Shown: positions 1-64,000 of the stretch, piece by piece
How the letters are laid out: the number at the start of each line of letters is the position of its first letter
Numbering within the stretch: the first letter of the stretch is position 1
The notes under the pieces: model-generated
What the model was told of the DNA's origin: nothing
Database searches by the model: none
Seen by the model: only the letters and a program-made list of their open reading frames with translations
Translations under genes and position numbers: made by a program
NCBI RefSeq assembly: GCF_900002575.1
Contig: NZ_LN650648.1
Span: 620,001-684,000, forward strand
From: Romboutsia hominis
GTDB lineage: Bacteria > Bacillota > Clostridia > Peptostreptococcales > Peptostreptococcaceae
DNA length: 64,000 nt
Direction of reading: 5' to 3'

Positions 1-266
1 GAGCTTTAGAAGCTTGTGATGACAAAGAAGGAAGTATGTACCAAGGAATAGACTTAGTATATAAGCAACTTCAAGGAATACTTACAAAGTATGGAGTTGA
101 AGCAATAGAAGCTGAAAATGCAGACTTTGATCCAAATTTACACTTAGCAGTAATGCAAGAAAGTGTTGATGGAGTTGAAGCAAATAAGGTTGTAATGGTA
201 CTTCAAAAAGGATACAAACTAGGAAATAAAGTATTAAGACCAAGTATGGTTAAAGTATCTTGCTAG
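1..266 (+). CDS. grpE: GrpE, nucleotide exchange factor of DnaK (3' end only)
   Basis: The reading frame is open from the left edge (first full codon at base 3), so only the last 88 or so residues are present and the true start lies outside the window. The visible part has the GrpE beta-domain signature: an EGI-type entry (YQGIDLVYKQL), a DPNLHLAVMQ segment, and the closing VLQKGYKLGNKVLRPSMVKV. GrpE releases ADP from DnaK in the cytoplasmic folding cycle. The gene sits 150 bp upstream of dnaK, as in the usual hrcA-grpE-dnaK-dnaJ operon. Identification is secure; the N-terminal coiled coil cannot be seen. Confidence 0.96.
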   Translation, partial: ALEACDDKEGSMYQGIDLVYKQLQGILTKYGVEAIEAENADFDPNLHLAVMQESVDGVEANKVVMVLQKGYKLGNKVLRPSMVKVSC

Positions 267-422
267 TTTGATATAAATAGCAATAAAGTTTAAGAATTTA
301 GCTAAAATATATCTTATGTTCTAGCAAAATTAGAACTTAGATATTTAAATATATAAAATAAATAATAACTAAATTCTATATAGAATAAAAATCATAAAAA
401 ATTATTTAGGAGGAATTTGGTC

Positions 423-2261
423 ATGGGAAAAATAATAGGAATTGACTTAGGAACAACAAACTCTTGTGTAGCAGTATTAGAAGGTGGAGAACCACAAATA
501 ATAACTAATGCAGAAGGTATGAGAACTACTCCATCAGTAGTAGCATTTACTAAGGACGGAGACAGAATAGTAGGGGAGCCTGCAAAAAGACAAGCTGTTA
601 CAAATGCAGATAGAACTATAATATCAATAAAAACTCACATGGGAACAGATTACAAAGTTAATATAGATGGTAAAGATTATACACCACAAGAAATATCAGC
701 TATAATCTTACAAAAATTAAAAGCAGACGCAGAAAGCTACTTAGGGCAACCTGTAACTGAAGCTGTTATAACAGTTCCAGCATACTTCACAGATGCTCAA
801 AGACAAGCAACAAAAGATGCAGGTAGAATAGCAGGACTTGATGTTAAGAGAATAATAAATGAGCCAACTGCTGCTGCACTTGCTTATGGTATGGATAAGT
901 TAGACCAAGATAAAAAAATATTAGTATTTGACTTAGGTGGAGGAACATTTGACGTTTCAGTTCTTGAAATAGGAGATGGAACTTTCGAAGTTTTAGCTAC
1001 TGCTGGTAACAACAGATTAGGTGGAGATGACTTTGACCAAGTATTAATAGACTACTTAGCTGAAGAATTCAAAAAAGCTGAAGGTGTAGACTTAAGAAAT
1101 GATAATATGGCTCTTCAAAGATTAAAAGAAGCTGCTGAAAAGGCTAAAAAAGAGTTATCATCAACAATGACAACTAATGTAAACTTACCTTTCATAACAG
1201 CTACTGCTGAAGGTCCAAAACACTTAACTATGGATATATCAAGAGCTAAGTTTGATGAGTTAACTGCTCATTTAGTAGAAAAAACTATGGAACCAACAAG
1301 AAGGGCATTACAAGATGCAGGTCTTTCAACTTCTGATATAGATGATGTATTATTAGTTGGTGGTTCTACAAGAATACCAGCTGTTCAAGAAGCTGTTAAG
1401 AAATTCATAGGAAAAGAGCCACACAAAGGATTAAACCCAGACGAATGTGTTGCTGCAGGTGCTGCTATACAAGCAGGTGTATTATCTGGAGATGTTAATG
1501 ATTTATTACTTCTAGATGTTACTCCATTATCATTAGGTATAGAAACTATGGGTAACGTAATGACTAAAATAATAGAAAGAAACACTACAATACCAACTAA
1601 GAAGTCACAAGTATTCTCAACTGCTGCTGATAACCAAACTGCTGTTGATATACATGTTCTTCAAGGTGAAAGAAGTATGTCATATGATAACACTACTTTA
1701 GGTAGATTCCAATTAACTGATATACCACCAGCTCCAAGAGGAATACCTCAAATAGAAGTTACTTTCGATATAGATGCTAACGGTATAGTTCACGTTACTG
1801 CTAAAGACTTAGGAACTGGAAAAGAGCAAAAAGTTACTATAACTTCTGGAACTAATTTAAGTGAAGAAGAAATAGAAAAGAAAGTTAAAGAAGCTGAAAT
1901 GAATGCTGAAGCTGATAAGCAAAAGAAAGATAAAATAGAAGCATTAAACCAAGCTGATTCAACTATATACCAAACAGAAAAAACTTTAAATGAATTAGGT
2001 GACAAAGTAAGCGCTGAAGATAAGAGTGCTATAGAAGCTGCAATAGCTGAACTTAAGGCAGTTAAAGATAAAGAAGAGTCAACAGGTGAAGAAATAAGAA
2101 AAGCTATGGATGAAGTTATGAACAAATTCCATAAGGTTTCTGAAATGATGTATCAACAAGCACAAGCTGAGGCTGGGGCTCAGGGTGGCGAAACTGGTCA
2201 AGGTGCTCAAGACGATAACGTTGTAGATGCTGACTTCACAGAAGTAAATGACGAAAAATAG
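423..2261 (+). CDS. dnaK: DnaK, Hsp70 chaperone
   Basis: ATP-dependent cytoplasmic chaperone of about 612 residues, the usual length for Firmicutes. It opens with the Hsp70 phosphate-1 motif [10 protein letters not shown] and carries [10 protein letters not shown] and the adenosine motif [13 protein letters not shown] near residue 330. The substrate-binding domain follows from about residue 380, then a helical lid and a disordered tail rich in Gly, Gln and Ala that ends with the typical acidic DADFTEV motif. The start is placed at ATG 423, nine bases after AGGAGG (408-413). The in-frame TTG at 417 is only three bases from that site and is rejected. It belongs to the grpE-dnaK-dnaJ heat-shock operon; any CIRCE element would lie upstream of hrcA outside the window. 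Confidence 0.98.
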
Positions 2262-2343
2262 GTTACGAAAATATATAGTTTAATATATAATAGAAAAGAG
2301 TATCTTTTCATAAGTAGATAGTTATATACTAATACTTAAAAAT

Positions 2344-2386
2344 AATAATAGCTTGTAGTATGATATTCTACAAGCTATTATTTTGT
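2344..2386 (+). terminator. Hairpin between dnaK and dnaJ
   Basis: A 15-bp perfect stem (2344-2358 with 2368-2382) around a 9-base loop, followed by a short T run. It lies inside the operon, so it probably gives partial termination or protects the upstream dnaK message, lowering dnaJ relative to dnaK. That role is inferred. Confidence 0.75.
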
Positions 2387-2409
2387 AATAATAAAGGTGG
2401 TGACAAATA

Positions 2410-3564
2410 ATGAGTGCTAAGAGAGATTATTATGAGGTGCTTGGTGTAGATAAAAGTGCCGATGCTCAAGCCCTTAAAAAAGCATATAGAAAACTTGCTA
2501 TGAAGTATCACCCAGATAGAAATCCTGGTGATAAAGAAGCAGAAGAAAAATTCAAGGAAATAAATGAAGCGTACGAAGTATTATCAGATGATAGTAAAAG
2601 ACAAATGTACGATCAATTCGGACATGATGGTGTAAACGGTCAAGGAGGATTTGGTGGCCAAGGAGGATTTGGTGGTCAAGGATTCGGTGGATTTGAAGAT
2701 ATATTTGGTGACATGTTTGGTGATATATTCGGAGGTGGATTTAGCAGTGGTAGAGCCAGAAGAAGAGGTCCAGAGCGTGGAGCAGATATAAAACAAAGTG
2801 TTAGTATAAGCTTTGAAGAAGCTGCATTTGGAAAGAAAGTATCTGTAAAGATAAATAGAAGTGAAGAGTGCGAAGAATGCCATGGAAGCGGAGCTAAGCC
2901 AGGAACATCTAAGAAAACTTGTCCAACATGTAATGGTACTGGAGAAGTTAGAACTGTTCAAAGAACTCCATTTGGTAATATAGCATCAAGTAGACCTTGT
3001 AGTGCTTGTAATGGAGAAGGTGAAGTTATAGAATCACCATGTCCAAAGTGTCACGGTAAGGGATATAATAGAAAAGTTAAGACTATAGAAGTTGATATAC
3101 CAGCAGGTATAGATGATGGACAAATGATAAAATTATCAGGTCAAGGTGAAGTTGGATCTAAAGGTGGACCAAGAGGAGATTTATATATAATAGTTAATGT
3201 TAAACCTCATCCATTATTTACAAGAGAAGGAACTGACATATACTTTGATATGCCAATAACATTTGTTCAAGCTGCATTAGGAGATGAAATAGAAGTTCCA
3301 ACACTAGATGGAAAAGTTAAGTATACAATACCAGAAGGAACTCAAACTGGAACTGTATTTAGACTAAGAGAAAAAGGTATACCAAGACTTAGAGGTAACT
3401 CAAGAGGTGACCAATATGTTAAGGTTATAGTTGATACTCCTAAGAAATTAAATGAAAAGCAAAAAGAAATACTAAGAGAATTTGCTAAAGAATGTGGAGA
3501 AGATGTTCACGAAAAGAAAAAGACTTTTGGACAAAAAATAGAAGACATGTTTAAAAGAAAGTAA
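2410..3564 (+). CDS. dnaJ: DnaJ, Hsp40 co-chaperone
   Basis: Type I Hsp40 of 384 residues that delivers substrates to DnaK and stimulates its ATPase. The domain order is complete: J domain with the HPD motif ([10 protein letters not shown], about residues 30-40), a Gly/Phe-rich linker with repeated GGQGGFGG units (about 75-115), four CxxCxGxG zinc-finger repeats ([32 protein letters not shown], about 150-220) and the C-terminal substrate domains. The ATG follows an AGGTGGTGA ribosome site. It is last in the chaperone operon and is closed by a strong terminator. Confidence 0.98.
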
Positions 3565-3596
3565 TTTATAAACAAGTAAATATAACAAAAGATAAA

Positions 3597-3629
3597 AGAG
3601 ACATAGTTTAAACTATGTCTCTTTTTTTT
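3597..3629 (+). terminator. Intrinsic terminator after dnaJ
   Basis: A perfect 26-base palindrome (3597-3622) is followed by seven more T residues. It ends the chaperone operon, and with flanking A residues it may also act on the opposite strand against cfa transcription. Confidence 0.92.
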
Positions 3630-3688
3630 AAAATGTACACATTTCATAATATAATTTAAAAAATTATAGAATAAAATTTACTCATTTT

Positions 3689-4876
3689 TTAATCTTTATA
3701 AATATATTCTCTTGTCATACTTATTTCATTATTAACACCTTTGCTCATTAAGATCTGATGTAGGTCTATAACTCCATTATTAAAACAAGCAGCACAAGAA
3801 GAAAGGTATAAGTCCCACATTCTTACGAATTCTTCATCAAACATATCCTCTACAACATCTCTTTGTTTATCAAAGTTTTTATACCACTCAACTAAAGTTT
3901 TAGTATAATGTCTTCTTAAACTTTCAACATCTAATGTATAAAAATTATATTTAGGAAGTAAGTCTATAATTTCACGTAGTGAAGGAATAACTCCACCTGG
4001 GAATATGTATTTTCTAATCCAAGCATCGCCAGGAGATTCAACTAAACCACTTATATAATGTAATAAGAATAACCCTTTAGGTTTTAATACACTATTTACA
4101 TTTTTAAAGTATAAATCATAGTGTTCACGACCAACATGTTCTAACATACCAACACTTACAATTTTATCAAACATCATACCAGATGTTTCAAGATTTCTAT
4201 AGTCCATAAGTTTTACTTGTAAATAGTCTTGAAGTCCTTCCTCTACTATTCTTTCATTAAATCTTTTATATTGTTCCTCACTTAGTGTAATACCAGTTCC
4301 TTTAATTTTATATTTCTTAGCGGCTTCTATAAGAAGATATCCCCAACCACATCCTATATCTAGTAAAGTTTCACCTTCTGATAGATCTAATTTTTTTAAA
4401 ATATGATGTATTTTGTTCATTTGAGCTTGGTATAAAGTATCATCATCATTTTCGAAGTAAGCACAAGAATAACTTAAAGTATCGTCTAGCCAAAGGCTAT
4501 AGAAATCATTTCCTATATCATAGTGAGAACAAACCTCTAATTTTTGATTCTTTTCATTTCCTGCTTTATGGAATAGTTTTGATAATTTTGCAAAGTTAGT
4601 ATGAAAATGTTCTTTTTGACAGCTAAATAAAGCATCTAAGACTAGTAGTAAATCACCATCAATATCAATATCTTTTTTCATGTATGCTTCCCCTAAAGCT
4701 AACGATGTACTATTTAATAAATCTTTTTTACTAATTGGCTTATTAAAGTAAACCTTAAACTTAGGCTCATCTTGCCCAATTAAGAATTCTTCTCCATCCC
4801 AAAGTTTTACCTCAAATGTACTTGAGTCAAGTTTTGAAAGAAATTCTTTTATAAATATTTTGTCTATGCTGTTCAT
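3689..4876 (-). CDS. cfa: Cyclopropane-fatty-acyl-phospholipid synthase
   Basis: SAM-dependent methyltransferase of 395 residues that adds a methylene bridge to cis double bonds of membrane phospholipid acyl chains. The N-terminal half has the family's small lipid-binding domain. The catalytic domain shows YDIGNDFYSLWLDDTLSYSCAYF-type residues near 120-145 and the SAM motif LDIGCGWG near 168, followed by GITLSEEQ and a VSVGMLEHVG segment. Length fits the family (380-400). The ATG is preceded by GAGGTG. It appears monocistronic, converging on dnaJ. Membrane cyclopropanation usually accompanies stationary phase or acid stress. Confidence 0.94.
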   Translation of the reverse strand: MNSIDKIFIKEFLSKLDSSTFEVKLWDGEEFLIGQDEPKFKVYFNKPISKKDLLNSTSLALGEAYMKKDIDIDGDLLLVLDALFSCQKEHFHTNFAKLSKLFHKAGNEKNQKLEVCSHYDIGNDFYSLWLDDTLSYSCAYFENDDDTLYQAQMNKIHHILKKLDLSEGETLLDIGCGWGYLLIEAAKKYKIKGTGITLSEEQYKRFNERIVEEGLQDYLQVKLMDYRNLETSGMMFDKIVSVGMLEHVGREHYDLYFKNVNSVLKPKGLFLLHYISGLVESPGDAWIRKYIFPGGVIPSLREIIDLLPKYNFYTLDVESLRRHYTKTLVEWYKNFDKQRDVVEDMFDEEFVRMWDLYLSSCAACFNNGVIDLHQILMSKGVNNEISMTREYIYKD

Positions 4877-4983
4877 AATAATTTTTCACCTCTATAAAAA
4901 CCATACCCAAAAATTACCATATGAAAACAAAATATTATATAAAAAAATAGAAATATATTTAAATACATTCCTATTTTTTAATT

Positions 4984-5526
4984 TTATATAGATATTATCG
5001 CTAATGTTTGAAGTTGGGTAAATATACCCTGAGAAAGGTCTGAGATAGTTTTTTTATTCATATCCATCTCCTTTAAAGCCAGGAATGTTATGAATGCATT
5101 TAATAAAACTTTTTCATAAATATAAAAGTATGTATATTTATCGTTTAAATACTCTTTATTTCTTATAGATTCATTTATAAGATTAAGTTCATCAACTGTA
5201 GCATGAGTTACTGCCATAACAGTAGTTGAATCTATATTTTCATCTTTTACTGATTTAAATTTTTGAAGTGAGAAAGTATTTAAATCTACTAAAACTTTAT
5301 GTATATCTTTAAAATTTTTGTCTTTTAATTCATCCTTAGTTTTTATTAACAAAATATTAGAACGGTTTGTTATATCATCTATTTTTTCCTTATAAAATCC
5401 AAGTAGTGAATTTAATTTTATATTGTCTTCTATTTCTTTATTATCATCTTTAAGTTGCAAATTCTTATATTTATCTGATACTTTTTGTATATCTTTAAAT
5501 AACTTTAATCTCTCAAATCTTTCCAT
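4984..5526 (-). CDS. Hypothetical protein, all-helical
   Basis: I do not recognise this 180-residue protein. It is rich in Lys, Asp, Asn, Leu and Ile, has no signal peptide or clear membrane span, and is predicted by eye to be mostly alpha-helical, with a hydrophobic C-terminal third (YFYIYEKVLLNAFITFLAL). It contains no cysteine. The ATG follows a clear AAGGGGG ribosome site, so it is probably translated. It is divergent from the ROK kinase gene and lies about 107 bp upstream of cfa on the same strand without an obvious terminator between them, so the two might be cotranscribed. Confidence 0.7.
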   Translation of the reverse strand: MERFERLKLFKDIQKVSDKYKNLQLKDDNKEIEDNIKLNSLLGFYKEKIDDITNRSNILLIKTKDELKDKNFKDIHKVLVDLNTFSLQKFKSVKDENIDSTTVMAVTHATVDELNLINESIRNKEYLNDKYTYFYIYEKVLLNAFITFLALKEMDMNKKTISDLSQGIFTQLQTLAIISI

Positions 5527-5774
5527 AATAAACCCCCTTAAGTTGTTATTATATATACTATATAGTATAAATCATTGGAAATATATAATAAAGAAAATGT
5601 TTTTTAGATTGTATTTTCAATTGAAAAGGAATTTATTTTTAGAAAAAAATAAATAATTTAAATTTTGGTAAAAAAATTAATAATATAAGATAGAATTAAA
5701 TTAAGGTAGCATTTATAATATAATTAAGTTAAAAAATTACCATGTTATAATTAGATTTACTAAGGAGGAGAAGC

Positions 5775-6713
5775 ATGTATTTTGTAGGAGTGGATATTGG
5801 AGGAACAGGAATACAAGCAGGGATAGTTAATGAAAATGGTGAAATACTTTTTAGAAAAGAGTGTAAGACTAATTCTTTAGATGGATTTGAAAATGTTATG
5901 AATGATATAGAATATTTAGTGAGGGGATTACTAAAAGAAAATAATTTAGATATGAGAGATATAAAGTCTATAGGATTTGGTGTACCAGGTTTTATAAATA
6001 AACAAGGTATGGCAACTGCTGTAAACTTAGGTTGGGAAGACGTTAATTTTATAGAGTCTTTAAAAAATAGATTTAATGAAGTTGATGTGTATGCTGAAAA
6101 CGATGCAACAGTTGCAGCATTGGCAGAAGCTAAATCAGGAAGTATGAAAGGAAAAAATTGTGCTGTTATGTATACACTAGGAACTGGTGTAGGTGGTGGA
6201 ATAATAATAAATGGTAAAGCATTTTCAGGTGCACATGGTATGGGATCTGAACTAGGGCATGTTATAATAGGTGAGAATTACTTTGACTGTAATTGTGGAA
6301 ATAACGGGTGCTTGGAAACTTTCTGCTCGGCAACAGCCATAATAAAGTATGCACAAAGGCTAATAAAAGAAGGAAGAGCAAGCATAATATTGGATATGGT
6401 AAATGGTAATTTAGAAGATATAAATGCTAAGATAGTATTTGATGCTTATAGAGAAAATGATGAAGTAGCAGTAGAAACTATAAATAGATTTAAACTTTAC
6501 TTATCCAAGGCAATAGCTAATATAGTAAACACATTAGACCCAGATATAATATCACTAGGTGGAGGAGTGTCAAGAGCTAGTGATATTATACTTTCTGGAT
6601 TAAAAGAATTAGTAAGAGAGCAGCTTGTATTTAAAAACAATGAATTTGCAGACATAGTATGTGCAAATTTAGGAGCCGATGCAGGTATAATAGGAGCAGC
6701 ATTTTTAAGTTAA
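5775..6713 (+). CDS. ROK-family glucokinase
   Basis: Cytoplasmic sugar kinase of 312 residues in the ROK family, most likely phosphorylating glucose with ATP. It shows the N-terminal ATP-binding DIGGTGIQAG motif, the ROK catalytic region ENDATVAALAEA near residues 105-118, a GTGVGGGIIINGK sugar-site loop and the zinc-binding CxCGxxGCxE motif (CNCGNNGCLE, about 174-183). The ATG is preceded by AGGAGGAG. It is monocistronic with its own terminator. N-acetylglucosamine, N-acetylmannosamine or fructose kinases share these motifs, so the exact sugar is not proven; similarity to clostridial GlkA-type proteins makes glucose the best guess. Confidence 0.88.
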   Translation: MYFVGVDIGGTGIQAGIVNENGEILFRKECKTNSLDGFENVMNDIEYLVRGLLKENNLDMRDIKSIGFGVPGFINKQGMATAVNLGWEDVNFIESLKNRFNEVDVYAENDATVAALAEAKSGSMKGKNCAVMYTLGTGVGGGIIINGKAFSGAHGMGSELGHVIIGENYFDCNCGNNGCLETFCSATAIIKYAQRLIKEGRASIILDMVNGNLEDINAKIVFDAYRENDEVAVETINRFKLYLSKAIANIVNTLDPDIISLGGGVSRASDIILSGLKELVREQLVFKNNEFADIVCANLGADAGIIGAAFLS

Positions 6714-6732
6714 AAATAAATATAACTATCTG

Positions 6733-6773
6733 AAAATAAATCTTAAGAAAAAATATTCTTAAGATTTATTTTT
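6733..6773 (+). terminator. Intrinsic terminator after ROK kinase
   Basis: A 17-bp stem (6733-6749 with 6756-6772) with a short A/T loop and trailing T residues. The rest of 6774-7033 is A/T-rich leader DNA for the two-component operon; it includes GTAACACTTA and GTTAACATTA sequences that could be regulator half-sites, but I cannot assign them. Confidence 0.85.
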
Positions 6774-7033
6774 ATGTAAATTTTTAAAGGTAACACTTAG
6801 GACATAGTATTTCTTTTAATTTTTATTTAAAGTTAACATTACAATGAGGGATTAAATAAAGTGATTATACTTTTACTATAAAAATTTTTCTAATAAAAAT
6901 TAGATATTATCTAGAATATGATAAATCGTAATCTCTATTTTTAGTATATAAGCAAGAATATACAAATTATGACAAAAAGGTATTATATAATAAAAATATC
7001 ATAAAGCATAAGATTACTAAGGGAGTGTGTGTA

Positions 7034-7723
7034 TTGAGTAAAAAACTTATTTTAATATGTGATGACCAAGAAACAATACATGAAACAATAGGTCAGTATC
7101 TAAAATCTGAGGGAATGGATTATATATCAGCATATGATGGATTAGATGGAGTAGAAAAAGTTAATAGGTATAATCCAGATTTAATACTATTAGATTTAAT
7201 GATGCCTAAAATGTTTGGAACTGATGTATGTAAAGAAATAAGAAAAAATAGTAATGTACCTATAATAATGCTTACAGCCAAGGGGGAAACTGTAGATAGA
7301 ATAATAGGTCTTGAAATAGGTGCAGATGATTATATTACAAAGCCATTTTCACCAAGAGAAGTAGTTACAAGAATAAAAACAGTGTTAAGAAGAAGTGGAA
7401 ATAGTGATATTTCGAAACATAAAAATGTAATAGTACAAGGTAATTTGAAGATTGATATAGAAAGTCATGAAGTTTATATAGATGGTAATTTAGTAAGTAT
7501 AACACCAAAAGAAATGAAAACATTTTATATGTTGGCTTCTAATTCAGGAAAGACTTTAACTAGAGAATATATATTATCAGAAGTATGGGGATATGATTAC
7601 TTTGGAGATACAAGAGTTGTAGACACTCAAATAAAAAGACTTAGAAAAAAAATTAGTCAATTTGAAGTTGATTGGGAAATAAAATCTATTTACGGTGTTG
7701 GATATAAGTTTGAGGTAATTTAA
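7034..7723 (+). CDS. OmpR/PhoB-family response regulator
   Basis: DNA-binding response regulator of about 229 residues. The receiver domain (1-120) has the acidic pair (ICDDQ), the phospho-acceptor Asp in DLILLDLMMP, the Thr in MLTAKG and the Lys in ITKPFSP. The C-terminal winged helix (about 135-229) carries the family's TPKEMKTFYML and RVVDTQIKRLRKKI segments. I favour TTG 7034 as start: the AAGGGA site at 7019-7024 is nine bases upstream, whereas GTG 7025 touches it. The stop codon overlaps the kinase ATG by one base, so the pair is translationally coupled. The stimulus is unknown. Confidence 0.93.
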   Translation: MSKKLILICDDQETIHETIGQYLKSEGMDYISAYDGLDGVEKVNRYNPDLILLDLMMPKMFGTDVCKEIRKNSNVPIIMLTAKGETVDRIIGLEIGADDYITKPFSPREVVTRIKTVLRRSGNSDISKHKNVIVQGNLKIDIESHEVYIDGNLVSITPKEMKTFYMLASNSGKTLTREYILSEVWGYDYFGDTRVVDTQIKRLRKKISQFEVDWEIKSIYGVGYKFEVI

Positions 7724-9150
7724 TGAGTAAGTGTCTATTTAAGAAAATATATAAGACTATTGGACTATCAAGTATAGTATTTGCCTTTATTTCAATATTA
7801 TTTTGTAGTGTTATAGTCAAGCAGTATTTTATAAAAATAGAAATGGAAGAAATTGAACAAAAGCTAGATGAGACTATATATAGATATCATGGGGAAAATC
7901 ATCAATTAGCTGAGCGATTAAAAATAGCACTAGGAAGTGGGATTATAATAAATGGATATGACTTTCTTGGCAAACAGGCATTTAGATATTACACTATAGA
8001 TGAGTCAAAGCATAATATTGACTACGAAAAAGTAAATGAAACAATAGGTAAGCAAATAAAACATATATTAGATGGAGAATCAATAAAAGGCGTAACTAAA
8101 GTTGATGGAATAGATGGTAATTCAATTTTTGTAGCCAAACCTATAATTCAGGATGAAAAAGTATTTGGGGCTGTAATTGCTATAAAACCGCAAAGTGAAC
8201 TAAATAAAACCTTACTAAGTTTTTATACCATATTGATAGTTAGCTTAATATTGCTTTTAATATCTACAGCTGTTCCTGTATATTTAGTAACAAAAAAAAC
8301 ATTAAAGCCTTTGAAAGATATAACAGATGTTACTATTAATATGTCTAAAGGAGATTTTTCAAAAAGAATAGATGAAAGTGAAAGTAAAGATGATGAATTT
8401 GGAGAGCTAATAAAGGCATTTAACTATTTATCATATAAATTAGAACAAAATGATAAAGATATAAAATTACTAGAAAAAATGCGAAGAGATTATGTAGCTA
8501 ATATATCTCATGAATTAAAAACTCCGATAACATCTATTAGAGCAGTGGCAGAATCATTAAATGATGACATGATAGACTGGGTAGATAGAAAACGATATTA
8601 TAGCATGATACTTAGAGAGTCAGTAAGACTACAAGCTTTAATAAAAGATATGTTAGAATTATCAAGGCTTCAAAATCCTAATGAAGTAATTGAAAAACAA
8701 TCACTTTGTATGGGATGTATAATAAAAGAAGTGAGGGAAAAATTTGAAGTAATAGCTGAAGATTTAGATATAAATTTTATAACACCATCTGAGGAAGTTA
8801 AATATAATAAGGTATTTACAAATTATAACCGAGTAATACAGGTACTTGTAATACTATTAGATAATGCTTTTAAGTTTACAGATGAAGAAGGAACAGTTTC
8901 TGTAGAAATTGAAGAAGAAGAGGAGTTTATTAAGGTAATAGTGTCAGATACAGGCTCTGGAATAGAGGATGAAGATTTATTATTTGTATTTGATAGATTT
9001 TATAAAGCAGATAAATCTAGAAAATCAGAAGGAACAGGAATAGGACTATCCATAGCAGCTGAGATAATGACTAGATTAGATGAGAAAATATATGTAGAGT
9101 CTGAGGTAGGAGTTGGTTCTAGGTTTATATTTACACTACATTACAAGTAA
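7723..9150 (+). CDS. Membrane sensor histidine kinase
   Basis: Partner kinase of the preceding regulator, 475 residues. The layout is TM1 (about 12-33), an extracellular sensor region (35-160), TM2 (about 168-190), HAMP (190-245), a HisKA dimerisation domain with the phosphorylated His at about residue 263 (NISHELKTP) and a HATPase domain with the N box LDNAFKF, G1 box DTGSGI and G2 box GTGIGLSI. This is the PhoR/WalK-like class. Two genes overlap by one base, and a small Cys-rich gene follows closely, probably in the same transcript. Confidence 0.93.
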   Translation: MSKCLFKKIYKTIGLSSIVFAFISILFCSVIVKQYFIKIEMEEIEQKLDETIYRYHGENHQLAERLKIALGSGIIINGYDFLGKQAFRYYTIDESKHNIDYEKVNETIGKQIKHILDGESIKGVTKVDGIDGNSIFVAKPIIQDEKVFGAVIAIKPQSELNKTLLSFYTILIVSLILLLISTAVPVYLVTKKTLKPLKDITDVTINMSKGDFSKRIDESESKDDEFGELIKAFNYLSYKLEQNDKDIKLLEKMRRDYVANISHELKTPITSIRAVAESLNDDMIDWVDRKRYYSMILRESVRLQALIKDMLELSRLQNPNEVIEKQSLCMGCIIKEVREKFEVIAEDLDINFITPSEEVKYNKVFTNYNRVIQVLVILLDNAFKFTDEEGTVSVEIEEEEEFIKVIVSDTGSGIEDEDLLFVFDRFYKADKSRKSEGTGIGLSIAAEIMTRLDEKIYVESEVGVGSRFIFTLHYK

Positions 9151-9170
9151 AATTAAAGTAGGTGCATTTA

Positions 9171-9407
9171 ATGGAGATATTCATATTTATATTAATAACA
9201 AATCTTATAGATAAAAATAGTGGAAATGATAATGTAAGAAATAGAAAGTATAATAGTTTTAATCCTAATTCTAATAATATAAATAATAATACTTTTATGG
9301 ACAACTATAATGGTTTTAATATTCAAGATTGTGAATGCAATGACTTTGGCCATGATTTTTGTGGTGATACTATAATGGATTCTAGTTGTGATTGTAATTG
9401 TGATTAA
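9171..9407 (+). CDS. Small Asn-rich, Cys-rich hypothetical protein
   Basis: A 78-residue protein I do not recognise. The first 13 residues are hydrophobic (MEIFIFILITNLI), the middle is Asn-rich, and the acidic tail carries six cysteines in pairs (DCEC, FC, SCDCNC) with a nearby His. The tail could bind metal or form disulfides. ATG 9171 is six bases after AGGTG; an in-frame GTG at 9162 overlaps that site and is rejected. It lies 20 bp after the kinase and its stop codon overlaps a strong terminator, so it reads as the last gene of the two-component operon. Its nearness to the Ni/Co transporter is suggestive only. Confidence 0.65.
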   Translation: MEIFIFILITNLIDKNSGNDNVRNRKYNSFNPNSNNINNNTFMDNYNGFNIQDCECNDFGHDFCGDTIMDSSCDCNCD

Positions 9408-9430
9408 AAAGGAGCTTATGCTCCTTTTTT
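9406..9430 (+). terminator. Intrinsic terminator of the two-component operon
   Basis: A 10-bp stem (9406-9415 with 9420-9429) with a TTAT loop and a T tract. It begins inside the stop codon of the small Cys-rich gene. Confidence 0.92.
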
Positions 9431-9461
9431 ATTACAAAAAATCTTAAAAATTAAATTCTTA

Positions 9462-9487
9462 CTAAAAATGACAGAAGTTTGACATAA
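9462..9487 (+). promoter_or_regulatory. Putative operator shared with the ABC importer
   Basis: This 26-base element matches 13613-13638 at 22 positions. Both start CTAAAAATGACA and end TGACATAA, with two TGACA direct repeats. Here it overlaps the -35 region of the ECF transporter promoter. A metal-responsive repressor site is the simplest reading, but the regulator is unknown. Confidence 0.55.
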
Positions 9488-9507
9488 AAAAGACACAATT
9501 ATATTTT
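9479..9507 (+). promoter_or_regulatory. Likely sigma-A promoter of the Ni/Co ECF operon
   Basis: A consensus -35 TTGACA (9479-9484) is followed by a 17-base spacer and TATTTT (9502-9507). The leader to the first ATG is about 45 bases and carries AGGAGGA. There is no room for a cobalamin riboswitch. Confidence 0.6.
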
Positions 9508-9554
9508 AAAATTAAGGGGAAGAGTCAAGCAAAAGAGATGTTTAGGAGGAAGTT

Positions 9555-10283
9555 ATGCAAAGTCAAATACACAAAAATTCTAAAAAAACATGGCTAGAAA
9601 CTTGGGAACCAAAAACTAAGACTTTGACAGCTTTTATATGGTTAATAGGCATGTTATTTTTAGACAATCCGATTATTGTAGGAATTATATTAATTAGTTT
9701 ATTTGTAATATGTATGTTATCCAATAAAAATATAAAACAAGTATTTAATAGTTTAAAGATAGTATTACCTTTTGTTATATTTTCAATGATTACATTAATA
9801 TTTAGTAATGGATTAAATATTAGAGAAGAAGCTGTTAATTTTGCTATGATTTTGGGCTTAAGAGTATTAGCATCAGCGATAATTATACTAATTCTAGTAT
9901 CAACGCAATCATTCCAAACATACCTAAATAGCATGAACTCGTTAAACCTACCACCAGTATTTATGACAACTTTGTTTTTAACAACAAGATATACAACATT
10001 TTTAATGAATGAATTCAAACATATAAAAAATGCACTTAAATCAAGGTTATTTAAGGCAAAGGGAAACAAAAATACTATAAATACTTATGCAAATGTGTGT
10101 GGTGGAATGATAGTCAAAGGAATAGACAGATCAGAAGCTGTGTATAAGGCAATGAAGTCAAGAGGATTTTGTGGAACTATGCCAGTAGATAATCCTAAGC
10201 CTATAACAAAAAATGATTTAATAAAACTTTTATCATCAATTATTTTAATAATAATTATTGTTATGATAGATAGTAATATTTAA
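9555..10283 (+). CDS. cbiQ: ECF transporter transmembrane component (CbiQ/NikQ)
   Basis: Integral membrane T component of 242 residues, part of a group I energy-coupling factor transporter for nickel or cobalt. It has five or so hydrophobic spans, and the family's Arg-rich coupling segments are visible as KALKSRLF-type and AVYKAMKSRGF sequences near residues 165 and 205, which contact the ATPase. The start ATG follows AGGAGGA. The gene order here is Q-O-M-accessory. The partner genes with the diagnostic CbiM N terminus make this assignment firm; choosing between Co and Ni is not possible from this subunit. Confidence 0.9.
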   Translation: MQSQIHKNSKKTWLETWEPKTKTLTAFIWLIGMLFLDNPIIVGIILISLFVICMLSNKNIKQVFNSLKIVLPFVIFSMITLIFSNGLNIREEAVNFAMILGLRVLASAIIILILVSTQSFQTYLNSMNSLNLPPVFMTTLFLTTRYTTFLMNEFKHIKNALKSRLFKAKGNKNTINTYANVCGGMIVKGIDRSEAVYKAMKSRGFCGTMPVDNPKPITKNDLIKLLSSIILIIIIVMIDSNI

Positions 10284-10388
10284 AACTTACAAATATGAAG
10301 AAGTAATTATTATAAAAAATTACAGTTAAAAACATATAAGGAACATAAATTATTAAAGATAACTTTGCTATATAAAATGGGGGATATT

Positions 10389-11192
10389 ATGAATGCAATA
10401 GAGATTAACTCATTATCTTATAGATATCAAGATGGAACAAGGGCGCTTAATAACGTGAGTATAGATATAAAAAAAGGAAGTAAGGTTGCAATATTGGGTG
10501 CAAATGGAAGTGGTAAAAGCACATTATTACAACATTTAAATGGACTTATAATGCCACAAAATGGAGAAATAAATATATTAGGTAGAATTATAACTAATTC
10601 AAATATAGATGAAATAAGAAAGGACGTAGGATTATTATTTGATAATCCAGACAATCAGTTATTTTCAACAACGGTATATAATGATATAGCTTTTGGGCCA
10701 ACAAACTTAAGACTTCCAAAGGATGAGGTTAAAAGAAGGGTTGATGAAGCAATAAGATTAGTAGATATAGAAAATTTAAAGGATAAATCTCCATGTAACT
10801 TAAGCTTAGGGCAGAAAAAGCGTGCAGCAATAGCAGGGTTACTTGCTATGAATCCTAAAATACTACTTATGGACGAGCCATTTTCGGGACTTGACCCAAT
10901 ATCACTAAATCAGTTCTTTAAAATACTAAAAAGTTTGTCAGATGATGGATGTACTCAGTTAATAAGCACACATGATGTAGATATTGCATATTGGTGGGCT
11001 GATTATATAGTTATAATTCAAAAGGGTAATATAATAGCTAAAGGTAGCACAAAGCTATTAGAGGACAAAAAACTCATGAAAGAGTCAGGTTTAGTAAGAC
11101 CTACTATTGCAGAAATTTTCGCCGATACTGGTATGTATCCAAAAACTGCAAAAGAAGGAAATAGAATTCTTATAAAAGAGGGGGGAATATAA
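10389..11192 (+). CDS. cbiO: ECF transporter ATPase (CbiO/NikO)
   Basis: Cytoplasmic ABC ATPase of about 267 residues that powers the Ni/Co ECF transporter. Visible motifs are Walker A GANGSGKSTLL (near residue 35), the Q-loop region DNPDNQLF typical of ECF ATPases, the signature NLSLGQKKR, Walker B ILLMDEPFSGLDP and the switch His in STHD. ATG 10389 is five bases after a GGGGG site; the upstream ATG at 10365 lacks one. The stop overlaps the cbiM start by one base, indicating translational coupling. Confidence 0.93.
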   Translation: MNAIEINSLSYRYQDGTRALNNVSIDIKKGSKVAILGANGSGKSTLLQHLNGLIMPQNGEINILGRIITNSNIDEIRKDVGLLFDNPDNQLFSTTVYNDIAFGPTNLRLPKDEVKRRVDEAIRLVDIENLKDKSPCNLSLGQKKRAAIAGLLAMNPKILLMDEPFSGLDPISLNQFFKILKSLSDDGCTQLISTHDVDIAYWWADYIVIIQKGNIIAKGSTKLLEDKKLMKESGLVRPTIAEIFADTGMYPKTAKEGNRILIKEGGI

Positions 11193-11851
11193 TGCATATT
11201 TCAGAAGGGGTATTAAATACACCTACAGTAGTTGTAACTACTATAGCTGCAGTAGGGCTAATTGCATATTCTGCTAAGGGAGTAAAAAGTGAAGAAATAC
11301 CTAAAATAGCACTTATGACAGGAGTATTTTTCACAGGTTCATTGATACATATACCTATAGGTCCTGCATCAATACACTTACTATTATCAGGAATTATAGG
11401 TATGATTTTAGGAAGACGGACACCAATATCAATTTCACTAGCACTCATACTTCAATTATTCTTATTTCAATTTGGAGGTCTTACAAGCTTTGGTGCAAAT
11501 GTATTAAATACATCCTTGCCAGCAATGCTTATGTTTTGGTTAGTAAGACCGCTTATAAGTGAAAAAAAATCAAGTCAGTTTATATGTGGTGTATTAGCAG
11601 GTTCTATAGCAGTTGTAGGAACAGTACTAGGGGTAGGAATTAGTCTAGTTGAAAGTAATACTCAATTTGGTATAGGCGTTTTTTCAACTATACATATGTT
11701 AATTTATGGTCATATACCACTTATGATAATAGAGGGAATATTTACAGGATTTGTAGTTCAATTTATTGTAAGTGTAAGACCACAAATACTTGCAGTATTG
11801 CAAACTGATAAGGGAGAGGTAAAACCTCTAACTATAAATAACAATATATAA
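11192..11851 (+). CDS. cbiM: Ni/Co ECF transporter substrate-binding membrane component (CbiM/NikM)
   Basis: The 219-residue S component that selects the metal. It begins with the hallmark MHISEG: in CbiM/NikM the N-terminal Met-His2 amine and imidazole, together with a further conserved His, bind Ni(II) or Co(II). Several hydrophobic spans follow, and LIHIPIGPASIHLL near residue 50 provides the other conserved histidines. There is no cbiN fusion. The next gene supplies the small accessory membrane protein that usually replaces CbiN in nickel systems. Specificity for Ni is therefore slightly favoured, as inference. Confidence 0.93.
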   Translation: MHISEGVLNTPTVVVTTIAAVGLIAYSAKGVKSEEIPKIALMTGVFFTGSLIHIPIGPASIHLLLSGIIGMILGRRTPISISLALILQLFLFQFGGLTSFGANVLNTSLPAMLMFWLVRPLISEKKSSQFICGVLAGSIAVVGTVLGVGISLVESNTQFGIGVFSTIHMLIYGHIPLMIIEGIFTGFVVQFIVSVRPQILAVLQTDKGEVKPLTINNNI

Positions 11852-11865
11852 TAAGGGGAGAAAAA

Positions 11866-12381
11866 ATGAGAAGATCAAAGAAATTATTATTAGTACTTAC
11901 AATGGCAGCAACATTTACACTAAGCACAATAGGTGTATTTGCACATGGTTTACACTATGAAAATGAGGGAACAGTATTTTCAGTTACATATGACGATGGA
12001 ACACCAACTAAAAATGCTGTAGTATTAGTATATGATGAAGCTGGGAATCAAATACATGAAGGAAAAACTGATGAAAATGGTTCATTTGAATATGGGGAAA
12101 TAGATGGTGCAGCTAAATTACTTGTTAATGATGGAAATGGTCATCAAGCTGAATATGAGATGGAAACACCTGTAGTAGTAGCTGAAAAAACAGAAAAAGA
12201 TAATAAAGAAGAAGCACCAGCAGAAAAAGAAAAAACTGAAGAAGTTAAAGAAGAAGTAGCAGAAGAAAAAGTTAAAGAAACTCAAGACAACTCAAAGATA
12301 ATAACAGTTGTTATAGTATTGGTTGCATTAGGAGCGATAGCTGGAGTATTCTACGCTCGTAATAAGAAAGTTAATAAATAG
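11866..12381 (+). CDS. NikL/CbiL-like accessory protein of the Ni/Co ECF transporter
   Basis: A 171-residue protein with a signal peptide (1-26, ending STIGVFA), a small beta-sandwich domain (about 27-105: GTVFSVTYDDGTP, YDEAGNQ, GKTDENGSFEYG) of the kind seen in NikL/DUF4198-type proteins, a Lys/Glu-rich linker (about 108-140) and a C-terminal membrane span (about 146-165) with a basic tail. Cleavage after VFA would leave an N terminus HGLHYE, with two His residues free to hold metal outside the membrane. It is 14 bp after cbiM and is closed by a terminator. The role as metal-capturing accessory subunit is inferred from family and context. Confidence 0.8.
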   Translation: MRRSKKLLLVLTMAATFTLSTIGVFAHGLHYENEGTVFSVTYDDGTPTKNAVVLVYDEAGNQIHEGKTDENGSFEYGEIDGAAKLLVNDGNGHQAEYEMETPVVVAEKTEKDNKEEAPAEKEKTEEVKEEVAEEKVKETQDNSKIITVVIVLVALGAIAGVFYARNKKVNK

Positions 12382-12432
12382 TATATATAAAAAGATGAAT
12401 CCAAAATTGCAGGATTCATCTTTTTATATATA
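12382..12432 (+). terminator. Intrinsic terminator of the Ni/Co ECF operon
   Basis: A 21-bp stem (12382-12402 with 12412-12432) whose core GATGAATCC/GGATTCATC is followed by T residues. Confidence 0.9.
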
Positions 12433-12495
12433 ATTAATATTGCTTAAATGAAATTATGTGTATAAATGTTATATATTAAACTATTTATTCATATT

Positions 12496-12528
12496 TCGAC
12501 AAAAAAATAAAAAAACAAATGTTATAAT
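12496..12528 (+). promoter_or_regulatory. Promoter region of the first binding protein, with TTCGACA element
   Basis: A TATAAT -10 (12523-12528) lies 21 bases after TCGACA (12496-12501). The same TTCGACA box occurs 22 bases before TATAAT upstream of the second binding-protein gene. The spacing is too long for a standard -35, so the box may be a regulator site. Confidence 0.5.
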
Positions 12529-12563
12529 TTATGGGATAACATAGCAAATACGGGGAGCAAATA

Positions 12564-13571
12564 ATGAAAAGACTTAGAAAAAGTATAAGACTATTTTTAA
12601 TCTCAATGTTAATCATGGGCTCTACAGGATGTAGTAATATAAAAAAAACTCATAGTGAAGTAAAAAATCAGTCTGCAAGCTCACATTATCCGATAACTAT
12701 AACTACATATAATCATTTAAAAGAACCAATAGAAATTACATTTAATAAGGAGCCAGAAAGGGTAGTTTCGATATATCAAAACTCTATAGAGACACTTTTA
12801 GCATTAGGATTAGAAGATAAGATTGTCTTAGGGGCAGGGCTTGACCATAGTATAAAAGATGAATATAAAGATAAGTTCAAGAAAATTAAATACATAAATG
12901 ATTATGTACCAGATATAGAAGATATACTAAATGAAAATCCAGATTTTATATTATCTTGGTATTCAATATTTGATGAAGATAGAATTGGTAACGTAAACTA
13001 TTGGAACGAAAAAGGTATAAATACATATATATCTTTAAACAGTGGTATAACTAAAAAAAGAGCTGTTGAAAATGAAATAACAGATATAATAAACCTAGGT
13101 AAAATATTCAATGTTGAAGAAAAAGCAGAAAAAATAGTTAAAGAAATAAATAATGAAATAGAGAACACTTTAAAGGATATAAATCATACCAAAGAAGAAA
13201 CAACTTTAATAATAGAATACATGGGTAAAGATATATATACTTATGGAAAAGAAAGCTTAGGCGGTGACATGGTAACTAGGTTAGGAGGAAAATTATTAGA
13301 ATCTGAAAATAACACTATAACAGAAGAAGAGTTAATAGAGTTAAATCCAGATTCAATTTTTGTTGTTTACATGGACAGAATGGATACTAATGTACCATCA
13401 CAAGAAGCTAATAAGATACTTAAATCTCATAAATTAAAAGAATTAGATGCTGTGAAAAATAATAGAGTAAACACAATAGCTTTAGGGGAAATGTATTGTA
13501 GTGGTATAAGAACAATAGATGGAATAAAAACTTTTGCAAAAGGTTTATATCCAAAAAAAATTCATAATTAG
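12564..13571 (+). CDS. ABC transporter substrate-binding lipoprotein (FecB/BtuF type), copy 1
   Basis: A 335-residue lipoprotein with a signal peptide ending in the lipobox GSTGC (Cys about 23). The mature part is a class III binding protein for metal chelates (siderophore, haem or cobalamin type): PERVVSIYQNSIETLLALGL near 70-90, the helical backbone linker, and a C-terminal lobe with VKNNRVNTIALGEMYCSGI-like residues. It is about two-thirds identical by eye to the next gene, so the two are tandem duplicates. It has its own promoter and lacks an adjacent terminator. The ligand is unknown; linkage to Ni/Co uptake suggests a metal or corrinoid. Confidence 0.85.
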   Translation: MKRLRKSIRLFLISMLIMGSTGCSNIKKTHSEVKNQSASSHYPITITTYNHLKEPIEITFNKEPERVVSIYQNSIETLLALGLEDKIVLGAGLDHSIKDEYKDKFKKIKYINDYVPDIEDILNENPDFILSWYSIFDEDRIGNVNYWNEKGINTYISLNSGITKKRAVENEITDIINLGKIFNVEEKAEKIVKEINNEIENTLKDINHTKEETTLIIEYMGKDIYTYGKESLGGDMVTRLGGKLLESENNTITEEELIELNPDSIFVVYMDRMDTNVPSQEANKILKSHKLKELDAVKNNRVNTIALGEMYCSGIRTIDGIKTFAKGLYPKKIHN

Positions 13572-13612
13572 TAGAAAAAATTTGAACAAATATTAAAGTT
13601 ATATAAAATGTC

Positions 13613-13638
13613 CTAAAAATGACACAATAATGACATAA
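13613..13638 (+). promoter_or_regulatory. Putative operator shared with the Ni/Co ECF operon
   Basis: Second copy of the 26-base element found at 9462-9487 (22 of 26 identical, TGACA direct repeats). It lies about 42 bases upstream of the -10 TATAAT (13680-13685) of the second binding-protein gene. A TCGACA box (13652-13657) lies between them. Confidence 0.55.
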
Positions 13639-13720
13639 TTTTTCGGAAATTTCGACAATAAAATAAAATAAATGTGTGCTATAATATCAATAGTTAAATG
13701 ACGAAATTTGGGGGAATAAT

Positions 13721-14734
13721 ATGAAAAAATTGAAAAAAAGTATAGCTATAATATTAAGTTCTATAATGATACTAGGAATAACAGGATGTAGTGGAGCAAA
13801 AACTGAAAAAACTGAAAGTGATGTACAAGCATCAAGTAAAACAAATTCACATTATCCAGTTACTATAACAACTCATAATTATGAAAAAGAACCAGTAGAA
13901 ATAACTTTTGATAAAGAGCCAGAAAATGTCGTTGCTGTATATCAAAACTCAATAGAAACTATGTTAGCATTAGGGTTAGAGGATAAAATAAAATTAGCAG
14001 CAGGACTTGATCATGAAGTTAAAGATGAATATAAAAAAGCTTTCTCTAAAATAAATTATTCAGAACAATTTACACCAGATAAAGAAACTGTATTAATGGA
14101 GCAACCAGACTTTATATTATCTTGGTACTCTATATTTGATGATAAGAGATTAGGTGATGTTGATTATTGGCATAAAAATAATATAAATACATATATGGCC
14201 TTAAATAGTGGGGCAGCTGAAGATAGAACTGTTGAAAATGAAATTACAGATATATTAAACCTAGGAAAAATATTTAATGTAGAATATAAAGCAGAGAAAA
14301 TAGCTAATGAAATAAATACTAAGATAGATGAAGTCTCTAAAAGTGTCAAAGACCAAAAAGAGCAAACAACTTTAATAATAGAGTATATGGACGGGAAAAT
14401 ATATACTTATGGAGCGAAAAGTTTAGGTGGAGATATGGTAACTAGATTGGGTGGTAAAGTATTAAACCCTGAAGGCGGAAATATTGGAGAAGAAGATTTA
14501 ATAAAATTAAATCCAGATTCAATATTTGTTGTTTATATGAACAGAGGAGATGAAAAAGCAGGCCAAGAAGAAGTAAATAAAATACTTAAAAATCCTGCAC
14601 TTTCAAGCTTAAAAGCAGTTAAAAATAATAGAGTAAACCCTATACCACTAGGAGATATGTATTGTAGTGGTATAAGAACAATAGATGGAATAAATGCATT
14701 TGCAAAAGGGTTATATCCAAACTTAAATAAGTAG
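13721..14734 (+). CDS. ABC transporter substrate-binding lipoprotein (FecB/BtuF type), copy 2
   Basis: A 337-residue paralogue of the preceding gene. It has a lipoprotein signal with lipobox GITGC, the same SHYPVTITTHNYEKEP entry, PENVVAVYQNSIETMLALGL, the DYWHKNNINTYMALNSG middle and the C-terminal GDMYCSGIRTIDG segment with a conserved Cys. It lies ten bases before the permease gene, so this copy is the one built into the importer operon. Two binding proteins may broaden the ligand range of a single permease. The ligand is not determinable from sequence alone. Confidence 0.87.
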   Translation: MKKLKKSIAIILSSIMILGITGCSGAKTEKTESDVQASSKTNSHYPVTITTHNYEKEPVEITFDKEPENVVAVYQNSIETMLALGLEDKIKLAAGLDHEVKDEYKKAFSKINYSEQFTPDKETVLMEQPDFILSWYSIFDDKRLGDVDYWHKNNINTYMALNSGAAEDRTVENEITDILNLGKIFNVEYKAEKIANEINTKIDEVSKSVKDQKEQTTLIIEYMDGKIYTYGAKSLGGDMVTRLGGKVLNPEGGNIGEEDLIKLNPDSIFVVYMNRGDEKAGQEEVNKILKNPALSSLKAVKNNRVNPIPLGDMYCSGIRTIDGINAFAKGLYPNLNK

Positions 14735-14743
14735 GAGTAGTTT

Positions 14744-15835
14744 ATGGAGAATAGAATCAATCTATCATCAAGTAAAAAAAATATATTTAAGGAGACACCT
14801 ATATATATAGGTGTTTCTGTTGTATTATTAATATTATTATTTTTATCAATAGGATTTGCTGTAACAATCGGTTCGGTAGATATAAGTATTAGAGAAGTTT
14901 ATAGCATTATAATAAATAAAATATTTAACTTAAGTCAAAATGAAGCAGTATCGAATGGTGCAATTCATGATGTAGTATGGCTTATAAGATTGCCAAGGAT
15001 AGTCCTTGCTATTGCAGTTGGAATAGGTCTATCTGTAGTTGGAATAGTTATGCAAGCTATAGTGAAAAATCCATTAGCAGATCCATATATACTAGGAGTA
15101 TCATCAGGAGCATCACTAGGTGCAACATTAGCCATAATGTTAGGAGTCGGAAGCGTATTTGGTGGAAACTATATTGGAATAGCTGGATTTATAGGAGCAT
15201 TTCTTGTGTCTATATTAGTTTTAATTATAGCAAATATAGGAGGAAGAGCAAACTCTGTAAAGTTATTATTAGCAGGTATGGCACTTAGTTCTGTATGTAG
15301 TGCATTTTCTAGTTTTATAGTTTATATCGCAGATGACGCACAAGGTATGCAAAAGATAACTTTTTGGCTTATGGGAAGCTTAGCTGGTGCTAAATGGGAA
15401 CAAATAGTATTTATACTTCCTTCTATATTATTTGGGGCAATATTTTTTGCTACTCAATCTAGAATTTTAAACTTAATGTTGCTTGGAGATGAAGTTGCAG
15501 TTACGCTAGGAACTGATCTTCATAAATATAGACATTTATACCTTATTATAACCTCTCTTATGATAGGACTATTAGTTTATTCATCTGGAATGATAGGATT
15601 TGTAGGTCTTATTATACCTCATATAGTTAGAATGATATTTGGTACAGATCATAAAAAATTAATTCCAGTAGCTTCTATATTAGGTGCAATATTTTTGATA
15701 TGGGCAGATGTATTATCAAGAAGTATAATAAAAGGAACGGAAATACCTATAGGAATTCTTATATCTATTATAGGCTCACCTTGTTTTGTTTGGTTAATGA
15801 TTAGAAAGACTTATGGTTTTGGAGGTAAAAGTTAA
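14744..15835 (+). CDS. FecCD/BtuC-family ABC permease
   Basis: Membrane permease of 363 residues for the metal-chelate importer, with about ten transmembrane spans. Family motifs are RLPRIVLAIAVGIGLSVVG near 77-95, the NPLADPYILGVSSGASLGA segment near 115-133, and GFVGLIIPHIVRMI near 285-300, which forms the coupling region for the ATPase. The stop overlaps the ATPase ATG by one base. Subunit family covers iron-siderophore, haem and cobalamin transporters, so only the general class is certain. Confidence 0.92.
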   Translation: MENRINLSSSKKNIFKETPIYIGVSVVLLILLFLSIGFAVTIGSVDISIREVYSIIINKIFNLSQNEAVSNGAIHDVVWLIRLPRIVLAIAVGIGLSVVGIVMQAIVKNPLADPYILGVSSGASLGATLAIMLGVGSVFGGNYIGIAGFIGAFLVSILVLIIANIGGRANSVKLLLAGMALSSVCSAFSSFIVYIADDAQGMQKITFWLMGSLAGAKWEQIVFILPSILFGAIFFATQSRILNLMLLGDEVAVTLGTDLHKYRHLYLIITSLMIGLLVYSSGMIGFVGLIIPHIVRMIFGTDHKKLIPVASILGAIFLIWADVLSRSIIKGTEIPIGILISIIGSPCFVWLMIRKTYGFGGKS

Positions 15836-16602
15836 TGAACATAAAAACAGAAGGTGTAAAACTAAGTATTGGTAACAAAAACATATTAAAAGGAATAGAT
15901 ATAAATGTTGAAAATAAAGAATTTGTTGGAATAATAGGTCCAAATGGGAGTGGAAAATCCACTCTCTTAAAATGTATTTACAGAAATTTAAAGCCATCTA
16001 GCGGAGTTATTATGTTAGGTGATGAAAACCTATCAACTATACCTATTAAGGAGAGTGCTAAGAAACTAGCTGTATTATCTCAACATAACTATTATGATTT
16101 TGATTTTAAGGTGTATGATATTGTTCTTATGGGAAGATCACCTCATAAAAAGATAATGGAGAGAGATTCTAAAGAGGACTTTGAGATTGTTGATGCTGCT
16201 TTAGAAAAAGTAGGTATGACAGATTTTAAGGAAAGAAGTTTTAATACTTTATCAGGAGGAGAACAACAGAGGATAATACTAGCAAGAGCACTTGCTCAAC
16301 AAACGGATTGTTTAGTATTAGATGAACCTACAAATCATTTAGACATCAAGCATCAATTACAATTAATGAGTATTGTAAAAGGGTTAAATATAGAAGTAAT
16401 AGCTGCAATACATGATTTAAATATTGCATTAATGTACTGTGATAAAATATATGTTTTAAAGGATGGAGAAATTATAGCATATGGGACTCCTAGTGAGGTT
16501 ATGACTAAAGAACTTATAAAAGAAGTCTACGAAGTTGATGCTATAATTAACAAGGATGAAAATGGTAAATTAGTGAGTATTTCTTATAATATATATAAGT
16601 AG
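15835..16602 (+). CDS. FecE/BtuD-family ABC ATPase
   Basis: ATPase of 255 residues for the chelate importer. It shows Walker A GPNGSGKSTLLK (about residue 33), signature TLSGGEQQR, Walker B CLVLDEPTNHLD and the switch His in AAIHD. The one-base overlap with the permease stop supports coupled translation of the permease and ATPase. Length fits the family. It ends the operon and is followed by a strong terminator. Confidence 0.93.
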   Translation: MNIKTEGVKLSIGNKNILKGIDINVENKEFVGIIGPNGSGKSTLLKCIYRNLKPSSGVIMLGDENLSTIPIKESAKKLAVLSQHNYYDFDFKVYDIVLMGRSPHKKIMERDSKEDFEIVDAALEKVGMTDFKERSFNTLSGGEQQRIILARALAQQTDCLVLDEPTNHLDIKHQLQLMSIVKGLNIEVIAAIHDLNIALMYCDKIYVLKDGEIIAYGTPSEVMTKELIKEVYEVDAIINKDENGKLVSISYNIYK

Positions 16603-16623
16603 GTAAATAAATAATATATAAAT

Positions 16624-16662
16624 AAAGTAGTAGTTTTAATAGGATTTAAAACTACTACTTTT
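16624..16662 (+). terminator. Intrinsic terminator of the chelate importer operon
   Basis: A 16-bp stem (16624-16639 with 16646-16661) around TAGGAT, with trailing T residues. Confidence 0.9.
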
Positions 16663-17245
16663 ATATTTGAAGATATTGTTTAATTATTGTACAAAAGTCA
16701 AAATATTCGTTCTTTATAGTTTACTTATACTTTAAAAATAACTTAATAGACTTAAATTATAAAATTTATATTAAATATAAAAAATAAATATATTTTACAG
16801 GTTTCATTTTAAATAGAAGAAAAAATTGAAAAAAATAATAAAAAATAAGGTGGATATCTTGAAATAACTAGGTTTTATAAATTAATTTACATGGATATCT
16901 ATAAACTTATTTTAGTATTAAATATTAGTATAAATTAACAGATAAAATAACACTGATATAAGACTTTAAATCATATAATATCGTTAATTTTTTATTAAAT
17001 ATTTTATCATTAGATGATTTTATACATGAATATTTTTTATAAGTTGTTAAGAGTAAATTATTATCAACTAAGAATGGTAAAAGCTAAAAAAGCAAAAGTT
17101 ACAGCTTAATTTGACTATAAATTTAATATATAAATTTAATGTTTTTAATAAAATTTATATATGAATATAAAAATAAAAAATGAAGCTAATATTGTAACTA
17201 TTTTTTACTAATTACTAGTAAAAATAATAGTTAGTAAGTATGATT

Positions 17246-17291
17246 AAAATAGCTATTTAGGCAAAAATTTATGCTTAAATAGCTATTTTTA
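17246..17291 (+). terminator. Terminator-like hairpin in the long intergenic region
   Basis: A 17-bp stem with one G-T pair (17246-17262 with 17273-17289), rich in AAAATAGCTATTTA, followed by T then A. No gene directly precedes it, so it may end an unannotated small RNA. Confidence 0.6.
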
Positions 17292-17364
17292 AAAAAAAAT
17301 TTTTTAAAATTTTTTAGCAAAATCTAATGTTTAAGAAACGTTGGAACTTCAATAGATTAAGACT

Positions 17365-17482
17365 GTTACAATTTGTAACTAATTTGTTACCCTTTTTTAA
17401 TTTTTGCCTAAAATGGTGTTTACAAATCCTAAAAAGTGTATTAAGATTAATAACAAGTTAAGAAAAGTTACAAAAAAGTAAC
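17365..17482 (+). promoter_or_regulatory. Promoter flanked by two GTTAC inverted repeats
   Basis: A likely sigma-A promoter, TTTACA (17419-17424), 17-base spacer, TAAGAT (17442-17447), lies between GTTAC-N5-GTAAC (17365-17379) and GTTAC-N6-GTAAC (17467-17482). A third half-site GTTAC occurs at about 17385. The symmetric sites suggest a dimeric regulator acting on the cell-wall protein gene. Confidence 0.5.
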
Positions 17483-17553
17483 AAACAAAAGAATATGAAT
17501 TAAAAAATATGAGATAGTTAATAATATATAATTTTACTTATTAGGAGGTTTTT

Positions 17554-18615
17554 ATGAGTTTGAAAAAGAGAATGAATAAATCAACGATATTGGCATTAGG
17601 GTTAGTAATAGGTGGGATGTACGCATCAGCTGGGAATATATATGCAGATAACAAAGTGGAAGTAAATTCAGATAAAAAACAAGAAATGAAAATAGAAAAC
17701 AATGAAATAGTAGTTGCAGATATATTAAATATAAGAAAAGGACCATCTGAAGATGAAGACAAAATAGGTGCTTTAAAAGAAGGTTCTGTCGTAGAAGTAT
17801 TAGAAACTAAAGATGGATGGGATAAGATAAAACTTTCTGATGGAAAAGAAGGTTGGGTAAGTGGTGAATTTACAGTTAAAGAAAAAGCTAAGGTAAATGT
17901 AGATGAATTAAACTTAAGAAAAGGACCATCTACAGATGAAGAAAAGTTAGAAACATTAAAGAATAATACTGTTGTTGAAGTGTTAAAAACAGCAGAGATT
18001 AAAGATGAAAATAAAGATACAAAAGAAGTATGGCACCAAGTTAAGTTAGTAGAAGATGAAGCTACAAAATCAGAAAAAGAAGCTTCAAATGATGATAAAA
18101 AAGAAGAAAAAACTGGTTGGGTTTCTGCTGAATATGTATTAACAGAATCTCAAGAAAGAAAGCAAAAAGAAGAAGAGGCTAAAAGACAACAAGAATTAGC
18201 TCAAATGCAACAATTAGAAAGAGTAGAAAAAGTAAATAATGTAGTATCAAATACTACGTCAGATAGTCCAAAGACTTCAGCAAGTAAATCTAATGTAGTT
18301 GAGAAAAAAGAGCCAGTTAAGGAAGAGAAAGCTACATCAAACACTAAAGGGCGTAAACTTACTGTAAATGCAAGTGCTTATTCAGGACATAGCATAACAG
18401 CTACAGGAACTACTCCTAAGTGGGGAACAATAGCAGTAGATCCATCTGTTATACCTTATGGAACTAAAGTTTATATACCTATGTTTGACAAAGTATTCGT
18501 TGCAGAAGACTGTGGTGGAGCTATAAAAGGTAATAAGATAGATATATTCATGGGTAGTGAGCAACAATGTACAAACTTTGGTAGACAAAATATAGAAATA
18601 CAAATATTAGGATAA
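17554..18615 (+). CDS. Secreted cell-wall protein with SH3 repeats and a 3D domain
   Basis: A 353-residue exported protein. After a signal peptide (about 1-31, ending NIYA) come two bacterial SH3 domains (about 48-110 and 112-205), each with an LN(I/L)RKGPS motif, then a Gln/Lys-rich coiled linker (about 208-265) and a C-terminal 3D domain (about 270-353). The 3D domain shows the conserved aspartates in AVDPSVIPYGTKVYIP, AEDCGGAIKGNKIDIF and closes with VQIL-like residues. 3D domains are double-psi beta-barrel folds of the MltA/lytic-transglycosylase type, so peptidoglycan cleavage is probable. The ATG follows TTAGGAGG. Confidence 0.88.
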   Translation: MSLKKRMNKSTILALGLVIGGMYASAGNIYADNKVEVNSDKKQEMKIENNEIVVADILNIRKGPSEDEDKIGALKEGSVVEVLETKDGWDKIKLSDGKEGWVSGEFTVKEKAKVNVDELNLRKGPSTDEEKLETLKNNTVVEVLKTAEIKDENKDTKEVWHQVKLVEDEATKSEKEASNDDKKEEKTGWVSAEYVLTESQERKQKEEEAKRQQELAQMQQLERVEKVNNVVSNTTSDSPKTSASKSNVVEKKEPVKEEKATSNTKGRKLTVNASAYSGHSITATGTTPKWGTIAVDPSVIPYGTKVYIPMFDKVFVAEDCGGAIKGNKIDIFMGSEQQCTNFGRQNIEIQILG

Positions 18616-18626
18616 ATATAAATTGA

Positions 18627-18662
18627 AAAAGCCAAGATTAAATTAATTTAATCTTGGCTTTT
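18627..18662 (+). terminator. Intrinsic terminator after the 3D-domain gene
   Basis: A perfect 36-base palindrome with an AAAAGCCAAGATT arm and a T-rich 3' end. Confidence 0.92.
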
Positions 18663-18745
18663 GTTTAAATAAAATTTTATAAGTAATTATATATAGACGA
18701 GATATAGTAAATCTATTATAGAATGAAAAAATAAGGAGGTACTAT

Positions 18746-18963
18746 ATTGATTATCCGATGTTTTGTTATCAATGTGAACAAACATCAGGAAGTAAGGGAT
18801 GTACTAAAGTTGGAGTATGTGGAAAGACTTCAGAAATAGCAGCACTTCAAGACGTCCTAATGTGCTTCAATACTTAGTAGATACATTTAATATAAGACAT
18901 ATAAGTACGCCAGATAATGACTTAGCAACATTTTTAGGTGTTTTGAAAAAAATAGAAATATAA
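18746..18963 (+). pseudogene. hcp: Hybrid cluster protein (hydroxylamine reductase) remnant with large internal deletion
   Basis: Only the two ends of Hcp remain. Frame one gives [15 protein letters not shown] then KVGVCGK, the N-terminal iron-sulfur Cys motif of Hcp, up to ALQD (about 18838-18855). The frame then changes and gives [18 protein letters not shown] and a DLATFLG tail, the Hcp C terminus, stopping at 18963. About 480 of roughly 550 codons are missing. A good AAGGAGGT site (18733-18740) precedes codons reading I-D-Y-P-M, where ATT 18746 stands in the place of the expected ATG. The downstream terminator survives, so the loss looks recent. Confidence 0.88.
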
Positions 18964-18982
18964 TATATGATTAAACTTAAAC

Positions 18983-19020
18983 AAAAGCCTTCTTTTAAAA
19001 TATTAAAAAAGAAGGCTTTT
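18983..19020 (+). terminator. Intrinsic terminator after the hcp remnant
   Basis: A 14-bp AAAAGCCTTCTTTT stem (18983-18996 with 19007-19020) followed by T residues. Confidence 0.9.
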
Positions 19021-19234
19021 ATTTTTATTTAGGAAGGTTATATTAGTTATTTGTTTTATTAATTAATGCAAAAATGTATATCCTACTAATTATATATTAG
19101 ATAAAAGTAGTTTATAAATTAAAAATATAGTAATATAAAGATGACAATATTTTTTTACATATAAAGATTTTAATTTTATAAATCTCTATTGATATTTATT
19201 TTAATTTAAATATAGAAACATAGGGGGAGTAAAT

Positions 19235-19933
19235 ATGAGCTTTACGTTAGCCATTTGCGATGATGATGTATTAAATATAGGAATATTAGAAAAGCATATA
19301 GATAAAATTTTAAAAGATGAGAGTATAGAATATAATTTGCTTAAATACTCTTGTAAAGAAGAATTATTAAATGACTATCCTAAAAATTTAGATATATTAT
19401 TTTTAGACATTAAAATTAACGGAATAAGCAGCACGGATATTGCCAGAAAAATAAGGGAAATTGATAAGAATGTAGAGGTAATGTTTACTACGCCAGCAGA
19501 TTATATTTTTGAAACAAGAGCTTATAGATGCTTAGCTAAGCCTTTAAAGTATGAGGAAATAAGACTTCAGCTTAGAAAGTCTATAAAAGAATATTTAGAA
19601 AAACATAGTATAATATCCATACAATCTAGGAAAAAAACTTTAGTATTGCCAGTTAGAGATATACTTTATGCTGAGGTTAGGAAAAAAGAAGTTACAATAT
19701 ATACAGAAGAAAAAACTTATACTATCGAAGCTAGTATGAGAAGATTAGAAGGAAAAGTTTTAGGTTATAACTTTTACAGATGTCATCATAGTTATTTAGT
19801 AAATTTAAAGAAAATCCAAGAACTAAGGGAAAAATCTATAATTATAGGAGGATTTGAAATACCTATAAGTAGATCTAAGAATAAAGAACTTAAGATAAGA
19901 TTAGATAATTTATTTGGAAATTGTTCATGCTAA
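19235..19933 (+). CDS. LytTR-family response regulator, orphan
   Basis: A 232-residue AgrA/LytR-type regulator. The receiver domain (1-118) has the acidic pair in ICDDD, the phospho-acceptor Asp in ILFLDIKING and a conserved Lys in CLAKPLKY. The LytTR DNA-binding domain (about 130-228) shows the DILYAEVRKKEVTIYT strand and the FYRCHHSYLVNLKKI motif. The ATG follows AGGGGG. No histidine kinase is adjacent, which is unusual, as LytTR regulators usually sit next to an HPK10-type kinase. The downstream 670 bp hold tiny membrane ORFs that could be targets or peptide partners. Confidence 0.9.
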   Translation: MSFTLAICDDDVLNIGILEKHIDKILKDESIEYNLLKYSCKEELLNDYPKNLDILFLDIKINGISSTDIARKIREIDKNVEVMFTTPADYIFETRAYRCLAKPLKYEEIRLQLRKSIKEYLEKHSIISIQSRKKTLVLPVRDILYAEVRKKEVTIYTEEKTYTIEASMRRLEGKVLGYNFYRCHHSYLVNLKKIQELREKSIIIGGFEIPISRSKNKELKIRLDNLFGNCSC

Positions 19934-20044
19934 ATAGTATTTGATGAACATGTCTATAGGTAAATTTATTATTAATATATAAATCTAAATTATACTTTAA
20001 AATTGCTATTTACATAAAATTATTGAAAATGAAAAGGAAATAAA

Positions 20045-20149
20045 TTGATTTTGATTTTGATTAGGATTATCATATATTTGGTGGGATCTATATGTAAACA
20101 ACATCGAGATGATTATAAAAAGTATAGATATATTATTTATATTATATAA
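20045..20149 (+). CDS. Possible 34-residue hydrophobic peptide
   Basis: A TTG-started ORF seven bases after AAGGA. The peptide starts MILILIRIIIYLVGS, then becomes basic (CKQHRDDYKKYRY) and ends IIYII. The hydrophobic-then-basic plan resembles type I toxin peptides of clostridia. There is no codon-based proof that it is translated, so this is tentative. Confidence 0.25.
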   Translation: MILILIRIIIYLVGSICKQHRDDYKKYRYIIYII

Positions 20150-20304
20150 ATTTAGATATTTAATGAAAAATAAAAAAACTTTGAATTAAATAAATAATTA
20201 TGTGTGTAGAGTTGGGGGAAAATAAATTTTTTAATAATACATATAAGGTAGATTAATAATATCAAAAAAATGCTAATAAATATTAAAGTGTGGGAGAGTA
20301 TTTT

Positions 20305-20382
20305 ATGAATCTAGCAATTTTGTTTGTAATTTATATGGGGTGTTTTATAATGTGTTTATATATGAGTAATAAATATCAATAA
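20305..20382 (+). CDS. Possible 25-residue membrane peptide
   Basis: An ATG ORF eight bases after GGGAG, encoding MNLAILFVIYMGCFIMCLYM and then SNKYQ: a single membrane span with two Cys and a short polar tail. It is followed by a strong terminator about 100 bp downstream, so a short transcript is plausible. Function unknown. Confidence 0.35.
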   Translation: MNLAILFVIYMGCFIMCLYMSNKYQ

Positions 20383-20482
20383 ATAAGGGGCAGTATATTA
20401 TAGTTAAATGTCATAGTAGTTAAAAGGGAATAGATAAAATTATATTATTAGAAAGTTTTAAAAAAAGCAAATAAATTAAGTT

Positions 20483-20521
20483 AAATACCACTTCAGAGGA
20501 ATTTTTTTGAAGTGGTATTTT
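20483..20521 (+). terminator. Intrinsic terminator before the EAL gene
   Basis: A 13-bp stem, AAATACCACTTCA (20483-20495) with its complement 20508-20520, then T residues. The only candidate upstream is the 25-residue ORF transcript. Confidence 0.88.
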
Positions 20522-20605
20522 AATTTTAACATATAAAAGGATTAAAAAATATAGTATAATAATTAAAAATAAGAAATCTAATGTAAAAAATTACGAGGAA
20601 TTAGA

Positions 20606-22807
20606 ATGGATAGCAACAACACAAGCATGAGTGTATTTAATGTTAAATCAATGTTAAAGCGAATGAAGGGGATATTGTTAATAACATTAATAAGTATAAT
20701 ATTTATAACCAAAGTAGAAATGAACCTGTATGAAGAATCTAAAAGAAGTATAAGAGAGTTTAATAGGCAGGTTTCGAATAAAGTATCTATAGATATATAC
20801 AATGGAATGGAGAAATTAGATTATATAAATAAATATATAAACGAAGATATGAAAAAATACAAAGATAAGTATAATGAAGACATATTTTTAAAAAATATAA
20901 ATAGAATTAGTAGTGGAAGTTTATTTAAGTACATAGGCATAGTGGGTATGGATGGGTACATAAATATAGGTGATAATGATAAAAAGGTATATGTAGGGGA
21001 TAGAGAGTATTTTAAAAAAGCCATATCTGGGGGTAACCATGTAAGTAAACTTATAGAAAATAGATTAGAATATGAACTAGATACAGTATATTCAAGACCA
21101 TTAATTATAAATGGAAAAATCAAAGGAGCAATTGTAGGGATTGAACCTAAGGAGATATTAGATAAAAATTTAGTAAATAATACATTTTCAGATAAAGTAA
21201 AGGTATATATTGTTACTTCTAATGGGAACATAGTGTTAGGGTCTAAAGAAAATTTAGGCATGTATAGAGATATAATATTAAAATTAATCAATGAAAAAGG
21301 AAATAATGGTATAGATAGTTTTGATGAACATGGGGAAAAAAATGTAATTGCTTATAATAAGGTAAAAAACAGTAACAATTGGTATGCTATATCTATAGTT
21401 CCTATAGCAAAAGTATTTACAGGAACACATAGTACAATAAAATTATCTTTATTTACAATTATATTGTCATTATTCTTATACGTAATTATTGGTACTTATG
21501 AAGATATAAAAAATAAAAAAGAATTAGAAGAAGCTAGTTATGTAGATTCCTTAACTAATCTTAGAAATTTGTTAAAGTTTAAATTAGATGCAAAAAAGAT
21601 AATATTAAATAGGGCTAAGGATTATGTTTGTGTAATAGTGGCATTTGATATAAAGAATTTCAAAGCTATAAATGAATTATTTGGCTATGATAAGGGAGAT
21701 AAGGTATTGAAGATGATAGCTGATAATATAAGAAGTATAGAGTTTGAAAATATTAGTGCAAGAATAGGGGAAGATATATTCACACTATTATTCAAAATAG
21801 AGGACGATGAAGACTTTGAAAAAAAAATCGAGTATATAAATAAGCATGTTACAAAGCAACGTTATATTAATAAAAAATTAGAATTAAATACCCATATAGG
21901 TGTATTTAAGATGAAAAAGGAATGTATTGAAATTGATAAGGCTTTAGATAATGCAAATAAGTCTAGGATAGAATCAAAAAAAGTAGGAGATAAATTATAC
22001 TATTTATATAATGATGAACTAGAGTATAAGATACAACAAAAGCTGATAGTAGAAAGGGATTTAAAAAGATCTTTAAAAAATGAAGAATTTGAAATATTAT
22101 ATCAACCTAAGGTAGATATTAATAGTGAAAAGATAGTATCTGCAGAAGCTTTAATAAGGTGGAAACATAAAGATGTAGGATATATATCACCAAATATATT
22201 TATACCAATAGCTGAGAAAAATGGAGATATAAATCTTATAGGAAGATGGGTTATAAAAGAAGTTTGCAAAGAAATAAAAAAATGCGAAGTAAATAAAGAT
22301 AATATAGTTCCTATTGCTATAAATTTATCGAGGGTAGAGCTTTATCAAAATAATCTAATAGATTATATAAGAAATACTATGAAGAGATATGATATTTCAC
22401 CAGAATACTTAGAATTTGAGATAACAGAAACTGCAGCCTTAAATGATATTGATTATATTAATAATAGAATAAGAGATATAAAAAGCCTAGGTATCAAGGT
22501 TTCTATGGATGATTTTGGAACAGGTTCTTCAAATCTAAGCAATTTAAAGAGACTTGATATAGATGTTTTAAAGATAGATAGGACTTTATCAATTGATATA
22601 GAAGAAGATGAAAAGACTAAGAGTTTATTAAAGGCTATTATTAATTTAGCCAAGGAGTATAACATCGATGTAGTTTGTGAAGGAATAGAAAGTAGAGAGC
22701 AAGTAGATATACTTAGGGAGTTTAGATGTGACATGGTACAAGGGTATGTTTATTATAGGCCATTAGATATATGTAAATTAAAAAAAATTTTAAAAGGAAA
22801 TAAATAG
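20606..22807 (+). CDS. Membrane c-di-GMP phosphodiesterase (sensor, degenerate GGDEF, EAL)
   Basis: A 733-residue protein: TM1 (about 20-38), an extracellular Cache-like sensor (about 45-275), TM2 (about 281-300), a GGDEF domain (about 312-465) and an EAL domain (about 480-725). The GGDEF active-site loop reads GEDIF, so diguanylate cyclase activity is probably lost. The EAL domain keeps the EALIRW metal Glu, a conserved Asn in AINLSR, EITET, DDFGTG, the KID lysine and the EGIE glutamate, so it should hydrolyse c-di-GMP. The GGDEF may act as a GTP-binding regulatory module. It has its own terminator and stands alone. Confidence 0.92.
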   Translation: MDSNNTSMSVFNVKSMLKRMKGILLITLISIIFITKVEMNLYEESKRSIREFNRQVSNKVSIDIYNGMEKLDYINKYINEDMKKYKDKYNEDIFLKNINRISSGSLFKYIGIVGMDGYINIGDNDKKVYVGDREYFKKAISGGNHVSKLIENRLEYELDTVYSRPLIINGKIKGAIVGIEPKEILDKNLVNNTFSDKVKVYIVTSNGNIVLGSKENLGMYRDIILKLINEKGNNGIDSFDEHGEKNVIAYNKVKNSNNWYAISIVPIAKVFTGTHSTIKLSLFTIILSLFLYVIIGTYEDIKNKKELEEASYVDSLTNLRNLLKFKLDAKKIILNRAKDYVCVIVAFDIKNFKAINELFGYDKGDKVLKMIADNIRSIEFENISARIGEDIFTLLFKIEDDEDFEKKIEYINKHVTKQRYINKKLELNTHIGVFKMKKECIEIDKALDNANKSRIESKKVGDKLYYLYNDELEYKIQQKLIVERDLKRSLKNEEFEILYQPKVDINSEKIVSAEALIRWKHKDVGYISPNIFIPIAEKNGDINLIGRWVIKEVCKEIKKCEVNKDNIVPIAINLSRVELYQNNLIDYIRNTMKRYDISPEYLEFEITETAALNDIDYINNRIRDIKSLGIKVSMDDFGTGSSNLSNLKRLDIDVLKIDRTLSIDIEEDEKTKSLLKAIINLAKEYNIDVVCEGIESREQVDILREFRCDMVQGYVYYRPLDICKLKKILKGNK

Positions 22808-22815
22808 CTATTTAT

Positions 22816-22852
22816 ATAAAAGAGTATTAATATATTGATACTCTTTTATTTT
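22816..22852 (+). terminator. Intrinsic terminator after the EAL gene
   Basis: A stem of about 15 bp with one G-T pair (AAAAGAGTATTAATA and its partner), followed by T residues. Confidence 0.85.
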
Positions 22853-22963
22853 TTATGACAAAGATAGTAGGCTCTTTTAGTTAAACACTTAGTGTTGCCA
22901 ATTTGAACCAAAAAGAATGTATAATATTATTTAGATAGCTATTAAATAATAAAGGAGGTAAGT

Positions 22964-23580
22964 ATGAAGCACGAGTGGAGAAAAAAAGAAAAGGAATATT
23001 ACATACCAAAGCAAAAACCGCAGTTAATAGAAATACCAGAGTTTAAATTTTTTACTATAAAGGGGCGAAGTAATCCAAATAGTGAGGAATTTAGTGAAGC
23101 TATAGGAGTGTTATATTAATTAGCTTATACAGTTAGAATGATGCATAAAAGTGATAATATACCAGAAGGATATTTTGAATATACAGTATATCCTCTAGAA
23201 GGATTATGGGATTTAAAAGAAAATGGAAGAGGGCTAGAATATTTAGATAAAAATGAGCTAATATATACACTAATGATTAGACAACCTAGCTTTGTAAATG
23301 ATGAAGTATTTAATAGAGCCATGGAAAAAGTAAAAAGCCACATAGATTATTAGATAAGGTGAAATTTGAAAGTATTAAAGATAGTTTATCTGTACAAATG
23401 TTACATATTGGATTTTATGATGATGAGCCTATAACTTTTGAAATCATGCAAAAGTTTTGTGATGAAAATAATTTAAGATTAAGGACTAAAGTTCATAGAG
23501 AAATATATTTATCAGATTTTAGAAAGACTGAACCTGAAAAGTTAAAAACAGTGCTTAGATACAAAGTAGAGAGAATATAA
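22964..23580 (+). pseudogene. GyrI-like small-molecule-binding protein, broken by a stop and a frameshift
   Basis: Read through its lesions this is a 205-residue protein of the GyrI-like (AraC effector-binding-like) family found as stand-alone proteins in Firmicutes: KHEWRKKEKEYYIPKQKP, FFTIKGRSNPNSEEF, then AYTVRMM, EGYFEYTVYPLEGLWDL, LIYTLMIRQP, and the last third from VKFESIKD to LKTVLRYKVE. An in-frame TAA at 23117-23119 replaces a sense codon (a Ser TCA would fit) and a one-base loss near 23348 shifts the frame (the frame closes at 23351-23353). The ribosome site AAAGGAGG is intact. Such domains bind hydrophobic drugs or ligands. Confidence 0.85.
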
Positions 23581-23702
23581 AATACATATTTAAAAATAAA
23601 AAATAATTTAATAATATAAAATATAGGCATTTAGTTTAAAGCTAGATGCTTTTTGATTGCAATTAAATTACAAATTTAAGTTTAAAAAATTTTAAAATAA
23701 AA

Positions 23703-23730
23703 TGAACCGTTTGTTCTATTAAAACATCTA
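23703..23730 (+). promoter_or_regulatory. Likely ECF-sigma-type promoter of the sigma gene (autoregulation)
   Basis: TGAACC (23703-23708), a 16-base spacer and CATCTA (23725-23730) resemble the TGAAAC-N16-CGTCTA promoters used by SigV/SigW-type ECF sigma factors. It lies about 55 bases before the sigma start, as expected for self-activation. Confidence 0.5.
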
Positions 23731-23786
23731 ATTAGTGTAAAGCAAAGAAATAGCGCTATAATTTGCAAGGAAAGGTAGGAAGTATA

Positions 23787-24266
23787 TTGAATAAAAGTAC
23801 ATTTATAGAGAAAGTTCTTGAAGCTGAACATACTTTATATCATGTTTCTAAGTCAATCTTGATTTATGACCAAGATTGTGAGGATGCAGTTCAAGGAGCA
23901 ATTTTAAAAGCTTATGATAAATTGAATACATTAAAAGAAGAGAAGTATTTTAAAACTTGGTTAATTAGAATACTTATAAATGAATGCTATAGTTTAAAAC
24001 GTAGAGCAAGTAAAGTAGTACCTTATGAAGAATGCATTGAAGTTTACAATGATGATAAAAAAGACTATAGTGAACTATATTTGGCTATTTGTAAATTACC
24101 TCCACGAATTCGTATTACAATAGTTCTTTACTATATAGAAGGGTATTGCGTGGATGAAATTAAAGAAATTTTAAAAATACCTTCAGGAACTGTAAAAAGT
24201 AGATTATCAAAAGGAAGAAAGCTATTAAAAATAAAGTTAAAAAATATGGAGGTAATTTATGAATAA
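23787..24266 (+). CDS. ECF-subfamily RNA polymerase sigma factor
   Basis: A sigma-70-family extracytoplasmic-function factor of about 159 residues. Region 2 (about 15-75) includes DQDCEDAVQGAILKAYDKL and FKTWLIRILINECY. Region 4 (about 100-152) includes LPPRIRITIVLYYIEGYCVDEI and the helix-turn-helix GTVKSRLSKGRKLL. TTG 23787 follows TAGGAAG; TTG 23763 upstream has no site. The stop overlaps the next gene by eight bases, the usual arrangement with an anti-sigma factor. The stimulus is unknown; many such clostridial pairs answer to envelope stress. Confidence 0.9.
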   Translation: MNKSTFIEKVLEAEHTLYHVSKSILIYDQDCEDAVQGAILKAYDKLNTLKEEKYFKTWLIRILINECYSLKRRASKVVPYEECIEVYNDDKKDYSELYLAICKLPPRIRITIVLYYIEGYCVDEIKEILKIPSGTVKSRLSKGRKLLKIKLKNMEVIYE

Positions 24267-25029
24267 AAAAAATTTAAATAATATTTTTTTAGATACACCA
24301 CAAAGTTTTAAAAATATTGTAAGAGATACTTTAGATAACTTACCAGAAAAAAGGGGGAATAGTGAAATGGAAGATAGAAAAGTGTATAAGAAGGTATCGG
24401 CTAAAAAAAGGATTATAGCCGCTTTAGTGGCAACTATGGCATTAGGGACAACTGTATTTGCAGCAGGGAAAATGCTTTCTATAGTTGGACACTCTAGTAA
24501 TATACCAATTTATACTGATATGCCAACAGATAAAGAAGTAAAAGAAGATTTTGGTTTTGAACCGAAGTTAGTAGATAAATTTAGTAATGGATATGTATTT
24601 GAAAATGGATACACTACAAATTATGAAGGTATCGATGAGGAAGGAAGTTCACTTGAGAAGTCAAAAACAATAGATTTTGTTTATAAAAATGGCAAGGATA
24701 AAATAAATCTTTCAATGCAAGAAGGAATATTAGGTGAAAAATCCAATAGAGAAACAGTGGTTGATACTTATAAAGGTATAGAGATATATTATAATGTATA
24801 TAAAAATAAGCTTGTACCAGGTGATTATGAAATGACAGAACAAGATAAAAAAGATGAGTTATCTGGTAAATATGTGTTTAGCTATGGATCTAAAGAAATA
24901 GAGGTAAGTGAGGTTAAATATTTAAATTGGAAGCAAAATGGTATTTACTATAATTTCCTAGTTAGAGATGGCAATTTATCACAAGATGAATTAGTTAAAA
25001 TGGCACATGAAGTTATAGATACTAAGTAG
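24259..25029 (+). CDS. Membrane anti-sigma factor (DUF4367/DUF4179-like)
   Basis: A 256-residue single-span protein. Residues 1-48 are a polar, cytoplasmic segment starting near the FLDTPQSFKNIVRDTLDNLP motif typical of clostridial anti-sigma proteins. One membrane helix (about 52-69, IIAALVATMALGTTVFAA) follows, and the rest is an extracytoplasmic domain with alternating Lys/Glu and aromatic strands, ending DELVKMAHEVIDTK as in DUF4367 proteins. Its overlap with the sigma gene makes it the likely partner that holds the sigma factor at the membrane. The exact DUF is a judgement by eye. Confidence 0.82.
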   Translation: MNKKNLNNIFLDTPQSFKNIVRDTLDNLPEKRGNSEMEDRKVYKKVSAKKRIIAALVATMALGTTVFAAGKMLSIVGHSSNIPIYTDMPTDKEVKEDFGFEPKLVDKFSNGYVFENGYTTNYEGIDEEGSSLEKSKTIDFVYKNGKDKINLSMQEGILGEKSNRETVVDTYKGIEIYYNVYKNKLVPGDYEMTEQDKKDELSGKYVFSYGSKEIEVSEVKYLNWKQNGIYYNFLVRDGNLSQDELVKMAHEVIDTK

Positions 25030-25058
25030 AGTTTAAGTTATAATTAAATATGATAATT

Positions 25059-25090
25059 TATACCTACAATATAATTATATTGTAGGTATA
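25059..25090. repeat. Perfect 32-base palindrome
   Basis: The sequence TATACCTACAATATAA followed by its exact complement forms a loop-free inverted repeat between the anti-sigma and VanZ genes. No T run follows, so it is a weak terminator candidate; an operator or cruciform is also possible. Confidence 0.7.
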
Positions 25091-25122
25091 AGACGTTTAA
25101 TATAAAACTAGGGGGAAATTAA

Positions 25123-25638
25123 ATGCGCAAGAAAATAATTAATACTCTATTTATTATGGGATTTATTTTCTATTTATTGTTTATTTTGTGGAATATTTTG
25201 TTTAAATATGTATCTCCATTAGAGATATTCAGTAATGATAGGTTTTTTTCACAGACACTTAATATAATTCCATTTAATGATATATTTAAGGGTAAATTTA
25301 ATAAAATGGATATATATGGGAATATAATTTTATTTATACCATTTGGGATATATATAAATATGATAATAAAGGATGTAAGGATATCTAAAAGTATATGTAT
25401 AATAGTTATAATAAGTTTTATATTTGAAATTAGTCAATATATATTAGGTATAGGTGCTAGTGATATAACTGATATTATAACAAATACGATTGGTGGGATT
25501 ATTGGAATAGGTATTTATACTATCATTAAAAGTATATTTAAATGTGATAATAAAGTAAAAAGCTTTATAACTATCTGTAGTACTATAATTATGTTGATTG
25601 TATCTATTATATTAATAGGGATATTTATGTACAATTAG
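25123..25638 (+). CDS. VanZ-family membrane protein
   Basis: A 171-residue protein with about four membrane spans. It shows the VanZ family pattern: NIIPFND, then NIILFIPFGIYI (about 67-78), SFIFEISQYILGIG with the conserved Glu and Gln (about 103-116) and DITDIITNTIGGIIG (about 119-133). VanZ from Enterococcus gives low-level teicoplanin resistance, but most family members are of unknown function. The ATG follows AGGGGG. It lies about 90 bp after the anti-sigma gene, separated by the palindrome. Confidence 0.88.
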   Translation: MRKKIINTLFIMGFIFYLLFILWNILFKYVSPLEIFSNDRFFSQTLNIIPFNDIFKGKFNKMDIYGNIILFIPFGIYINMIIKDVRISKSICIIVIISFIFEISQYILGIGASDITDIITNTIGGIIGIGIYTIIKSIFKCDNKVKSFITICSTIIMLIVSIILIGIFMYN

Positions 25639-25689
25639 ATTATAGTAAAAAATATAATAAGTAAAGCTAAGTGTTTAAATATAATATTT

Positions 25690-25740
25690 AAAGATATAGG
25701 TTGTATAGTCTGCTATGACTAAGATGCTTATATCTTTTTT
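25690..25740 (+). terminator. Terminator after the VanZ gene
   Basis: An outer stem AAAGATATA (25690-25698) with TATATCTTT (25729-25737) and an inner TAGTC/GACTA hairpin, then T residues. The remaining 25741-25984 stretch is A/T-rich and holds nothing I recognise apart from the ribosome site of the next gene. Confidence 0.75.
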
Positions 25741-25984
25741 ATTTACTATATTTATTAAGCTAATAAAATCTTATTTGATTTAAGAGTAAGTTTAAAAGCT
25801 AAAGAAAATTATTGAAGTATTCTCTTAGTATTATATATAATATATATTAAGAAATATAGTTAGAATTATAATGATTAATTTGGGTATAAATTATTATAAA
25901 AAGTGAGAATATTAAATAACTTACAGATTCTTACTCAAAATAGGGATATCCATATCAAATTTTAAATAAATAGGAGAAATTAAA

Positions 25985-26179
25985 ATGAGACCAACATATG
26001 AACAAGAAGTTAAAGCATTAGAAGAACATTTAAAAGGCTTATCTAAGGAAAAATTAGAAGAATTAGTTTATTTAGTTGACGAAAATACAGATGATAGAAT
26101 GTGTATAGGTGGAGTTAATTTTTTTAAGGTTGATATTATAAGGATAGTGGAAGCACTTGAAACTAATACAGAATTGTAG
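25985..26179 (+). CDS. Hypothetical protein of 64 residues
   Basis: A small acidic soluble protein that I do not recognise. It begins MRPTYEQEVKALEEHLKGLS, contains LSKEKLEELVYLVDENTDDR and a single Cys at about residue 41, and looks mostly helical. The ATG follows AGGAGAAA. It stands alone, 260 bp from the convergent DeoR-type gene. The regular amphipathic pattern and the ribosome site favour a real gene. Confidence 0.6.
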   Translation: MRPTYEQEVKALEEHLKGLSKEKLEELVYLVDENTDDRMCIGGVNFFKVDIIRIVEALETNTEL

Positions 26180-26439
26180 GATAGTGTAAAAATGGGAGTG
26201 ATTTAAAACTTCCTTTTTTATTTGTATTAAAAAATTTTAACTGGGAAAAGAGAGTATATAAGGACATTAAACTTAAAATGATATCATAAGCAATAAAATT
26301 TATTTTTATAGAAATTATGAAAAAGGACTATATCTAAGTAGTTATAGCCCTATATAAAATTTAATTAACCACTTAAATTAAATTTTAAGAATATACAATT
26401 ATACTTCTAAATTCGTTTTATTGCTGATTAGTACAACCA

Positions 26440-27237
26440 TTATTCAGCGATAATTATATTATGTTCTTGAGCTCTAAATTTTTCTACCAATTCTATATCA
26501 ATGTTAGAATCAGTAATGATACAATCTATACTTTCAAGAGGGCAGACTGTTATAAGTGACACTTCATTAAATTTAGTACTATCAGATAAAACCACAACTT
26601 CTTTTGAACAATCTTTCATTTTATTATGTATAACAACTTCATCCATTCTTTGGTCTGTTATACCATTTTCTAAGGAAACGCCACATGTTGTTAAAAACAT
26701 CATATCCAGATTTATTTTATCCAGTATAAGGGTAGCGAAATCAGAAACAAATGAATTTTCATCAGGGGTAAGTACTCCCCCTGTCGCAATTACAGTGAAT
26801 CCTTTTTTATCAACTAGCTCATAAGCATTTATTAAAGAATTAGTAACTATTGTAAGGTTATTAAATTTTTTCTTTAGAACCTTAGCAAGCTCATAAGAGG
26901 TAGTCCCAGAATCTAGTCCAATTGATTGACCTTCTTTGACTAATTCAGCAGCTTTAAGGGCTATAGATTGTTTCATATCAGAATTTTGTGATTGACGAAC
27001 TTTAAATGATATATATACATCATCATCATTATCATCAGGTTTTACATCAGATTTAGGAATAGCTCCTCCATGAACTCTATCTAAGTATCCTGCCTCATCA
27101 AGATATTTAAGATCTTTTCTTATAGTTTCAGAAGAGGCATTTAATTCTTTTTTTAAATCAGATGTTTTTACTATACCATCAAATTTTAGCTTATCTAAAA
27201 TTATGGCATATCTTTCTTCAGCTATTATAAATACCAC
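26440..27237 (-). CDS. DeoR-family transcriptional repressor
   Basis: A 262-265-residue regulator with an N-terminal winged helix (about 8-62: LDKLKFDGIVKTSDLKKEL, SSETIRKDLKYLDEAGYLDRVHGGA) and a C-terminal sugar-phosphate isomerase-like effector domain (SIGLDSGTTSYELAK, VIATGG, NKMKDCSKEVVVLSDSTKF, DCIITDS). The only canonical start, GTG 27237, coincides with the last G of the GGAGG site, so it is unlikely to be used. ATA 27228 lies eight bases after that site and matches the usual M-x-AEER start, so a non-standard or mutated start codon is likely. It is divergent from the MFS operon, which it probably represses. Confidence 0.9.
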   Translation of the reverse strand: MVFIIAEERYAIILDKLKFDGIVKTSDLKKELNASSETIRKDLKYLDEAGYLDRVHGGAIPKSDVKPDDNDDDVYISFKVRQSQNSDMKQSIALKAAELVKEGQSIGLDSGTTSYELAKVLKKKFNNLTIVTNSLINAYELVDKKGFTVIATGGVLTPDENSFVSDFATLILDKINLDMMFLTTCGVSLENGITDQRMDEVVIHNKMKDCSKEVVVLSDSTKFNEVSLITVCPLESIDCIITDSNIDIELVEKFRAQEHNIIIAE

Positions 27238-27390
27238 CTCCAGAATAAATTTAAAAATATTGACATCAAAAAATGTTGATTTAATTGGATAAAAACAATT
27301 TTAGATTGTATATTTTTGGTATTAATTATAAATTATATATCAAAAATTTATAAAAATCCACTTATTATAGAAAAAAGTAATGGAAAAAGG

Positions 27391-27434
27391 ATAAAAAGCT
27401 ATAAAAAACAATATAAAAAGCTATAAAAAACAAT
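27391..27434. repeat. Two tandem 22-bp repeats, likely operator for the DeoR-type repressor
   Basis: Two exact head-to-tail copies (27391-27412 and 27413-27434) starting ATAAAAAGCTATAAAA and ending ACAAT, followed by further AAAACA/AACAA units up to 27461. DeoR-family repressors of Firmicutes bind direct repeats rich in AAAACA, and these lie just upstream of the operon promoter. Confidence 0.6.
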
Positions 27435-27462
27435 TTAAAACAAAAAAAAACAATAAAAAACT

Positions 27463-27490
27463 TGTATTTACAAAAAAAACCAATTATAAT
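27463..27490 (+). promoter_or_regulatory. Likely promoter of the MFS-PHP-AGCS operon
   Basis: TTGTAT (27463-27468), a 16-base spacer and TATAAT (27485-27490). The A-rich repeats lie immediately upstream, so a bound repressor could block polymerase. Confidence 0.55.
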
Positions 27491-27566
27491 TATAACCGTA
27501 ACAAGAAAAGGGTAAATATATTTAACCTTGAAAACGATTTTATAAAATTAATCATGGAGGTTTAAG

Positions 27567-28859
27567 ATGAACGAAAAAGAATTACAAATAAAAACAAAGT
27601 ATGCTTGTAATAGGTGGTTTACATTTGCAATTCTTGTACTAGGTGCAGGAACTATATTTAAGCTTAGTTCACTTAAAGATGCATTTTACATACCTATGCA
27701 ACAATATATGGGATTAAATCATACTCAAATAGGTATGGCCTTATCTACATATGGGATGGTACAAACGGTTGGATTAATATTCTCAATTTATTTAGCAGAT
27801 AGGTTTTCTAAGAAATATATGATATCTTTCTCATTGATAGGAGTAGGACTTGTAGGTATTTATTTATCAACATTTCCTCCGTATGCAGGATTTTTAGCAG
27901 CATTTGCCGTACTTGCTATATTCGGAGAGGTTATTTATTGGCCAGTACTTTTAAAAGCAGTTAGACTTATAGCTACTGAAAAAGAGCAAGGTAGAATATT
28001 TGGTTTTTTAGAAGCTGGACGTGGTATAGTTGATACAATAGTAGCATTTTCAGCTTTAGCTATATTCTCAGCAATGGGTGAAAGTGCACAAGGTCTTAAA
28101 GCTGGTATACTGTTTTTTTCAGCTGTTGTTATAGTAGTTGGGATAATATCGTTTTTTACAGTTCCACATGATGAAATAAAGGAAGTAAATGAATCAGGCG
28201 AAAAAATTGGTAAAAATGCAGCTGCATTCCAAGGCATGATTAATGCTATAAAGATGAAAGAAATATGGGTTGTTGCATTTACAATATTCTCTGTATATTG
28301 TGTATATTGTGGCCTTACATACTTTATACCATTTTTAAGTGATGTATATGCTATGCCAGCAACATTAGTAGGGGCATATGGTATAATAAACCAATATGGA
28401 CTAAAGATGGTAGGAGGGCCAGTGGGAGGATTCCTAGCAGATAAAGTTACTAAATCTACAGCTAAATATATAAGAGCAGCATTTGTTGTAGCAGCAATAG
28501 CTATGACAATAATAATATTTTTACCTCATGAATCAATGAGTATATATACTGGGATGAGCTTAACACTAGGATTTGGAGCTATAATATTCACAATGAGAGC
28601 AGTATTTTTTGCTCCAATGGATGAAATAAAAGTACCAAAAGAAATAAGTGGTGCAGCGATGTCTATAGGATCTCTTGTAGGGTACTTCCCATCAACATTT
28701 GCATACACTCTTTATGGAAGTATGTTAGATAAAAGTCCAGGGTTATCAGGATATAAAATGGTATTTATGACAATGGTAGGATTCTCAATTTTAGGATTTT
28801 TTATAAGTTCTTACTTAGTTAGAGTTATAAAACGTAAGCAAGCAGAAGATGCAAGATAA
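27567..28859 (+). CDS. MFS transporter
   Basis: A 430-residue major facilitator with about 12 membrane helices. It has the loop 2-3 motif as ADRFSKKYMI (about 72-81) and its counterpart ADKVTKSTAKYI in the second half, plus an EAGRGIVDT segment. It resembles the OPA/YihN-like branch (organic phosphate, sugar-acid or related anions) more than drug exporters. The ATG follows ATGGAGG. It is first in an operon with a PHP hydrolase and an amino acid symporter under a divergent DeoR-type repressor, so import of a phosphorylated or sugar-linked nutrient is a reasonable inference. Confidence 0.88.
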   Translation: MNEKELQIKTKYACNRWFTFAILVLGAGTIFKLSSLKDAFYIPMQQYMGLNHTQIGMALSTYGMVQTVGLIFSIYLADRFSKKYMISFSLIGVGLVGIYLSTFPPYAGFLAAFAVLAIFGEVIYWPVLLKAVRLIATEKEQGRIFGFLEAGRGIVDTIVAFSALAIFSAMGESAQGLKAGILFFSAVVIVVGIISFFTVPHDEIKEVNESGEKIGKNAAAFQGMINAIKMKEIWVVAFTIFSVYCVYCGLTYFIPFLSDVYAMPATLVGAYGIINQYGLKMVGGPVGGFLADKVTKSTAKYIRAAFVVAAIAMTIIIFLPHESMSIYTGMSLTLGFGAIIFTMRAVFFAPMDEIKVPKEISGAAMSIGSLVGYFPSTFAYTLYGSMLDKSPGLSGYKMVFMTMVGFSILGFFISSYLVRVIKRKQAEDAR

Positions 28860-28986
28860 GTATAAGAGATATGTTAAATAAAAAATTAAAAAATTTTCTA
28901 TAACCTGTGGATATATCCATAGGTTATAGAAGTAATTATATATAAAATCATAGAACATGTATTATTTAAAATAGGAGAAAAATAAT

Positions 28987-29976
28987 ATGAAAAATATAAA
29001 TATAAATGGTTTTAAGAGAAATGGAGAATGGTTTAAAGGAAATTTACATAGTCATACTACAGTTTCAGATGGAAAATTAACTCCACAGGAATCAGTGAAT
29101 CTGTATAAAGGAAATGGATATGATTTTATGTGCTTAAGTGAGCATGATATATACACAGATTTTAGAGGAGAATTAAATAGTGAAGGATTTATAATATTAC
29201 CTGGGATAGAATGCTCAAGTGTATTATATGATGAGGATAATCAAAGAAAAAAAATACATCATTTGCATGGATTATTGGGAACTACAGAAATGCAAGAAAA
29301 GGCTAAGGGTAAGCTTTTCAAACATATGGAAATTTTAGAACCTCTAGTATGGGAAGGTGCTAAAACCGCTCAAGACATAGCTAATCTTATGGAAGCTAAG
29401 GGGTGTATATCAACTTATAATCACCCTTTATGGTCAAGAGTAGACCAAGAAGATTTTATAGATACAAAAGGAATCTTTGCTTTAGAAATATATAATCATG
29501 GTACAGTATTAGAAAGTAATACAGGATATGATACAACTCATTGGGATACTATGTTGAGAAAAGGAAATAAAGTATTTGCATTTGCATCAGATGATAATCA
29601 TAATGAAGATTTCTTACCGGATTCATTTGGAGGATGGGTAATGGTTAAAGCTGAATCTCTAGAACATGATAATATAATAAATGCATTAATAAATGGAGAT
29701 TACTATTCTTCATCAGGTCCTCAAATATATGATTTTGGTATAAAAGATGGAGTTGCATATGTAGAATGTTCTCCTGTAAATCATGTCAACTTTATGTCTG
29801 GAAATGCTATAAATGGTGGTTTTTCATATTGGGGAGAGCCTAAAGAAGATAGTATTACAAGAGCAGAGTTTGAGCTAAGAGGAAATGAAACATATATAAG
29901 AATAGAATGTGTTGATAAATATGGTAAAATAGCATGGAGCAATCCTATATTTATAGATGATATAAAGTCAAAATAA
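28987..29976 (+). CDS. PHP-domain metal-dependent hydrolase (CehA/McbA-like)
   Basis: A 329-residue cytoplasmic hydrolase. The PHP metal ligands are visible in order: HSHTTVSDG (about 21-29), SEHD (about 51-54), a Glu in GIECSS (about 73-78), HHLHG (about 89-93), YNHPLW (about 136-141), and ASDDNHN (about 198-204). A C-terminal beta domain of about 90 residues follows. Relatives hydrolyse phosphoesters or amides/carbamates. The substrate is unknown, but the gene lies between two transporter genes and probably acts on their imported substrate. ATG 28987 follows AGGAGAAA. Confidence 0.87.
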   Translation: MKNININGFKRNGEWFKGNLHSHTTVSDGKLTPQESVNLYKGNGYDFMCLSEHDIYTDFRGELNSEGFIILPGIECSSVLYDEDNQRKKIHHLHGLLGTTEMQEKAKGKLFKHMEILEPLVWEGAKTAQDIANLMEAKGCISTYNHPLWSRVDQEDFIDTKGIFALEIYNHGTVLESNTGYDTTHWDTMLRKGNKVFAFASDDNHNEDFLPDSFGGWVMVKAESLEHDNIINALINGDYYSSSGPQIYDFGIKDGVAYVECSPVNHVNFMSGNAINGGFSYWGEPKEDSITRAEFELRGNETYIRIECVDKYGKIAWSNPIFIDDIKSK

Positions 29977-30002
29977 ATGTATTGACATTGAGAGGGAGAA
30001 GT

Positions 30003-31346
30003 ATGGAAAATTTGGAACTTTTTTTGAGACAGCTTGCAAGTATCTTATGGGGAAATTGGTTATTATTTACCCTTTTAGCAGTAGGTTTATTATATTCCTT
30101 TGCAACAGGATTTGTTCAATTTAAAAAATTTCCGTATATAATAAACCAGACAATAATAAATCCTATGAAGCAAAATTTTAAAGGAGATAAATCAAGTTCT
30201 GAGGGGTCTATAACGTCATTTCAAGCAATGTGCACAGCTTTAGCAAGTTGCGTAGGTAGTGGAAATATTATAGGTGTTTCTACTGCACTTGCATCTGGGG
30301 GAATAGGTGCAATTTTTTGGATGTGGGTAGCTGCATTTTTAGGAATGGCAACTAAGTTTGGGGAAATTATTTTAGGTATTTTATATAGAGAAAAAAATAA
30401 TAAAGGTGAATATATAGGCGGACCTATGTATTATATTTCTAAAGGGTTAAATCTACCTATATTAGGAAGTATAACTGCTATACTTATGACTGTTCAAATA
30501 ATAGGTGGTAATCTTATACAATCTAATACTATATCTAGTGTGATGAAGAATACATTTAGCGTATCTCCATTGATAACTGGTATATTATTAGTTACTATAG
30601 TTTTTACCATAGTTTATGGTGGACTTAAAAGATTAGCAACTGTTACTCAAAAAATTGTTCCTATAATGGCTATATTCTACATATTGTTTGGCTTATTTTT
30701 AATATTAGTTAATATAGATAAAGTTCCAGGTGTATTAGAGGATATAATTAAAAGTGCATTTACATTTGAAGCTGGTGTAGGTGGTATGGCAGGTCATACT
30801 ATCAAAGAAGCTATGAGATTTGGTGTAGCCAGAGGCTTATACTCAAACGAAGCAGGGGAAGGTTCTGCTCCAGTAATTCATTCGGCAGCAAATGTAAAAC
30901 ATCCTGTAGAACAAGCTATATTTGGTGTTACTGAAGTATTTATAGATACAATTGTAATATGTACCATAACAGGATTGATTTTAGGATGTACAGGTGTATT
31001 AAATAGTGGTGAACATCCATCTATTTTAGTAATAAATGCGTTTAAAACAATACATCCATTAATGGGGTATATTGTATCTTTAAGTTTAATTTTATTCTCA
31101 TTAACTTCTCTTATGAGTCAGTGGTATTTTGGATATGTAGGACTAAATTATGTACTGGGAGAAACTGTAGCAGTTAATTTCAAATATGTTTTTCCTATAT
31201 TTAGTATTATTGGAGCATTAGTTAGTATGGATATAGTATGGCTGATACAAGATTGTGCTCTTGGGCTTCTTATAATACCAAATCTTTTAGCATTGATTGT
31301 ATTAGTTCCAAAAGTAAAAAAAGCCACTAATGAATATTTTGCTTAG
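30003..31346 (+). CDS. Sodium:alanine/glycine symporter (AGCS family)
   Basis: A membrane symporter of about 447 residues with around ten spans. Family signatures are SSEGSITSFQAMCTALASCVGSGNI (about 57-80), the GPMYYISKGL motif, and GVARGLYSNEAGEGSAP (about 272-288). AGCS proteins import alanine, glycine or related amino acids with Na+. ATG 30003 follows GAGGGAGA; the upstream TTG 29982 has no site. It ends the operon and is followed by a bidirectional terminator. Placement next to a hydrolase suggests uptake of an amino acid released from, or related to, the same nutrient. Confidence 0.92.
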   Translation: MENLELFLRQLASILWGNWLLFTLLAVGLLYSFATGFVQFKKFPYIINQTIINPMKQNFKGDKSSSEGSITSFQAMCTALASCVGSGNIIGVSTALASGGIGAIFWMWVAAFLGMATKFGEIILGILYREKNNKGEYIGGPMYYISKGLNLPILGSITAILMTVQIIGGNLIQSNTISSVMKNTFSVSPLITGILLVTIVFTIVYGGLKRLATVTQKIVPIMAIFYILFGLFLILVNIDKVPGVLEDIIKSAFTFEAGVGGMAGHTIKEAMRFGVARGLYSNEAGEGSAPVIHSAANVKHPVEQAIFGVTEVFIDTIVICTITGLILGCTGVLNSGEHPSILVINAFKTIHPLMGYIVSLSLILFSLTSLMSQWYFGYVGLNYVLGETVAVNFKYVFPIFSIIGALVSMDIVWLIQDCALGLLIIPNLLALIVLVPKVKKATNEYFA

Positions 31347-31470
31347 TATTAACTTAGTAAATTAAATAATATAAGTAAACTTTAATTTTTATGGTAAAAA
31401 ATAAAATAGTTAAAAATTTAAGCGATTTCAGTATAAATTTAAAGAATGCTATACTAAATTAAAAATTAAT

Positions 31471-31505
31471 AAAAAAGGATAGACTTAATTTGTCTATCCT
31501 TTTTT
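31471..31505. terminator. Bidirectional terminator between AGCS and mscL
   Basis: A 14-bp stem AAAAAAGGATAGAC with its complement, A-rich on the left and T-rich on the right, so it can serve both converging genes. Confidence 0.92.
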
Positions 31506-31506
31506 A

Positions 31507-31929
31507 TCAATTTTGATTCTTTAATAAATCCTTAATATCTCTAAGTAGCAAAACTTCTTCAGGTGTTTGAGCAACATTTTCCTCTTTAGTTGCAGCCTCT
31601 TCTTTTTTTCTAGTAAACTTTAACTTGTTTATAGTTTTAACAAATATAAAAATACAAAATGCTACTATTAAAAAATCAACTGAAGTCTGTAAAAAATTAC
31701 CTACATTCAAAGTAACGGCAGGAATAGATCCTATAGATTCTTTTAATACTATCTTATACTCTGAAAAGTTTATTCCACCAGTAGCCATTCCTACTATTGG
31801 CATTATAATATCATTGACTAAAGAAGTGACTATTTTAGAAAACGCACCTCCGATAACAACACCTACTGCTAAATCTATTATATTTCCTTTAACAGCAAAT
31901 TCTTTAAACTCATTTAAAAATTTATTCAT
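31507..31929 (-). CDS. mscL: Large-conductance mechanosensitive channel
   Basis: A 140-residue channel that opens under hypo-osmotic membrane tension. It has the MscL N terminus ([41 protein letters not shown]), with TM1 at about 17-45, a periplasmic-type loop, TM2 at about 75-95 ([18 protein letters not shown]) and a charged C-terminal helix ending [11 protein letters not shown]. The ATG is preceded by AAGGAG. It is monocistronic. Confidence 0.96.
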
Positions 31930-32196
31930 AATATGACTCCTTATCGAATTATTGATTATACATATTACTATATAATAATAAAACTTACAAGGGGTGAAAA
32001 ATTAAAATGAAAATCTAAATATAATTATTATAAAATTATAACTATATTTAAGTATACTTTGGCTATGAATTATCCAAAATTAGGATTCTTAGAAAAATAG
32101 TGAGGATTACAACTTATTGTAGAAAACTTTTATACTAATTAATAATTAAAAATCATATACTCAATTAGGACATATATATAATAGAGGTGGTATTAT

Positions 32197-33117
32197 ATGA
32201 AAAATATATTAGTTAGTAAAATTAAAATAACATTAAATCTATTAATTTTAATAATTTCTTTATTATTAGTGGGGTGTTCTAATGCTGAAGAAAAACCTAG
32301 AGAAAAAACAAGTACTAAGTCAAATGTATCGGTAGAAGTCATGGAGGCAGCTAAAAAAGAAGATAAAGAATCAGCTAGAAAAACAGGTAAAGATTTGAAA
32401 ATAACTAAAGACAGTAATGAATTAAAAGAAAAGACATTATTTATAGAAAAATCTTATGATACTTCTAAAGAAGGTATAGATGAGTTAAAATCAAAATCTA
32501 AAAGCAGCAAAATATACACAAATACGCAAATAGAAGGAAATGTATTATTATTACTTGAAACTGACGGAGCCATAAAAAATATACGAGTACATGAGTTAGG
32601 TGAAGAATTTATGGATGTAGGCGTTGATATAGATGCATACTTAGAAAAATATAGTGAACTTAATTATATAGAACTTGAGGATGTAATATTAGATAAAAAT
32701 AATTCAATAATAATAAGACTACATGAACCAGAAACTATACCAAACTATTGCATAACTTGGACTGATGAATTAGGTAATAAAGGATACTATGTAGTAGCTT
32801 ATGGATTTAATAAAGATGGAACAGAGATAAAAAGAGAAACAGTAAAAATAAATGTAGATAATAGTAAAAATGAAGATTTAAAACCTACTGAAAATATGAC
32901 AAATAAACTATCAGAAGAAGAGGCTATTTATCTAGTTAAAGATAAATTAATAGGAGAAGGGTTGAATGCAAAAATTAAAGTAGATCATATAGAAGGTAAT
33001 AATTATGTTATACAAGTTTATGAACTTGTTGAAATAGAGGGAGAGGGTTCACATATAGCTACTCTAGGATGGTATAATGTAGATATGTATACTGGGGAAA
33101 TTACAAATTTATTTTAA
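32197..33117 (+). CDS. Lipoprotein of unknown function
   Basis: A 306-residue predicted lipoprotein: basic start, hydrophobic segment (about 10-27) and lipobox LLVGC. A Lys/Ser/Thr/Glu-rich linker (about 30-110) leads to a middle domain and a C-terminal PepSY-like module (about 240-306: LSEEEAIYLVKDKL, then YVIQVYELVEIEGEG and ATLGWYNVDMYTGEIT) of a type often found on clostridial lipoproteins. No enzyme motif was seen, and there is no DxxSGAT-type flavinylation motif that would make it a target of the nearby ApbE. The ATG follows AGAGGTGG. Confidence 0.75.
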   Translation: MKNILVSKIKITLNLLILIISLLLVGCSNAEEKPREKTSTKSNVSVEVMEAAKKEDKESARKTGKDLKITKDSNELKEKTLFIEKSYDTSKEGIDELKSKSKSSKIYTNTQIEGNVLLLLETDGAIKNIRVHELGEEFMDVGVDIDAYLEKYSELNYIELEDVILDKNNSIIIRLHEPETIPNYCITWTDELGNKGYYVVAYGFNKDGTEIKRETVKINVDNSKNEDLKPTENMTNKLSEEEAIYLVKDKLIGEGLNAKIKVDHIEGNNYVIQVYELVEIEGEGSHIATLGWYNVDMYTGEITNLF

Positions 33118-33447
33118 TATATCATTTATAAATTTACTTGTAAATATAAGTAAATATCTTATGGAAAATTTGAGAGTATATTTATATAGTAGATGAATAT
33201 AAAAATGTTCAAATTACCTTTAAAAATATGACTATTGAGGAGATAAGTCTAGAAATACAGAGGGAGGTGGACATGAACTTGCTATTTGCAAGAGCTCTGT
33301 ATAACTTCAAGGGGGGAAGTTTAATCTATTTTGACATGTAATATCTGTATTATTTTTTAGTGAAATTATGTAACTAAATATGGGATATATTATCTTATAA
33401 TGAATATTTGGTCCATGGAACAATTAAGCAAATATTAAAACTATATT
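33118..33447. other. Intergenic region with a possible gene remnant
   Basis: An open frame from about 33173 to 33341 encodes MTIEEISLEIQREVDMNLL and then FARALYNFKGGSLIYFDM from ATG 33228, with an internal ATG 33273 right behind a strong GGGAGGTGG site. It looks like the end of a lost gene or a tiny peptide; I cannot assign it. Confidence 0.3.
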
Positions 33448-33487
33448 AAAAAAGGAGCGAATCTCGATTTGAGATACCTCCTTTTTT
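33448..33487. terminator. Terminator for the Gx-transporter operon
   Basis: A nested stem: AAAAAAGGAG (33448-33457) with CTCCTTTTTT (33478-33487), and ATCTC/GAGAT inside. It reads on the minus strand for the convergent gene and may work on both strands. Confidence 0.85.
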
Positions 33488-34049
33488 AATTATATTTTAA
33501 TGAAGATTTTTTATTATCCAAATTTAATCTATTTCTAAAATAAGGTAATTGGGATAAATGGCTCAAGAGATAATTTGCAGAAAGTCCTATAAATATACCT
33601 GTAATAATACCTATTGTAGACAATACTGGAAGATATAGAAATACTCCAAAATTATTTAAAATAAGAGATGCTGCAAGTAATTGGCCTACATTATGAAATA
33701 CCGCAGCACAAGAACTAACACCTATTACAGAAACATGTTTACCACCTAATTTTTTAGTAATTATAGTGGCAATAAAACTAAATATACCACCAGTAGCACT
33801 GTACAACAGTGTAGACATATTACCACCAAAGATTGCAGCTAAAAATACTCTTAATATAAGTATAATAAAAGAATCTTTATAATTATCTAATGTATAGATT
33901 GATATTATTATAATCAAGTTTGCAAGTCCAAGTTTAGCACCAGGAGTTACAAATGGAATTGGCATCATTCGTTCAATCAAGGATAGTATTAACGCCATTG
34001 ACACGAGTAATGACATATAAATCATTTTAGAAGTTTTGTTTAATTTCAT
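33486..34049 (-). CDS. Gx transporter family membrane protein (EetB/HepS-I-like)
   Basis: A 187-residue membrane protein with five to six spans, of the family annotated as Gx transporter or heptaprenyl diphosphate synthase component I. Typical parts are the MALILSLIERMMPIPFVTPGAKLGLANLI entry (about 18-47), ILRVFLAAIFGGNMSTLLYSATGG (about 65-88) and SCAAVFHNVGQLLAAS. In Listeria and lactobacilli this family member (EetB) is encoded beside the NusG-II protein EetA in the flavin-based extracellular electron transfer locus. Here it lies two bases after that same kind of gene. A role linked to quinone or flavin supply is inferred. Confidence 0.85.
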   Translation of the reverse strand: MKLNKTSKMIYMSLLVSMALILSLIERMMPIPFVTPGAKLGLANLIIIISIYTLDNYKDSFIILILRVFLAAIFGGNMSTLLYSATGGIFSFIATIITKKLGGKHVSVIGVSSCAAVFHNVGQLLAASLILNNFGVFLYLPVLSTIGIITGIFIGLSANYLLSHLSQLPYFRNRLNLDNKKSSLKYN

Positions 34050-34051
34050 AA

Positions 34052-34450
34052 TTAGTGTGATAGTATCATATCATCAGATGAACTATCTTTTTCAGCTCCT
34101 TTAATTTCAATTATTAATTCATTTGGTAGGCAAATAATATTTTCACCTACATTAGATATTTCACCTTGCTTTATGCAAAGCTCATCTTTGCAATTTGCTT
34201 TTATAATTTTTATTTTATTATCTTTTACTAATACATCATTAGTACCATGTTTAGATTTTATAGTAAAGGTTTTCTCATCTTTAAAAGAAGATAAAGGTAT
34301 ATTATCATAAAATTTACCATTAACTTTTATACTAACATAAGTTGAATTAAAATTTTTAGAAAGGGATTTTGAGAAAATTATACTCGGTACAAAAGATAAA
34401 ATAAGTAATGATACAATAATAATAATATCAAGCTTTTTTAAACTTTTCAT
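34052..34450 (-). CDS. NusG domain II-containing membrane-anchored protein (EetA-like)
   Basis: A 132-residue protein with an N-terminal membrane anchor (about 7-27) and one extracellular NusG-II domain (about 35-120) with STYVSIKVNGKFYDNIPL and the Cys pair in NCKDELCIKQGEIS, then ICLPNELIIEIKG. ATG 34450 is eight bases after an AAAGGAGA site, so the ORF extension to 34477 is not used. It overlaps in operon with the Gx-transporter gene, two bases apart. Such pairs accompany ApbE, Rnf or electron-transfer loci; ApbE is divergent here. It has no role in transcription despite the domain name. Confidence 0.85.
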   Translation of the reverse strand: MKSLKKLDIIIIVSLLILSFVPSIIFSKSLSKNFNSTYVSIKVNGKFYDNIPLSSFKDEKTFTIKSKHGTNDVLVKDNKIKIIKANCKDELCIKQGEISNVGENIICLPNELIIEIKGAEKDSSSDDMILSH

Positions 34451-34887
34451 AAATGATTTCTCCTTTAGGTTATTCAAAAATATTAAATCTTCATATAATT
34501 GAATTTTAAAGGATATAAAATATAAATGGCAATCTAAAAAATATATTTTATAAAAAAATATTAATATGTTTACTAAATTAGAGTGTATAATCCCATTATA
34601 AATGGAATGTTCTTCAACTGAAGAAAAAATTTAAAACTCAAAAATCAAAAAACTTACAAATTAAGTAAAAAGAAAAACTATTAATATATAAAACTATTTC
34701 TATAGATAAATAATTGTTTAAATATTGACTTTACAATCAAATAATGATAAATCTATATATAAAAGAATGTACTTATGTATCATAAAAATAAAAAAGGGTA
34801 AGTATTTTAATTATTGTGTATACAGAACATAGTTAAAATTAGAGATTATAGGGATAGCAAATATTATTATATAAGGGGAAATTAAAT
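34451..34887. other. Divergent control region between the NusG-II gene and apbE
   Basis: A 437-bp A/T-rich spacer. A short TTCTTCA/TGAAGAA hairpin lies near 34610-34627. A promoter for apbE can be proposed at TTGACT (34725-34730), 17-base spacer, TAAATC (34748-34753), giving a leader of about 130 bases. No riboswitch fold was recognised. Confidence 0.4.
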
Positions 34888-35919
34888 ATGGACAAAAAAA
34901 TGATTGTTAGTATAATAATAATAATTTTAACTATCATTTTAGTGGGATGTCAAAAAGAAGAGCAAAGTGAACCAATAGGAAGAACGGAAATATTTATGGG
35001 GACACCAATAACAATTACCTTGCATAGTGGGGGTAGCAAAGAAATATTAGATAAAGCATTTGATAAAGTTTCAGAAATAGAAAATCTAGTGAGTATAAAC
35101 AAAGAAGGTACAGAACTATATAAACTTAATAAAAATGCAGGTAAATCTTCAATAAAACTAAGTGATACTAGTTATAAAATTATAAAAAAAGCAATAGAAT
35201 ATTCAAAGCTATCTGATGGTGGATATGATATTTCTATAGGTCCATTAGTTAAACTTTGGAGTATAGGCCTTGAAGGTGCAAAGGTCCCGACAAAAGAAGA
35301 AATTGATGAAGTTATAAAACTTATTGATTATTCAAAAGTAAAAATAAACGATAAAACCAAAGAAGTATTTCTAAGTGAAGAAGGTATGATGCTAGATTTA
35401 GGAAGTATAGCAAAAGGATATACTGCAGATGAACTTGCAAATTTGTTAAGAGAAGAGGGTGTTAAAGAAGCTATAATAGATTTAGGTGGAAATATATATG
35501 CTCTAGGAAGTAAAGAAGGAAATAAAGAATGGAAAATAGGTATCCAAAATCCATTTAGCGATAGAGGAAGTGTAGTAGGATCTATAGAAGTAGCTAATAA
35601 ATCTATAGTAACAACAGGTGTTTATGAAAGATTTATAGAAGAAAATGATATAAAGTATCATCACATACTAAATCCTAAAACTGGATATCCTTATAAAACT
35701 GAAATAGCAGGTGTATCAATAATAGCTGATTTTTCAGTAGATGCAGATGCTTTATCTACATTAGTTTTTATAAAAGGACTAGAAGAAGGATTTGATTTTG
35801 TAGAAAGTCTAGAAAATATAGATGCAATATTTATAACTAATGATAAAGAAGTATATATAACAGAGGGAATTAAAGAAACATTTAATATAATGGATAATAA
35901 TTTTAAACTTTGCAATTAG
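34888..35919 (+). CDS. apbE: ApbE, FAD:protein FMN transferase lipoprotein
   Basis: A 343-residue lipoprotein (lipobox ILVGC, Cys about 20) that attaches FMN to Thr/Ser of target proteins outside the membrane. Family motifs are EIFMGTPITITLH, GYDISIGPLVKLW (about 112-124), MLDLGSIAKGYTADEL (about 169-184), AIIDLGGNIYALG, SIVTTGVYERF and the metal-binding DADALST (about 286-292). It is divergent from the EetA/EetB-like pair. Targets could be RnfG/NqrC-type proteins or flavinylated lipoproteins encoded elsewhere, as none with a recognisable flavinylation motif lies in this window. Confidence 0.94.
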   Translation: MDKKMIVSIIIIILTIILVGCQKEEQSEPIGRTEIFMGTPITITLHSGGSKEILDKAFDKVSEIENLVSINKEGTELYKLNKNAGKSSIKLSDTSYKIIKKAIEYSKLSDGGYDISIGPLVKLWSIGLEGAKVPTKEEIDEVIKLIDYSKVKINDKTKEVFLSEEGMMLDLGSIAKGYTADELANLLREEGVKEAIIDLGGNIYALGSKEGNKEWKIGIQNPFSDRGSVVGSIEVANKSIVTTGVYERFIEENDIKYHHILNPKTGYPYKTEIAGVSIIADFSVDADALSTLVFIKGLEEGFDFVESLENIDAIFITNDKEVYITEGIKETFNIMDNNFKLCN

Positions 35920-36179
35920 ATATTGGTGGTAGCGTAATATACATATAAGTAGTTTAAATTATTTTTATTAATTTGTGTATTTAAAGAGTATGTCAAAAGT
36001 TTCAAATAATTTATACATATCTAAATTAACTTTAAACCATCATTCTTTTGAAGTTTGAAAAGTATTTATTATAAAATTTTATGAAAATTTTTAATACTGT
36101 CTATTTTTTTTAGTTTGTTTATAATAAATTGAATAGGGTATAAAAAATTATACAAATCAACTTTAGGGGAGGTCTTTTT

Positions 36180-36608
36180 ATGAATTACCAACTTCAGCAA
36201 GTTCAAGTAATAAAAGCACTTGAGGAAAGAGGATTAGATAATATATTTACTATTTCAAGGGAAACTTCTAAGAGCGTACTTTTCCAAGCTAAGCAAACTT
36301 TAAAGAATGGTGATTGTATTATATCTTTAAGTTTAAATGGTGGTAACTTAGCTCCTATATATTATTGTATAGGTAGATTAGATAATCTACATAAGAAGAA
36401 TGACTTATTAAATCTTATTAATGCTTTTAATGAAGAAAATTTAGTACTTAATTTCTTTTTACATGAGGATAATACAATAATGGCTAGAATCACTTACATA
36501 TCAAATGAAAAAAACTTTAATGCCTATGATTATGTATCTTTAATTGAAGTAGGATTTAAGTCTATAGAGGATAATTATTATGATAAAATAATGGATGCTT
36601 CAAAATAA
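36180..36608 (+). CDS. Hypothetical protein, possibly YbjN-like
   Basis: A 142-residue soluble alpha/beta protein without signal peptide or cysteine clusters. The pattern, with an N-terminal helix (MNYQLQQVQVIKALEERG), several strands, LLNLINAFNEENLVLNFFLHED and a C-terminal helix after YDYVSLIEVGF, recalls the YbjN/type III chaperone-like fold. This is a fold guess by eye only. The ATG follows GGGGAGG. It is monocistronic, followed by a strong hairpin terminator. Confidence 0.6.
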   Translation: MNYQLQQVQVIKALEERGLDNIFTISRETSKSVLFQAKQTLKNGDCIISLSLNGGNLAPIYYCIGRLDNLHKKNDLLNLINAFNEENLVLNFFLHEDNTIMARITYISNEKNFNAYDYVSLIEVGFKSIEDNYYDKIMDASK

Positions 36609-36697
36609 TAATATTATTAAAAGACTAATATAAAGCTTAAAATTACATATTTTAATAATTTAATAGTTTTTATAAATTATGTAGCTATAAAAATAGT

Positions 36698-36756
36698 AAA
36701 ATATAACTCATATATTATATTGTTATTAGCAATGTAGTATATGAGTTATATTTTTG
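36698..36756 (+). terminator. Intrinsic terminator after the YbjN-like gene
   Basis: A long stem built on ATATAACTCATATA and its complement (about 36698-36722 with 36730-36755), with trailing T residues. The remaining spacer to 36939 is A/T-rich with nothing recognised. Confidence 0.85.
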
Positions 36757-36939
36757 AAATTTATACCAAAAAAGTATAATACTTTGAAGTTAATATAATG
36801 AATTTTATAAGTATAAAATCAATCGCTAGAAATCATAGAGATAGAATTATAAAAAATAATTTTGAGTTAGGAAAATTGTAACTTTGAAAAATAGGCTTTA
36901 TTTATACAATAAAGTGCTATAATTATTTTGCGTACTTAT

Positions 36940-37872
36940 CTATAAATTTAAAAATTCTAAAAAATACTCATTACCAGTATCATCATATCCACCAATATGA
37001 TTATTACCATCTATAATCCAAAGCTCTTTTTTGTTATGAGGAATAGATTTATATATTTCTTCACTATTATCAGAAGCACACACCTTATCACCTTTCTCAT
37101 GAATAAGCATTATAGGAACAGTTGAATTTTCAACAGCTTTATAAGGCATAACATCATCAAAATTAAATCCAGAATGAAGCTTAGTATAAATATCACCCCA
37201 AAAACTAATATAGCTAGTAGGAATAAGAGGAATATTTTCTGCCTCGATACCTAATCTAACAGCATCTTCCATTTTAGAATAGGGGGAATCTAATATATAA
37301 AAATCAACATTTTTATCCTTTTCATTTAAAGCAACGTGCATAGTGGAAGTAGCAGCTCCCATAGAAAATCCATGAACACCTATTTTTCCATCAGGGTATA
37401 TTTTCTTAATATATTTAACAGCACTATCTAAATCATATCTTTCATAAAGTCCAAAACTATAATCATCACCACCACTTTTTCCTGTGTGTCTTTGATTGTA
37501 TACTAATACGTTATATCCATTATCTAAATAGTTAAAAGAGTATCTTAGCATATCATAATAAGAACGACCAATACCATGAACCATTACTATAGTGTTATTA
37601 GTTTTCTTATTAGACTTTATAAGTAAAGATTCTATTTTATAATTGTTTTTAGTTTTAATCATTAAATTTTCATGTTTGTAGTTTTTTAACTTATCTAAAG
37701 GTTTATCAGGTTTTTGAGAGAATACTTCAACTATATTTTCACTTTTATTAACTTCAGATGAACCAACAGATCCGTCATACACTAGTTTTCCTAAGTAGTA
37801 GGAACCACCTAGTAGAGATAACACCATTATAATGGCTATAAATAACACTTTCTTCTTAGATGTCTTTTTCAT
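36940..37872 (-). CDS. Membrane-anchored alpha/beta hydrolase
   Basis: A 310-residue hydrolase with an N-terminal membrane anchor or uncleaved signal (about 9-30). The fold shows the oxyanion strand VMVHGIGRSYYDM (about 97-109), nucleophile elbow GFSMGA with Ser at about residue 169, an acidic residue in LIHEKGDKV (about 255-263) and the catalytic His in NNHIGG (about 290-295). It resembles the YqkD/FrsA-like family of extracytoplasmic esterases or peptidases in Firmicutes. The substrate is unknown. The ATG follows AAGGAG, and the gene is monocistronic. Confidence 0.87.
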   Translation of the reverse strand: MKKTSKKKVLFIAIIMVLSLLGGSYYLGKLVYDGSVGSSEVNKSENIVEVFSQKPDKPLDKLKNYKHENLMIKTKNNYKIESLLIKSNKKTNNTIVMVHGIGRSYYDMLRYSFNYLDNGYNVLVYNQRHTGKSGGDDYSFGLYERYDLDSAVKYIKKIYPDGKIGVHGFSMGAATSTMHVALNEKDKNVDFYILDSPYSKMEDAVRLGIEAENIPLIPTSYISFWGDIYTKLHSGFNFDDVMPYKAVENSTVPIMLIHEKGDKVCASDNSEEIYKSIPHNKKELWIIDGNNHIGGYDDTGNEYFLEFLNL

Positions 37873-38061
37873 TATGTCTCCTTTTTAATCTAGTTTTAGC
37901 ACTAGATACTAATATCTATTATAACTTAAATTATTATATAGTAATATCTATATATTTTCAATATGATAAATATTAAATTTAATTTATTTAAAGATATATA
38001 TTTGTATAATCTGTAGTATTAAGTTCATAATACCAATAAAAAGAAAAAAGGAGATTTAAAA

Positions 38062-38730
38062 TTGATAGATATAAATACACTTTATCTAGAATCAAAAAAA
38101 TCTATAAAGTCATACAGAGAATATAGAGAAATAAGTAAGATACTAAATGATAAAATATTTGATTATCTAGAAACTACCCAAAAAGGGTTAAATGATATTA
38201 ATATAATGGGATTACTTAAAAATAATAGAGTATATTTAGATAAGAATATAGAATTTGACTACTGTCATGACTTTATATTATATGAAAAAACTCTAAATAA
38301 TAAAAGCGGAGTGGACTTATTTCTAGAAAGTCATAAATTAGAAGACAAATCAGAAATAGAGCTTATAGAATCAATGAAAAACTCAAAAACTTCTCTTTAC
38401 AAAGTAATAGATATAGATAAAAAAGACTTTAAAATTAAAATAGAAGATATAAATACAAAAGAAATAATAAATATAATAGATATATCTCTTTCAAGAACTT
38501 TAGATAAAGACCATTTGGTATTTACAAGAATAATAAGCATAGGTGATGTAAATTTTACATCAGGAATGGTTATGTTATTTAATCTTAATCATATAGATTT
38601 TTTAGAAAGAGTAGCAAAAAAGGAAATGAAAAAACTAAATATAGAAAATGAAAATGTTAAAAGATTTATAACATTTTTTTATTTATCTAGACAACATGGC
38701 TACAATATGACACTAACACCTACAACGTAA
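38062..38730 (+). CDS. Hypothetical protein of 222 residues
   Basis: I do not recognise this protein. It is Lys/Asp/Ile-rich, soluble and without signal peptide, with predicted helices in the first 60 residues and mixed strands around 110-160 (KVIDIDKKDFKIKIEDI, IIDISLSRTLDKDHLVF), ending in a helical segment with FYLSRQHGYNMTL. The TTG start at 38062 is eight bases after AAAAGGAGA, so translation is credible. It lies upstream of two large kinases on the same strand, 171 bp away, but shared transcription is not shown. Confidence 0.65.
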   Translation: MIDINTLYLESKKSIKSYREYREISKILNDKIFDYLETTQKGLNDINIMGLLKNNRVYLDKNIEFDYCHDFILYEKTLNNKSGVDLFLESHKLEDKSEIELIESMKNSKTSLYKVIDIDKKDFKIKIEDINTKEIINIIDISLSRTLDKDHLVFTRIISIGDVNFTSGMVMLFNLNHIDFLERVAKKEMKKLNIENENVKRFITFFYLSRQHGYNMTLTPTT

Positions 38731-38901
38731 TATTATAAAATTGATATATAAAAAGGGCATGGATACTCTGCTATTATATCTTAAAAAAATTAATACTATA
38801 TTAAAACATATTCTAAAAATTAAAGCATTTGTCAATTTATGTTAAAAGAATAATTTATATGTTATAATTTAGGTAAAGATATTTATAAAAGGGGGCTTTT
38901 A

Positions 38902-40911
38902 GTGAGAGTGAGAAATGTCTTTAATAATTCCATAGAACAAAAAAGAATAAGTATGGTAATAATACTTTTAATATCAATGATAATATTTAGCTTATACATA
39001 ATGAGGTTAAATTTGCTTGTAAACGAGGGAGTATCATTTGAGCTTACCAGGTCTTATTTTATAAGATTTTTCAATGCCGTTTTGTCAATACTAGGTATTT
39101 TAAGTTGTATTATATCTTATAATAGTAACAAAAAAAAGGAATTGTTTATAGTTGCATTAATGTACACTATATTTTTTATAGATATATTTGTATCAAACCA
39201 AATATATATTAAAAGTGATAAAACATATACATATTTTGCAATAGGAACATCTTTTATAAGGCTTATAGTTATGAGCATAGCAGCTAGTAACCTAGAAAAA
39301 TTAAAAAATATAATTGATGAAAATAAAATAAAGGCTACATCAATAATTGTATTGATAACGTTTTTATTTATATACTTAGAGTATAAATATAATTTATATA
39401 ATAATTTTCTAGATATTAATTTTATAAAAAATTATAACATATCATTATTTATAATATATTTAATTATATCAGGGATATTTTTCATAAAAAGTATAGTTAA
39501 AAAAGATTATATATATGGGGTAATAGGTTTTAGTGCCATAATGTTTTCTATAAAATCTATATATGATTATAGTAGTTTGATAAAACATAATGAAGAAATT
39601 AGCTTAACTGCAACATCGGTAATATATATGGGTTTTATTATATTTATAATAGGTCTATTTATAGAACTTAGTCAAAATATAAAGATGAATAGAAAATTAG
39701 ATGAACAAAGGGACTTATTTTTTAAAATAGTAGAAGAAAATGAGTACAGTAGTATTGTTATATGTGATGAAGAATACAATATAAAATATGCTAATAAAAG
39801 AGCTAGAAATAATAACCTAAAAGCATTTAATATTAAAGAATCAAAAGGAGATAATGATAAACATAACTTAAAGTTTATACATTCAAGCAAATCAGTCCTT
39901 GATAAAGTTGAAAAAAAACTTAGAAAAGATGAAAATTATAGTGAAAGTATATACATACAAGAAAATGATATGATAGTAGATGTTTCTATACAGGAATTTG
40001 AAAAAAATAACACCATATACAAGTTGGTAAGATTAAAGGATGTATCTGAAAAGTACAAAATGGAAAAAGCATTACTAGAGTATGAAAATATAAGACAACA
40101 AGAACAAATTAAAACAGAATTTTTTGCTAATATAAGTCACGAACTAAAGACACCATTAAATATAATATACTCGACTATGCAATTATTAACGGCTAGTACA
40201 CAAAAAAGTGATTTTAAAAATATATACTTAAGGTATAAAGGTTGCTTAGATATAAATTGTAAAAGAATGCTTAGGCTAATAGATAATATAGTAGATGTTA
40301 CTAAGTTTGAAGTAGGATATAAGGTTCCTCAGTATGGAAACTATGATATAGTGGGAATTGTTGAGGGGATAACTACATCTGTTATAAACTATGCTAGTAT
40401 TAAAAATATAGAAGTTATATTTGATACAGATGTAGAGGAACTTGATATAAAATTAGACCCAGACATGATGGAAAGAGTTATGTTAAATCTGCTATCAAAT
40501 GCTATAAAATTTAGTAATAAAGGTGGTACTATCCTAGTAGATATATCAACTAATAAAAAATGGGTTAAAATAAAAGTAAAGGACGAAGGTATCGGTATAC
40601 CTTCTCATATTAAATCAAGGGTATTTGATAGATTTGTTCAATGTGATAAATCTTTGAGAAGAGAAAATGAAGGTAGTGGCATAGGATTGAGTATAGTAAA
40701 ATCTATAATTGAGCTGATGGATGGCAAAATTTACTTAAAAAGCGAGGAAAATATAGGTTCAGAATTTACTATTTTGCTACCTAATAAAGTATTAAAAGAA
40801 TACAATCAAAATAAAGTTATACATAAAGATTATGATATAGATATACAAAGAATACAATTAGAATTTTCAGATATATATGAGTTATATAATGAAAGTTCTT
40901 ATATACTATAA
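38902..40911 (+). CDS. Multi-span membrane sensor histidine kinase, copy 1
   Basis: A 669-residue kinase. The N-terminal part (about 15-260) has eight membrane helices of an MASE-like sensor. A PAS-like region (about 270-385), a HisKA domain with FFANISHELKTPLN (His at about 413) and a HATPase domain (NLLSNAIKFS, VKDEGIGIP, GSGIGLSIVKS) follow. After the kinase core comes a conserved tail ending DIQRIQLEFSDIYELY. GTG 38902 follows GGGGG. It is the tandem paralogue of the kinase at 41.3 kb. No response regulator lies nearby, so its partner is encoded elsewhere. Confidence 0.9.
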   Translation: MRVRNVFNNSIEQKRISMVIILLISMIIFSLYIMRLNLLVNEGVSFELTRSYFIRFFNAVLSILGILSCIISYNSNKKKELFIVALMYTIFFIDIFVSNQIYIKSDKTYTYFAIGTSFIRLIVMSIAASNLEKLKNIIDENKIKATSIIVLITFLFIYLEYKYNLYNNFLDINFIKNYNISLFIIYLIISGIFFIKSIVKKDYIYGVIGFSAIMFSIKSIYDYSSLIKHNEEISLTATSVIYMGFIIFIIGLFIELSQNIKMNRKLDEQRDLFFKIVEENEYSSIVICDEEYNIKYANKRARNNNLKAFNIKESKGDNDKHNLKFIHSSKSVLDKVEKKLRKDENYSESIYIQENDMIVDVSIQEFEKNNTIYKLVRLKDVSEKYKMEKALLEYENIRQQEQIKTEFFANISHELKTPLNIIYSTMQLLTASTQKSDFKNIYLRYKGCLDINCKRMLRLIDNIVDVTKFEVGYKVPQYGNYDIVGIVEGITTSVINYASIKNIEVIFDTDVEELDIKLDPDMMERVMLNLLSNAIKFSNKGGTILVDISTNKKWVKIKVKDEGIGIPSHIKSRVFDRFVQCDKSLRRENEGSGIGLSIVKSIIELMDGKIYLKSEENIGSEFTILLPNKVLKEYNQNKVIHKDYDIDIQRIQLEFSDIYELYNESSYIL

Positions 40912-40989
40912 AGCTTTTTAATTATAATAATATATTTACAATTTAGCATAAATATTATTAATAATATTTAAAACAAAGGAACTAGATAG

Positions 40990-41181
40990 ATGAAAAAGAT
41001 AGTATTTAGATGGATAGTATTTTTAACAGTACCATCAATAGTTCTAGTAACTTATGTACTATCAACTAGGGTTGGAGTAAAATCTTATGAAATCGAATTT
41101 TTAATAATGCTAGGGCTTTTTTTAGGTATAATTATAGGTGGAGTTTATGAAGGGATTAGAATAATAAAATTAAAAAAATAA
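40990..41181 (+). CDS. Small two-span membrane protein
   Basis: A 63-residue hypothetical protein with two hydrophobic helices (about 7-25 and 36-55) and Lys-rich ends. It lies between the two paralogous kinases and is closed by a hairpin, so it is probably cotranscribed with the first kinase. It is not similar to anything I can name. The ribosome site (AAAGGAAC) is moderate. Confidence 0.6.
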   Translation: MKKIVFRWIVFLTVPSIVLVTYVLSTRVGVKSYEIEFLIMLGLFLGIIIGGVYEGIRIIKLKK

Positions 41182-41190
41182 ACTAAGAAG

Positions 41191-41226
41191 CTATATATAA
41201 AATCTAATGTTTATATATAGTTTTTT
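41191..41226 (+). terminator. Intrinsic terminator between the kinase genes
   Basis: An 11-bp stem CTATATATAAA (41191-41201) with 41210-41220, followed by six T residues. Confidence 0.85.
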
Positions 41227-41328
41227 AGTATGGTAAATAATAAGATATATTATTAAATATAATCTAAAAACAAAAATTTACAATTTATATGATATAATCA
41301 CATATCATAGTATTGAAGGGGGATTTTA

Positions 41329-43326
41329 ATGAAAAATTTTAATGTTTTTGAGGATATAAGAGAAGAAAATAAAAATAATATGATAATTATATTTCTAATA
41401 TCTATTATAGTATTTGGGGTTTATATAATAAGATTAGGATCACTTATAGATGGACAATCAAATTTTGAATTCACAAGATCAGAGTTTATAAGGTTTTTCA
41501 ATGCGATTTTAGCTGCATTAGGAGTTTTAAGTTGTTTACTATCATATAGTAGCAATAAGAAAAAAGAGTTATTTTTAATATCACTAATGTATATAGTTTT
41601 TTTATTAGATATATGTATTTCTAATCAATTAAACTATGAAAGTAACAATGTTGAGGTATATCTTGCAATAGGGACAACGTTTATAAGAGTTGTAATCGCA
41701 CTTATATCTATTAGTAACATGGAAAATCTTAAAGGCTTTATTATAGAAAATAAAGTTAAAGCATTTATAATAGTGGTAATTAGCACTTTTATGGTTACGT
41801 ATATAGAGTATAACTACAAAATTTCAGAAAGTATAATGAATATGGAATTTTTCATAGCATATAATATACTACTATTTTTTATATATTTATTTATAGCTGT
41901 TATTTTTTATATAAAAAGTATATCAGAAAAAGAATATATATATGGAGTAATAGCATCTAGTATACTCATGTTTGCAACAAAGTCTATATATTCTATAGCA
42001 AGTTATATATATACGAATGATGAAATTAGATTAACATCAGTTTCAATAACTTATATAGGTTTTATAATGTTTATATTAGGGTTATTTATAGAACTTAGCG
42101 AAAATGTAAAGAAAAACAAAAAACTAGAAGAGCAAAAAGGTCTATTTTTTAGTATAGTAGAAGAAAGTAAACATAATAATATAATAATCTGTGATGAAAA
42201 ATATAACATTAAATATTTAAATAAAAAGGCTATATCAAGTAGGAAGGAAGAGTATTCAGATTATTTATGCCGTGATAGAGAATATAAACTTAATATTGAC
42301 AAGATATTTAAGGGAAAAATATTTTTTTATGAAATAGAAGAATGTTTACAAAAATATGATCATTATAACAAAGAAATATACATAGAAGGTGAAGATATAT
42401 TCATAGATATATCTATACAATTATTTAAAAAAAATGATAAGAGATATAAAGTTGTAATTATTAAGGATGTATCTGAAAAGTATAAAATGCAAACAGCTTT
42501 ATTAGAATATAAAAATATGAAAAAAGAAGAAAGAATGAAAAATGAATTTTTTGCTAATATAAGTCATGAACTTAAAACTCCTTTAAATATAATATATTCA
42601 ACTATGCAACTATTAAATTATAGCTTAGATAAAAATAACTTTAAGGAAATATACTTAAAATATAAAAATAGCTTAGATATAAATTGCAAAAGAATGCTTA
42701 GATTAATAGATAATATAGTGGATATAACTAAATTAGAAGTAGGGTTTAAAGTTCCAGACTTTAGTAACTATGATATAGTAAGACTTGTTGAGGGGATAAG
42801 TACATCTGTTGTAAATTATGCTAAGGTAAAAGAAATTGATGTAATATTTGATACAGATGTAGAAGAGCTTAACATAAAATGTGATCCAGATATGATAGAA
42901 AGAGTCATGTTAAATTTATTATCAAATGCTATAAAATTTAGTGATAATGGTGGAATTATTTTAGTAGATATATCAACTACAAACAAGTGGGTAAGTATCA
43001 AGGTAAAGGATGAGGGGATCGGTATACCTATTGAGATTCAAAATAAGATATTTGATAGATTTGTCCAGGGTGATAAGTCATTAAGAAGAGAAAATGAAGG
43101 TAGTGGAATAGGGTTAAGTATAACAAAATCTATTGTTGAGTTAATGGGTGGTAATATAAACTTAAAAAGTGATGGGGTAAGAGGAACAGAGTTTACTATT
43201 TTATTACCTAATGAAGTTTTAGAAGAGGAAAATAGCAAAAAAATAGTAAATAATGTTTACAAAGTAGATATACAAAAGATACAGCTAGAGTTTTCAGATA
43301 TATATGAACTTTATGATGTAGTATAA
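41329..43326 (+). CDS. Multi-span membrane sensor histidine kinase, copy 2
   Basis: A 665-residue paralogue of the kinase at 38.9 kb with the same order: eight N-terminal membrane helices (about 17-260), a PAS-like region, HisKA (FFANISHELKTPLN, His at about 409), HATPase (NLLSNAIKFS, VKDEGIGIP, GSGIGLSITKS) and the same C-terminal tail (VDIQKIQLEFSDIYELYD). The kinase cores are nearly identical; the PAS-like regions differ most, as expected for duplicates changing their signal. The ATG follows GGGGGA. It is monocistronic, with no regulator beside it. Confidence 0.9.
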   Translation: MKNFNVFEDIREENKNNMIIIFLISIIVFGVYIIRLGSLIDGQSNFEFTRSEFIRFFNAILAALGVLSCLLSYSSNKKKELFLISLMYIVFLLDICISNQLNYESNNVEVYLAIGTTFIRVVIALISISNMENLKGFIIENKVKAFIIVVISTFMVTYIEYNYKISESIMNMEFFIAYNILLFFIYLFIAVIFYIKSISEKEYIYGVIASSILMFATKSIYSIASYIYTNDEIRLTSVSITYIGFIMFILGLFIELSENVKKNKKLEEQKGLFFSIVEESKHNNIIICDEKYNIKYLNKKAISSRKEEYSDYLCRDREYKLNIDKIFKGKIFFYEIEECLQKYDHYNKEIYIEGEDIFIDISIQLFKKNDKRYKVVIIKDVSEKYKMQTALLEYKNMKKEERMKNEFFANISHELKTPLNIIYSTMQLLNYSLDKNNFKEIYLKYKNSLDINCKRMLRLIDNIVDITKLEVGFKVPDFSNYDIVRLVEGISTSVVNYAKVKEIDVIFDTDVEELNIKCDPDMIERVMLNLLSNAIKFSDNGGIILVDISTTNKWVSIKVKDEGIGIPIEIQNKIFDRFVQGDKSLRRENEGSGIGLSITKSIVELMGGNINLKSDGVRGTEFTILLPNEVLEEENSKKIVNNVYKVDIQKIQLEFSDIYELYDVV

Positions 43327-43388
43327 ATATATTTAGTGAAATAATATCAAATTAAAATTAATATAATAAAGAGTATAATTAAGTATCT

Positions 43389-43427
43389 AAAAGCTGACTA
43401 CTAAACTTAATAGGAGTCAGCTTTTTT
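43389..43427. terminator. Terminator between the kinase and the ThrE genes
   Basis: An 11-bp stem AAAAGCTGACT (43389-43399) with 43415-43425, then T residues. Both convergent genes could use it. Confidence 0.88.
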
Positions 43428-43530
43428 AATTAGCAAAATACCCTAGTTTAATATTATACAGAAAAAACCTCATATAAATACCTTTTACGTGTTTTCGATA
43501 TAGGGTCTTTTTTGTACTTATTTTAATCAT

Positions 43531-43989
43531 TTAACTAAGATTATAAGATTTAATTTTATGAAAAACTTTTAATGATTGTACAAATATGAAAAAACCAATA
43601 ACTATTCCAAGAGATATTCCTAAAATTATCATAAAAGTTTCCATTCCCTTTTGTCTAAATACATTCATATTCATACTTATTGCTGCTAACATTGTATAAT
43701 AAAAGCTACTACCTGGAAGTAATGGAACAACTGAAGGAATTAAACAAATATTAGCTGGTGTTTTTAACACACGTGCCATAATCTCAGAATATATACATAC
43801 CAATATAGCAGATAAAAAATTTGCTAGAAATAAACTATTGCTCATATTCAAAACGAATAAATACATTATCCATGAAATAAATGCACCAAATGAGATTGGT
43901 ATTAACTTTGACTTATCTACATTAAAGTAAATAGCAAAGCCAACTGTACCAGAGACAGCCGTTATAATTTGTATTAAATTACTATCCAT
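43531..43989 (-). CDS. Threonine/serine exporter, small subunit (ThrE C-terminal half)
   Basis: A 152-residue membrane protein with about five spans, matching the DUF3815/ThrE_2 family. It shows AVSGTVGFAIYFNVDKSK at the start and the PSVVPLLPGSSFYYTMLAA motif (about 88-106) typical of this half. In many Firmicutes the ThrE exporter is split into a DUF1212 protein and this partner. The larger half lies 18 bp upstream in the same operon. Together they probably export threonine or serine. ATG follows GGAGGAT. Confidence 0.88.
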   Translation of the reverse strand: MDSNLIQIITAVSGTVGFAIYFNVDKSKLIPISFGAFISWIMYLFVLNMSNSLFLANFLSAILVCIYSEIMARVLKTPANICLIPSVVPLLPGSSFYYTMLAAISMNMNVFRQKGMETFMIILGISLGIVIGFFIFVQSLKVFHKIKSYNLS

Positions 43990-44007
43990 AATTAAAATCC
44001 TCCAAGA

Positions 44008-44775
44008 CTATATATGAAAAATACCAAATACTACAAGAGATAAGCCAAATCCTAATGCAACGGATAACGCAATTAAGACAGACTCAATTATTCTATAAAG
44101 ACCGGCTATAATATCTCTATAAAATATATCTTTAACACCATTTACTAGCGCTAATGTAGGAATAAATAACATTATATTTCCTATCATAATTTTATCTACA
44201 TTTTGTCCTAGTCCAAATTTAACTAAAATTATTCCGAAACATCCTGTTATAAAACTTAAAATCATTGTATATATCAAATTATTAGAACCATTCAAATTAC
44301 AATATTTTTCCATAAAGAAAACAATCCCACCTATTACTCCTGCTAATATACCATCTAAAAAGCTTCCTCCAAAAAATATAGCAAAGGATAGAGAAGATAA
44401 AATATATCCAACACAGCTATAATAGCCGGAATTGACTGAGGAAACAGCCTTTTTAGTCATATACTCAATATCTTTTATATTTGGGGCATTTTTACAAATA
44501 TATCTTGATAATTCATTTAAAGACTCTAATTTTCCTAAGTTATTTGATACTTTTTCTATTCTTACTGATTGAGTAGAATGATAGCCTTCTTTAGTCTTTA
44601 TAGTTGCAATTATTAAGGTTGTTAAAGCATAAATTTCTACATTATCTATACTATAAGTCTTACAAATACGTCTAATACTATCTTCAACTCTCCATATTTC
44701 AGCACCAGCACTTAACATTGATTTTCCAATTTCAAGGGCAACACTTAATAAATATTCACTTTCTCTCTGATTCAT
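44008..44775 (-). CDS. Threonine/serine exporter, large subunit (ThrE N-terminal half)
   Basis: A 255-residue protein of the DUF1212/ThrE family. It has a soluble N-terminal half with GKSMLSAGAEIWRVEDSIRRIC (about 18-39), the family signature, and then about five membrane helices from residue 110, including SFAIFFGGSFLDGILAGVIGG and NIMLFIPTLALVNGVKD. ATG 44775 is seven bases after GGAGAT; the longer ORF to 44793 starts inside that site. It is first in the two-gene exporter operon. Confidence 0.88.
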   Translation of the reverse strand: MNQRESEYLLSVALEIGKSMLSAGAEIWRVEDSIRRICKTYSIDNVEIYALTTLIIATIKTKEGYHSTQSVRIEKVSNNLGKLESLNELSRYICKNAPNIKDIEYMTKKAVSSVNSGYYSCVGYILSSLSFAIFFGGSFLDGILAGVIGGIVFFMEKYCNLNGSNNLIYTMILSFITGCFGIILVKFGLGQNVDKIMIGNIMLFIPTLALVNGVKDIFYRDIIAGLYRIIESVLIALSVALGFGLSLVVFGIFHI

Positions 44776-45434
44776 AATATATATCTCCATCAAATATATG
44801 TCTTAATTTTAGTACTTTAGTTTAATAATATCTAAATACATACTTATACTACTCAAATGGTTGATTTATGTAACTTCATCAAAAAATTTATAAAATACAA
44901 TTCATCATTAAAAAACTCATGAAGAAGCCATATGTATATGAAAATATATAAATTCATAAAAATTAGATTTATAATTTAAATTCGAAATTCCAGTCTTGGA
45001 ATTTAATTTTTCCTTAGTAATAAAAAAATTTATTTTACCCATATCATACCTTCTTTTTTTATTAGATTTAAATCTGATAAGAAAAAACTTACTATGATCT
45101 CAATTATTTGTTAATGAAGTTACTTAAGCTTATGAGCTATATAAATAGTAACTATATTTACAATATATATTGTAAAATTTTGTATTTTTATGTAAGAATT
45201 TCACGACATATAGTATAACACAAAGTAGATTAAAAATATATTCTCTTATATATAAGTAATTTGAAAATAGAATTGATAATATTTAATGTGTAATCTATAC
45301 TTAAAAGGTAACTAGTTAAATACTCAGATGATAATGAAATGATGCAAAAAAAGCATATATCTAGGCAATGTTTTTTTATTGATTTAAATAATATATCAAT
45401 AGGTGAGATATTAATTAAAAGGGGAAAATTAATT
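44776..45434. other. Intergenic region of 660 bp
   Basis: A/T-rich DNA without a convincing gene. A small AAATTCCA/TGGAATTT hairpin (44985-45004) precedes a T-rich stretch and could be a weak terminator. An ORF extension upstream of the aldo/keto reductase start is not supported by a ribosome site. Confidence 0.45.
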
Positions 45435-46271
45435 ATGCATGAAAAGTTTAAAATATTAAGCAATGATGTAAAAATACCTTTAGTTGGTTTTGGCACATAC
45501 AAGTCAGGAAATGATGAAGAAACGGCTAGATTAGTAATAAAGGCTTTAAATGCAGGATATCGGATGATAGATACTGCCTATTTTTATGGAAATGAAGTTG
45601 GCATAGGTAAAGGGATAAAAGATAGTGAAATAAATAGAGAAGAAATATTTTTAGTAACTAAGCTTTGGAATGATGACCATGGATATGAAAAAACTATTGA
45701 AGCTTTCAATAAATCACTAAATAATTTGCAAGTAGATTATATAGATTTATATTTAATTCATTGGCCAAATAAATTAAATAATGAAACATGGAAAGCATTT
45801 GAATACTTATACGAAACAGGAAAAGTAAAAGCTATAGGTGTATGCAATTTTAAAGTAAATCACTTAGAAGATCTAAAGAAAAGCGCAAAAATAATGCCAA
45901 TGATAAATCAAGTAGAAATTCATCCTTTTAGTACTAAAAATGAAATTTTAAATTACTGTAAAGACAATAATATTCAAGTTATTGCATGGAGCCCTATAAG
46001 TAGGGGGAGGGTATTTTCTAGTGATTTAATGGTAAACTTATCAGAAAAATATAAAAAAACAATAGCTCAAATAGTATTGAGATGGCATATACAAAGAGGA
46101 ATTATACCTATACCAAAATCGTCAAATGAAGATAGAATAAAAGAAAATATAGACATATTTAACTTTGAAATTTCAAATGAAGATATAGAAGCTATTAATT
46201 CATTAAATGAGGGCGATTATGTATCTGTATCAAAGCCTCCGATTAATACTATATATAATGAAGCAAAGTAG
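45435..46271 (+). CDS. Aldo/keto reductase
   Basis: A 278-residue NAD(P)H-dependent carbonyl reductase of the AKR5-like group. The catalytic tetrad is visible: Asp in MIDTAYFYGNE with its Tyr (about residues 43-53), Lys in LVTKLW (about 76-81), His in YLIHWPN (about 106-112). The C-terminal NADPH-binding part has PIPKSSNEDRIKENIDIF. ATG 45435 follows GGGGAAAA; an in-frame ATG at 45339 would add 32 unrelated residues and lacks a site. Monocistronic. Natural substrates are probably small aldehydes such as methylglyoxal. Confidence 0.92.
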   Translation: MHEKFKILSNDVKIPLVGFGTYKSGNDEETARLVIKALNAGYRMIDTAYFYGNEVGIGKGIKDSEINREEIFLVTKLWNDDHGYEKTIEAFNKSLNNLQVDYIDLYLIHWPNKLNNETWKAFEYLYETGKVKAIGVCNFKVNHLEDLKKSAKIMPMINQVEIHPFSTKNEILNYCKDNNIQVIAWSPISRGRVFSSDLMVNLSEKYKKTIAQIVLRWHIQRGIIPIPKSSNEDRIKENIDIFNFEISNEDIEAINSLNEGDYVSVSKPPINTIYNEAK

Positions 46272-46309
46272 TTAAAAACATATCACTATAAGTGATGCGG
46301 TTTTTAACT
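46270..46309 (+). terminator. Hairpin after the aldo/keto reductase gene
   Basis: AGTTAAAAAC (46270-46279) pairs with GTTTTTAACT (46300-46309) around an inner ATCACT/AGTGAT stem. The stem starts inside the stop codon of the reductase. Confidence 0.75.
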
Positions 46310-46503
46310 TATAAATAAATGTATTATGTGTAATATGTCAAAAAAGAAAGTACTAATTATGAGTTTTATAAAAGATTTAGTTTTAATATTATTATGGATA
46401 TGAAAATATTTATATAGTATTAAAATATAAATATAATTTAGAATAATTATGCTATACTTATTATTAACAGATTATTAAATTTACTAAATAATAGGGGGAA
46501 CAT

Positions 46504-47094
46504 ATGAATAATCAAGGGGAAAATCAAAAGAATGTAAAAGATACATCTAGTGTAGTAGTAGAAAAACTATTAAATTCTAGATCAATAATCATTTCAGGAG
46601 AGATAAACCAAGAGTTGGCTGAAAAAGTAGCAACACAATTATTAATCCTACAGGAAATGGGAGACGAACCAATAAAGATATTTATTAATAGTCAAGGTGG
46701 TCATGTAGAAGCAGGGGATACTATACATGATATGATTAAGTTTATTAAACCTCGCGTTATTATAATAGGTACTGGATGGGTTGCAAGTGCAGGTATAACA
46801 ATTTACCTTGCTGCTGACAAAGAAGACAGATATTCACTGCCTAATACTAGATATATGATACATCAACCATTAGGTGGATGTAGAGGTCAAGCTACAGATA
46901 TACATATAGAAGCAAAAGAGATAGTAAGAGTTCGAAAAAGAATTAATAATATAATTAGTGCTGCTACAGGACAATCCTTAGAAAAGGTAGAAAAAGATAC
47001 AGATAGAAACTACTGGTTAAATGCAGAGGAAGCAGTTGATTATGGTATAGTAAGTAAAGTTATATCAAGTTATGATGAGTTATCTAATTTATAA
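46504..47094 (+). CDS. ClpP-like serine protease
   Basis: A 196-residue ClpP-family protein. The fold is clear: RSIIISGEINQELAEKVATQLL, INSQGGHVEAGDTIHD (about 60-75), the nucleophile region GWVASAGITIYLAAD with Ser at about residue 97, His in RYMIHQPLGG (about 118-127), and the Asp in KDTDRNYWLNAEEAVDYGIV (about 158-177). The usual Met after the active-site Ser is replaced by Ala (SAG rather than SMG), which marks a divergent paralogue. Standard ClpP works with ClpX/ClpC; neither is nearby. The ATG follows AGGGGG. Confidence 0.88.
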   Translation: MNNQGENQKNVKDTSSVVVEKLLNSRSIIISGEINQELAEKVATQLLILQEMGDEPIKIFINSQGGHVEAGDTIHDMIKFIKPRVIIIGTGWVASAGITIYLAADKEDRYSLPNTRYMIHQPLGGCRGQATDIHIEAKEIVRVRKRINNIISAATGQSLEKVEKDTDRNYWLNAEEAVDYGIVSKVISSYDELSNL

Positions 47095-47146
47095 GATGTA
47101 TATGTAATAAATAGAATAACTAATATATATGAAAAATTAAAATAAT

Positions 47147-47183
47147 AAAAAAGCCGTATCACAATCAAATGATACGGCTTTTT
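47147..47183 (+). terminator. Intrinsic terminator after the ClpP-like gene
   Basis: A 14-bp stem AAAAAAGCCGTATC (47147-47160) with GATACGGCTTTTT (47171-47183). Confidence 0.92.
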
Positions 47184-47314
47184 ATATATTAGTAGATTAT
47201 AAATTACTTAAATTCTCCTAAGGTTATAATATGTCAAAAAAACAATAAAAGTGTAACTGTTTGAAACTATATATCATATTAATATATAAACACATAATTA
47301 AGGGAGGAATATAG

Positions 47315-50300
47315 GTGTATAGTGATAACTTTGACAATATAACTAGAAAATTTAATGTTACAGTATTATCCATTCCGATTGTATATGACTTTTTTGGCGA
47401 CTATGATCCAAATGGAATGATGTATATATTAAGTGAAGATAAAGGGAAAGTGAAAGAGAAGGCTTTGAAAAATTTCAACAATAAAGATCAAAAAGGAGAT
47501 CCACTTCCAATACCTACAGAAGAAGTTCAACCTCTTACAATAAGGGCAAATGTCGGAGATACAGTAAGAATAGAGTTTGAGCACAATGAAAATAGAAGGT
47601 TATCAATTCATATGCAAGGACTTAAGTACAGAAATATAAAATCTGATGGTGCTAATGTAGGTTACAATGAAGACTCTACAGTTGGTCCAGGTGAAAAGAT
47701 AATATATGAATGGTATGCAGATAGAGAAGGAATATTTTACTTTAGTGATATGGGAGATACTAGATTTAGTGAAGATGCAACTAATATACATGGCCTATTT
47801 GGAGCACTTATAGTACAAGCTAAAGGATCTACATGGACAGACCCTGTAGATGGATCTGAACTTCGAAGCGGTATATTTGCTGATATACACAATCCATTTA
47901 AGCCAAGTTTTAGAGAATATGCAGTGTATTTTCATGATGAACTTGAAGTTGTAAATAGATTTGGAAATCAAATAATAGATCCTCATACTAATCAACCAAT
48001 GGCAGTAACTGCTATCAGTTATAGATCAGAGCCAATGGTAAATAGAGCTAATTTAATACCGCTAAAAGATAGAGGTATTAAATGTTGTAATCCTTTTAAT
48101 CCAGAGGATAGCTGCAGCCGTACAGATATAATAGAGCCTAATCATATGCTAGTAGATGGTGAAGACGTTTCTATGAGCTCATGGACTTATGGAGATCCAT
48201 CAACTTTTATACCAAGAGCATATAAAGGAGACCCCTCAAAATTTAGACTTATACATGGAGGTGTATTAGAAACACATGTATTCCATCTTCATACACATCA
48301 ATGGAAGTTAGAACCAGATGATCCGAATTCTACTATAATAGACTCTATATCAGTAAGCCCTCAAGAAAGTCATACTATAGATATATTACACGGAGCAGGA
48401 AGCTTACCTGGGTCTATAGGAGATCACATATGGCATTGTCATTTATACCCTCACTTTCATGAAGGAATGTGGTCTTTATGGAGAGTATTTGATAGATTAG
48501 AAACAGGCAAAGATGTAATACTTGAAAATGGAGAAATCATACGTCCACTATATCCAGATGGAACTTATATAAAAGCTCTAAATCCTTTACCAGATAGAGA
48601 AAAACCACCTAAAAAAGATTTAGACCATCCAGGGTATCCAGGGTTTATAAATGGAGTGTTTAAAGAAAGGGCAAAACAGCCGCCTTTAGGAATACTTAAT
48701 CAAAACGGTCAAAATAAAATGTGCCCAACTGATATTGAAAGAGCAAACCTTTCGAAGGATGTTACTAGAGGAGCTTTATACACTCAACCTTGTCCAGATA
48801 CAAGTAAATGCTACTTTAAAGAGCCAGATGCTATTTTTGAACTATTTGCACTACAAGCAAAATTGATATATAACAATGCAGGGTGGAATGATCCATATGG
48901 AAGATTTTATGTTATGAAAGAGCAAATAGAAGAATATACAGGACATAAGATGACAGATGAAAATAAAGAAAAGTTAGCTAAAATGTATGTAGCTGGAATA
49001 GAAAATGAAGAGATTAATGTAGAGCCATTAGTTATAAGAGCTAATGAGGGTGATTGTATAGAAGTTAGACTTACTAATTTCTTACCAGAAACATTACCGA
49101 AAACAGAATTTCAATTAGAAACTTTAACTGATAATGTAGGCTTTCATATACATTTAGTTAAGTTTGATGTTATAGCTTCAGATGGTGGTGCAAATGGATA
49201 TAATAATATGGCTTCTGTTTTTTATGGAGAAACTATAGTAGAAAGATATTATGCTAATGAAGAATTAAATGCTTGTTTCTTCCACGACCATCTTAATCCA
49301 AATTCACATCAACAACATGGAGTGTTTGGAAGTCTTATAATAGAACCTAAAGGATCCACATACCATGATCCGAAAACAGGTAATCCAATAAAATATGGGA
49401 CAAAAGCAGTAATAAAAACACCTTCAGGTAGAACTTTCAGGGAGTTTGGATTATTTGTTCATGACTTTGCATTACTATTTGATAAAGATAAAAATCCATT
49501 AAATCCACCGCCATTTTCAGGGTCACATGATGATCCAGGTGTTATGGGCATAAATTATAAATGCGAACCCTTAAGAGAAAGATTAAATGGTAATGACCCA
49601 AATCATGTATTTAATGATCCAGCTTATGTATTTAGTTCTAACGTACATGGTGACCCAGTGACACCATTACTAGAAACATATCCAGGAGATGAAATTGTAA
49701 TAAGATTATTAGATGGAGCACAAGAAGAGCAACATGCATTTAATATAAATGGAATGAAGTGGAGAAAAGAAATAACAGATAAAAAATCACCATTAGTTCA
49801 ATCTCAAACATTAGGAATATCAGAAGCATTTAATATAAAAATAACAGATGACTATAAAGCAGGTGATTATATTTATTACTTTGGAGGACAAGATGATTTC
49901 TGGTTAGGTTTATGGGGAATAATAAGAGTTTATAAAGATAAAACTGAAAAATTATTGCCTATAGGTAATAATAATAATTGTATAAATAATATGGATACAA
50001 TGAAAAATAAAAATATAATCACTAGAGAGTTTCATATAGCAGCCATCCAAAAAGATATACTATATAATAATTTTAAAGATCATGATCCAGATGGATTGTT
50101 ATTTGTGCCATATGAACACAAAGATGCTATAATTAATGGAACGATGGAACCAATTCCATTAATATTAAGAGCAAATAAAGGTGAATATATAAAAGTAACT
50201 TTAACTAATTTATTCACTAAACCAATACCATACCAAGATTTTCCAGGAGTACCAGTGGATAAAGAAATTAAGCCGTCTATGAGGGTAGGAATTAGCCCAC

Positions 50301-51121
50301 AATTTTTAAAATTTGATCCAATAAATAGTAGTGGTATAAATATAGGATATAACGATGTAGATCAAACTGTAGGACCTGGAGAAAGTATAGAATATTTATG
50401 GTACGCAGATGAAGAATATGGAACTTGCTTATTATCATCATTTACAGATATAAGAAATCATAGATATCATGGTTTATTTGGAGCAATAATAATAGAGCCA
50501 GAAGGATCACAAATACGTAGTTCTAGCAATAATGGATATAAAAACAATTATAAAGAACAAGTAACAGTATATGTAGATGGAAATGAACAATTTAGAGAGT
50601 TTGTAATGTTTATGCACAATGGAATAAGACTTTTGGATGCACATGGTAATTTAATAAAAACTAATCAAGTAAATGAAGATGGTGAAGTACCTGAACCAGT
50701 AGATTTTGAAGATAGAGGTGAAAAAGGATTTAATTACAGATCAGAAAGATTTTTTAATAGATTAAAATATAATCCTAACTATGATATATCAAAAATATTT
50801 AGCTCTAAAGTTCATGGAGATCCAGCTACACCAATATTTGAAGCTTCACCAGGAGAAAAAGTTATAATAAGACTTCTAATGCCAGCCGATAAGCCTAGAA
50901 ATACTTGCTTTGTACTTCATGGACATGAATGGAAAGCCCAACCAGAAGACCCATTTACAAGAATCATATCAGCTCAAGGAGCTATGAATATAGGAAATGT
51001 GTTTAATATAGAATTACTAAATGGAGCATCCATGATACCTGGGGACTATTTATATAGATCTGGGCTTATAAGATGGGATATAGAATCAGGTATGTGGGGT
51101 ATATTTAGAATTAATAATTAA
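47315..51121 (+). CDS. Giant multicopper oxidase, MnxG-like
   Basis: A 1268-residue multicopper oxidase made of three repeated units, i.e. about six cupredoxin domains. Each unit opens with a REF/RKF-type strand, YDPNG/DHDPDG and a RAN(V/E/K)GD motif, and contains REYAVYFHDE/REFGLFVHDF/REFVMFMHNG. Copper ligands cluster in domains 2 and 3: HVFHLH at residues 321-326, HCHLYPHFHEGM at 374-385 (the HCHx3Hx4M signature), HIH at 611-613 and HDH at 657-659. Domains 4-6 keep few ligands. There is no signal peptide. Length and motifs match Bacillus MnxG, the spore Mn(II) oxidase. GTG 47315 follows GGGAGGA. No mnxA-F genes are present. Confidence 0.88.
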   Translation: MYSDNFDNITRKFNVTVLSIPIVYDFFGDYDPNGMMYILSEDKGKVKEKALKNFNNKDQKGDPLPIPTEEVQPLTIRANVGDTVRIEFEHNENRRLSIHMQGLKYRNIKSDGANVGYNEDSTVGPGEKIIYEWYADREGIFYFSDMGDTRFSEDATNIHGLFGALIVQAKGSTWTDPVDGSELRSGIFADIHNPFKPSFREYAVYFHDELEVVNRFGNQIIDPHTNQPMAVTAISYRSEPMVNRANLIPLKDRGIKCCNPFNPEDSCSRTDIIEPNHMLVDGEDVSMSSWTYGDPSTFIPRAYKGDPSKFRLIHGGVLETHVFHLHTHQWKLEPDDPNSTIIDSISVSPQESHTIDILHGAGSLPGSIGDHIWHCHLYPHFHEGMWSLWRVFDRLETGKDVILENGEIIRPLYPDGTYIKALNPLPDREKPPKKDLDHPGYPGFINGVFKERAKQPPLGILNQNGQNKMCPTDIERANLSKDVTRGALYTQPCPDTSKCYFKEPDAIFELFALQAKLIYNNAGWNDPYGRFYVMKEQIEEYTGHKMTDENKEKLAKMYVAGIENEEINVEPLVIRANEGDCIEVRLTNFLPETLPKTEFQLETLTDNVGFHIHLVKFDVIASDGGANGYNNMASVFYGETIVERYYANEELNACFFHDHLNPNSHQQHGVFGSLIIEPKGSTYHDPKTGNPIKYGTKAVIKTPSGRTFREFGLFVHDFALLFDKDKNPLNPPPFSGSHDDPGVMGINYKCEPLRERLNGNDPNHVFNDPAYVFSSNVHGDPVTPLLETYPGDEIVIRLLDGAQEEQHAFNINGMKWRKEITDKKSPLVQSQTLGISEAFNIKITDDYKAGDYIYYFGGQDDFWLGLWGIIRVYKDKTEKLLPIGNNNNCINNMDTMKNKNIITREFHIAAIQKDILYNNFKDHDPDGLLFVPYEHKDAIINGTMEPIPLILRANKGEYIKVTLTNLFTKPIPYQDFPGVPVDKEIKPSMRVGISPQFLKFDPINSSGINIGYNDVDQTVGPGESIEYLWYADEEYGTCLLSSFTDIRNHRYHGLFGAIIIEPEGSQIRSSSNNGYKNNYKEQVTVYVDGNEQFREFVMFMHNGIRLLDAHGNLIKTNQVNEDGEVPEPVDFEDRGEKGFNYRSERFFNRLKYNPNYDISKIFSSKVHGDPATPIFEASPGEKVIIRLLMPADKPRNTCFVLHGHEWKAQPEDPFTRIISAQGAMNIGNVFNIELLNGASMIPGDYLYRSGLIRWDIESGMWGIFRINN

Positions 51122-51160
51122 TACGTAAAGTCATATCTCAATTAAAAGATAGTCTTCATA

Positions 51161-51217
51161 AAATTAAATTAAAAAGCTATATAAACTTAAAGTTTATATA
51201 GCTTTTTAATTTAATTT
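51161..51217. terminator. Bidirectional terminator after the multicopper oxidase gene
   Basis: A very long stem with AAAAAGCTATATAAACTT (51171-51188) and its complement (51190-51207), extended by A/T pairs on both sides. It serves the oxidase gene and the convergent deoD. Confidence 0.9.
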
Positions 51218-51291
51218 GAAATTGATTGTAAAAATTTAGGTATTATATCATGATTGTAGTGCTTAAAGAAATAATTTCATAGATAATAACA

Positions 51292-51999
51292 TTAAGCTAA
51301 TTCTAAAGCAATTTCCATCATTTTAGTAAAAGCAGTTTGTCTTTCCATAGCAGTAGTAGCAATACCTTCAAAAGGTAAATCAGATATTGTTAACATACAT
51401 AATGCATTAACTCCTGCACGAGCAGCGTTCATATATAAAGCAGCAGCTTCCATCTCAACAGCTAATACATTCATCTTACTCCATGATTTTAATGCATCTA
51501 AACCGCCGTCGTTGTAGAAAACATCACTAGAGAATATGTTACCGACTACTGGAGTTATTCCCTTTTCTAAAGCTATATCATGAGCTTTTTTTACTAACTC
51601 AAAACTAGCTATTGGAGCAAATGTACCAGGTAAATTATACTGAGATCCGTAATTTGAATCAGTACAAGCTGCCATACCTATAACTATATCATGTATTTTT
51701 AGATTGCTATTTAAAGCACCAGCAGAACCTATTCTTATAAGATTTTTAACACCATAAAAATGTATTAATTCATAAGAATATATTCCCATAGAAGGTCCAC
51801 CCATACCAGTACCTTGAACTGATATTCTTTTACCTTTGTAATATCCTGTATATCCGTACATTCCCCTAACCGTATTATACTCAACTGCATTTTCTAAAAA
51901 ATTTTCAGCTATAAATTTAGCTCTTAATGGATCTCCAGGTAAAAGTATAGTTTCAGCTATATCTCCTAAATTTGCAGCGTTATGTGGTGTTAATCCCAT
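51292..51999 (-). CDS. deoD: Purine nucleoside phosphorylase, DeoD type
   Basis: A 235-residue hexameric-type phosphorylase that splits purine (deoxy)nucleosides into base and (deoxy)ribose-1-phosphate. The start [29 protein letters not shown] (about 3-31), [14 protein letters not shown] (about 64-77), IRIGSAGAL (about 86-94) and VEMEAAALY (about 178-186) with ISDLPFEG are family signatures. ATG is preceded by AGGAGG. It lies 38 bp after the nucleoside-binding lipoprotein gene on the same strand, forming a salvage operon. Confidence 0.96.
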
Positions 52000-52037
52000 G
52001 TCTAAATCCTCCTAAAATGTCATATATATTTTAAATA

Positions 52038-53057
52038 TTATTTTCTATTATCATATTCCTTTTGGTTAACAGGAATAGTTATTTCTCCCTTTTTCACTTT
52101 TTCAGTTTGTTCTTTAACAAATGCTAAAATTTCTTCATTAACATTTTTCTCAGTAGTAGGAGCTATTCCAACTCCATCTTCATTAATTCCGAAAACACTT
52201 ATTTCCCCACCTTTAAAATCTCCGTTAACTAAATCTTTAACCGTATTATATACTACCATATCAACCCTTTTAATAGCAGAAGTTATAACATTGTCAGGTG
52301 CTAAAGAGTTTTGGTCTTTATCAACACCTATTGCCATTTTATTATTTTCTCTAGCAGCTTCTATAGCCCCCGAACCAGTATCTCCAGCTGCTGTAAATAT
52401 TATATCTACATTATTTGAATGCATTTGATTAGCAATAGCTTTTCCTTTAGCCGCATCTGAATAAGTATCTGCATATTGTCTTAAAACTTTAGTACCCTTT
52501 CCTGCATCATCAACACCTGCTAAGAAACCATACTCAAAACTTTCTATTATTGGATTTTTAGTACCCCCTATAAAACCAACAGTATTAGTTTCAGTTTTCA
52601 TACCAGCTATTAATCCTACTAAATAAGATGCTTCTTCAGCATTAAACATTATAGAGTTTACATTTGCTGGTTGCTTTTCATAAGAATGATCTATAATAGC
52701 GAATTTTTGATCTGGATAGTTTTCAGCAGCTTCTCTTATAGCTTCATCCATTTGAAAACCTATACCAATTACTAAGTCAGAATCATTATCTACAGCTGTT
52801 TCAACATTTTGAGCATAATCAGACACTTGTTTAGATTGTATGACTTCAACATCAACTCCAAGCTCTTTTTCAGCTTTTTGCAGTCCTTCCCAAGCTGATT
52901 GATTAAAAGACTGGTCATTTATACCACCTAAGTCAGATATCATAGTTATCTTTAAAGTATCAGATTCTTTACTACCACTACTTGAACTACATCCCACAAG
53001 AGCAAAAGACATCAATGATAAAACAACCCCTGCTGTCAATATTTTCTTAAACCTCAT
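52038..53057 (-). CDS. BMP-family nucleoside-binding lipoprotein
   Basis: A 339-residue lipoprotein (lipobox FALVGC, Cys about 23) of the basic membrane protein/PnrA/Med family, the binding component of ABC nucleoside importers. Family features are ITMISDLGGINDQSFNQSAWEGL (about 37-59), LVIGIGFQMDEAI, EEASYLVGLIAGM (about 140-152), VGFIGG, and the ligand loop AAGDTGSGAIEAA. No permease or ATPase is adjacent, so the importer must be completed elsewhere. It is cotranscribed with deoD. ATG follows GGAGGT. Confidence 0.93.
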   Translation of the reverse strand: MRFKKILTAGVVLSLMSFALVGCSSSSGSKESDTLKITMISDLGGINDQSFNQSAWEGLQKAEKELGVDVEVIQSKQVSDYAQNVETAVDNDSDLVIGIGFQMDEAIREAAENYPDQKFAIIDHSYEKQPANVNSIMFNAEEASYLVGLIAGMKTETNTVGFIGGTKNPIIESFEYGFLAGVDDAGKGTKVLRQYADTYSDAAKGKAIANQMHSNNVDIIFTAAGDTGSGAIEAARENNKMAIGVDKDQNSLAPDNVITSAIKRVDMVVYNTVKDLVNGDFKGGEISVFGINEDGVGIAPTTEKNVNEEILAFVKEQTEKVKKGEITIPVNQKEYDNRK

Positions 53058-53236
53058 ATTTTACCTCCAATGTTCATTGATTGATTTTATTTTAATATAA
53101 AACTTATATAAAATACAACAGTTTTTTATAAAAAAATACAAAATATGATATACTAATAAAAAATATTCAATAAGTATGATGTATTAAATAAAAATAATAA
53201 ATAAATAAATCGTATTTTAAGTTTAAAATATTGAAA

Positions 53237-53249
53237 AATGTTCGTAATT
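53237..53249 (-). promoter_or_regulatory. Possible PurR box in the divergent salvage promoter region
   Basis: On the minus strand the sequence reads AATTACGAACATT, matching the Firmicute PurBox consensus (AWWWCCGAACWWT) at 12 of 13 positions. A weaker inverted partner may lie about 17 bp away near 53209-53219. It lies between the lipoprotein gene and the amidohydrolase gene. Confidence 0.45.
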
Positions 53250-53288
53250 AATATATAATTTTAAAAAATGAGAAAAAGGGAGTTTATT

Positions 53289-54653
53289 ATGAAGCAGATA
53301 CTTATAAAAAATGCATATTTGATAACAATGAATGGACAAAGGGAAGTTTATGAAAATGGCAAACTGTTAATAGAAGATAATAAAATAAAGGCAGTTGGAA
53401 ATTTTGATGAAAGTATAGTAAGTTCTGGTGCAGAAGTGTATGATGCAAAAGGGAAAATACTTATGCCAGGATTAGTAAATACTCATGTTCATTTGTCTCA
53501 ACAACTAGGCAGAGGAATAGCAGATGATGTAAATTTATTAACTTGGTTAAGAGAACGAGTATGGCCTTATGAAAGTAGTTTTGATTATGAAGATTCATTA
53601 ATATCATCAACAGCTTGCTGTATAGAATTAATACGTTCAGGAGTAACAACTTTCTTAGAATCAGGCGGACAATATGTAGATGCAATGGTAGAAGCAGTAA
53701 ATAAAACAGGAATAAGAGCATGTTTAGCAAAATCAGTAATGGATGAGGGGGAAGGATTACCTAAAGCATTTGATAAAGCTGCACAAGAAGAATTAGATAC
53801 ACAAGAAGAGTTATATAATAAATATAACAATACATCTAATGAAAGGGTAAAAATATGGTTTGCTCTTAGAACAATATTTAATAACTCTGATGAATTAATA
53901 CTTAAAACTAAACAATTAGCAGATAAATACAAAACAGGTATACATATGCATGTTGCTGAAATAGAAGATGAAGTTGAATTTGCAAAGCTTAGAGCAGGGC
54001 TTACAACAGTAGAACATCTAAATAAATTAGGAGTGCTAGATAAAAATTTATTGGCTGTTCATACAGTATGGTTAACAGAAAGAGAAATAGAGCTATTTAG
54101 ATTCTATGATGTTAAAGTTTCACATAATCCAGCAGCAGCTATGAAAGTAGTATTAGGGTTTGCATCAGTACCTGAAATGTTAGAAAAGGGAATACCTGTA
54201 TCAATAGGAACAGATGGAGCTCCGTCAAACAATAGAATGGACATGATGAGAGATATGTACCTAACATCATTAATACATAAAGGTAGAACGTTAAACCCAG
54301 AAGTTGTAAATGCAGAGACAGTATTAGAAATGGCTACTATAAACGGTGCAAAGTGTGCATTATTAGAAAAGGAAATAGGAAGTCTTGAAGTTGGTAAAAA
54401 AGCAGATATGATAATACTTAACCCAAACACTATACATTCACTGCCAATGCATAATCCAATAGGAAATATAGTATACTCTATGAGTAGTGAAAATATTGAA
54501 TCAACAATATGTGATGGTAAGTGGTTAATGAAAGAAAAAGAAATATTAGTATTAGATGAGGTAGAGCTTTTAGAAAAAGTAAAGAATCAAGCAGAAAAAA
54601 TAAGAAAAAAAGCTAATATAAACTTAACAACTAACTTTAAAGTAATAAAATAA
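53289..54653 (+). CDS. Amidohydrolase, 5'-methylthioadenosine/S-adenosylhomocysteine deaminase-like
   Basis: A 454-residue zinc amidohydrolase of the MtaD/SsnA/ATZ-TRZ group. Metal ligands are visible: NTHVHLSQ (about 62-69), His in IHMHVAE (about 219-225), His in LAVHTVWL (about 257-264), and Asp in IGTDGAPSNN (about 302-311). It probably deaminates an adenosine derivative. ATG 53289 is six bases after AAAGGGAG; the ORF start at 53268 lacks a site. It is divergent from the purine nucleoside uptake operon, which fits a role in purine salvage. Guanine deaminase-like activity is an alternative. Confidence 0.87.
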   Translation: MKQILIKNAYLITMNGQREVYENGKLLIEDNKIKAVGNFDESIVSSGAEVYDAKGKILMPGLVNTHVHLSQQLGRGIADDVNLLTWLRERVWPYESSFDYEDSLISSTACCIELIRSGVTTFLESGGQYVDAMVEAVNKTGIRACLAKSVMDEGEGLPKAFDKAAQEELDTQEELYNKYNNTSNERVKIWFALRTIFNNSDELILKTKQLADKYKTGIHMHVAEIEDEVEFAKLRAGLTTVEHLNKLGVLDKNLLAVHTVWLTEREIELFRFYDVKVSHNPAAAMKVVLGFASVPEMLEKGIPVSIGTDGAPSNNRMDMMRDMYLTSLIHKGRTLNPEVVNAETVLEMATINGAKCALLEKEIGSLEVGKKADMIILNPNTIHSLPMHNPIGNIVYSMSSENIESTICDGKWLMKEKEILVLDEVELLEKVKNQAEKIRKKANINLTTNFKVIK

Positions 54654-54690
54654 ATATGATAAATTAATAAATTATGTAATTTTAAATAAA

Positions 54691-54728
54691 TATAAAAATC
54701 CAACAGTAAAAGCTGTTGGATTTTTATA
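54691..54728. terminator. Bidirectional terminator after the amidohydrolase gene
   Basis: A stem TATAAAAATCCAACAG (54691-54706) with its complement (54713-54728), used by the amidohydrolase gene and the convergent membrane protein gene. Confidence 0.9.
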
Positions 54729-54738
54729 TTAGAATCTA

Positions 54739-55821
54739 CTACTTACTAGTAGCCGTGTTCATTTTATACTTTGCAAATCTAAGCCATAATCTTATTTTTC
54801 TAAATACATTACCTTGAGATAATATAGTAAATAATCCACAAACTATTAAAATAAAATAATATACAAATATTCCATATAAGAATACAGAATAACCAATAAT
54901 AGCTTTAGAGAATATACCACCAAATATTGTAAAGAATGCTATTTCATTAGCACCAACATTGCCTGGTGTAGGCATAGCAGAAACCGCCATATATAAAAAG
55001 ACTTGTAGTGACAGCATATAAAAATAAGAAGCACCACTTAATCTAAGAGCTTTATATATACAAAATGCTATACTAAAGTAAATAGTAAGCTGAACAATTG
55101 TAAGTAATGTAGATTTAAACAAAGCTTTCTTATCCTTTATAAAGGATTTGATGGAAAAATTATACTCATCTATAAAGCTATTCACTTTTGGTCGTTTGTT
55201 ATCTAAAAATTTTAAAAATTTAATTTTACTTAATAAATTAAAAATAAAGTGAACAAACTTTTTAGTTTGAGTTGGTCTATAAACTATAAAAAATCCGAAG
55301 CATAAAGTAACTATATTAAGAGACATACCCATAGCAATGAAAGTAAGTACAGGTTTTAAAGTAGATTTAAGAACATCTACATTAAAAGCCATTAAAAAAA
55401 TACAATATAAAGTTACCATAATTTGATATATAACAGTTTTATTAGAGACAACTGCAACAGCTTTGCTAGCTGATATATTAGATTTTGATAACTCATAAAC
55501 TTGCATAGGTTGACTACCAGATGCCATAGGAGTAACTAAGTTATAATAAAGACCTAATATACCTACTTTATATCCTAAAAATTTGGTTTTAGCTCCATGT
55601 ATAGAGTTTATTATAACTCTTAAAATATAACCTTCTAAAATTATATATGAAATCATTAATAAAAATCCAACAGCTATATACTTATAATCAATTACTTTTA
55701 AAATATCAGATAAAATATTTATATCTAATGTACTAGCGACTAAATAAGTGGTTACTGTCATTAAAAGGATTAAAAAAATGTATTGCAAAAGATTTTTAGG
55801 CTTTTTACTTATTTTTTTCAT
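54739..55821 (-). CDS. Flippase-like membrane protein (lysylphosphatidylglycerol synthase TM domain/UPF0104)
   Basis: A 360-residue membrane protein with eight or so spans. It has the family's FLLMISYIILEGYILRVII (about 52-70), YYNLVTPMASGSQPMQVYEL (about 91-110) and SAMPTPGNVGANEIAFFTIF (about 281-300) segments. The PTPG.G..E motif is typical of the flippase part of MprF and of AglD-like proteins. The cytoplasmic MprF aminoacyl-transferase domain is missing, so the substrate could be a lipid or polyprenyl-linked sugar. ATG follows GGGGTGG. Monocistronic. Confidence 0.88.
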   Translation of the reverse strand: MKKISKKPKNLLQYIFLILLMTVTTYLVASTLDINILSDILKVIDYKYIAVGFLLMISYIILEGYILRVIINSIHGAKTKFLGYKVGILGLYYNLVTPMASGSQPMQVYELSKSNISASKAVAVVSNKTVIYQIMVTLYCIFLMAFNVDVLKSTLKPVLTFIAMGMSLNIVTLCFGFFIVYRPTQTKKFVHFIFNLLSKIKFLKFLDNKRPKVNSFIDEYNFSIKSFIKDKKALFKSTLLTIVQLTIYFSIAFCIYKALRLSGASYFYMLSLQVFLYMAVSAMPTPGNVGANEIAFFTIFGGIFSKAIIGYSVFLYGIFVYYFILIVCGLFTILSQGNVFRKIRLWLRFAKYKMNTATSK

Positions 55822-56184
55822 AATACCACCCCTATTTAAAAATGTCTATTTTCAACTCTTTTAATTAAGTTCGAAATAAAAAATAGTATCTATCAAATTT
55901 ACAAAAAACTATTAAATTTGTATATAAGTGATTTTTTATATAACAATAAAAAATCACATTTATCTTGCAATAAATCTCTTTGAATTCACCAAAGTTTATC
56001 GAATGTAAGTTATATATATATTATACATATAAAAAAGGAATTACAAATGTATATATCAACTAAACTTATAATAGTTTCATATAAAGCGATATGCAGATGG
56101 TAATATTAAAATATTAGAAGGATAAATCATGGATAAATAGAATAAATTTTGAAAAAACTAATGTAAAAGTTTTTAGGAGGAATT
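55822..56184. other. Intergenic region upstream of the decayed ORF
   Basis: About 360 bp of A/T-rich DNA. I see no gene, hairpin terminator or known regulatory element apart from the TTAGGAGG ribosome site at its end. Confidence 0.5.
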
Positions 56185-56408
56185 ATGCTAAAGAAACATA
56201 ATTGTTTACAAGTTATAGAAAATACTTATTTAAAAGAAACTAAAATTATAAAGGCAAGTACCCAAAAAGAGCTTCAAGAAAAGATAAATAGACAAGTAGA
56301 GTTATGGAATGACAAAGAGATTTATTTAAAGCAGCAGATGAAATAAAAGTATACTGGAATATGATTAAACATATTAAAGATATATATAGGATTATGATAT
56401 GTATGTAA
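56185..56408 (+). pseudogene. Short unknown gene, frameshifted
   Basis: The first frame gives a 53-codon ORF (MLKKHNCLQVIENTYLKETK and on, stopping at 56344-56346). The overlapping frame from about 56313 continues with RDLFKAADEIKVYWNMIKHI and stops at 56406-56408. A one-base loss near 56316-56321 would join them into about 74 residues, with a natural helical pattern across the junction. The ribosome site TTAGGAGG is intact. Family not recognised; a real 53-residue protein is the alternative. Confidence 0.5.
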
Positions 56409-56466
56409 GAATAAAATAATTTAAAAATGAAAAACTAAGACTAAAACAACATTTAGGAGGAACATC

Positions 56467-56658
56467 ATGCAATTAAGAAGAGCAGCAGAGATAATGAACT
56501 CAAAGCAAAAGGAAAATATCGTAGTATATTATCAAAATGAGCCAGTAAATATAGTTAGTCTTAATAGTAATATAGGAACTGCATATGTTAAATCAATAAA
56601 TAATAATAGAGGTTTTGATATTTTAATAGAAGAGCTAAGTGAGAAAAAACAACAATAG
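56467..56658 (+). CDS. sspH: Small acid-soluble spore protein, SspH type
   Basis: A 63-residue spore protein. It starts with MQLRRAAEIMNSKQK, the H-type SASP signature (RAxEI...S), continues with VVYYQNEPVNIVSLN in place of the usual V.Y.G.PVWI segment, GTAYVKSI, and closes with DILIEELSE. H-type SASPs are minor spore-core proteins made in the forespore. The ATG follows TTAGGAGGA, and a perfect terminator follows. Its presence indicates a spore-forming host. I could not assign a sigma-G promoter with confidence. Confidence 0.88.
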   Translation: MQLRRAAEIMNSKQKENIVVYYQNEPVNIVSLNSNIGTAYVKSINNNRGFDILIEELSEKKQQ

Positions 56659-56707
56659 AGAAAATTAATAGATTACATAATAATCTATATGCTTAACATA
56701 CAATCAT

Positions 56708-56745
56708 AAAAAGATGCTTAAAATAATTATTTTAAGCATCTTTTT
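56708..56745. terminator. Bidirectional terminator between sspH and glsA
   Basis: A perfect 38-base palindrome built on AAAAAGATGCTTAAAATAA and its complement. Confidence 0.93.
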
Positions 56746-56748
56746 AAT

Positions 56749-57675
56749 TTAATCAAATATATCTAAAACTAGCTCGTTAGACAACTGTTGTAAAATCTTA
56801 ACACCAGCAACACTATTACCCATAGCATCAAGTGAAGGTCCAAATACACCTATTCCCATTTTATTAGGTACAGTAGCAAGTATACCACCGCCAACACCAG
56901 ATTTAGCAGGTATTCCAATATGTACTGCAAAATCACCAGATTCATCATAAAGGCCACAAGTAACCATTATAGACTTAACAATAGTACAAATATCTCTAGG
57001 TATAATCATTTCGCCAGTAAAAGGACTGACTCCTTTGTTAGCTAAAATAGCCCCAATCCTTGCCAAATCTATAGCAGTAACAGAAATAGAACATTGTCTA
57101 AAATAACAGTCTAAAACATCTTCAACATTATCAATTAGGCCATGCCCCTTCATGTAATAAGCTAAAGACCTATTTATATCACCAGTTCTTTTTTCAGATA
57201 AATAAATATCTTCAATTACATGAATATTAGGATTGTTAGTTAACTTTCTAGTAAATTCTAATATTCTATTGGTTTTCTCATTACTATTTTTACCCATTAT
57301 AAGTGAATTAACAATAATAGCACCTGCATTTATAAATGGATTAGATGGATAAGGCTTATTATTTATTTTCATATTAAGAATAGAATTAAAAGCAAAACCA
57401 CTAGGCTCAACCCCTATTTTTCTAAAAACATACTGTGGTGAATTATCCATCATAGCCATTATAAGAGCTATGACCTTAGAAGTACTTTCTATTGCAAAAG
57501 ATTTATTATAATCTCCAGCAAAGTATTCCTTACAATTGCAATCTCTCAAATCTACAATAGCTACACCAAGCTGGTTTTCATCAACTTCAGCAAGTGCTGG
57601 TATATAGGTAGCTACATGACCATTTTTTATGTATTTTTTGTTTTCATTAACTATTTTGTTTAGTAAATCAAACAT
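56749..57675 (-). CDS. glsA: Glutaminase A
   Basis: A 308-residue serine-dependent beta-lactamase-fold enzyme that converts glutamine to glutamate and ammonia. It shows the GHVATYIPALAEVD entry (about 20-33), the SxxK nucleophile motif in ESTSK (about 64-68), NPFINAGAIIV (about 112-122), the catalytic Tyr region, and the C-terminal KSGVGGGILATVPNKMGIGVFGPSLD (about 252-277). ATG 57675 follows AAGGAAG; the longer ORF to 57738 would add 21 residues without a site. It is divergent from the Ser/Thr symporter gene, so the two may share control. Confidence 0.95.
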   Translation of the reverse strand: MFDLLNKIVNENKKYIKNGHVATYIPALAEVDENQLGVAIVDLRDCNCKEYFAGDYNKSFAIESTSKVIALIMAMMDNSPQYVFRKIGVEPSGFAFNSILNMKINNKPYPSNPFINAGAIIVNSLIMGKNSNEKTNRILEFTRKLTNNPNIHVIEDIYLSEKRTGDINRSLAYYMKGHGLIDNVEDVLDCYFRQCSISVTAIDLARIGAILANKGVSPFTGEMIIPRDICTIVKSIMVTCGLYDESGDFAVHIGIPAKSGVGGGILATVPNKMGIGVFGPSLDAMGNSVAGVKILQQLSNELVLDIFD

Positions 57676-57920
57676 AAAAATCGCTTCCTTTTTTATAAAA
57701 TTTGTTATTAGTAGTGTACTTACCCTAAAGCACATCAAAAAAACATATCTAAAAATTCAAAAAATATTATAAAAATTAACTATTACCAAATTTAGAATCT
57801 ATACAATCAAATCATTACTTAACTTTATATATAAAGTTAAAAATAAATAGAATAGGATTAGTAAAAAAGCATATATACTCTATAAGAACTAAAAATAGAA
57901 GAAAGAAAAAGGGGGAGATC

Positions 57921-59141
57921 ATGAAGGGTTTAATAAACAAATGGAATAAAATAAGTTTGGTAAAAAGAATATTAATAGGACTGATAATAGGAATAATACT
58001 TGCGCTTACAGCTAAAGACATAGCAAGTCCAATAGTGATTTTTGGTTCTTTATTCGTAGGGGCATTAAAAGCAGTAGCACCAATTCTTGTATTTTTCTTA
58101 GTAATGTCAGCGATATCTAGCCATGAAAAAGGTCAGCAAACAAATATGAAATCAATTTTAGTACTTTATTTGTTAGGAACATTTTTAGCTGGATTAACAG
58201 CAGTAGTGGGAAGTTTTATATTTCCAACAACATTAACATTAGTAGAGGGAGCTAAAGATGTTGTACCACCAGAAGGTATAGTAGAAGTATTAAAATCATT
58301 ACTAATGAATGTGGTTGATAATCCAGTAAGTGCACTTTTAAATGCAAATTATATAGGTATATTATCATGGTCATTAATGCTAGGATTAGCTTTAAAAAAT
58401 GCCTCAAGTTCAACAAAATTAGTAATATCAAATGTATCAGATGCTCTATCAACGGTTGTAAGGTGGATAATAAATTTTGCACCACTTGGTATAATGGGAT
58501 TGGTATTTAATTCTATAGCAACACAAGGAATAGAATCACTTCTTAGTTATGGACATTTGATAGTAGTATTAATAGGATGTATGGCATTTATAGCATTAGT
58601 AGTAAATCCTATAATAGCTTATGTATACATGAGAGAAAATCCATATCCTTTAGTGTTTAAATGTTTGAAAAATAGTGGAATAACCGCATTTTTCACAAGA
58701 AGTTCAGCTGCAAATATACCAGTAAACATGAAGCTATGTGAAGAATTAAATTTAAATAAAGATACATACTCAGTATCAATACCACTAGGAGCAACTATAA
58801 ATATGGCAGGAGCTGCTATAACAATATCAGTATTAACATTAGCAGCAGTCAATACTTTAGGAATAGAAGTAGATATGGGTATGGCATTATTGCTTAGTTT
58901 AATGTCAGCAGTAAGTGCTTGTGGAGCATCTGGAGTAGCAGGAGGGTCACTACTTTTAATACCTCTAGCTTGTAGCTTATTTGGTATATCAAACGATATA
59001 GCAATGCAAGTAGTAGGAGTAGGATTTATAGTAGGGGTTATACAAGATTCTTGTGAAACAGCACTAAATTCTTCTACGGATGTGCTTTTTACAGCTGTGG
59101 CAGAATATGCTAAAAATAGAAAAGAGAAAAAAGGAGCATAA
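57921..59141 (+). CDS. sstT: Serine/threonine Na+ symporter SstT
   Basis: A 406-residue DAACS-family symporter, close in length to Escherichia coli SstT (414). Family parts are [22 protein letters not shown] (about 8-29), [23 protein letters not shown], the [15 protein letters not shown] hairpin with the serine-rich substrate loop (about 254-268), [14 protein letters not shown] (about 288-301) and [18 protein letters not shown] (about 332-349). It imports serine and threonine with Na+. The ATG follows GGGGGAG. It has its own terminator. Confidence 0.94.
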
Positions 59142-59203
59142 AAATAAAACTTAAATGAGCGTAATTTATATATTTAAAATGTATTTATACTAAATTAGAT
59201 AGA

Positions 59204-59239
59204 AAATAAAAAAGAGGATACTTATCCTCTTTTTTATTT
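59204..59239. terminator. Intrinsic terminator after sstT
   Basis: A 17-bp stem AAATAAAAAAGAGGATA (59204-59220) with 59223-59239, ending T-rich. It can also serve the minus-strand remnant that follows. Confidence 0.9.
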
Positions 59240-59272
59240 AAATAAATTAAAGTATGTTTTAGATTACATAAA

Positions 59273-59467
59273 CTAACTAGCAAAATGTATAACAGGTTTA
59301 TTAATATATGTAAAAGACTTTAAAGTATCTGAATCTAAATTTTCTTTGAACATATCAATAGCAGTTATTTGACTGTTGTTGTAAGTAGTATAGTAATAAA
59401 CTCCAGTATCCTAGCACATACAAGCTTTATATAAAGTTATATCATTTATTGTTAAATTATTATATAA
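59273..59467 (-). pseudogene. Remnant of an unknown gene with an internal stop
   Basis: On the minus strand an open frame reads NDITLYKACMC, a TAG stop at about 59412-59414, then DTGVYYYTTYNNSQITAIDM and KENLDSDTLKSFTYINKPVI up to a stop at 59273-59275. There is no credible start or ribosome site, and an upstream stop closes the frame. The composition is protein-like, so this is probably the C-terminal end of a lost gene. Family not recognised. Confidence 0.5.
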
Positions 59468-59514
59468 ATTTTATAAACAAATAATTAAACTTAAAAATAC
59501 AAAAATAAGAAAAC

Positions 59515-59544
59515 AAAAAAGTGCTTAATTTAAGCACTTTTTTT
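59515..59544. terminator. Terminator for the mini [2Fe-2S] gene
   Basis: A stem AAAAAAGTGCTTAA (59515-59528) with its complement (59530-59543) and T/A-rich ends, serving the minus-strand gene that follows. Confidence 0.9.
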
Positions 59545-59573
59545 GTATGAGTAATATTTTTAAGATTTATTTA

Positions 59574-59741
59574 TTATTTTTCTTTTAAGATTTCTTCTAT
59601 AGAAGATACACATCTACCACATCCAGTAGCTGCACCAGTAGCATTTTTAATATCTTCTACTGTTTTAGCGCCTTCTTCTATAGCTTTTTTTATATCTAAA
59701 TATTTAACTTGTTTACAAAAACATACTGTTTTATTTTCCAT
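59574..59741 (-). CDS. Mini [2Fe-2S] protein, BFD-like, copy 1
   Basis: A 55-residue protein of the bacterioferritin-associated ferredoxin/NirB-central-domain type. Cysteines are arranged as CFC (about 7-9) and GCGRC (about 42-46), i.e. CxC-x32-CxxC, with the usual AIEEGAKTVEDIKNATGA helix between. Such domains hold one [2Fe-2S] cluster. ATG 59741 follows a GGAGA site; the ORF extension to 59807 is not supported. A paralogue lies on the other strand at 60377-60556. Possible roles are electron transfer or iron release. Confidence 0.85.
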   Translation of the reverse strand: MENKTVCFCKQVKYLDIKKAIEEGAKTVEDIKNATGAATGCGRCVSSIEEILKEK

Positions 59742-60036
59742 TTTAAATTCTCCTTTAAACTTTAATATATTCTTACAATTGTAGATACCCAAGGAAAAGG
59801 TGTTCAATCATAAAAATTAAAATATTATGTCTTAAAAAGTTATTGCATCTATGTTTATATAATTAGCATATGTTATTTATTTTAAAGTATGAAACTTCTA
59901 ATAAGACATCTAAATTATAATCTATACAAAAGAAAAATAAAGTACAGAAAAGATTTTTAAGTAAACAGTTGTATAATACTTTTTAAATTGTTAAAAATAA
60001 TCTTAGTTTAAAATATAAAAAGAAGGATGAGTATAT

Positions 60037-60366
60037 ATGAAAAAAATAAGTTGTAGTGTAACAAACTGTGCTCATAATTGTCAAGATACTTGTTATGCTA
60101 ATCGTGTAAATATAGGTGGACAAGGAGCAAAAAATACAGAAGAAACATGTTGTGGTTCTTTCTTAGACAAAAGACATTACTCAACGTTAATAAATAATGC
60201 AAGTGAAGGTAAAAATTCAAGTAATGCTTGTGATTGTTTAATATGCAATGTAGCTACATGTACATATAACAATAACAAATTATGCAATGCAGATGTAGTA
60301 CAAGTAAGTGGAGAAAATGTAAACTTATATATGGAAACAAAATGTTCTACATTCAAGCAAAAATAA
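60037..60366 (+). CDS. DUF1540 double-domain protein
   Basis: A 109-residue Cys-rich protein with two DUF1540 units (about 3-45 and 65-107). Each has C-x3/4-NC...C..C (ISCSVTNCAHNCQDTC; CLICNVATCTYNNNKLC), then an INIGG/VQVSG strand and a closing T-x-C-x-S/T-F. Such domains are predicted small zinc or disulfide folds, common in clostridial spores and stationary cells, with unknown function. It lies ten bp upstream of the second mini [2Fe-2S] gene and is likely cotranscribed with it. Confidence 0.86.
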   Translation: MKKISCSVTNCAHNCQDTCYANRVNIGGQGAKNTEETCCGSFLDKRHYSTLINNASEGKNSSNACDCLICNVATCTYNNNKLCNADVVQVSGENVNLYMETKCSTFKQK

Positions 60367-60376
60367 GGAGGAAAAT

Positions 60377-60556
60377 ATGAGTGAAAATATAATATGTCTA
60401 TGCAAAGGCATAAGTGAGGAAGCAATAGTAAAAGCTATAAAAGAAGGAGCAACAAGTATAGAAGCTGTAAAAGAAAAGACTGAAGCAACAACTGGTCCAT
60501 GTAAAGGCAGCAGATGTATTTCTAAAATTGAGGAATTAATAGAAAAACATAAATAA
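60377..60556 (+). CDS. Mini [2Fe-2S] protein, BFD-like, copy 2
   Basis: A 59-residue protein, too short for many gene finders. ATG 60377 follows AAGGAGGAAA and TAA ends at 60556. It reads MSENIICLCKGISEEAIV, a KAIKEGATSIEAVKE helix, then GPCKGSRCISKIEELI. Cysteines form CxC and CxxxxC clusters as in BFD-type [2Fe-2S] domains. It is a paralogue of the minus-strand gene at 59574-59741, differing in the second Cys spacing (CKGSRC against CGRC). It follows the DUF1540 gene by ten bp. Confidence 0.85.
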   Translation: MSENIICLCKGISEEAIVKAIKEGATSIEAVKEKTEATTGPCKGSRCISKIEELIEKHK

Positions 60557-60579
60557 AGAAAAAAATCTTAGAATTACTA

Positions 60580-60625
60580 AAATACTCCATATATTTTTAT
60601 ATTAAAAAATATATGGAGTATTTTT
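60580..60625 (+). terminator. Intrinsic terminator after the DUF1540 operon
   Basis: A long stem built on AAATACTCCATATATTTTT and its complement, with T residues after it. Confidence 0.88.
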
Positions 60626-60745
60626 ATACTAAAAAATATAAGTTAAAGGTAGTATATATTTTATTTATGTGCGCATACAAGCTTATAGTAGATTATTAAA
60701 AAATAAAGTATAATATATATGATTATTAGTTAAGGATGTGTAAAA

Positions 60746-61566
60746 ATGAATGTAATAAAATATGATGAGACAATCCAAGGTTGGTAAACTCTATTGTATG
60801 TGCGATAGACATACTAGGATTTTCACAAATGATAGTGAATTCCTCTAAAAATGGATATGGGAATAATCTACTAACAGAAATAAACTACCTTATAAATAAA
60901 AATAAACAATGTATAATACCTAATAAATACAGTAAAGGTAAAATAAAAATATTTACGGATAACATGGTAGTGGCCTATCCTATAAAAGGGGATGGAGAAA
61001 AAGAACTAGATGAAATATTAGAAAATGTAGCAGAGTATCAGTTTAACCTATCCTTAGAAGGACTTTTCGTTCGTGGTGGTATAAGCATGGGGGACTTTTA
61101 TATAAATGAAGATAAAGTTTTTGGATCAGCGCTATTGGATGCTCACAACACAGAAAGTAAGATTGCTTGTTACCCAAGGATTATATTAGATAACAATACC
61201 GTATCAAAAGTACAAACTTATATGAACCATTATGATGTAGCACCTTAAAAAAATAAAATACTTATAGATAATGATGGAAATTGGTTTTTAAATTACTTAA
61301 ATACTATATTTAAATATTATACAGAGTGTAGTAATGAATATGAATTTGAGAGAGTTCAATATGAATTATTACTTAGACATAAAAAGAAAATAGAAGAACA
61401 ATTATTTATAAATAGAGAAAACATGAGAGTATGGGACAAGTATGTATGGACTGCAAATTATCATAATTATTTCTGTAGTATACATTTTCCTAAAGAAAAA
61501 GAATTAGAAATATCTAGAAAAGATTTACTTTCGTGGCCAAGGCAAATATCTAATCAAGATACATAA
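60746..61566 (+). pseudogene. Nucleotide-cyclase-like protein, broken by a frameshift and a stop
   Basis: Read through its lesions this encodes about 273 residues. The start (MNVIKYDETIQGW) is in one frame; from about 60781 the frame changes and gives VNSIVCAIDILGFSQMIV, KIKIFTDNMVVAYPI, LFVRGGISMGDFYI, and FGSALLDAHNTESKIACYPR. A TAA at 61246-61248 then interrupts, and the same frame continues with NKILIDNDGNWFLNYLNTIF to a stop at 61564-61566. The Asp residues in AIDILGF and FTDN, and RGGIS, resemble the metal and substrate sites of class III nucleotide cyclases, including Pycsar-type defence cyclases. No effector gene is adjacent. Confidence 0.7.
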
Positions 61567-61568
61567 GA

Positions 61569-61613
61569 AAAAAGCTGTCTAAAAGAAGTTAAAATACTTT
61601 TAGACAGCTTTTT
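61569..61613 (+). terminator. Intrinsic terminator after the cyclase-like pseudogene
   Basis: A stem AAAAAGCTGTCTAAAAG (61569-61585) with its complement (61597-61613), then A/T. Still intact although the gene is broken. Confidence 0.9.
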
Positions 61614-61738
61614 ATATACAAAGAAGATAATACTCACAATTGAATTTAATATAGATATTTTGATTAATTTCAAAAATGAAAATATTTTTCTAAAATATAA
61701 ATAATAGACTGAGAAAAATAATAAAAAAAGAAAAAAAC

Positions 61739-61767
61739 TTGCAGAAATAAAAATGATATGATAAAAT
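61739..61767 (+). promoter_or_regulatory. Likely promoter of the nanE-PTS operon
   Basis: TTGCAG (61739-61744), a 17-base spacer and TAAAAT (61762-61767), about 37 bases before the nanE ATG. No clear cre site was seen. Confidence 0.5.
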
Positions 61768-61803
61768 TTGAACATAAAAAACGATTGCGAAGAGGGGGAG
61801 ACG

Positions 61804-62469
61804 ATGTTTACACAAATAAAAGGAAAACTTATAGTATCGTGTCAAGCCTTAGAAAATGAACCATTACATAGTTCATTTGTAATGGGAAAGATGGCAAAAG
61901 CAGCTAAAGAAGGTGGAGCAGTAGCTATAAGGGCACAAGGCGTGGAAGATATATTAGAAATAAAAAAAACAACTAATTTACCAATAATAGGAATTATAAA
62001 AAGAAATTATAGTGATTCAGAAATATATATAACACCTACCAAAAAAGAAGTAGAAGAACTTTCAAAGACAAAATGTGAAATGATAGCAATAGATGCTACT
62101 GATAGAGTTAGACCAAATGGTGAAATTTTAAAAGATTTAATAGATTATATACATAGCTTTGATATTTTAGTAATGGCAGATATATCAACATATGAAGAAG
62201 CCTTAAATGCTCAAAATCTAGGGTGTGATTGTATATCGACAACATTATGTGGATATACTTCTTACTCAGAAAACCATGAAGGTCCAAATTTAGAGCTTAT
62301 AAAAAAATTATCAGATGAATTATATATACCAGTTATAGCAGAAGGAAGAATAAATACACCAAAGGATTTAAAGGATGTATATGAAAATGGGGCATTTTCA
62401 GCAGTAGTAGGTTCAGCTATAACTAGACCACAACTTATAACAGAAAAGTTTGTAAATGCTATAAAGTAA
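61804..62469 (+). CDS. nanE: N-acetylmannosamine-6-phosphate 2-epimerase
   Basis: A 221-residue TIM-barrel enzyme turning ManNAc-6-phosphate into GlcNAc-6-phosphate. NanE signatures are GKLIVSCQALENEPLH (about 6-21), MAKAAKEGGAVAIRAQG (about 29-45), LPIIGIIKR with the catalytic Lys region (about 60-68), VMADIST (about 124-130), STTLCGYT (about 143-150) and VIAEGRINTPKDL (about 175-187). ATG 61804 follows GGGGGAG; the ORF extension to 61768 lacks a site. It precedes a PTS permease by 23 bp, which suggests that sugar enters already phosphorylated. Confidence 0.94.
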   Translation: MFTQIKGKLIVSCQALENEPLHSSFVMGKMAKAAKEGGAVAIRAQGVEDILEIKKTTNLPIIGIIKRNYSDSEIYITPTKKEVEELSKTKCEMIAIDATDRVRPNGEILKDLIDYIHSFDILVMADISTYEEALNAQNLGCDCISTTLCGYTSYSENHEGPNLELIKKLSDELYIPVIAEGRINTPKDLKDVYENGAFSAVVGSAITRPQLITEKFVNAIK

Positions 62470-62492
62470 AATCATATAAAGGGGAGACAAAT

Positions 62493-63989
62493 ATGTTTAA
62501 ATACTTACAAAAAGTAGGAAAGTCATTTATGCTACCTATAGCAATATTACCAGCAGCAGGTTTACTTTTAGGAATAGGAGGAGCATTATCAAATCCAAAT
62601 ACTATAAATGCTTATCCATTTTTAAATATACCGTGGCTACAAGCAATATTTACTATAATGTCATCAGCAGGAGACGCTGTATTTGGAAATTTAGCATTAA
62701 TATTAGGAGTAGGATTAGCAGTAGGGTTAGCTAAAAAAGATAAGGGAACAGCGGCATTAGCGGCGTTGGTAGGATACGTTATAATGAATGCATCTATAAA
62801 AGCAATGCTTGGAATATTTACACCAGATGCACCAGCAATAGATACTGGAGTTATAGGTTCAATTGCAATAGCATCAGTTGCAGTATGGCTACATAATAGA
62901 TACAATAACATACAATTACCAGCAGTACTTGGTTTCTTTGGTGGTTCAAGATTTGTTCCAATAGCAACAGCATTTGCATCAATATTTGTAGGAGCGATAT
63001 TCTTTATAGTATGGCCAACATTCCAAGGTTGGTTAGTAGTATTAGGTGAGAAGATAGCAGTACTTGGGCCAGTAGGAACATTTTTTTATGGGTTCTTAAT
63101 GAGAATTTGTGGAGCAGTAGGACTTCATCACATGATATATCCAATGTTTTGGATGACAGAGCTTGGAGGAGTAGCAACAGTAGCAGGAAAGCAAGTAGTA
63201 GGAGCTCAAAATATATTCTTTGCACAATTAGCAGATCCAAATCATGTAGGGTTATTTACAGAAGGAACAAGATTCTTTGCAGGTAGATTCGCAACAATGA
63301 TGTTTGGGTTACCAGCAGCATGTTTAGCAATGTATCACTGTGTACCTAAAGAAAAAAGAAATTTAGTAGGTGGATTATTCTTAGGAGCAGCTTTAACTTC
63401 ATTTGTAACAGGTATAACTGAGCCAATAGAGTTTATGTTCTTATTTATATCACCACTTTTATATGTTTTCCATGCAGTACTAGATGGTATATCTTTCTTT
63501 GTGGCAGACATATTAAACATATCAATAGGTAATACTTTCTCTGGCGGTATAATAGATTTCACATTATTTGGGGTATTACAAGGAAATGACAAAACAAATT
63601 GGATGTTAGTAATACCAGTAGGATTATTATGGTTTGCAATATATTATGTGTCTTTTAGATTCTTTATAACAAAGTTTAATATACCAACGCCAGGAAGAGG
63701 AGACGATGAAGTTGAAGAAGTTAAAGTAACTGATAAAGATTCTTTAAAGGACGATGCAGTTGTTATAATAGAAGCATTAGGTGGAGCAGAAAATATAGAA
63801 GAAGTTGATGCATGTATAACAAGACTTAGAGTATCGGTTAAAGATGTCAATAAAGTAGATAAAGCTACAATTAAAAAAATAGGAGCAATAGATGTATTAG
63901 AAGTTGGTGGAGGAATACAAGCAGTATTTGGAGCCAAAGCAGTTTTATATAAAAATATAATAAATGATATATTAGGAACTAATGAATAA
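62493..63989 (+). CDS. PTS permease IICB, glucose/GlcNAc class (probably amino sugar)
   Basis: A 498-residue PTS permease with an N-terminal IIC membrane domain (about 1-385, ten spans) and a C-terminal IIB domain (about 415-495) with the phosphorylated Cys in ACITRLR (about 431-437). IIC motifs are LQKVGKSFMLPIAILPAAGLLLGIGG, GLHHMIYPMFW and TSFVTGITEPIEFMF with the conserved Glu. A IIA domain is absent, so a separate IIA must serve it. The nanE neighbour makes N-acetylmannosamine (or GlcNAc) the best guess for the substrate. The stop lies 11 bases before the window edge. Confidence 0.9.
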   Translation: MFKYLQKVGKSFMLPIAILPAAGLLLGIGGALSNPNTINAYPFLNIPWLQAIFTIMSSAGDAVFGNLALILGVGLAVGLAKKDKGTAALAALVGYVIMNASIKAMLGIFTPDAPAIDTGVIGSIAIASVAVWLHNRYNNIQLPAVLGFFGGSRFVPIATAFASIFVGAIFFIVWPTFQGWLVVLGEKIAVLGPVGTFFYGFLMRICGAVGLHHMIYPMFWMTELGGVATVAGKQVVGAQNIFFAQLADPNHVGLFTEGTRFFAGRFATMMFGLPAACLAMYHCVPKEKRNLVGGLFLGAALTSFVTGITEPIEFMFLFISPLLYVFHAVLDGISFFVADILNISIGNTFSGGIIDFTLFGVLQGNDKTNWMLVIPVGLLWFAIYYVSFRFFITKFNIPTPGRGDDEVEEVKVTDKDSLKDDAVVIIEALGGAENIEEVDACITRLRVSVKDVNKVDKATIKKIGAIDVLEVGGGIQAVFGAKAVLYKNIINDILGTNE

Positions 63990-64000
63990 TTTATATAGTT

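Follow-up and report, generated by a model that had tools for sequence, protein, structure and literature searches.

What does a multicopper oxidase (MCO) of the MnxG kind, an enzyme that would use O2, do in an apparent strict anaerobe? The question is raised by one gene in a stretch of 64,000 nucleotides of the Romboutsia hominis genome (NZ_LN650648.1, positions 620,001 to 684,000; hereafter the window, from the first letter of which all coordinates are counted). An earlier note on the sequence of this stretch had pointed to the gene and to the paradox of its host. The gene content of the genome fits an anaerobic spore former, since a profile search for haem-copper oxidases (PF00115) found none, SpoIVA is present and sigma-K scores above its cut-off. 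On sequence comparisons we propose, with a probability of roughly 0.6, that the protein is a spore-surface metallo-oxidase of the late mother cell, which would use O2 once the spores reach air. The gene and its flanks comprise the following features:

47148..47183, listed on the minus strand only: terminator-like hairpin between a clpP-family gene and the oxidase gene
47253..47284, plus strand: sigma-K-like promoter, GTAAC (AC = -35), 17 nt, CATATTAATA (-10, one mismatch to CATANNNT)
47302..47307, plus strand: ribosome-binding site GGGAGG, read from the sequence
47315..51121, plus strand: coding sequence of the MnxG-like six-cupredoxin multicopper oxidase, 1268 aa, GTG start
51168..51210, listed on both strands: terminator-like hairpin 3' of the oxidase gene

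The open reading frame is exactly the one described before (47315-51121, plus strand, 1268 residues), and the expected multicopper oxidase domains were detected by Pfam, Cu-oxidase_3 at 5.6e-20 in three stretches and Cu-oxidase_2 at 6.8e-12 in two. When read by eye, the N-terminus (MYSDNFDNITRKF...) displays no hydrophobic signal segment, in agreement with the earlier note. As the downstream hairpin is listed on both strands, the gene seems to stand alone, and it is the only copy in its genome. Its GC3 is 0.153 vs. 0.136-0.191 in 17 other genes of the window; this native-like value gives no sign of recent foreign origin, and that origin was rejected. Copies from Clostridiaceae and Peptostreptococcaceae are intermixed in the tree, and an older transfer is therefore possible.

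The MnxG-like six-domain plan was borne out by the Pfam domains together with a whole-length phmmer alignment, in which residues 10-1267 match residues 2-1204 of MnxG in PDB entry 9bxa (1026.7 bits, approximately 43% identity). Identity to the MnxG proteins of Priestia and PL-12 is also approximately 43% over the whole length. An ordinary two- or three-domain laccase of the CotA type was rejected, as two-domain laccases match the oxidase over short stretches and with at most 43.6 bits. The NCBIfam equivalog NF041487, which we take to be the Pseudomonas-type MnxG, was rejected as well (333.8 bits, cut-off 3100); the oxidase is detected by this model of 1894 positions although it is much shorter. 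Passages of PMC3600357 place the trinuclear site of chordate six-domain proteins between domains 1 and 6 and that of MnxG-type proteins between domains 2 and 3. The complete ligand set of the oxidase is in domains 2 and 3, not in domains 1 and 6 as a ceruloplasmin-type enzyme would have it. Its four copper motifs, all at the positions first described, are:

48275..48298, plus strand: HxxHxH(xH), residues 321-328, domain 2, present in 67/67 clostridial and 4/4 Bacillales rows; by homology it would supply the T1 His and two trinuclear-site His
48434..48469, plus strand: HCHxxxHxxxxM, residues 374-385, domain 2, conserved across the alignment rows; T1 Cys, His and Met and two trinuclear-site His
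49145..49153, plus strand: HIH, residues 611-613, domain 3, trinuclear site, from conservation and the 9bxa alignment
49283..49291, plus strand: HDH, residues 657-659, domain 3, trinuclear site, from conservation and the 9bxa alignment

Conservation of these motifs is nearly absolute. H321, H324, H326, H328, C375, H376, H380, M385, H611, H613, H657 and H659 are kept in all 67 clostridial rows and H374 in 66 of them, and the four Bacillales rows agree at all 13 positions. The clostridial rows are the window protein and 66 others, each from an ORF of 1140 aa or more, drawn from 66 of 80 loci; 14 split, short or cut loci (L045, L047, L053, L059, L062, L065, L067, L069, L071, L078, L079, L080, L082 and L083) were omitted, L001 and L003 were left out, and L002 was retained although it shares its genome with L007. 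The T1 and trinuclear ligands are identical to those of MnxG in 9bxa, except that the equivalent of H380 there is the engineered H340A. Domain 1 keeps H99 at a ligand place and has no second His pair. The AlphaFold model of residues 8-875 (domains 1-4) is poor (mean pLDDT 65.8), and large parts of both copper motifs in domain 2 score under 50; the best match of the model is 9bxa (Z 34.9, 748 residues aligned, 44% identity), ranked first by both Foldseek and VIA.

The oxidase is not an isolated case, as its clade extends across many, mostly gut, Clostridia, with 134 encoding stretches found. Indeed, a 1297-aa 'MnxG' of Clostridium perfringens D JGS1721 and CLOSTMETH03020 of C. methylpentosum (1231 aa) both stood as MnxG-like in a tree of six-domain proteins in 2013 (PMC3600357, in part); the existence of the clostridial oxidase is thus not new. 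Both proteins are of the same kind as ours, and C. methylpentosum DSM 5476 is present in our locus set (L054). The passages of PMC3600357 that name them discuss no promoter, partner or role. In our trees, which held 25 and 11 clostridial loci, respectively, plus the window and left out L118, the clostridial and the Bacillales rows are each supported by 100/100. The tree has long branches, and a test within it speaks mildly (p-AU 0.035) against joining the clostridial proteins and Bacillales MnxG in one clade.

The promoter regions hint at a link to the spore. In C. difficile the -35 element of sigma-K promoters is AC, unlike the ATA of sigma-E, and the -10 element of sigK P2 is CATATAAT (PMC3789822, in part). 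The putative promoter in the window reads AC-N17-CATATTAA, with one mismatch to the sigma-K-type -10. GTAAC is invariant in all five species compared (the window and four others), and the -10 block CATAT is kept in four of them, C. neonatale having TAATAT. The strict motif, AC-N15-18-CATANNNT within 150 nt upstream, occurs at 38 of 77 oxidase unit heads and at 22 of the 509 remaining genes of these loci (Fisher 4.5e-23, a value that overstates independence because the unit heads are related by descent). It is missing upstream of the other 39 heads, some starts among the 77 being wrongly chosen. The heads represent 76 of the 80 loci and the window; L005, L009, L031 and L067 had too little upstream DNA or an unusable start, and the count takes in L059 as well as Geomicrobium L074, whose operon starts with a gene other than the oxidase. 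Sigma-A-like sites were found at 3/77 oxidase heads vs. 59/509 other genes, and scanning the region for plain sigma-70 sites gave a chance-level result (34 found, 31.3 expected). These spore-type promoter sequences, which the oxidase and its relatives often carry, suggest sporulation control. SpoIVA is encoded by 72/80 carrier genomes vs. 278/391 genomes of the class; of the eight carriers without it, seven are MAGs or bins of uncertain completeness and one is a record labelled Methanosarcina. SpoIVA is common across the class regardless of the oxidase.

The oxidase gene also has a recurrent neighbour. A gene for a DUF2935 metalloprotein is located at most six genes away in 56 of 80 copies (55 from neighbour clustering, including an 83-aa fragment in L082, and L060), and in 47 of these it lies at position -1 in the same orientation. 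Family membership was confirmed by Pfam for two of the neighbour proteins. Another 17 of the 24 remaining carriers encode DUF2935 elsewhere, so that it occurs in 73/80 carrier genomes, seven showing none, vs. 78/391 genomes of the class. The genome of the window has one DUF2935 gene, distant from the oxidase and preceded by a perfect sigma-K-type AC-N17-CATATTAT. L043 retains only a short DUF2935 piece of 24 aligned residues. Many class genomes that gave no oxidase of this kind also encode DUF2935, so it has other uses too. When the 18 most recurrent neighbour clusters were inspected by eye, only DUF2935 was frequent (55/80), followed by an ABC transporter (15/80), and no evident copper gene was seen among them, which led us to reject a copper-handling operon. 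Invariant His/Glu residues of DUF2935 are potential metal ligands. A literature search found no link between DUF2935 and multicopper oxidases; the one paper it gave on DUF2935 was unrelated.

The search for MnxE and MnxF of the Bacillus system was almost entirely negative. Neither was found in the genome of the window, in line with the earlier note, which had called the mnxA-F genes absent. MnxF was found in none of 12 other clostridial genomes and MnxE was not found in 11 of them, the twelfth, C. neonatale, giving one weak match (E 0.0038); the Geomicrobium positive control of the search gave 4.4e-36 and 9.4e-25. The minimum for activity in Bacillus is given as mnxEFG, and it is spores, not vegetative cells, that oxidize Mn with MnxG (PMC5622069, in part). 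The missing MnxE/F argues against a simple transfer of the Mn function to the window's oxidase.

In the reading we prefer, the mother cell would produce the oxidase late in sporulation under sigma-K, and the protein would be built into the spore surface layers, for which, as for coat proteins generally, no signal peptide would be required. A small donor would give single electrons to the T1 copper of domain 2; the likeliest donors are a metal ion (Mn(II) ahead of Fe(II)) or a coat component. From T1 the electrons would move on to the trinuclear site, which lies between domains 2 and 3, and there reduce O2 to water. The DUF2935 helical metalloprotein, presumably made at the same time, is a likely partner replacing MnxE/MnxF of Bacillus. 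As this chemistry would take place on or inside the dormant spore after shedding into air, the anaerobic cell need never breathe O2. If the oxidase is such a late mother-cell product for the spore, as the promoters suggest, the paradox of an O2 enzyme in a strict anaerobe is mostly gone. Spore-coat modification, which fits this reading, was among the roles that the earlier note put forward. More tentatively, gut Clostridia may possess a two-component, sigma-K-controlled spore-surface system of oxidase and DUF2935, produced in the anaerobic gut and triggered chemically by air after shedding, which would oxidize and fix Mn or Fe on the dormant spore or draw O2 off it.

Four rival explanations of the oxidase were weighed. 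A true Mn(II) oxidase, laying an Mn oxide coat on spores just like Bacillus MnxG but relying on a substitute protein for MnxE/F, is a possibility, though a tentative one: whole-length identity, identical copper ligands and spore-type promoter sites speak for it, and the missing MnxE/F, the separate clostridial clade and the low NF041487 score against. Somewhat more doubtful is a shield in which oxidase and DUF2935 would consume O2, peroxide or free copper/iron at the spore surface without making radicals, by analogy with CotCB and CotD, which are Mn catalases on C. difficile spores. The anaerobe setting, the putative metal-holding residues of DUF2935 and the sigma-K control of C. difficile coat catalases (PMC3789822, in part) are consistent with this; however, an O2 sink in a dormant spore would need a lasting donor, and none is evident. 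CotA in Bacillus is thought to cross-link coat proteins or to make pigment. A laccase-like coat maturation of this type, for which promoter sites and multicopper oxidase chemistry could be cited, is unlikely, as the protein resembles MnxG and not laccases in its fold and length, and O2 would be needed during sporulation inside the anaerobic gut. Copper or iron handling in the cytoplasm of vegetative cells, with no spore connection, is the least probable. The missing signal segment and the lack of evident coat genes adjoining the oxidase in the window speak for it. Against it stand the rarity of sigma-A-like sites at unit heads and the neighbour clusters, of which only DUF2935 is frequent and none of the 18 inspected is an evident copper gene; a P-type ATPase, whichever ion it may move, recurs in four loci.

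To our knowledge, the spore surfaces of gut anaerobes are poorly known outside C. difficile. How strict gut anaerobes pass through air between hosts is a live question, to which the oxidase offers a directly testable part-answer. New here are the sigma-K-type promoters at the oxidase units, the DUF2935 association and the almost entirely negative search for MnxE/MnxF. A search of the spore-proteome, expression and gut-MnxG literature recognized nothing on this oxidase family at title and abstract level, and the main text of PMC4433262, the sporulation transcriptome of C. perfringens SM101 (an unconfirmed carrier), does not contain the words 'oxidase', 'copper' or 'manganese'. A conserved oxidase that is probably under sporulation control and has a metal protein as its recurrent partner would give DUF2935 its first functional context, and a MnxG relative that may not need MnxE/F could help to explain how MnxG oxidizes manganese. 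If the two-component system is real, it would be an O2-dependent enzyme system that strict anaerobes use solely in their transmission stage, and DUF2935 would gain its first role.

Among known systems, ceruloplasmin and the factors V and VIII share the cupredoxin architecture with the oxidase and are among the next-best fold matches (Z approximately 19-20). The fold of the DUF2935 partner resembles that of Bacillus cereus 3d19 (query TM 0.72, target TM 0.84); 3d19 and 3dby are both DUF2935 metalloproteins of B. cereus, and their PDB titles name no function. The closest likeness is to MnxG of Bacillus sp. PL-12 and SG-1 and of Priestia, which has the same six cupredoxins, aligns over the whole length and occurs in spore formers. 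The oxidase differs from Bacillus MnxG in its separate clade, its anaerobic hosts and the lack of detectable MnxE and MnxF in the window's genome, and, in contrast to the mnx operon of Bacillus, it is encoded in Clostridia as a single gene or as a DUF2935-MCO pair.

Two steps are the strongest in the mechanism that can be proposed for the oxidase: its copper chemistry, predicted by homology, and its late-sporulation timing, suggested by promoter sites in many genera and also at a second, unlinked gene of the window's genome. The oxidase would be placed on the spore, would react with O2 in air and might have a metal as its substrate. MnxG-like proteins of two Clostridium species were in print in 2013 (PMC3600357, excerpt). 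In the literature covered (titles and abstracts, subscription papers being mostly outside), no link of the anaerobe oxidase family to sporulation, sigma-K or DUF2935 was found.

The protein was identified as a multicopper oxidase by both Pfam and PDB searches, the latter revealing whole-length homology with the Bacillus sp. PL-12 MnxG (1026.7 bits). Based on the known multicopper oxidase motifs, H321, C375, H380 and M385 are the putative T1 ligands, and H324, H326, H374, H376, H611, H613, H657 and H659 would form the trinuclear site, which in bacterial six-domain oxidases has already been described between domains 2 and 3 (PMC3600357, excerpt). All these ligands are conserved in the 67 clostridial rows of the alignment (H374 in 66) and in the four Bacillales rows. 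H380 corresponds to position 340, the second T1 histidine, which is mutated (H340A) in the Mnx complex of PDB entry 9bxa, and it is His in 71/71 rows. The same entry gave the best alignment to an AlphaFold model of residues 8-875 (Z 34.9, 748 residues, 44% identity), in which the domain-2 copper motifs are too uncertain for judging site geometry.

The gene (47315-51121, + strand) is one intact frame of 1268 codons with a GTG start, and the search of the 3.04 Mb single-contig genome revealed a single copy. Its surroundings include:

47148-47183, terminator-like hairpin between the upstream ClpP-family gene and the oxidase gene
ahead of the GTG start, + strand, ribosome site GGGAGG
51168-51210, listed on both strands, hairpin between the oxidase gene and the convergent purine-nucleoside phosphorylase gene

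Since the hairpins part it from both neighbours, the oxidase gene seems to be a stand-alone unit. A tandem pair of large sensor histidine kinases is encoded at 38902-40911 and 41329-43326, the second scoring 382.1 bits with the MASE3_PAS_HK model, below the cut-off of 560.

Promoters were counted upstream of 77 heads, the first genes of the transcription units holding the oxidase (76 of the 80 loci and the window), against 509 other genes of the same loci with free upstream DNA. AC-N15-18-CATANNNT was present within 150 nt of 38/77 heads versus 22/509 background genes, and CATANNNTA alone before 47 versus 43, and a sigma-A-like site preceded 3 heads versus 59 background genes; the loci are related, hence these are not independent events, and some script-chosen start codons are wrong, which has probably lowered the family count. 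Where CATANNNTA and enough upstream DNA were available, AC occupied the -35 place in 30/44 heads versus 9/36 background genes. The sigma-K promoters of C. difficile carry AC as their -35 element and, at sigK P2, CATATAAT as the -10, and its sigma-E promoters carry ATA at -35 (PMC3789822, excerpt); judged by these elements, the site type at the oxidase heads is the sigma-K form. The window has the following candidate:

47253-47284, + strand, sigma-K-like oxidase promoter, GTAAC-N17-CATATTAATA, one base off the strict pattern

All five sequences compared, from the window and four close relatives, share this GTAAC; the CATAT block occurs in four of the five and is replaced by TAATAT in C. neonatale. 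The window's genome encodes SpoIVA and sigma-K (312.9 bits, cut-off 298.65). SpoIVA was found in 72/80 carrier genomes versus 278/391 class genomes (Fisher 1.4e-4 with the own genome removed from the background), including all nine carrier records naming a species' strain (C. neonatale, C. cuniculi, F. dakarense, Diplocloster modestus, Velocimicrobium porci, Acetivibrio ethanolgignens, C. methylpentosum, Faecalicatena contorta and Geomicrobium halophilum).

Just one neighbour recurs strongly, a DUF2935 gene (PF11155; family checked with Pfam for two). It was found no more than six genes from the oxidase in 56/80 loci (55 and L060), and in 47 of them it occupies position -1 and shares the strand of the oxidase. 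In 17 of the remaining 24 carrier genomes DUF2935 is encoded elsewhere, as in the window's genome:

G000:C1:2491335-2492222, - strand, DUF2935 gene unlinked to the oxidase

Altogether, 73/80 carriers versus 77/390 class genomes (own genome removed) encode DUF2935 (Fisher 8.8e-35; 1.7e-25 with the background reduced to as many genomes as carry SpoIVA), the parts of the former count coming from different searches and the two samples differing in family make-up. A strict sigma-K-type site precedes 10 of 19 distant DUF2935 genes (one with almost no upstream DNA, two from one genome), among them that of the window's genome (AC-N17-CATATTAT). The protein is helical, with E22-H23, H162, E166, E201-H202, H283, E287 and H290 invariant in 24 sequences, and its model (pLDDT 89.1) matches 3d19, a 'conserved metalloprotein' from B. 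cereus, with a TM score of 0.72 normalised by query length; Dps and bacterioferritin also appeared among the matches, at non-significant E values of about 0.6 or higher. Some copies are unusual: one (L036:8410-9960, +) bears a long tail of repeats with Cys (ETRNTGCSRETCE...), which may be of the coat or exosporium kind, another (L022:8892-9902) carries an insert rich in Cys, Asn and Thr, and upstream of the L043 oxidase (about 1082-1200) start and end pieces, the end assigned by eye, seem to be joined directly, as would result from loss of the middle.

Scanned with a pattern, the 84,980 species genomes of the genome_contigs collection yielded 134 stretches encoding relatives, and the locus analyses rest on the best 80. 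By title, these 80 are almost all Clostridia, many of gut-sample origin, including Lachnospiraceae, Ruminococcus, Clostridium neonatale, C. cuniculi, C. methylpentosum, Terrisporobacter and others, together with Geomicrobium halophilum (44%) and one record titled Methanosarcina. The latter (sp. Ant1, L059) is a 13-kb contig with the oxidase gene in two frames; searches of its assembly revealed neither SpoIVA nor DUF2935, and the contig is possibly a clostridial contaminant. The oxidase is sparse, occurring in 2/61 genomes of the relatives search and 2/391 class genomes, the window's own counted in both. The relative in genome G028, which shares its family with the window, proved identical in DNA to L007 (Faecalimicrobium dakarense), making the window's organism a probable member of Peptostreptococcaceae. 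In the tree, the clostridial proteins group together (100/100), separately from the Bacillales MnxG group (100/100). A joint clade of the two, which may still be sisters, is mildly rejected (p-AU 0.035) in the presence of long branches. Clostridiaceae and Peptostreptococcaceae copies (L004-L007 and the window) are mixed, the Terrisporobacter MAG L005 standing beside C. cuniculi L006 (100/100), pointing to inter-family transfer or misbinning, to which MAG contigs may be subject.

As MnxE and MnxF queries we used Priestia genes, hypothetical in their records, which we take to be these partners from their position before the oxidase gene and the operon order in Bacillus. Neither had a match in the window's genome, and MnxF had none in 12 other clostridial genomes, where MnxE gave one marginal match, in C. 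neonatale (G440:C16:678499-678702, E 0.0038, 31%), which may be due to chance. In the Geomicrobium positive control both were found directly upstream of the oxidase gene (MnxE 4.4e-36, MnxF 9.4e-25). In Bacillus, Mn is oxidised by spores, not vegetative cells, and mnxEFG is the minimum for Mn oxidase activity (PMC5622069, excerpt); chiefly because MnxE and MnxF are lacking, we do not call the present protein a Mn oxidase. On the Priestia plasmid (L084), the MnxE-like gene is preceded, at a distance of 64 nt, by a sigma-K-like site (AC, then CATAAAAT; about 7296-7323), which may serve mnxEFG as a spore promoter of its own.
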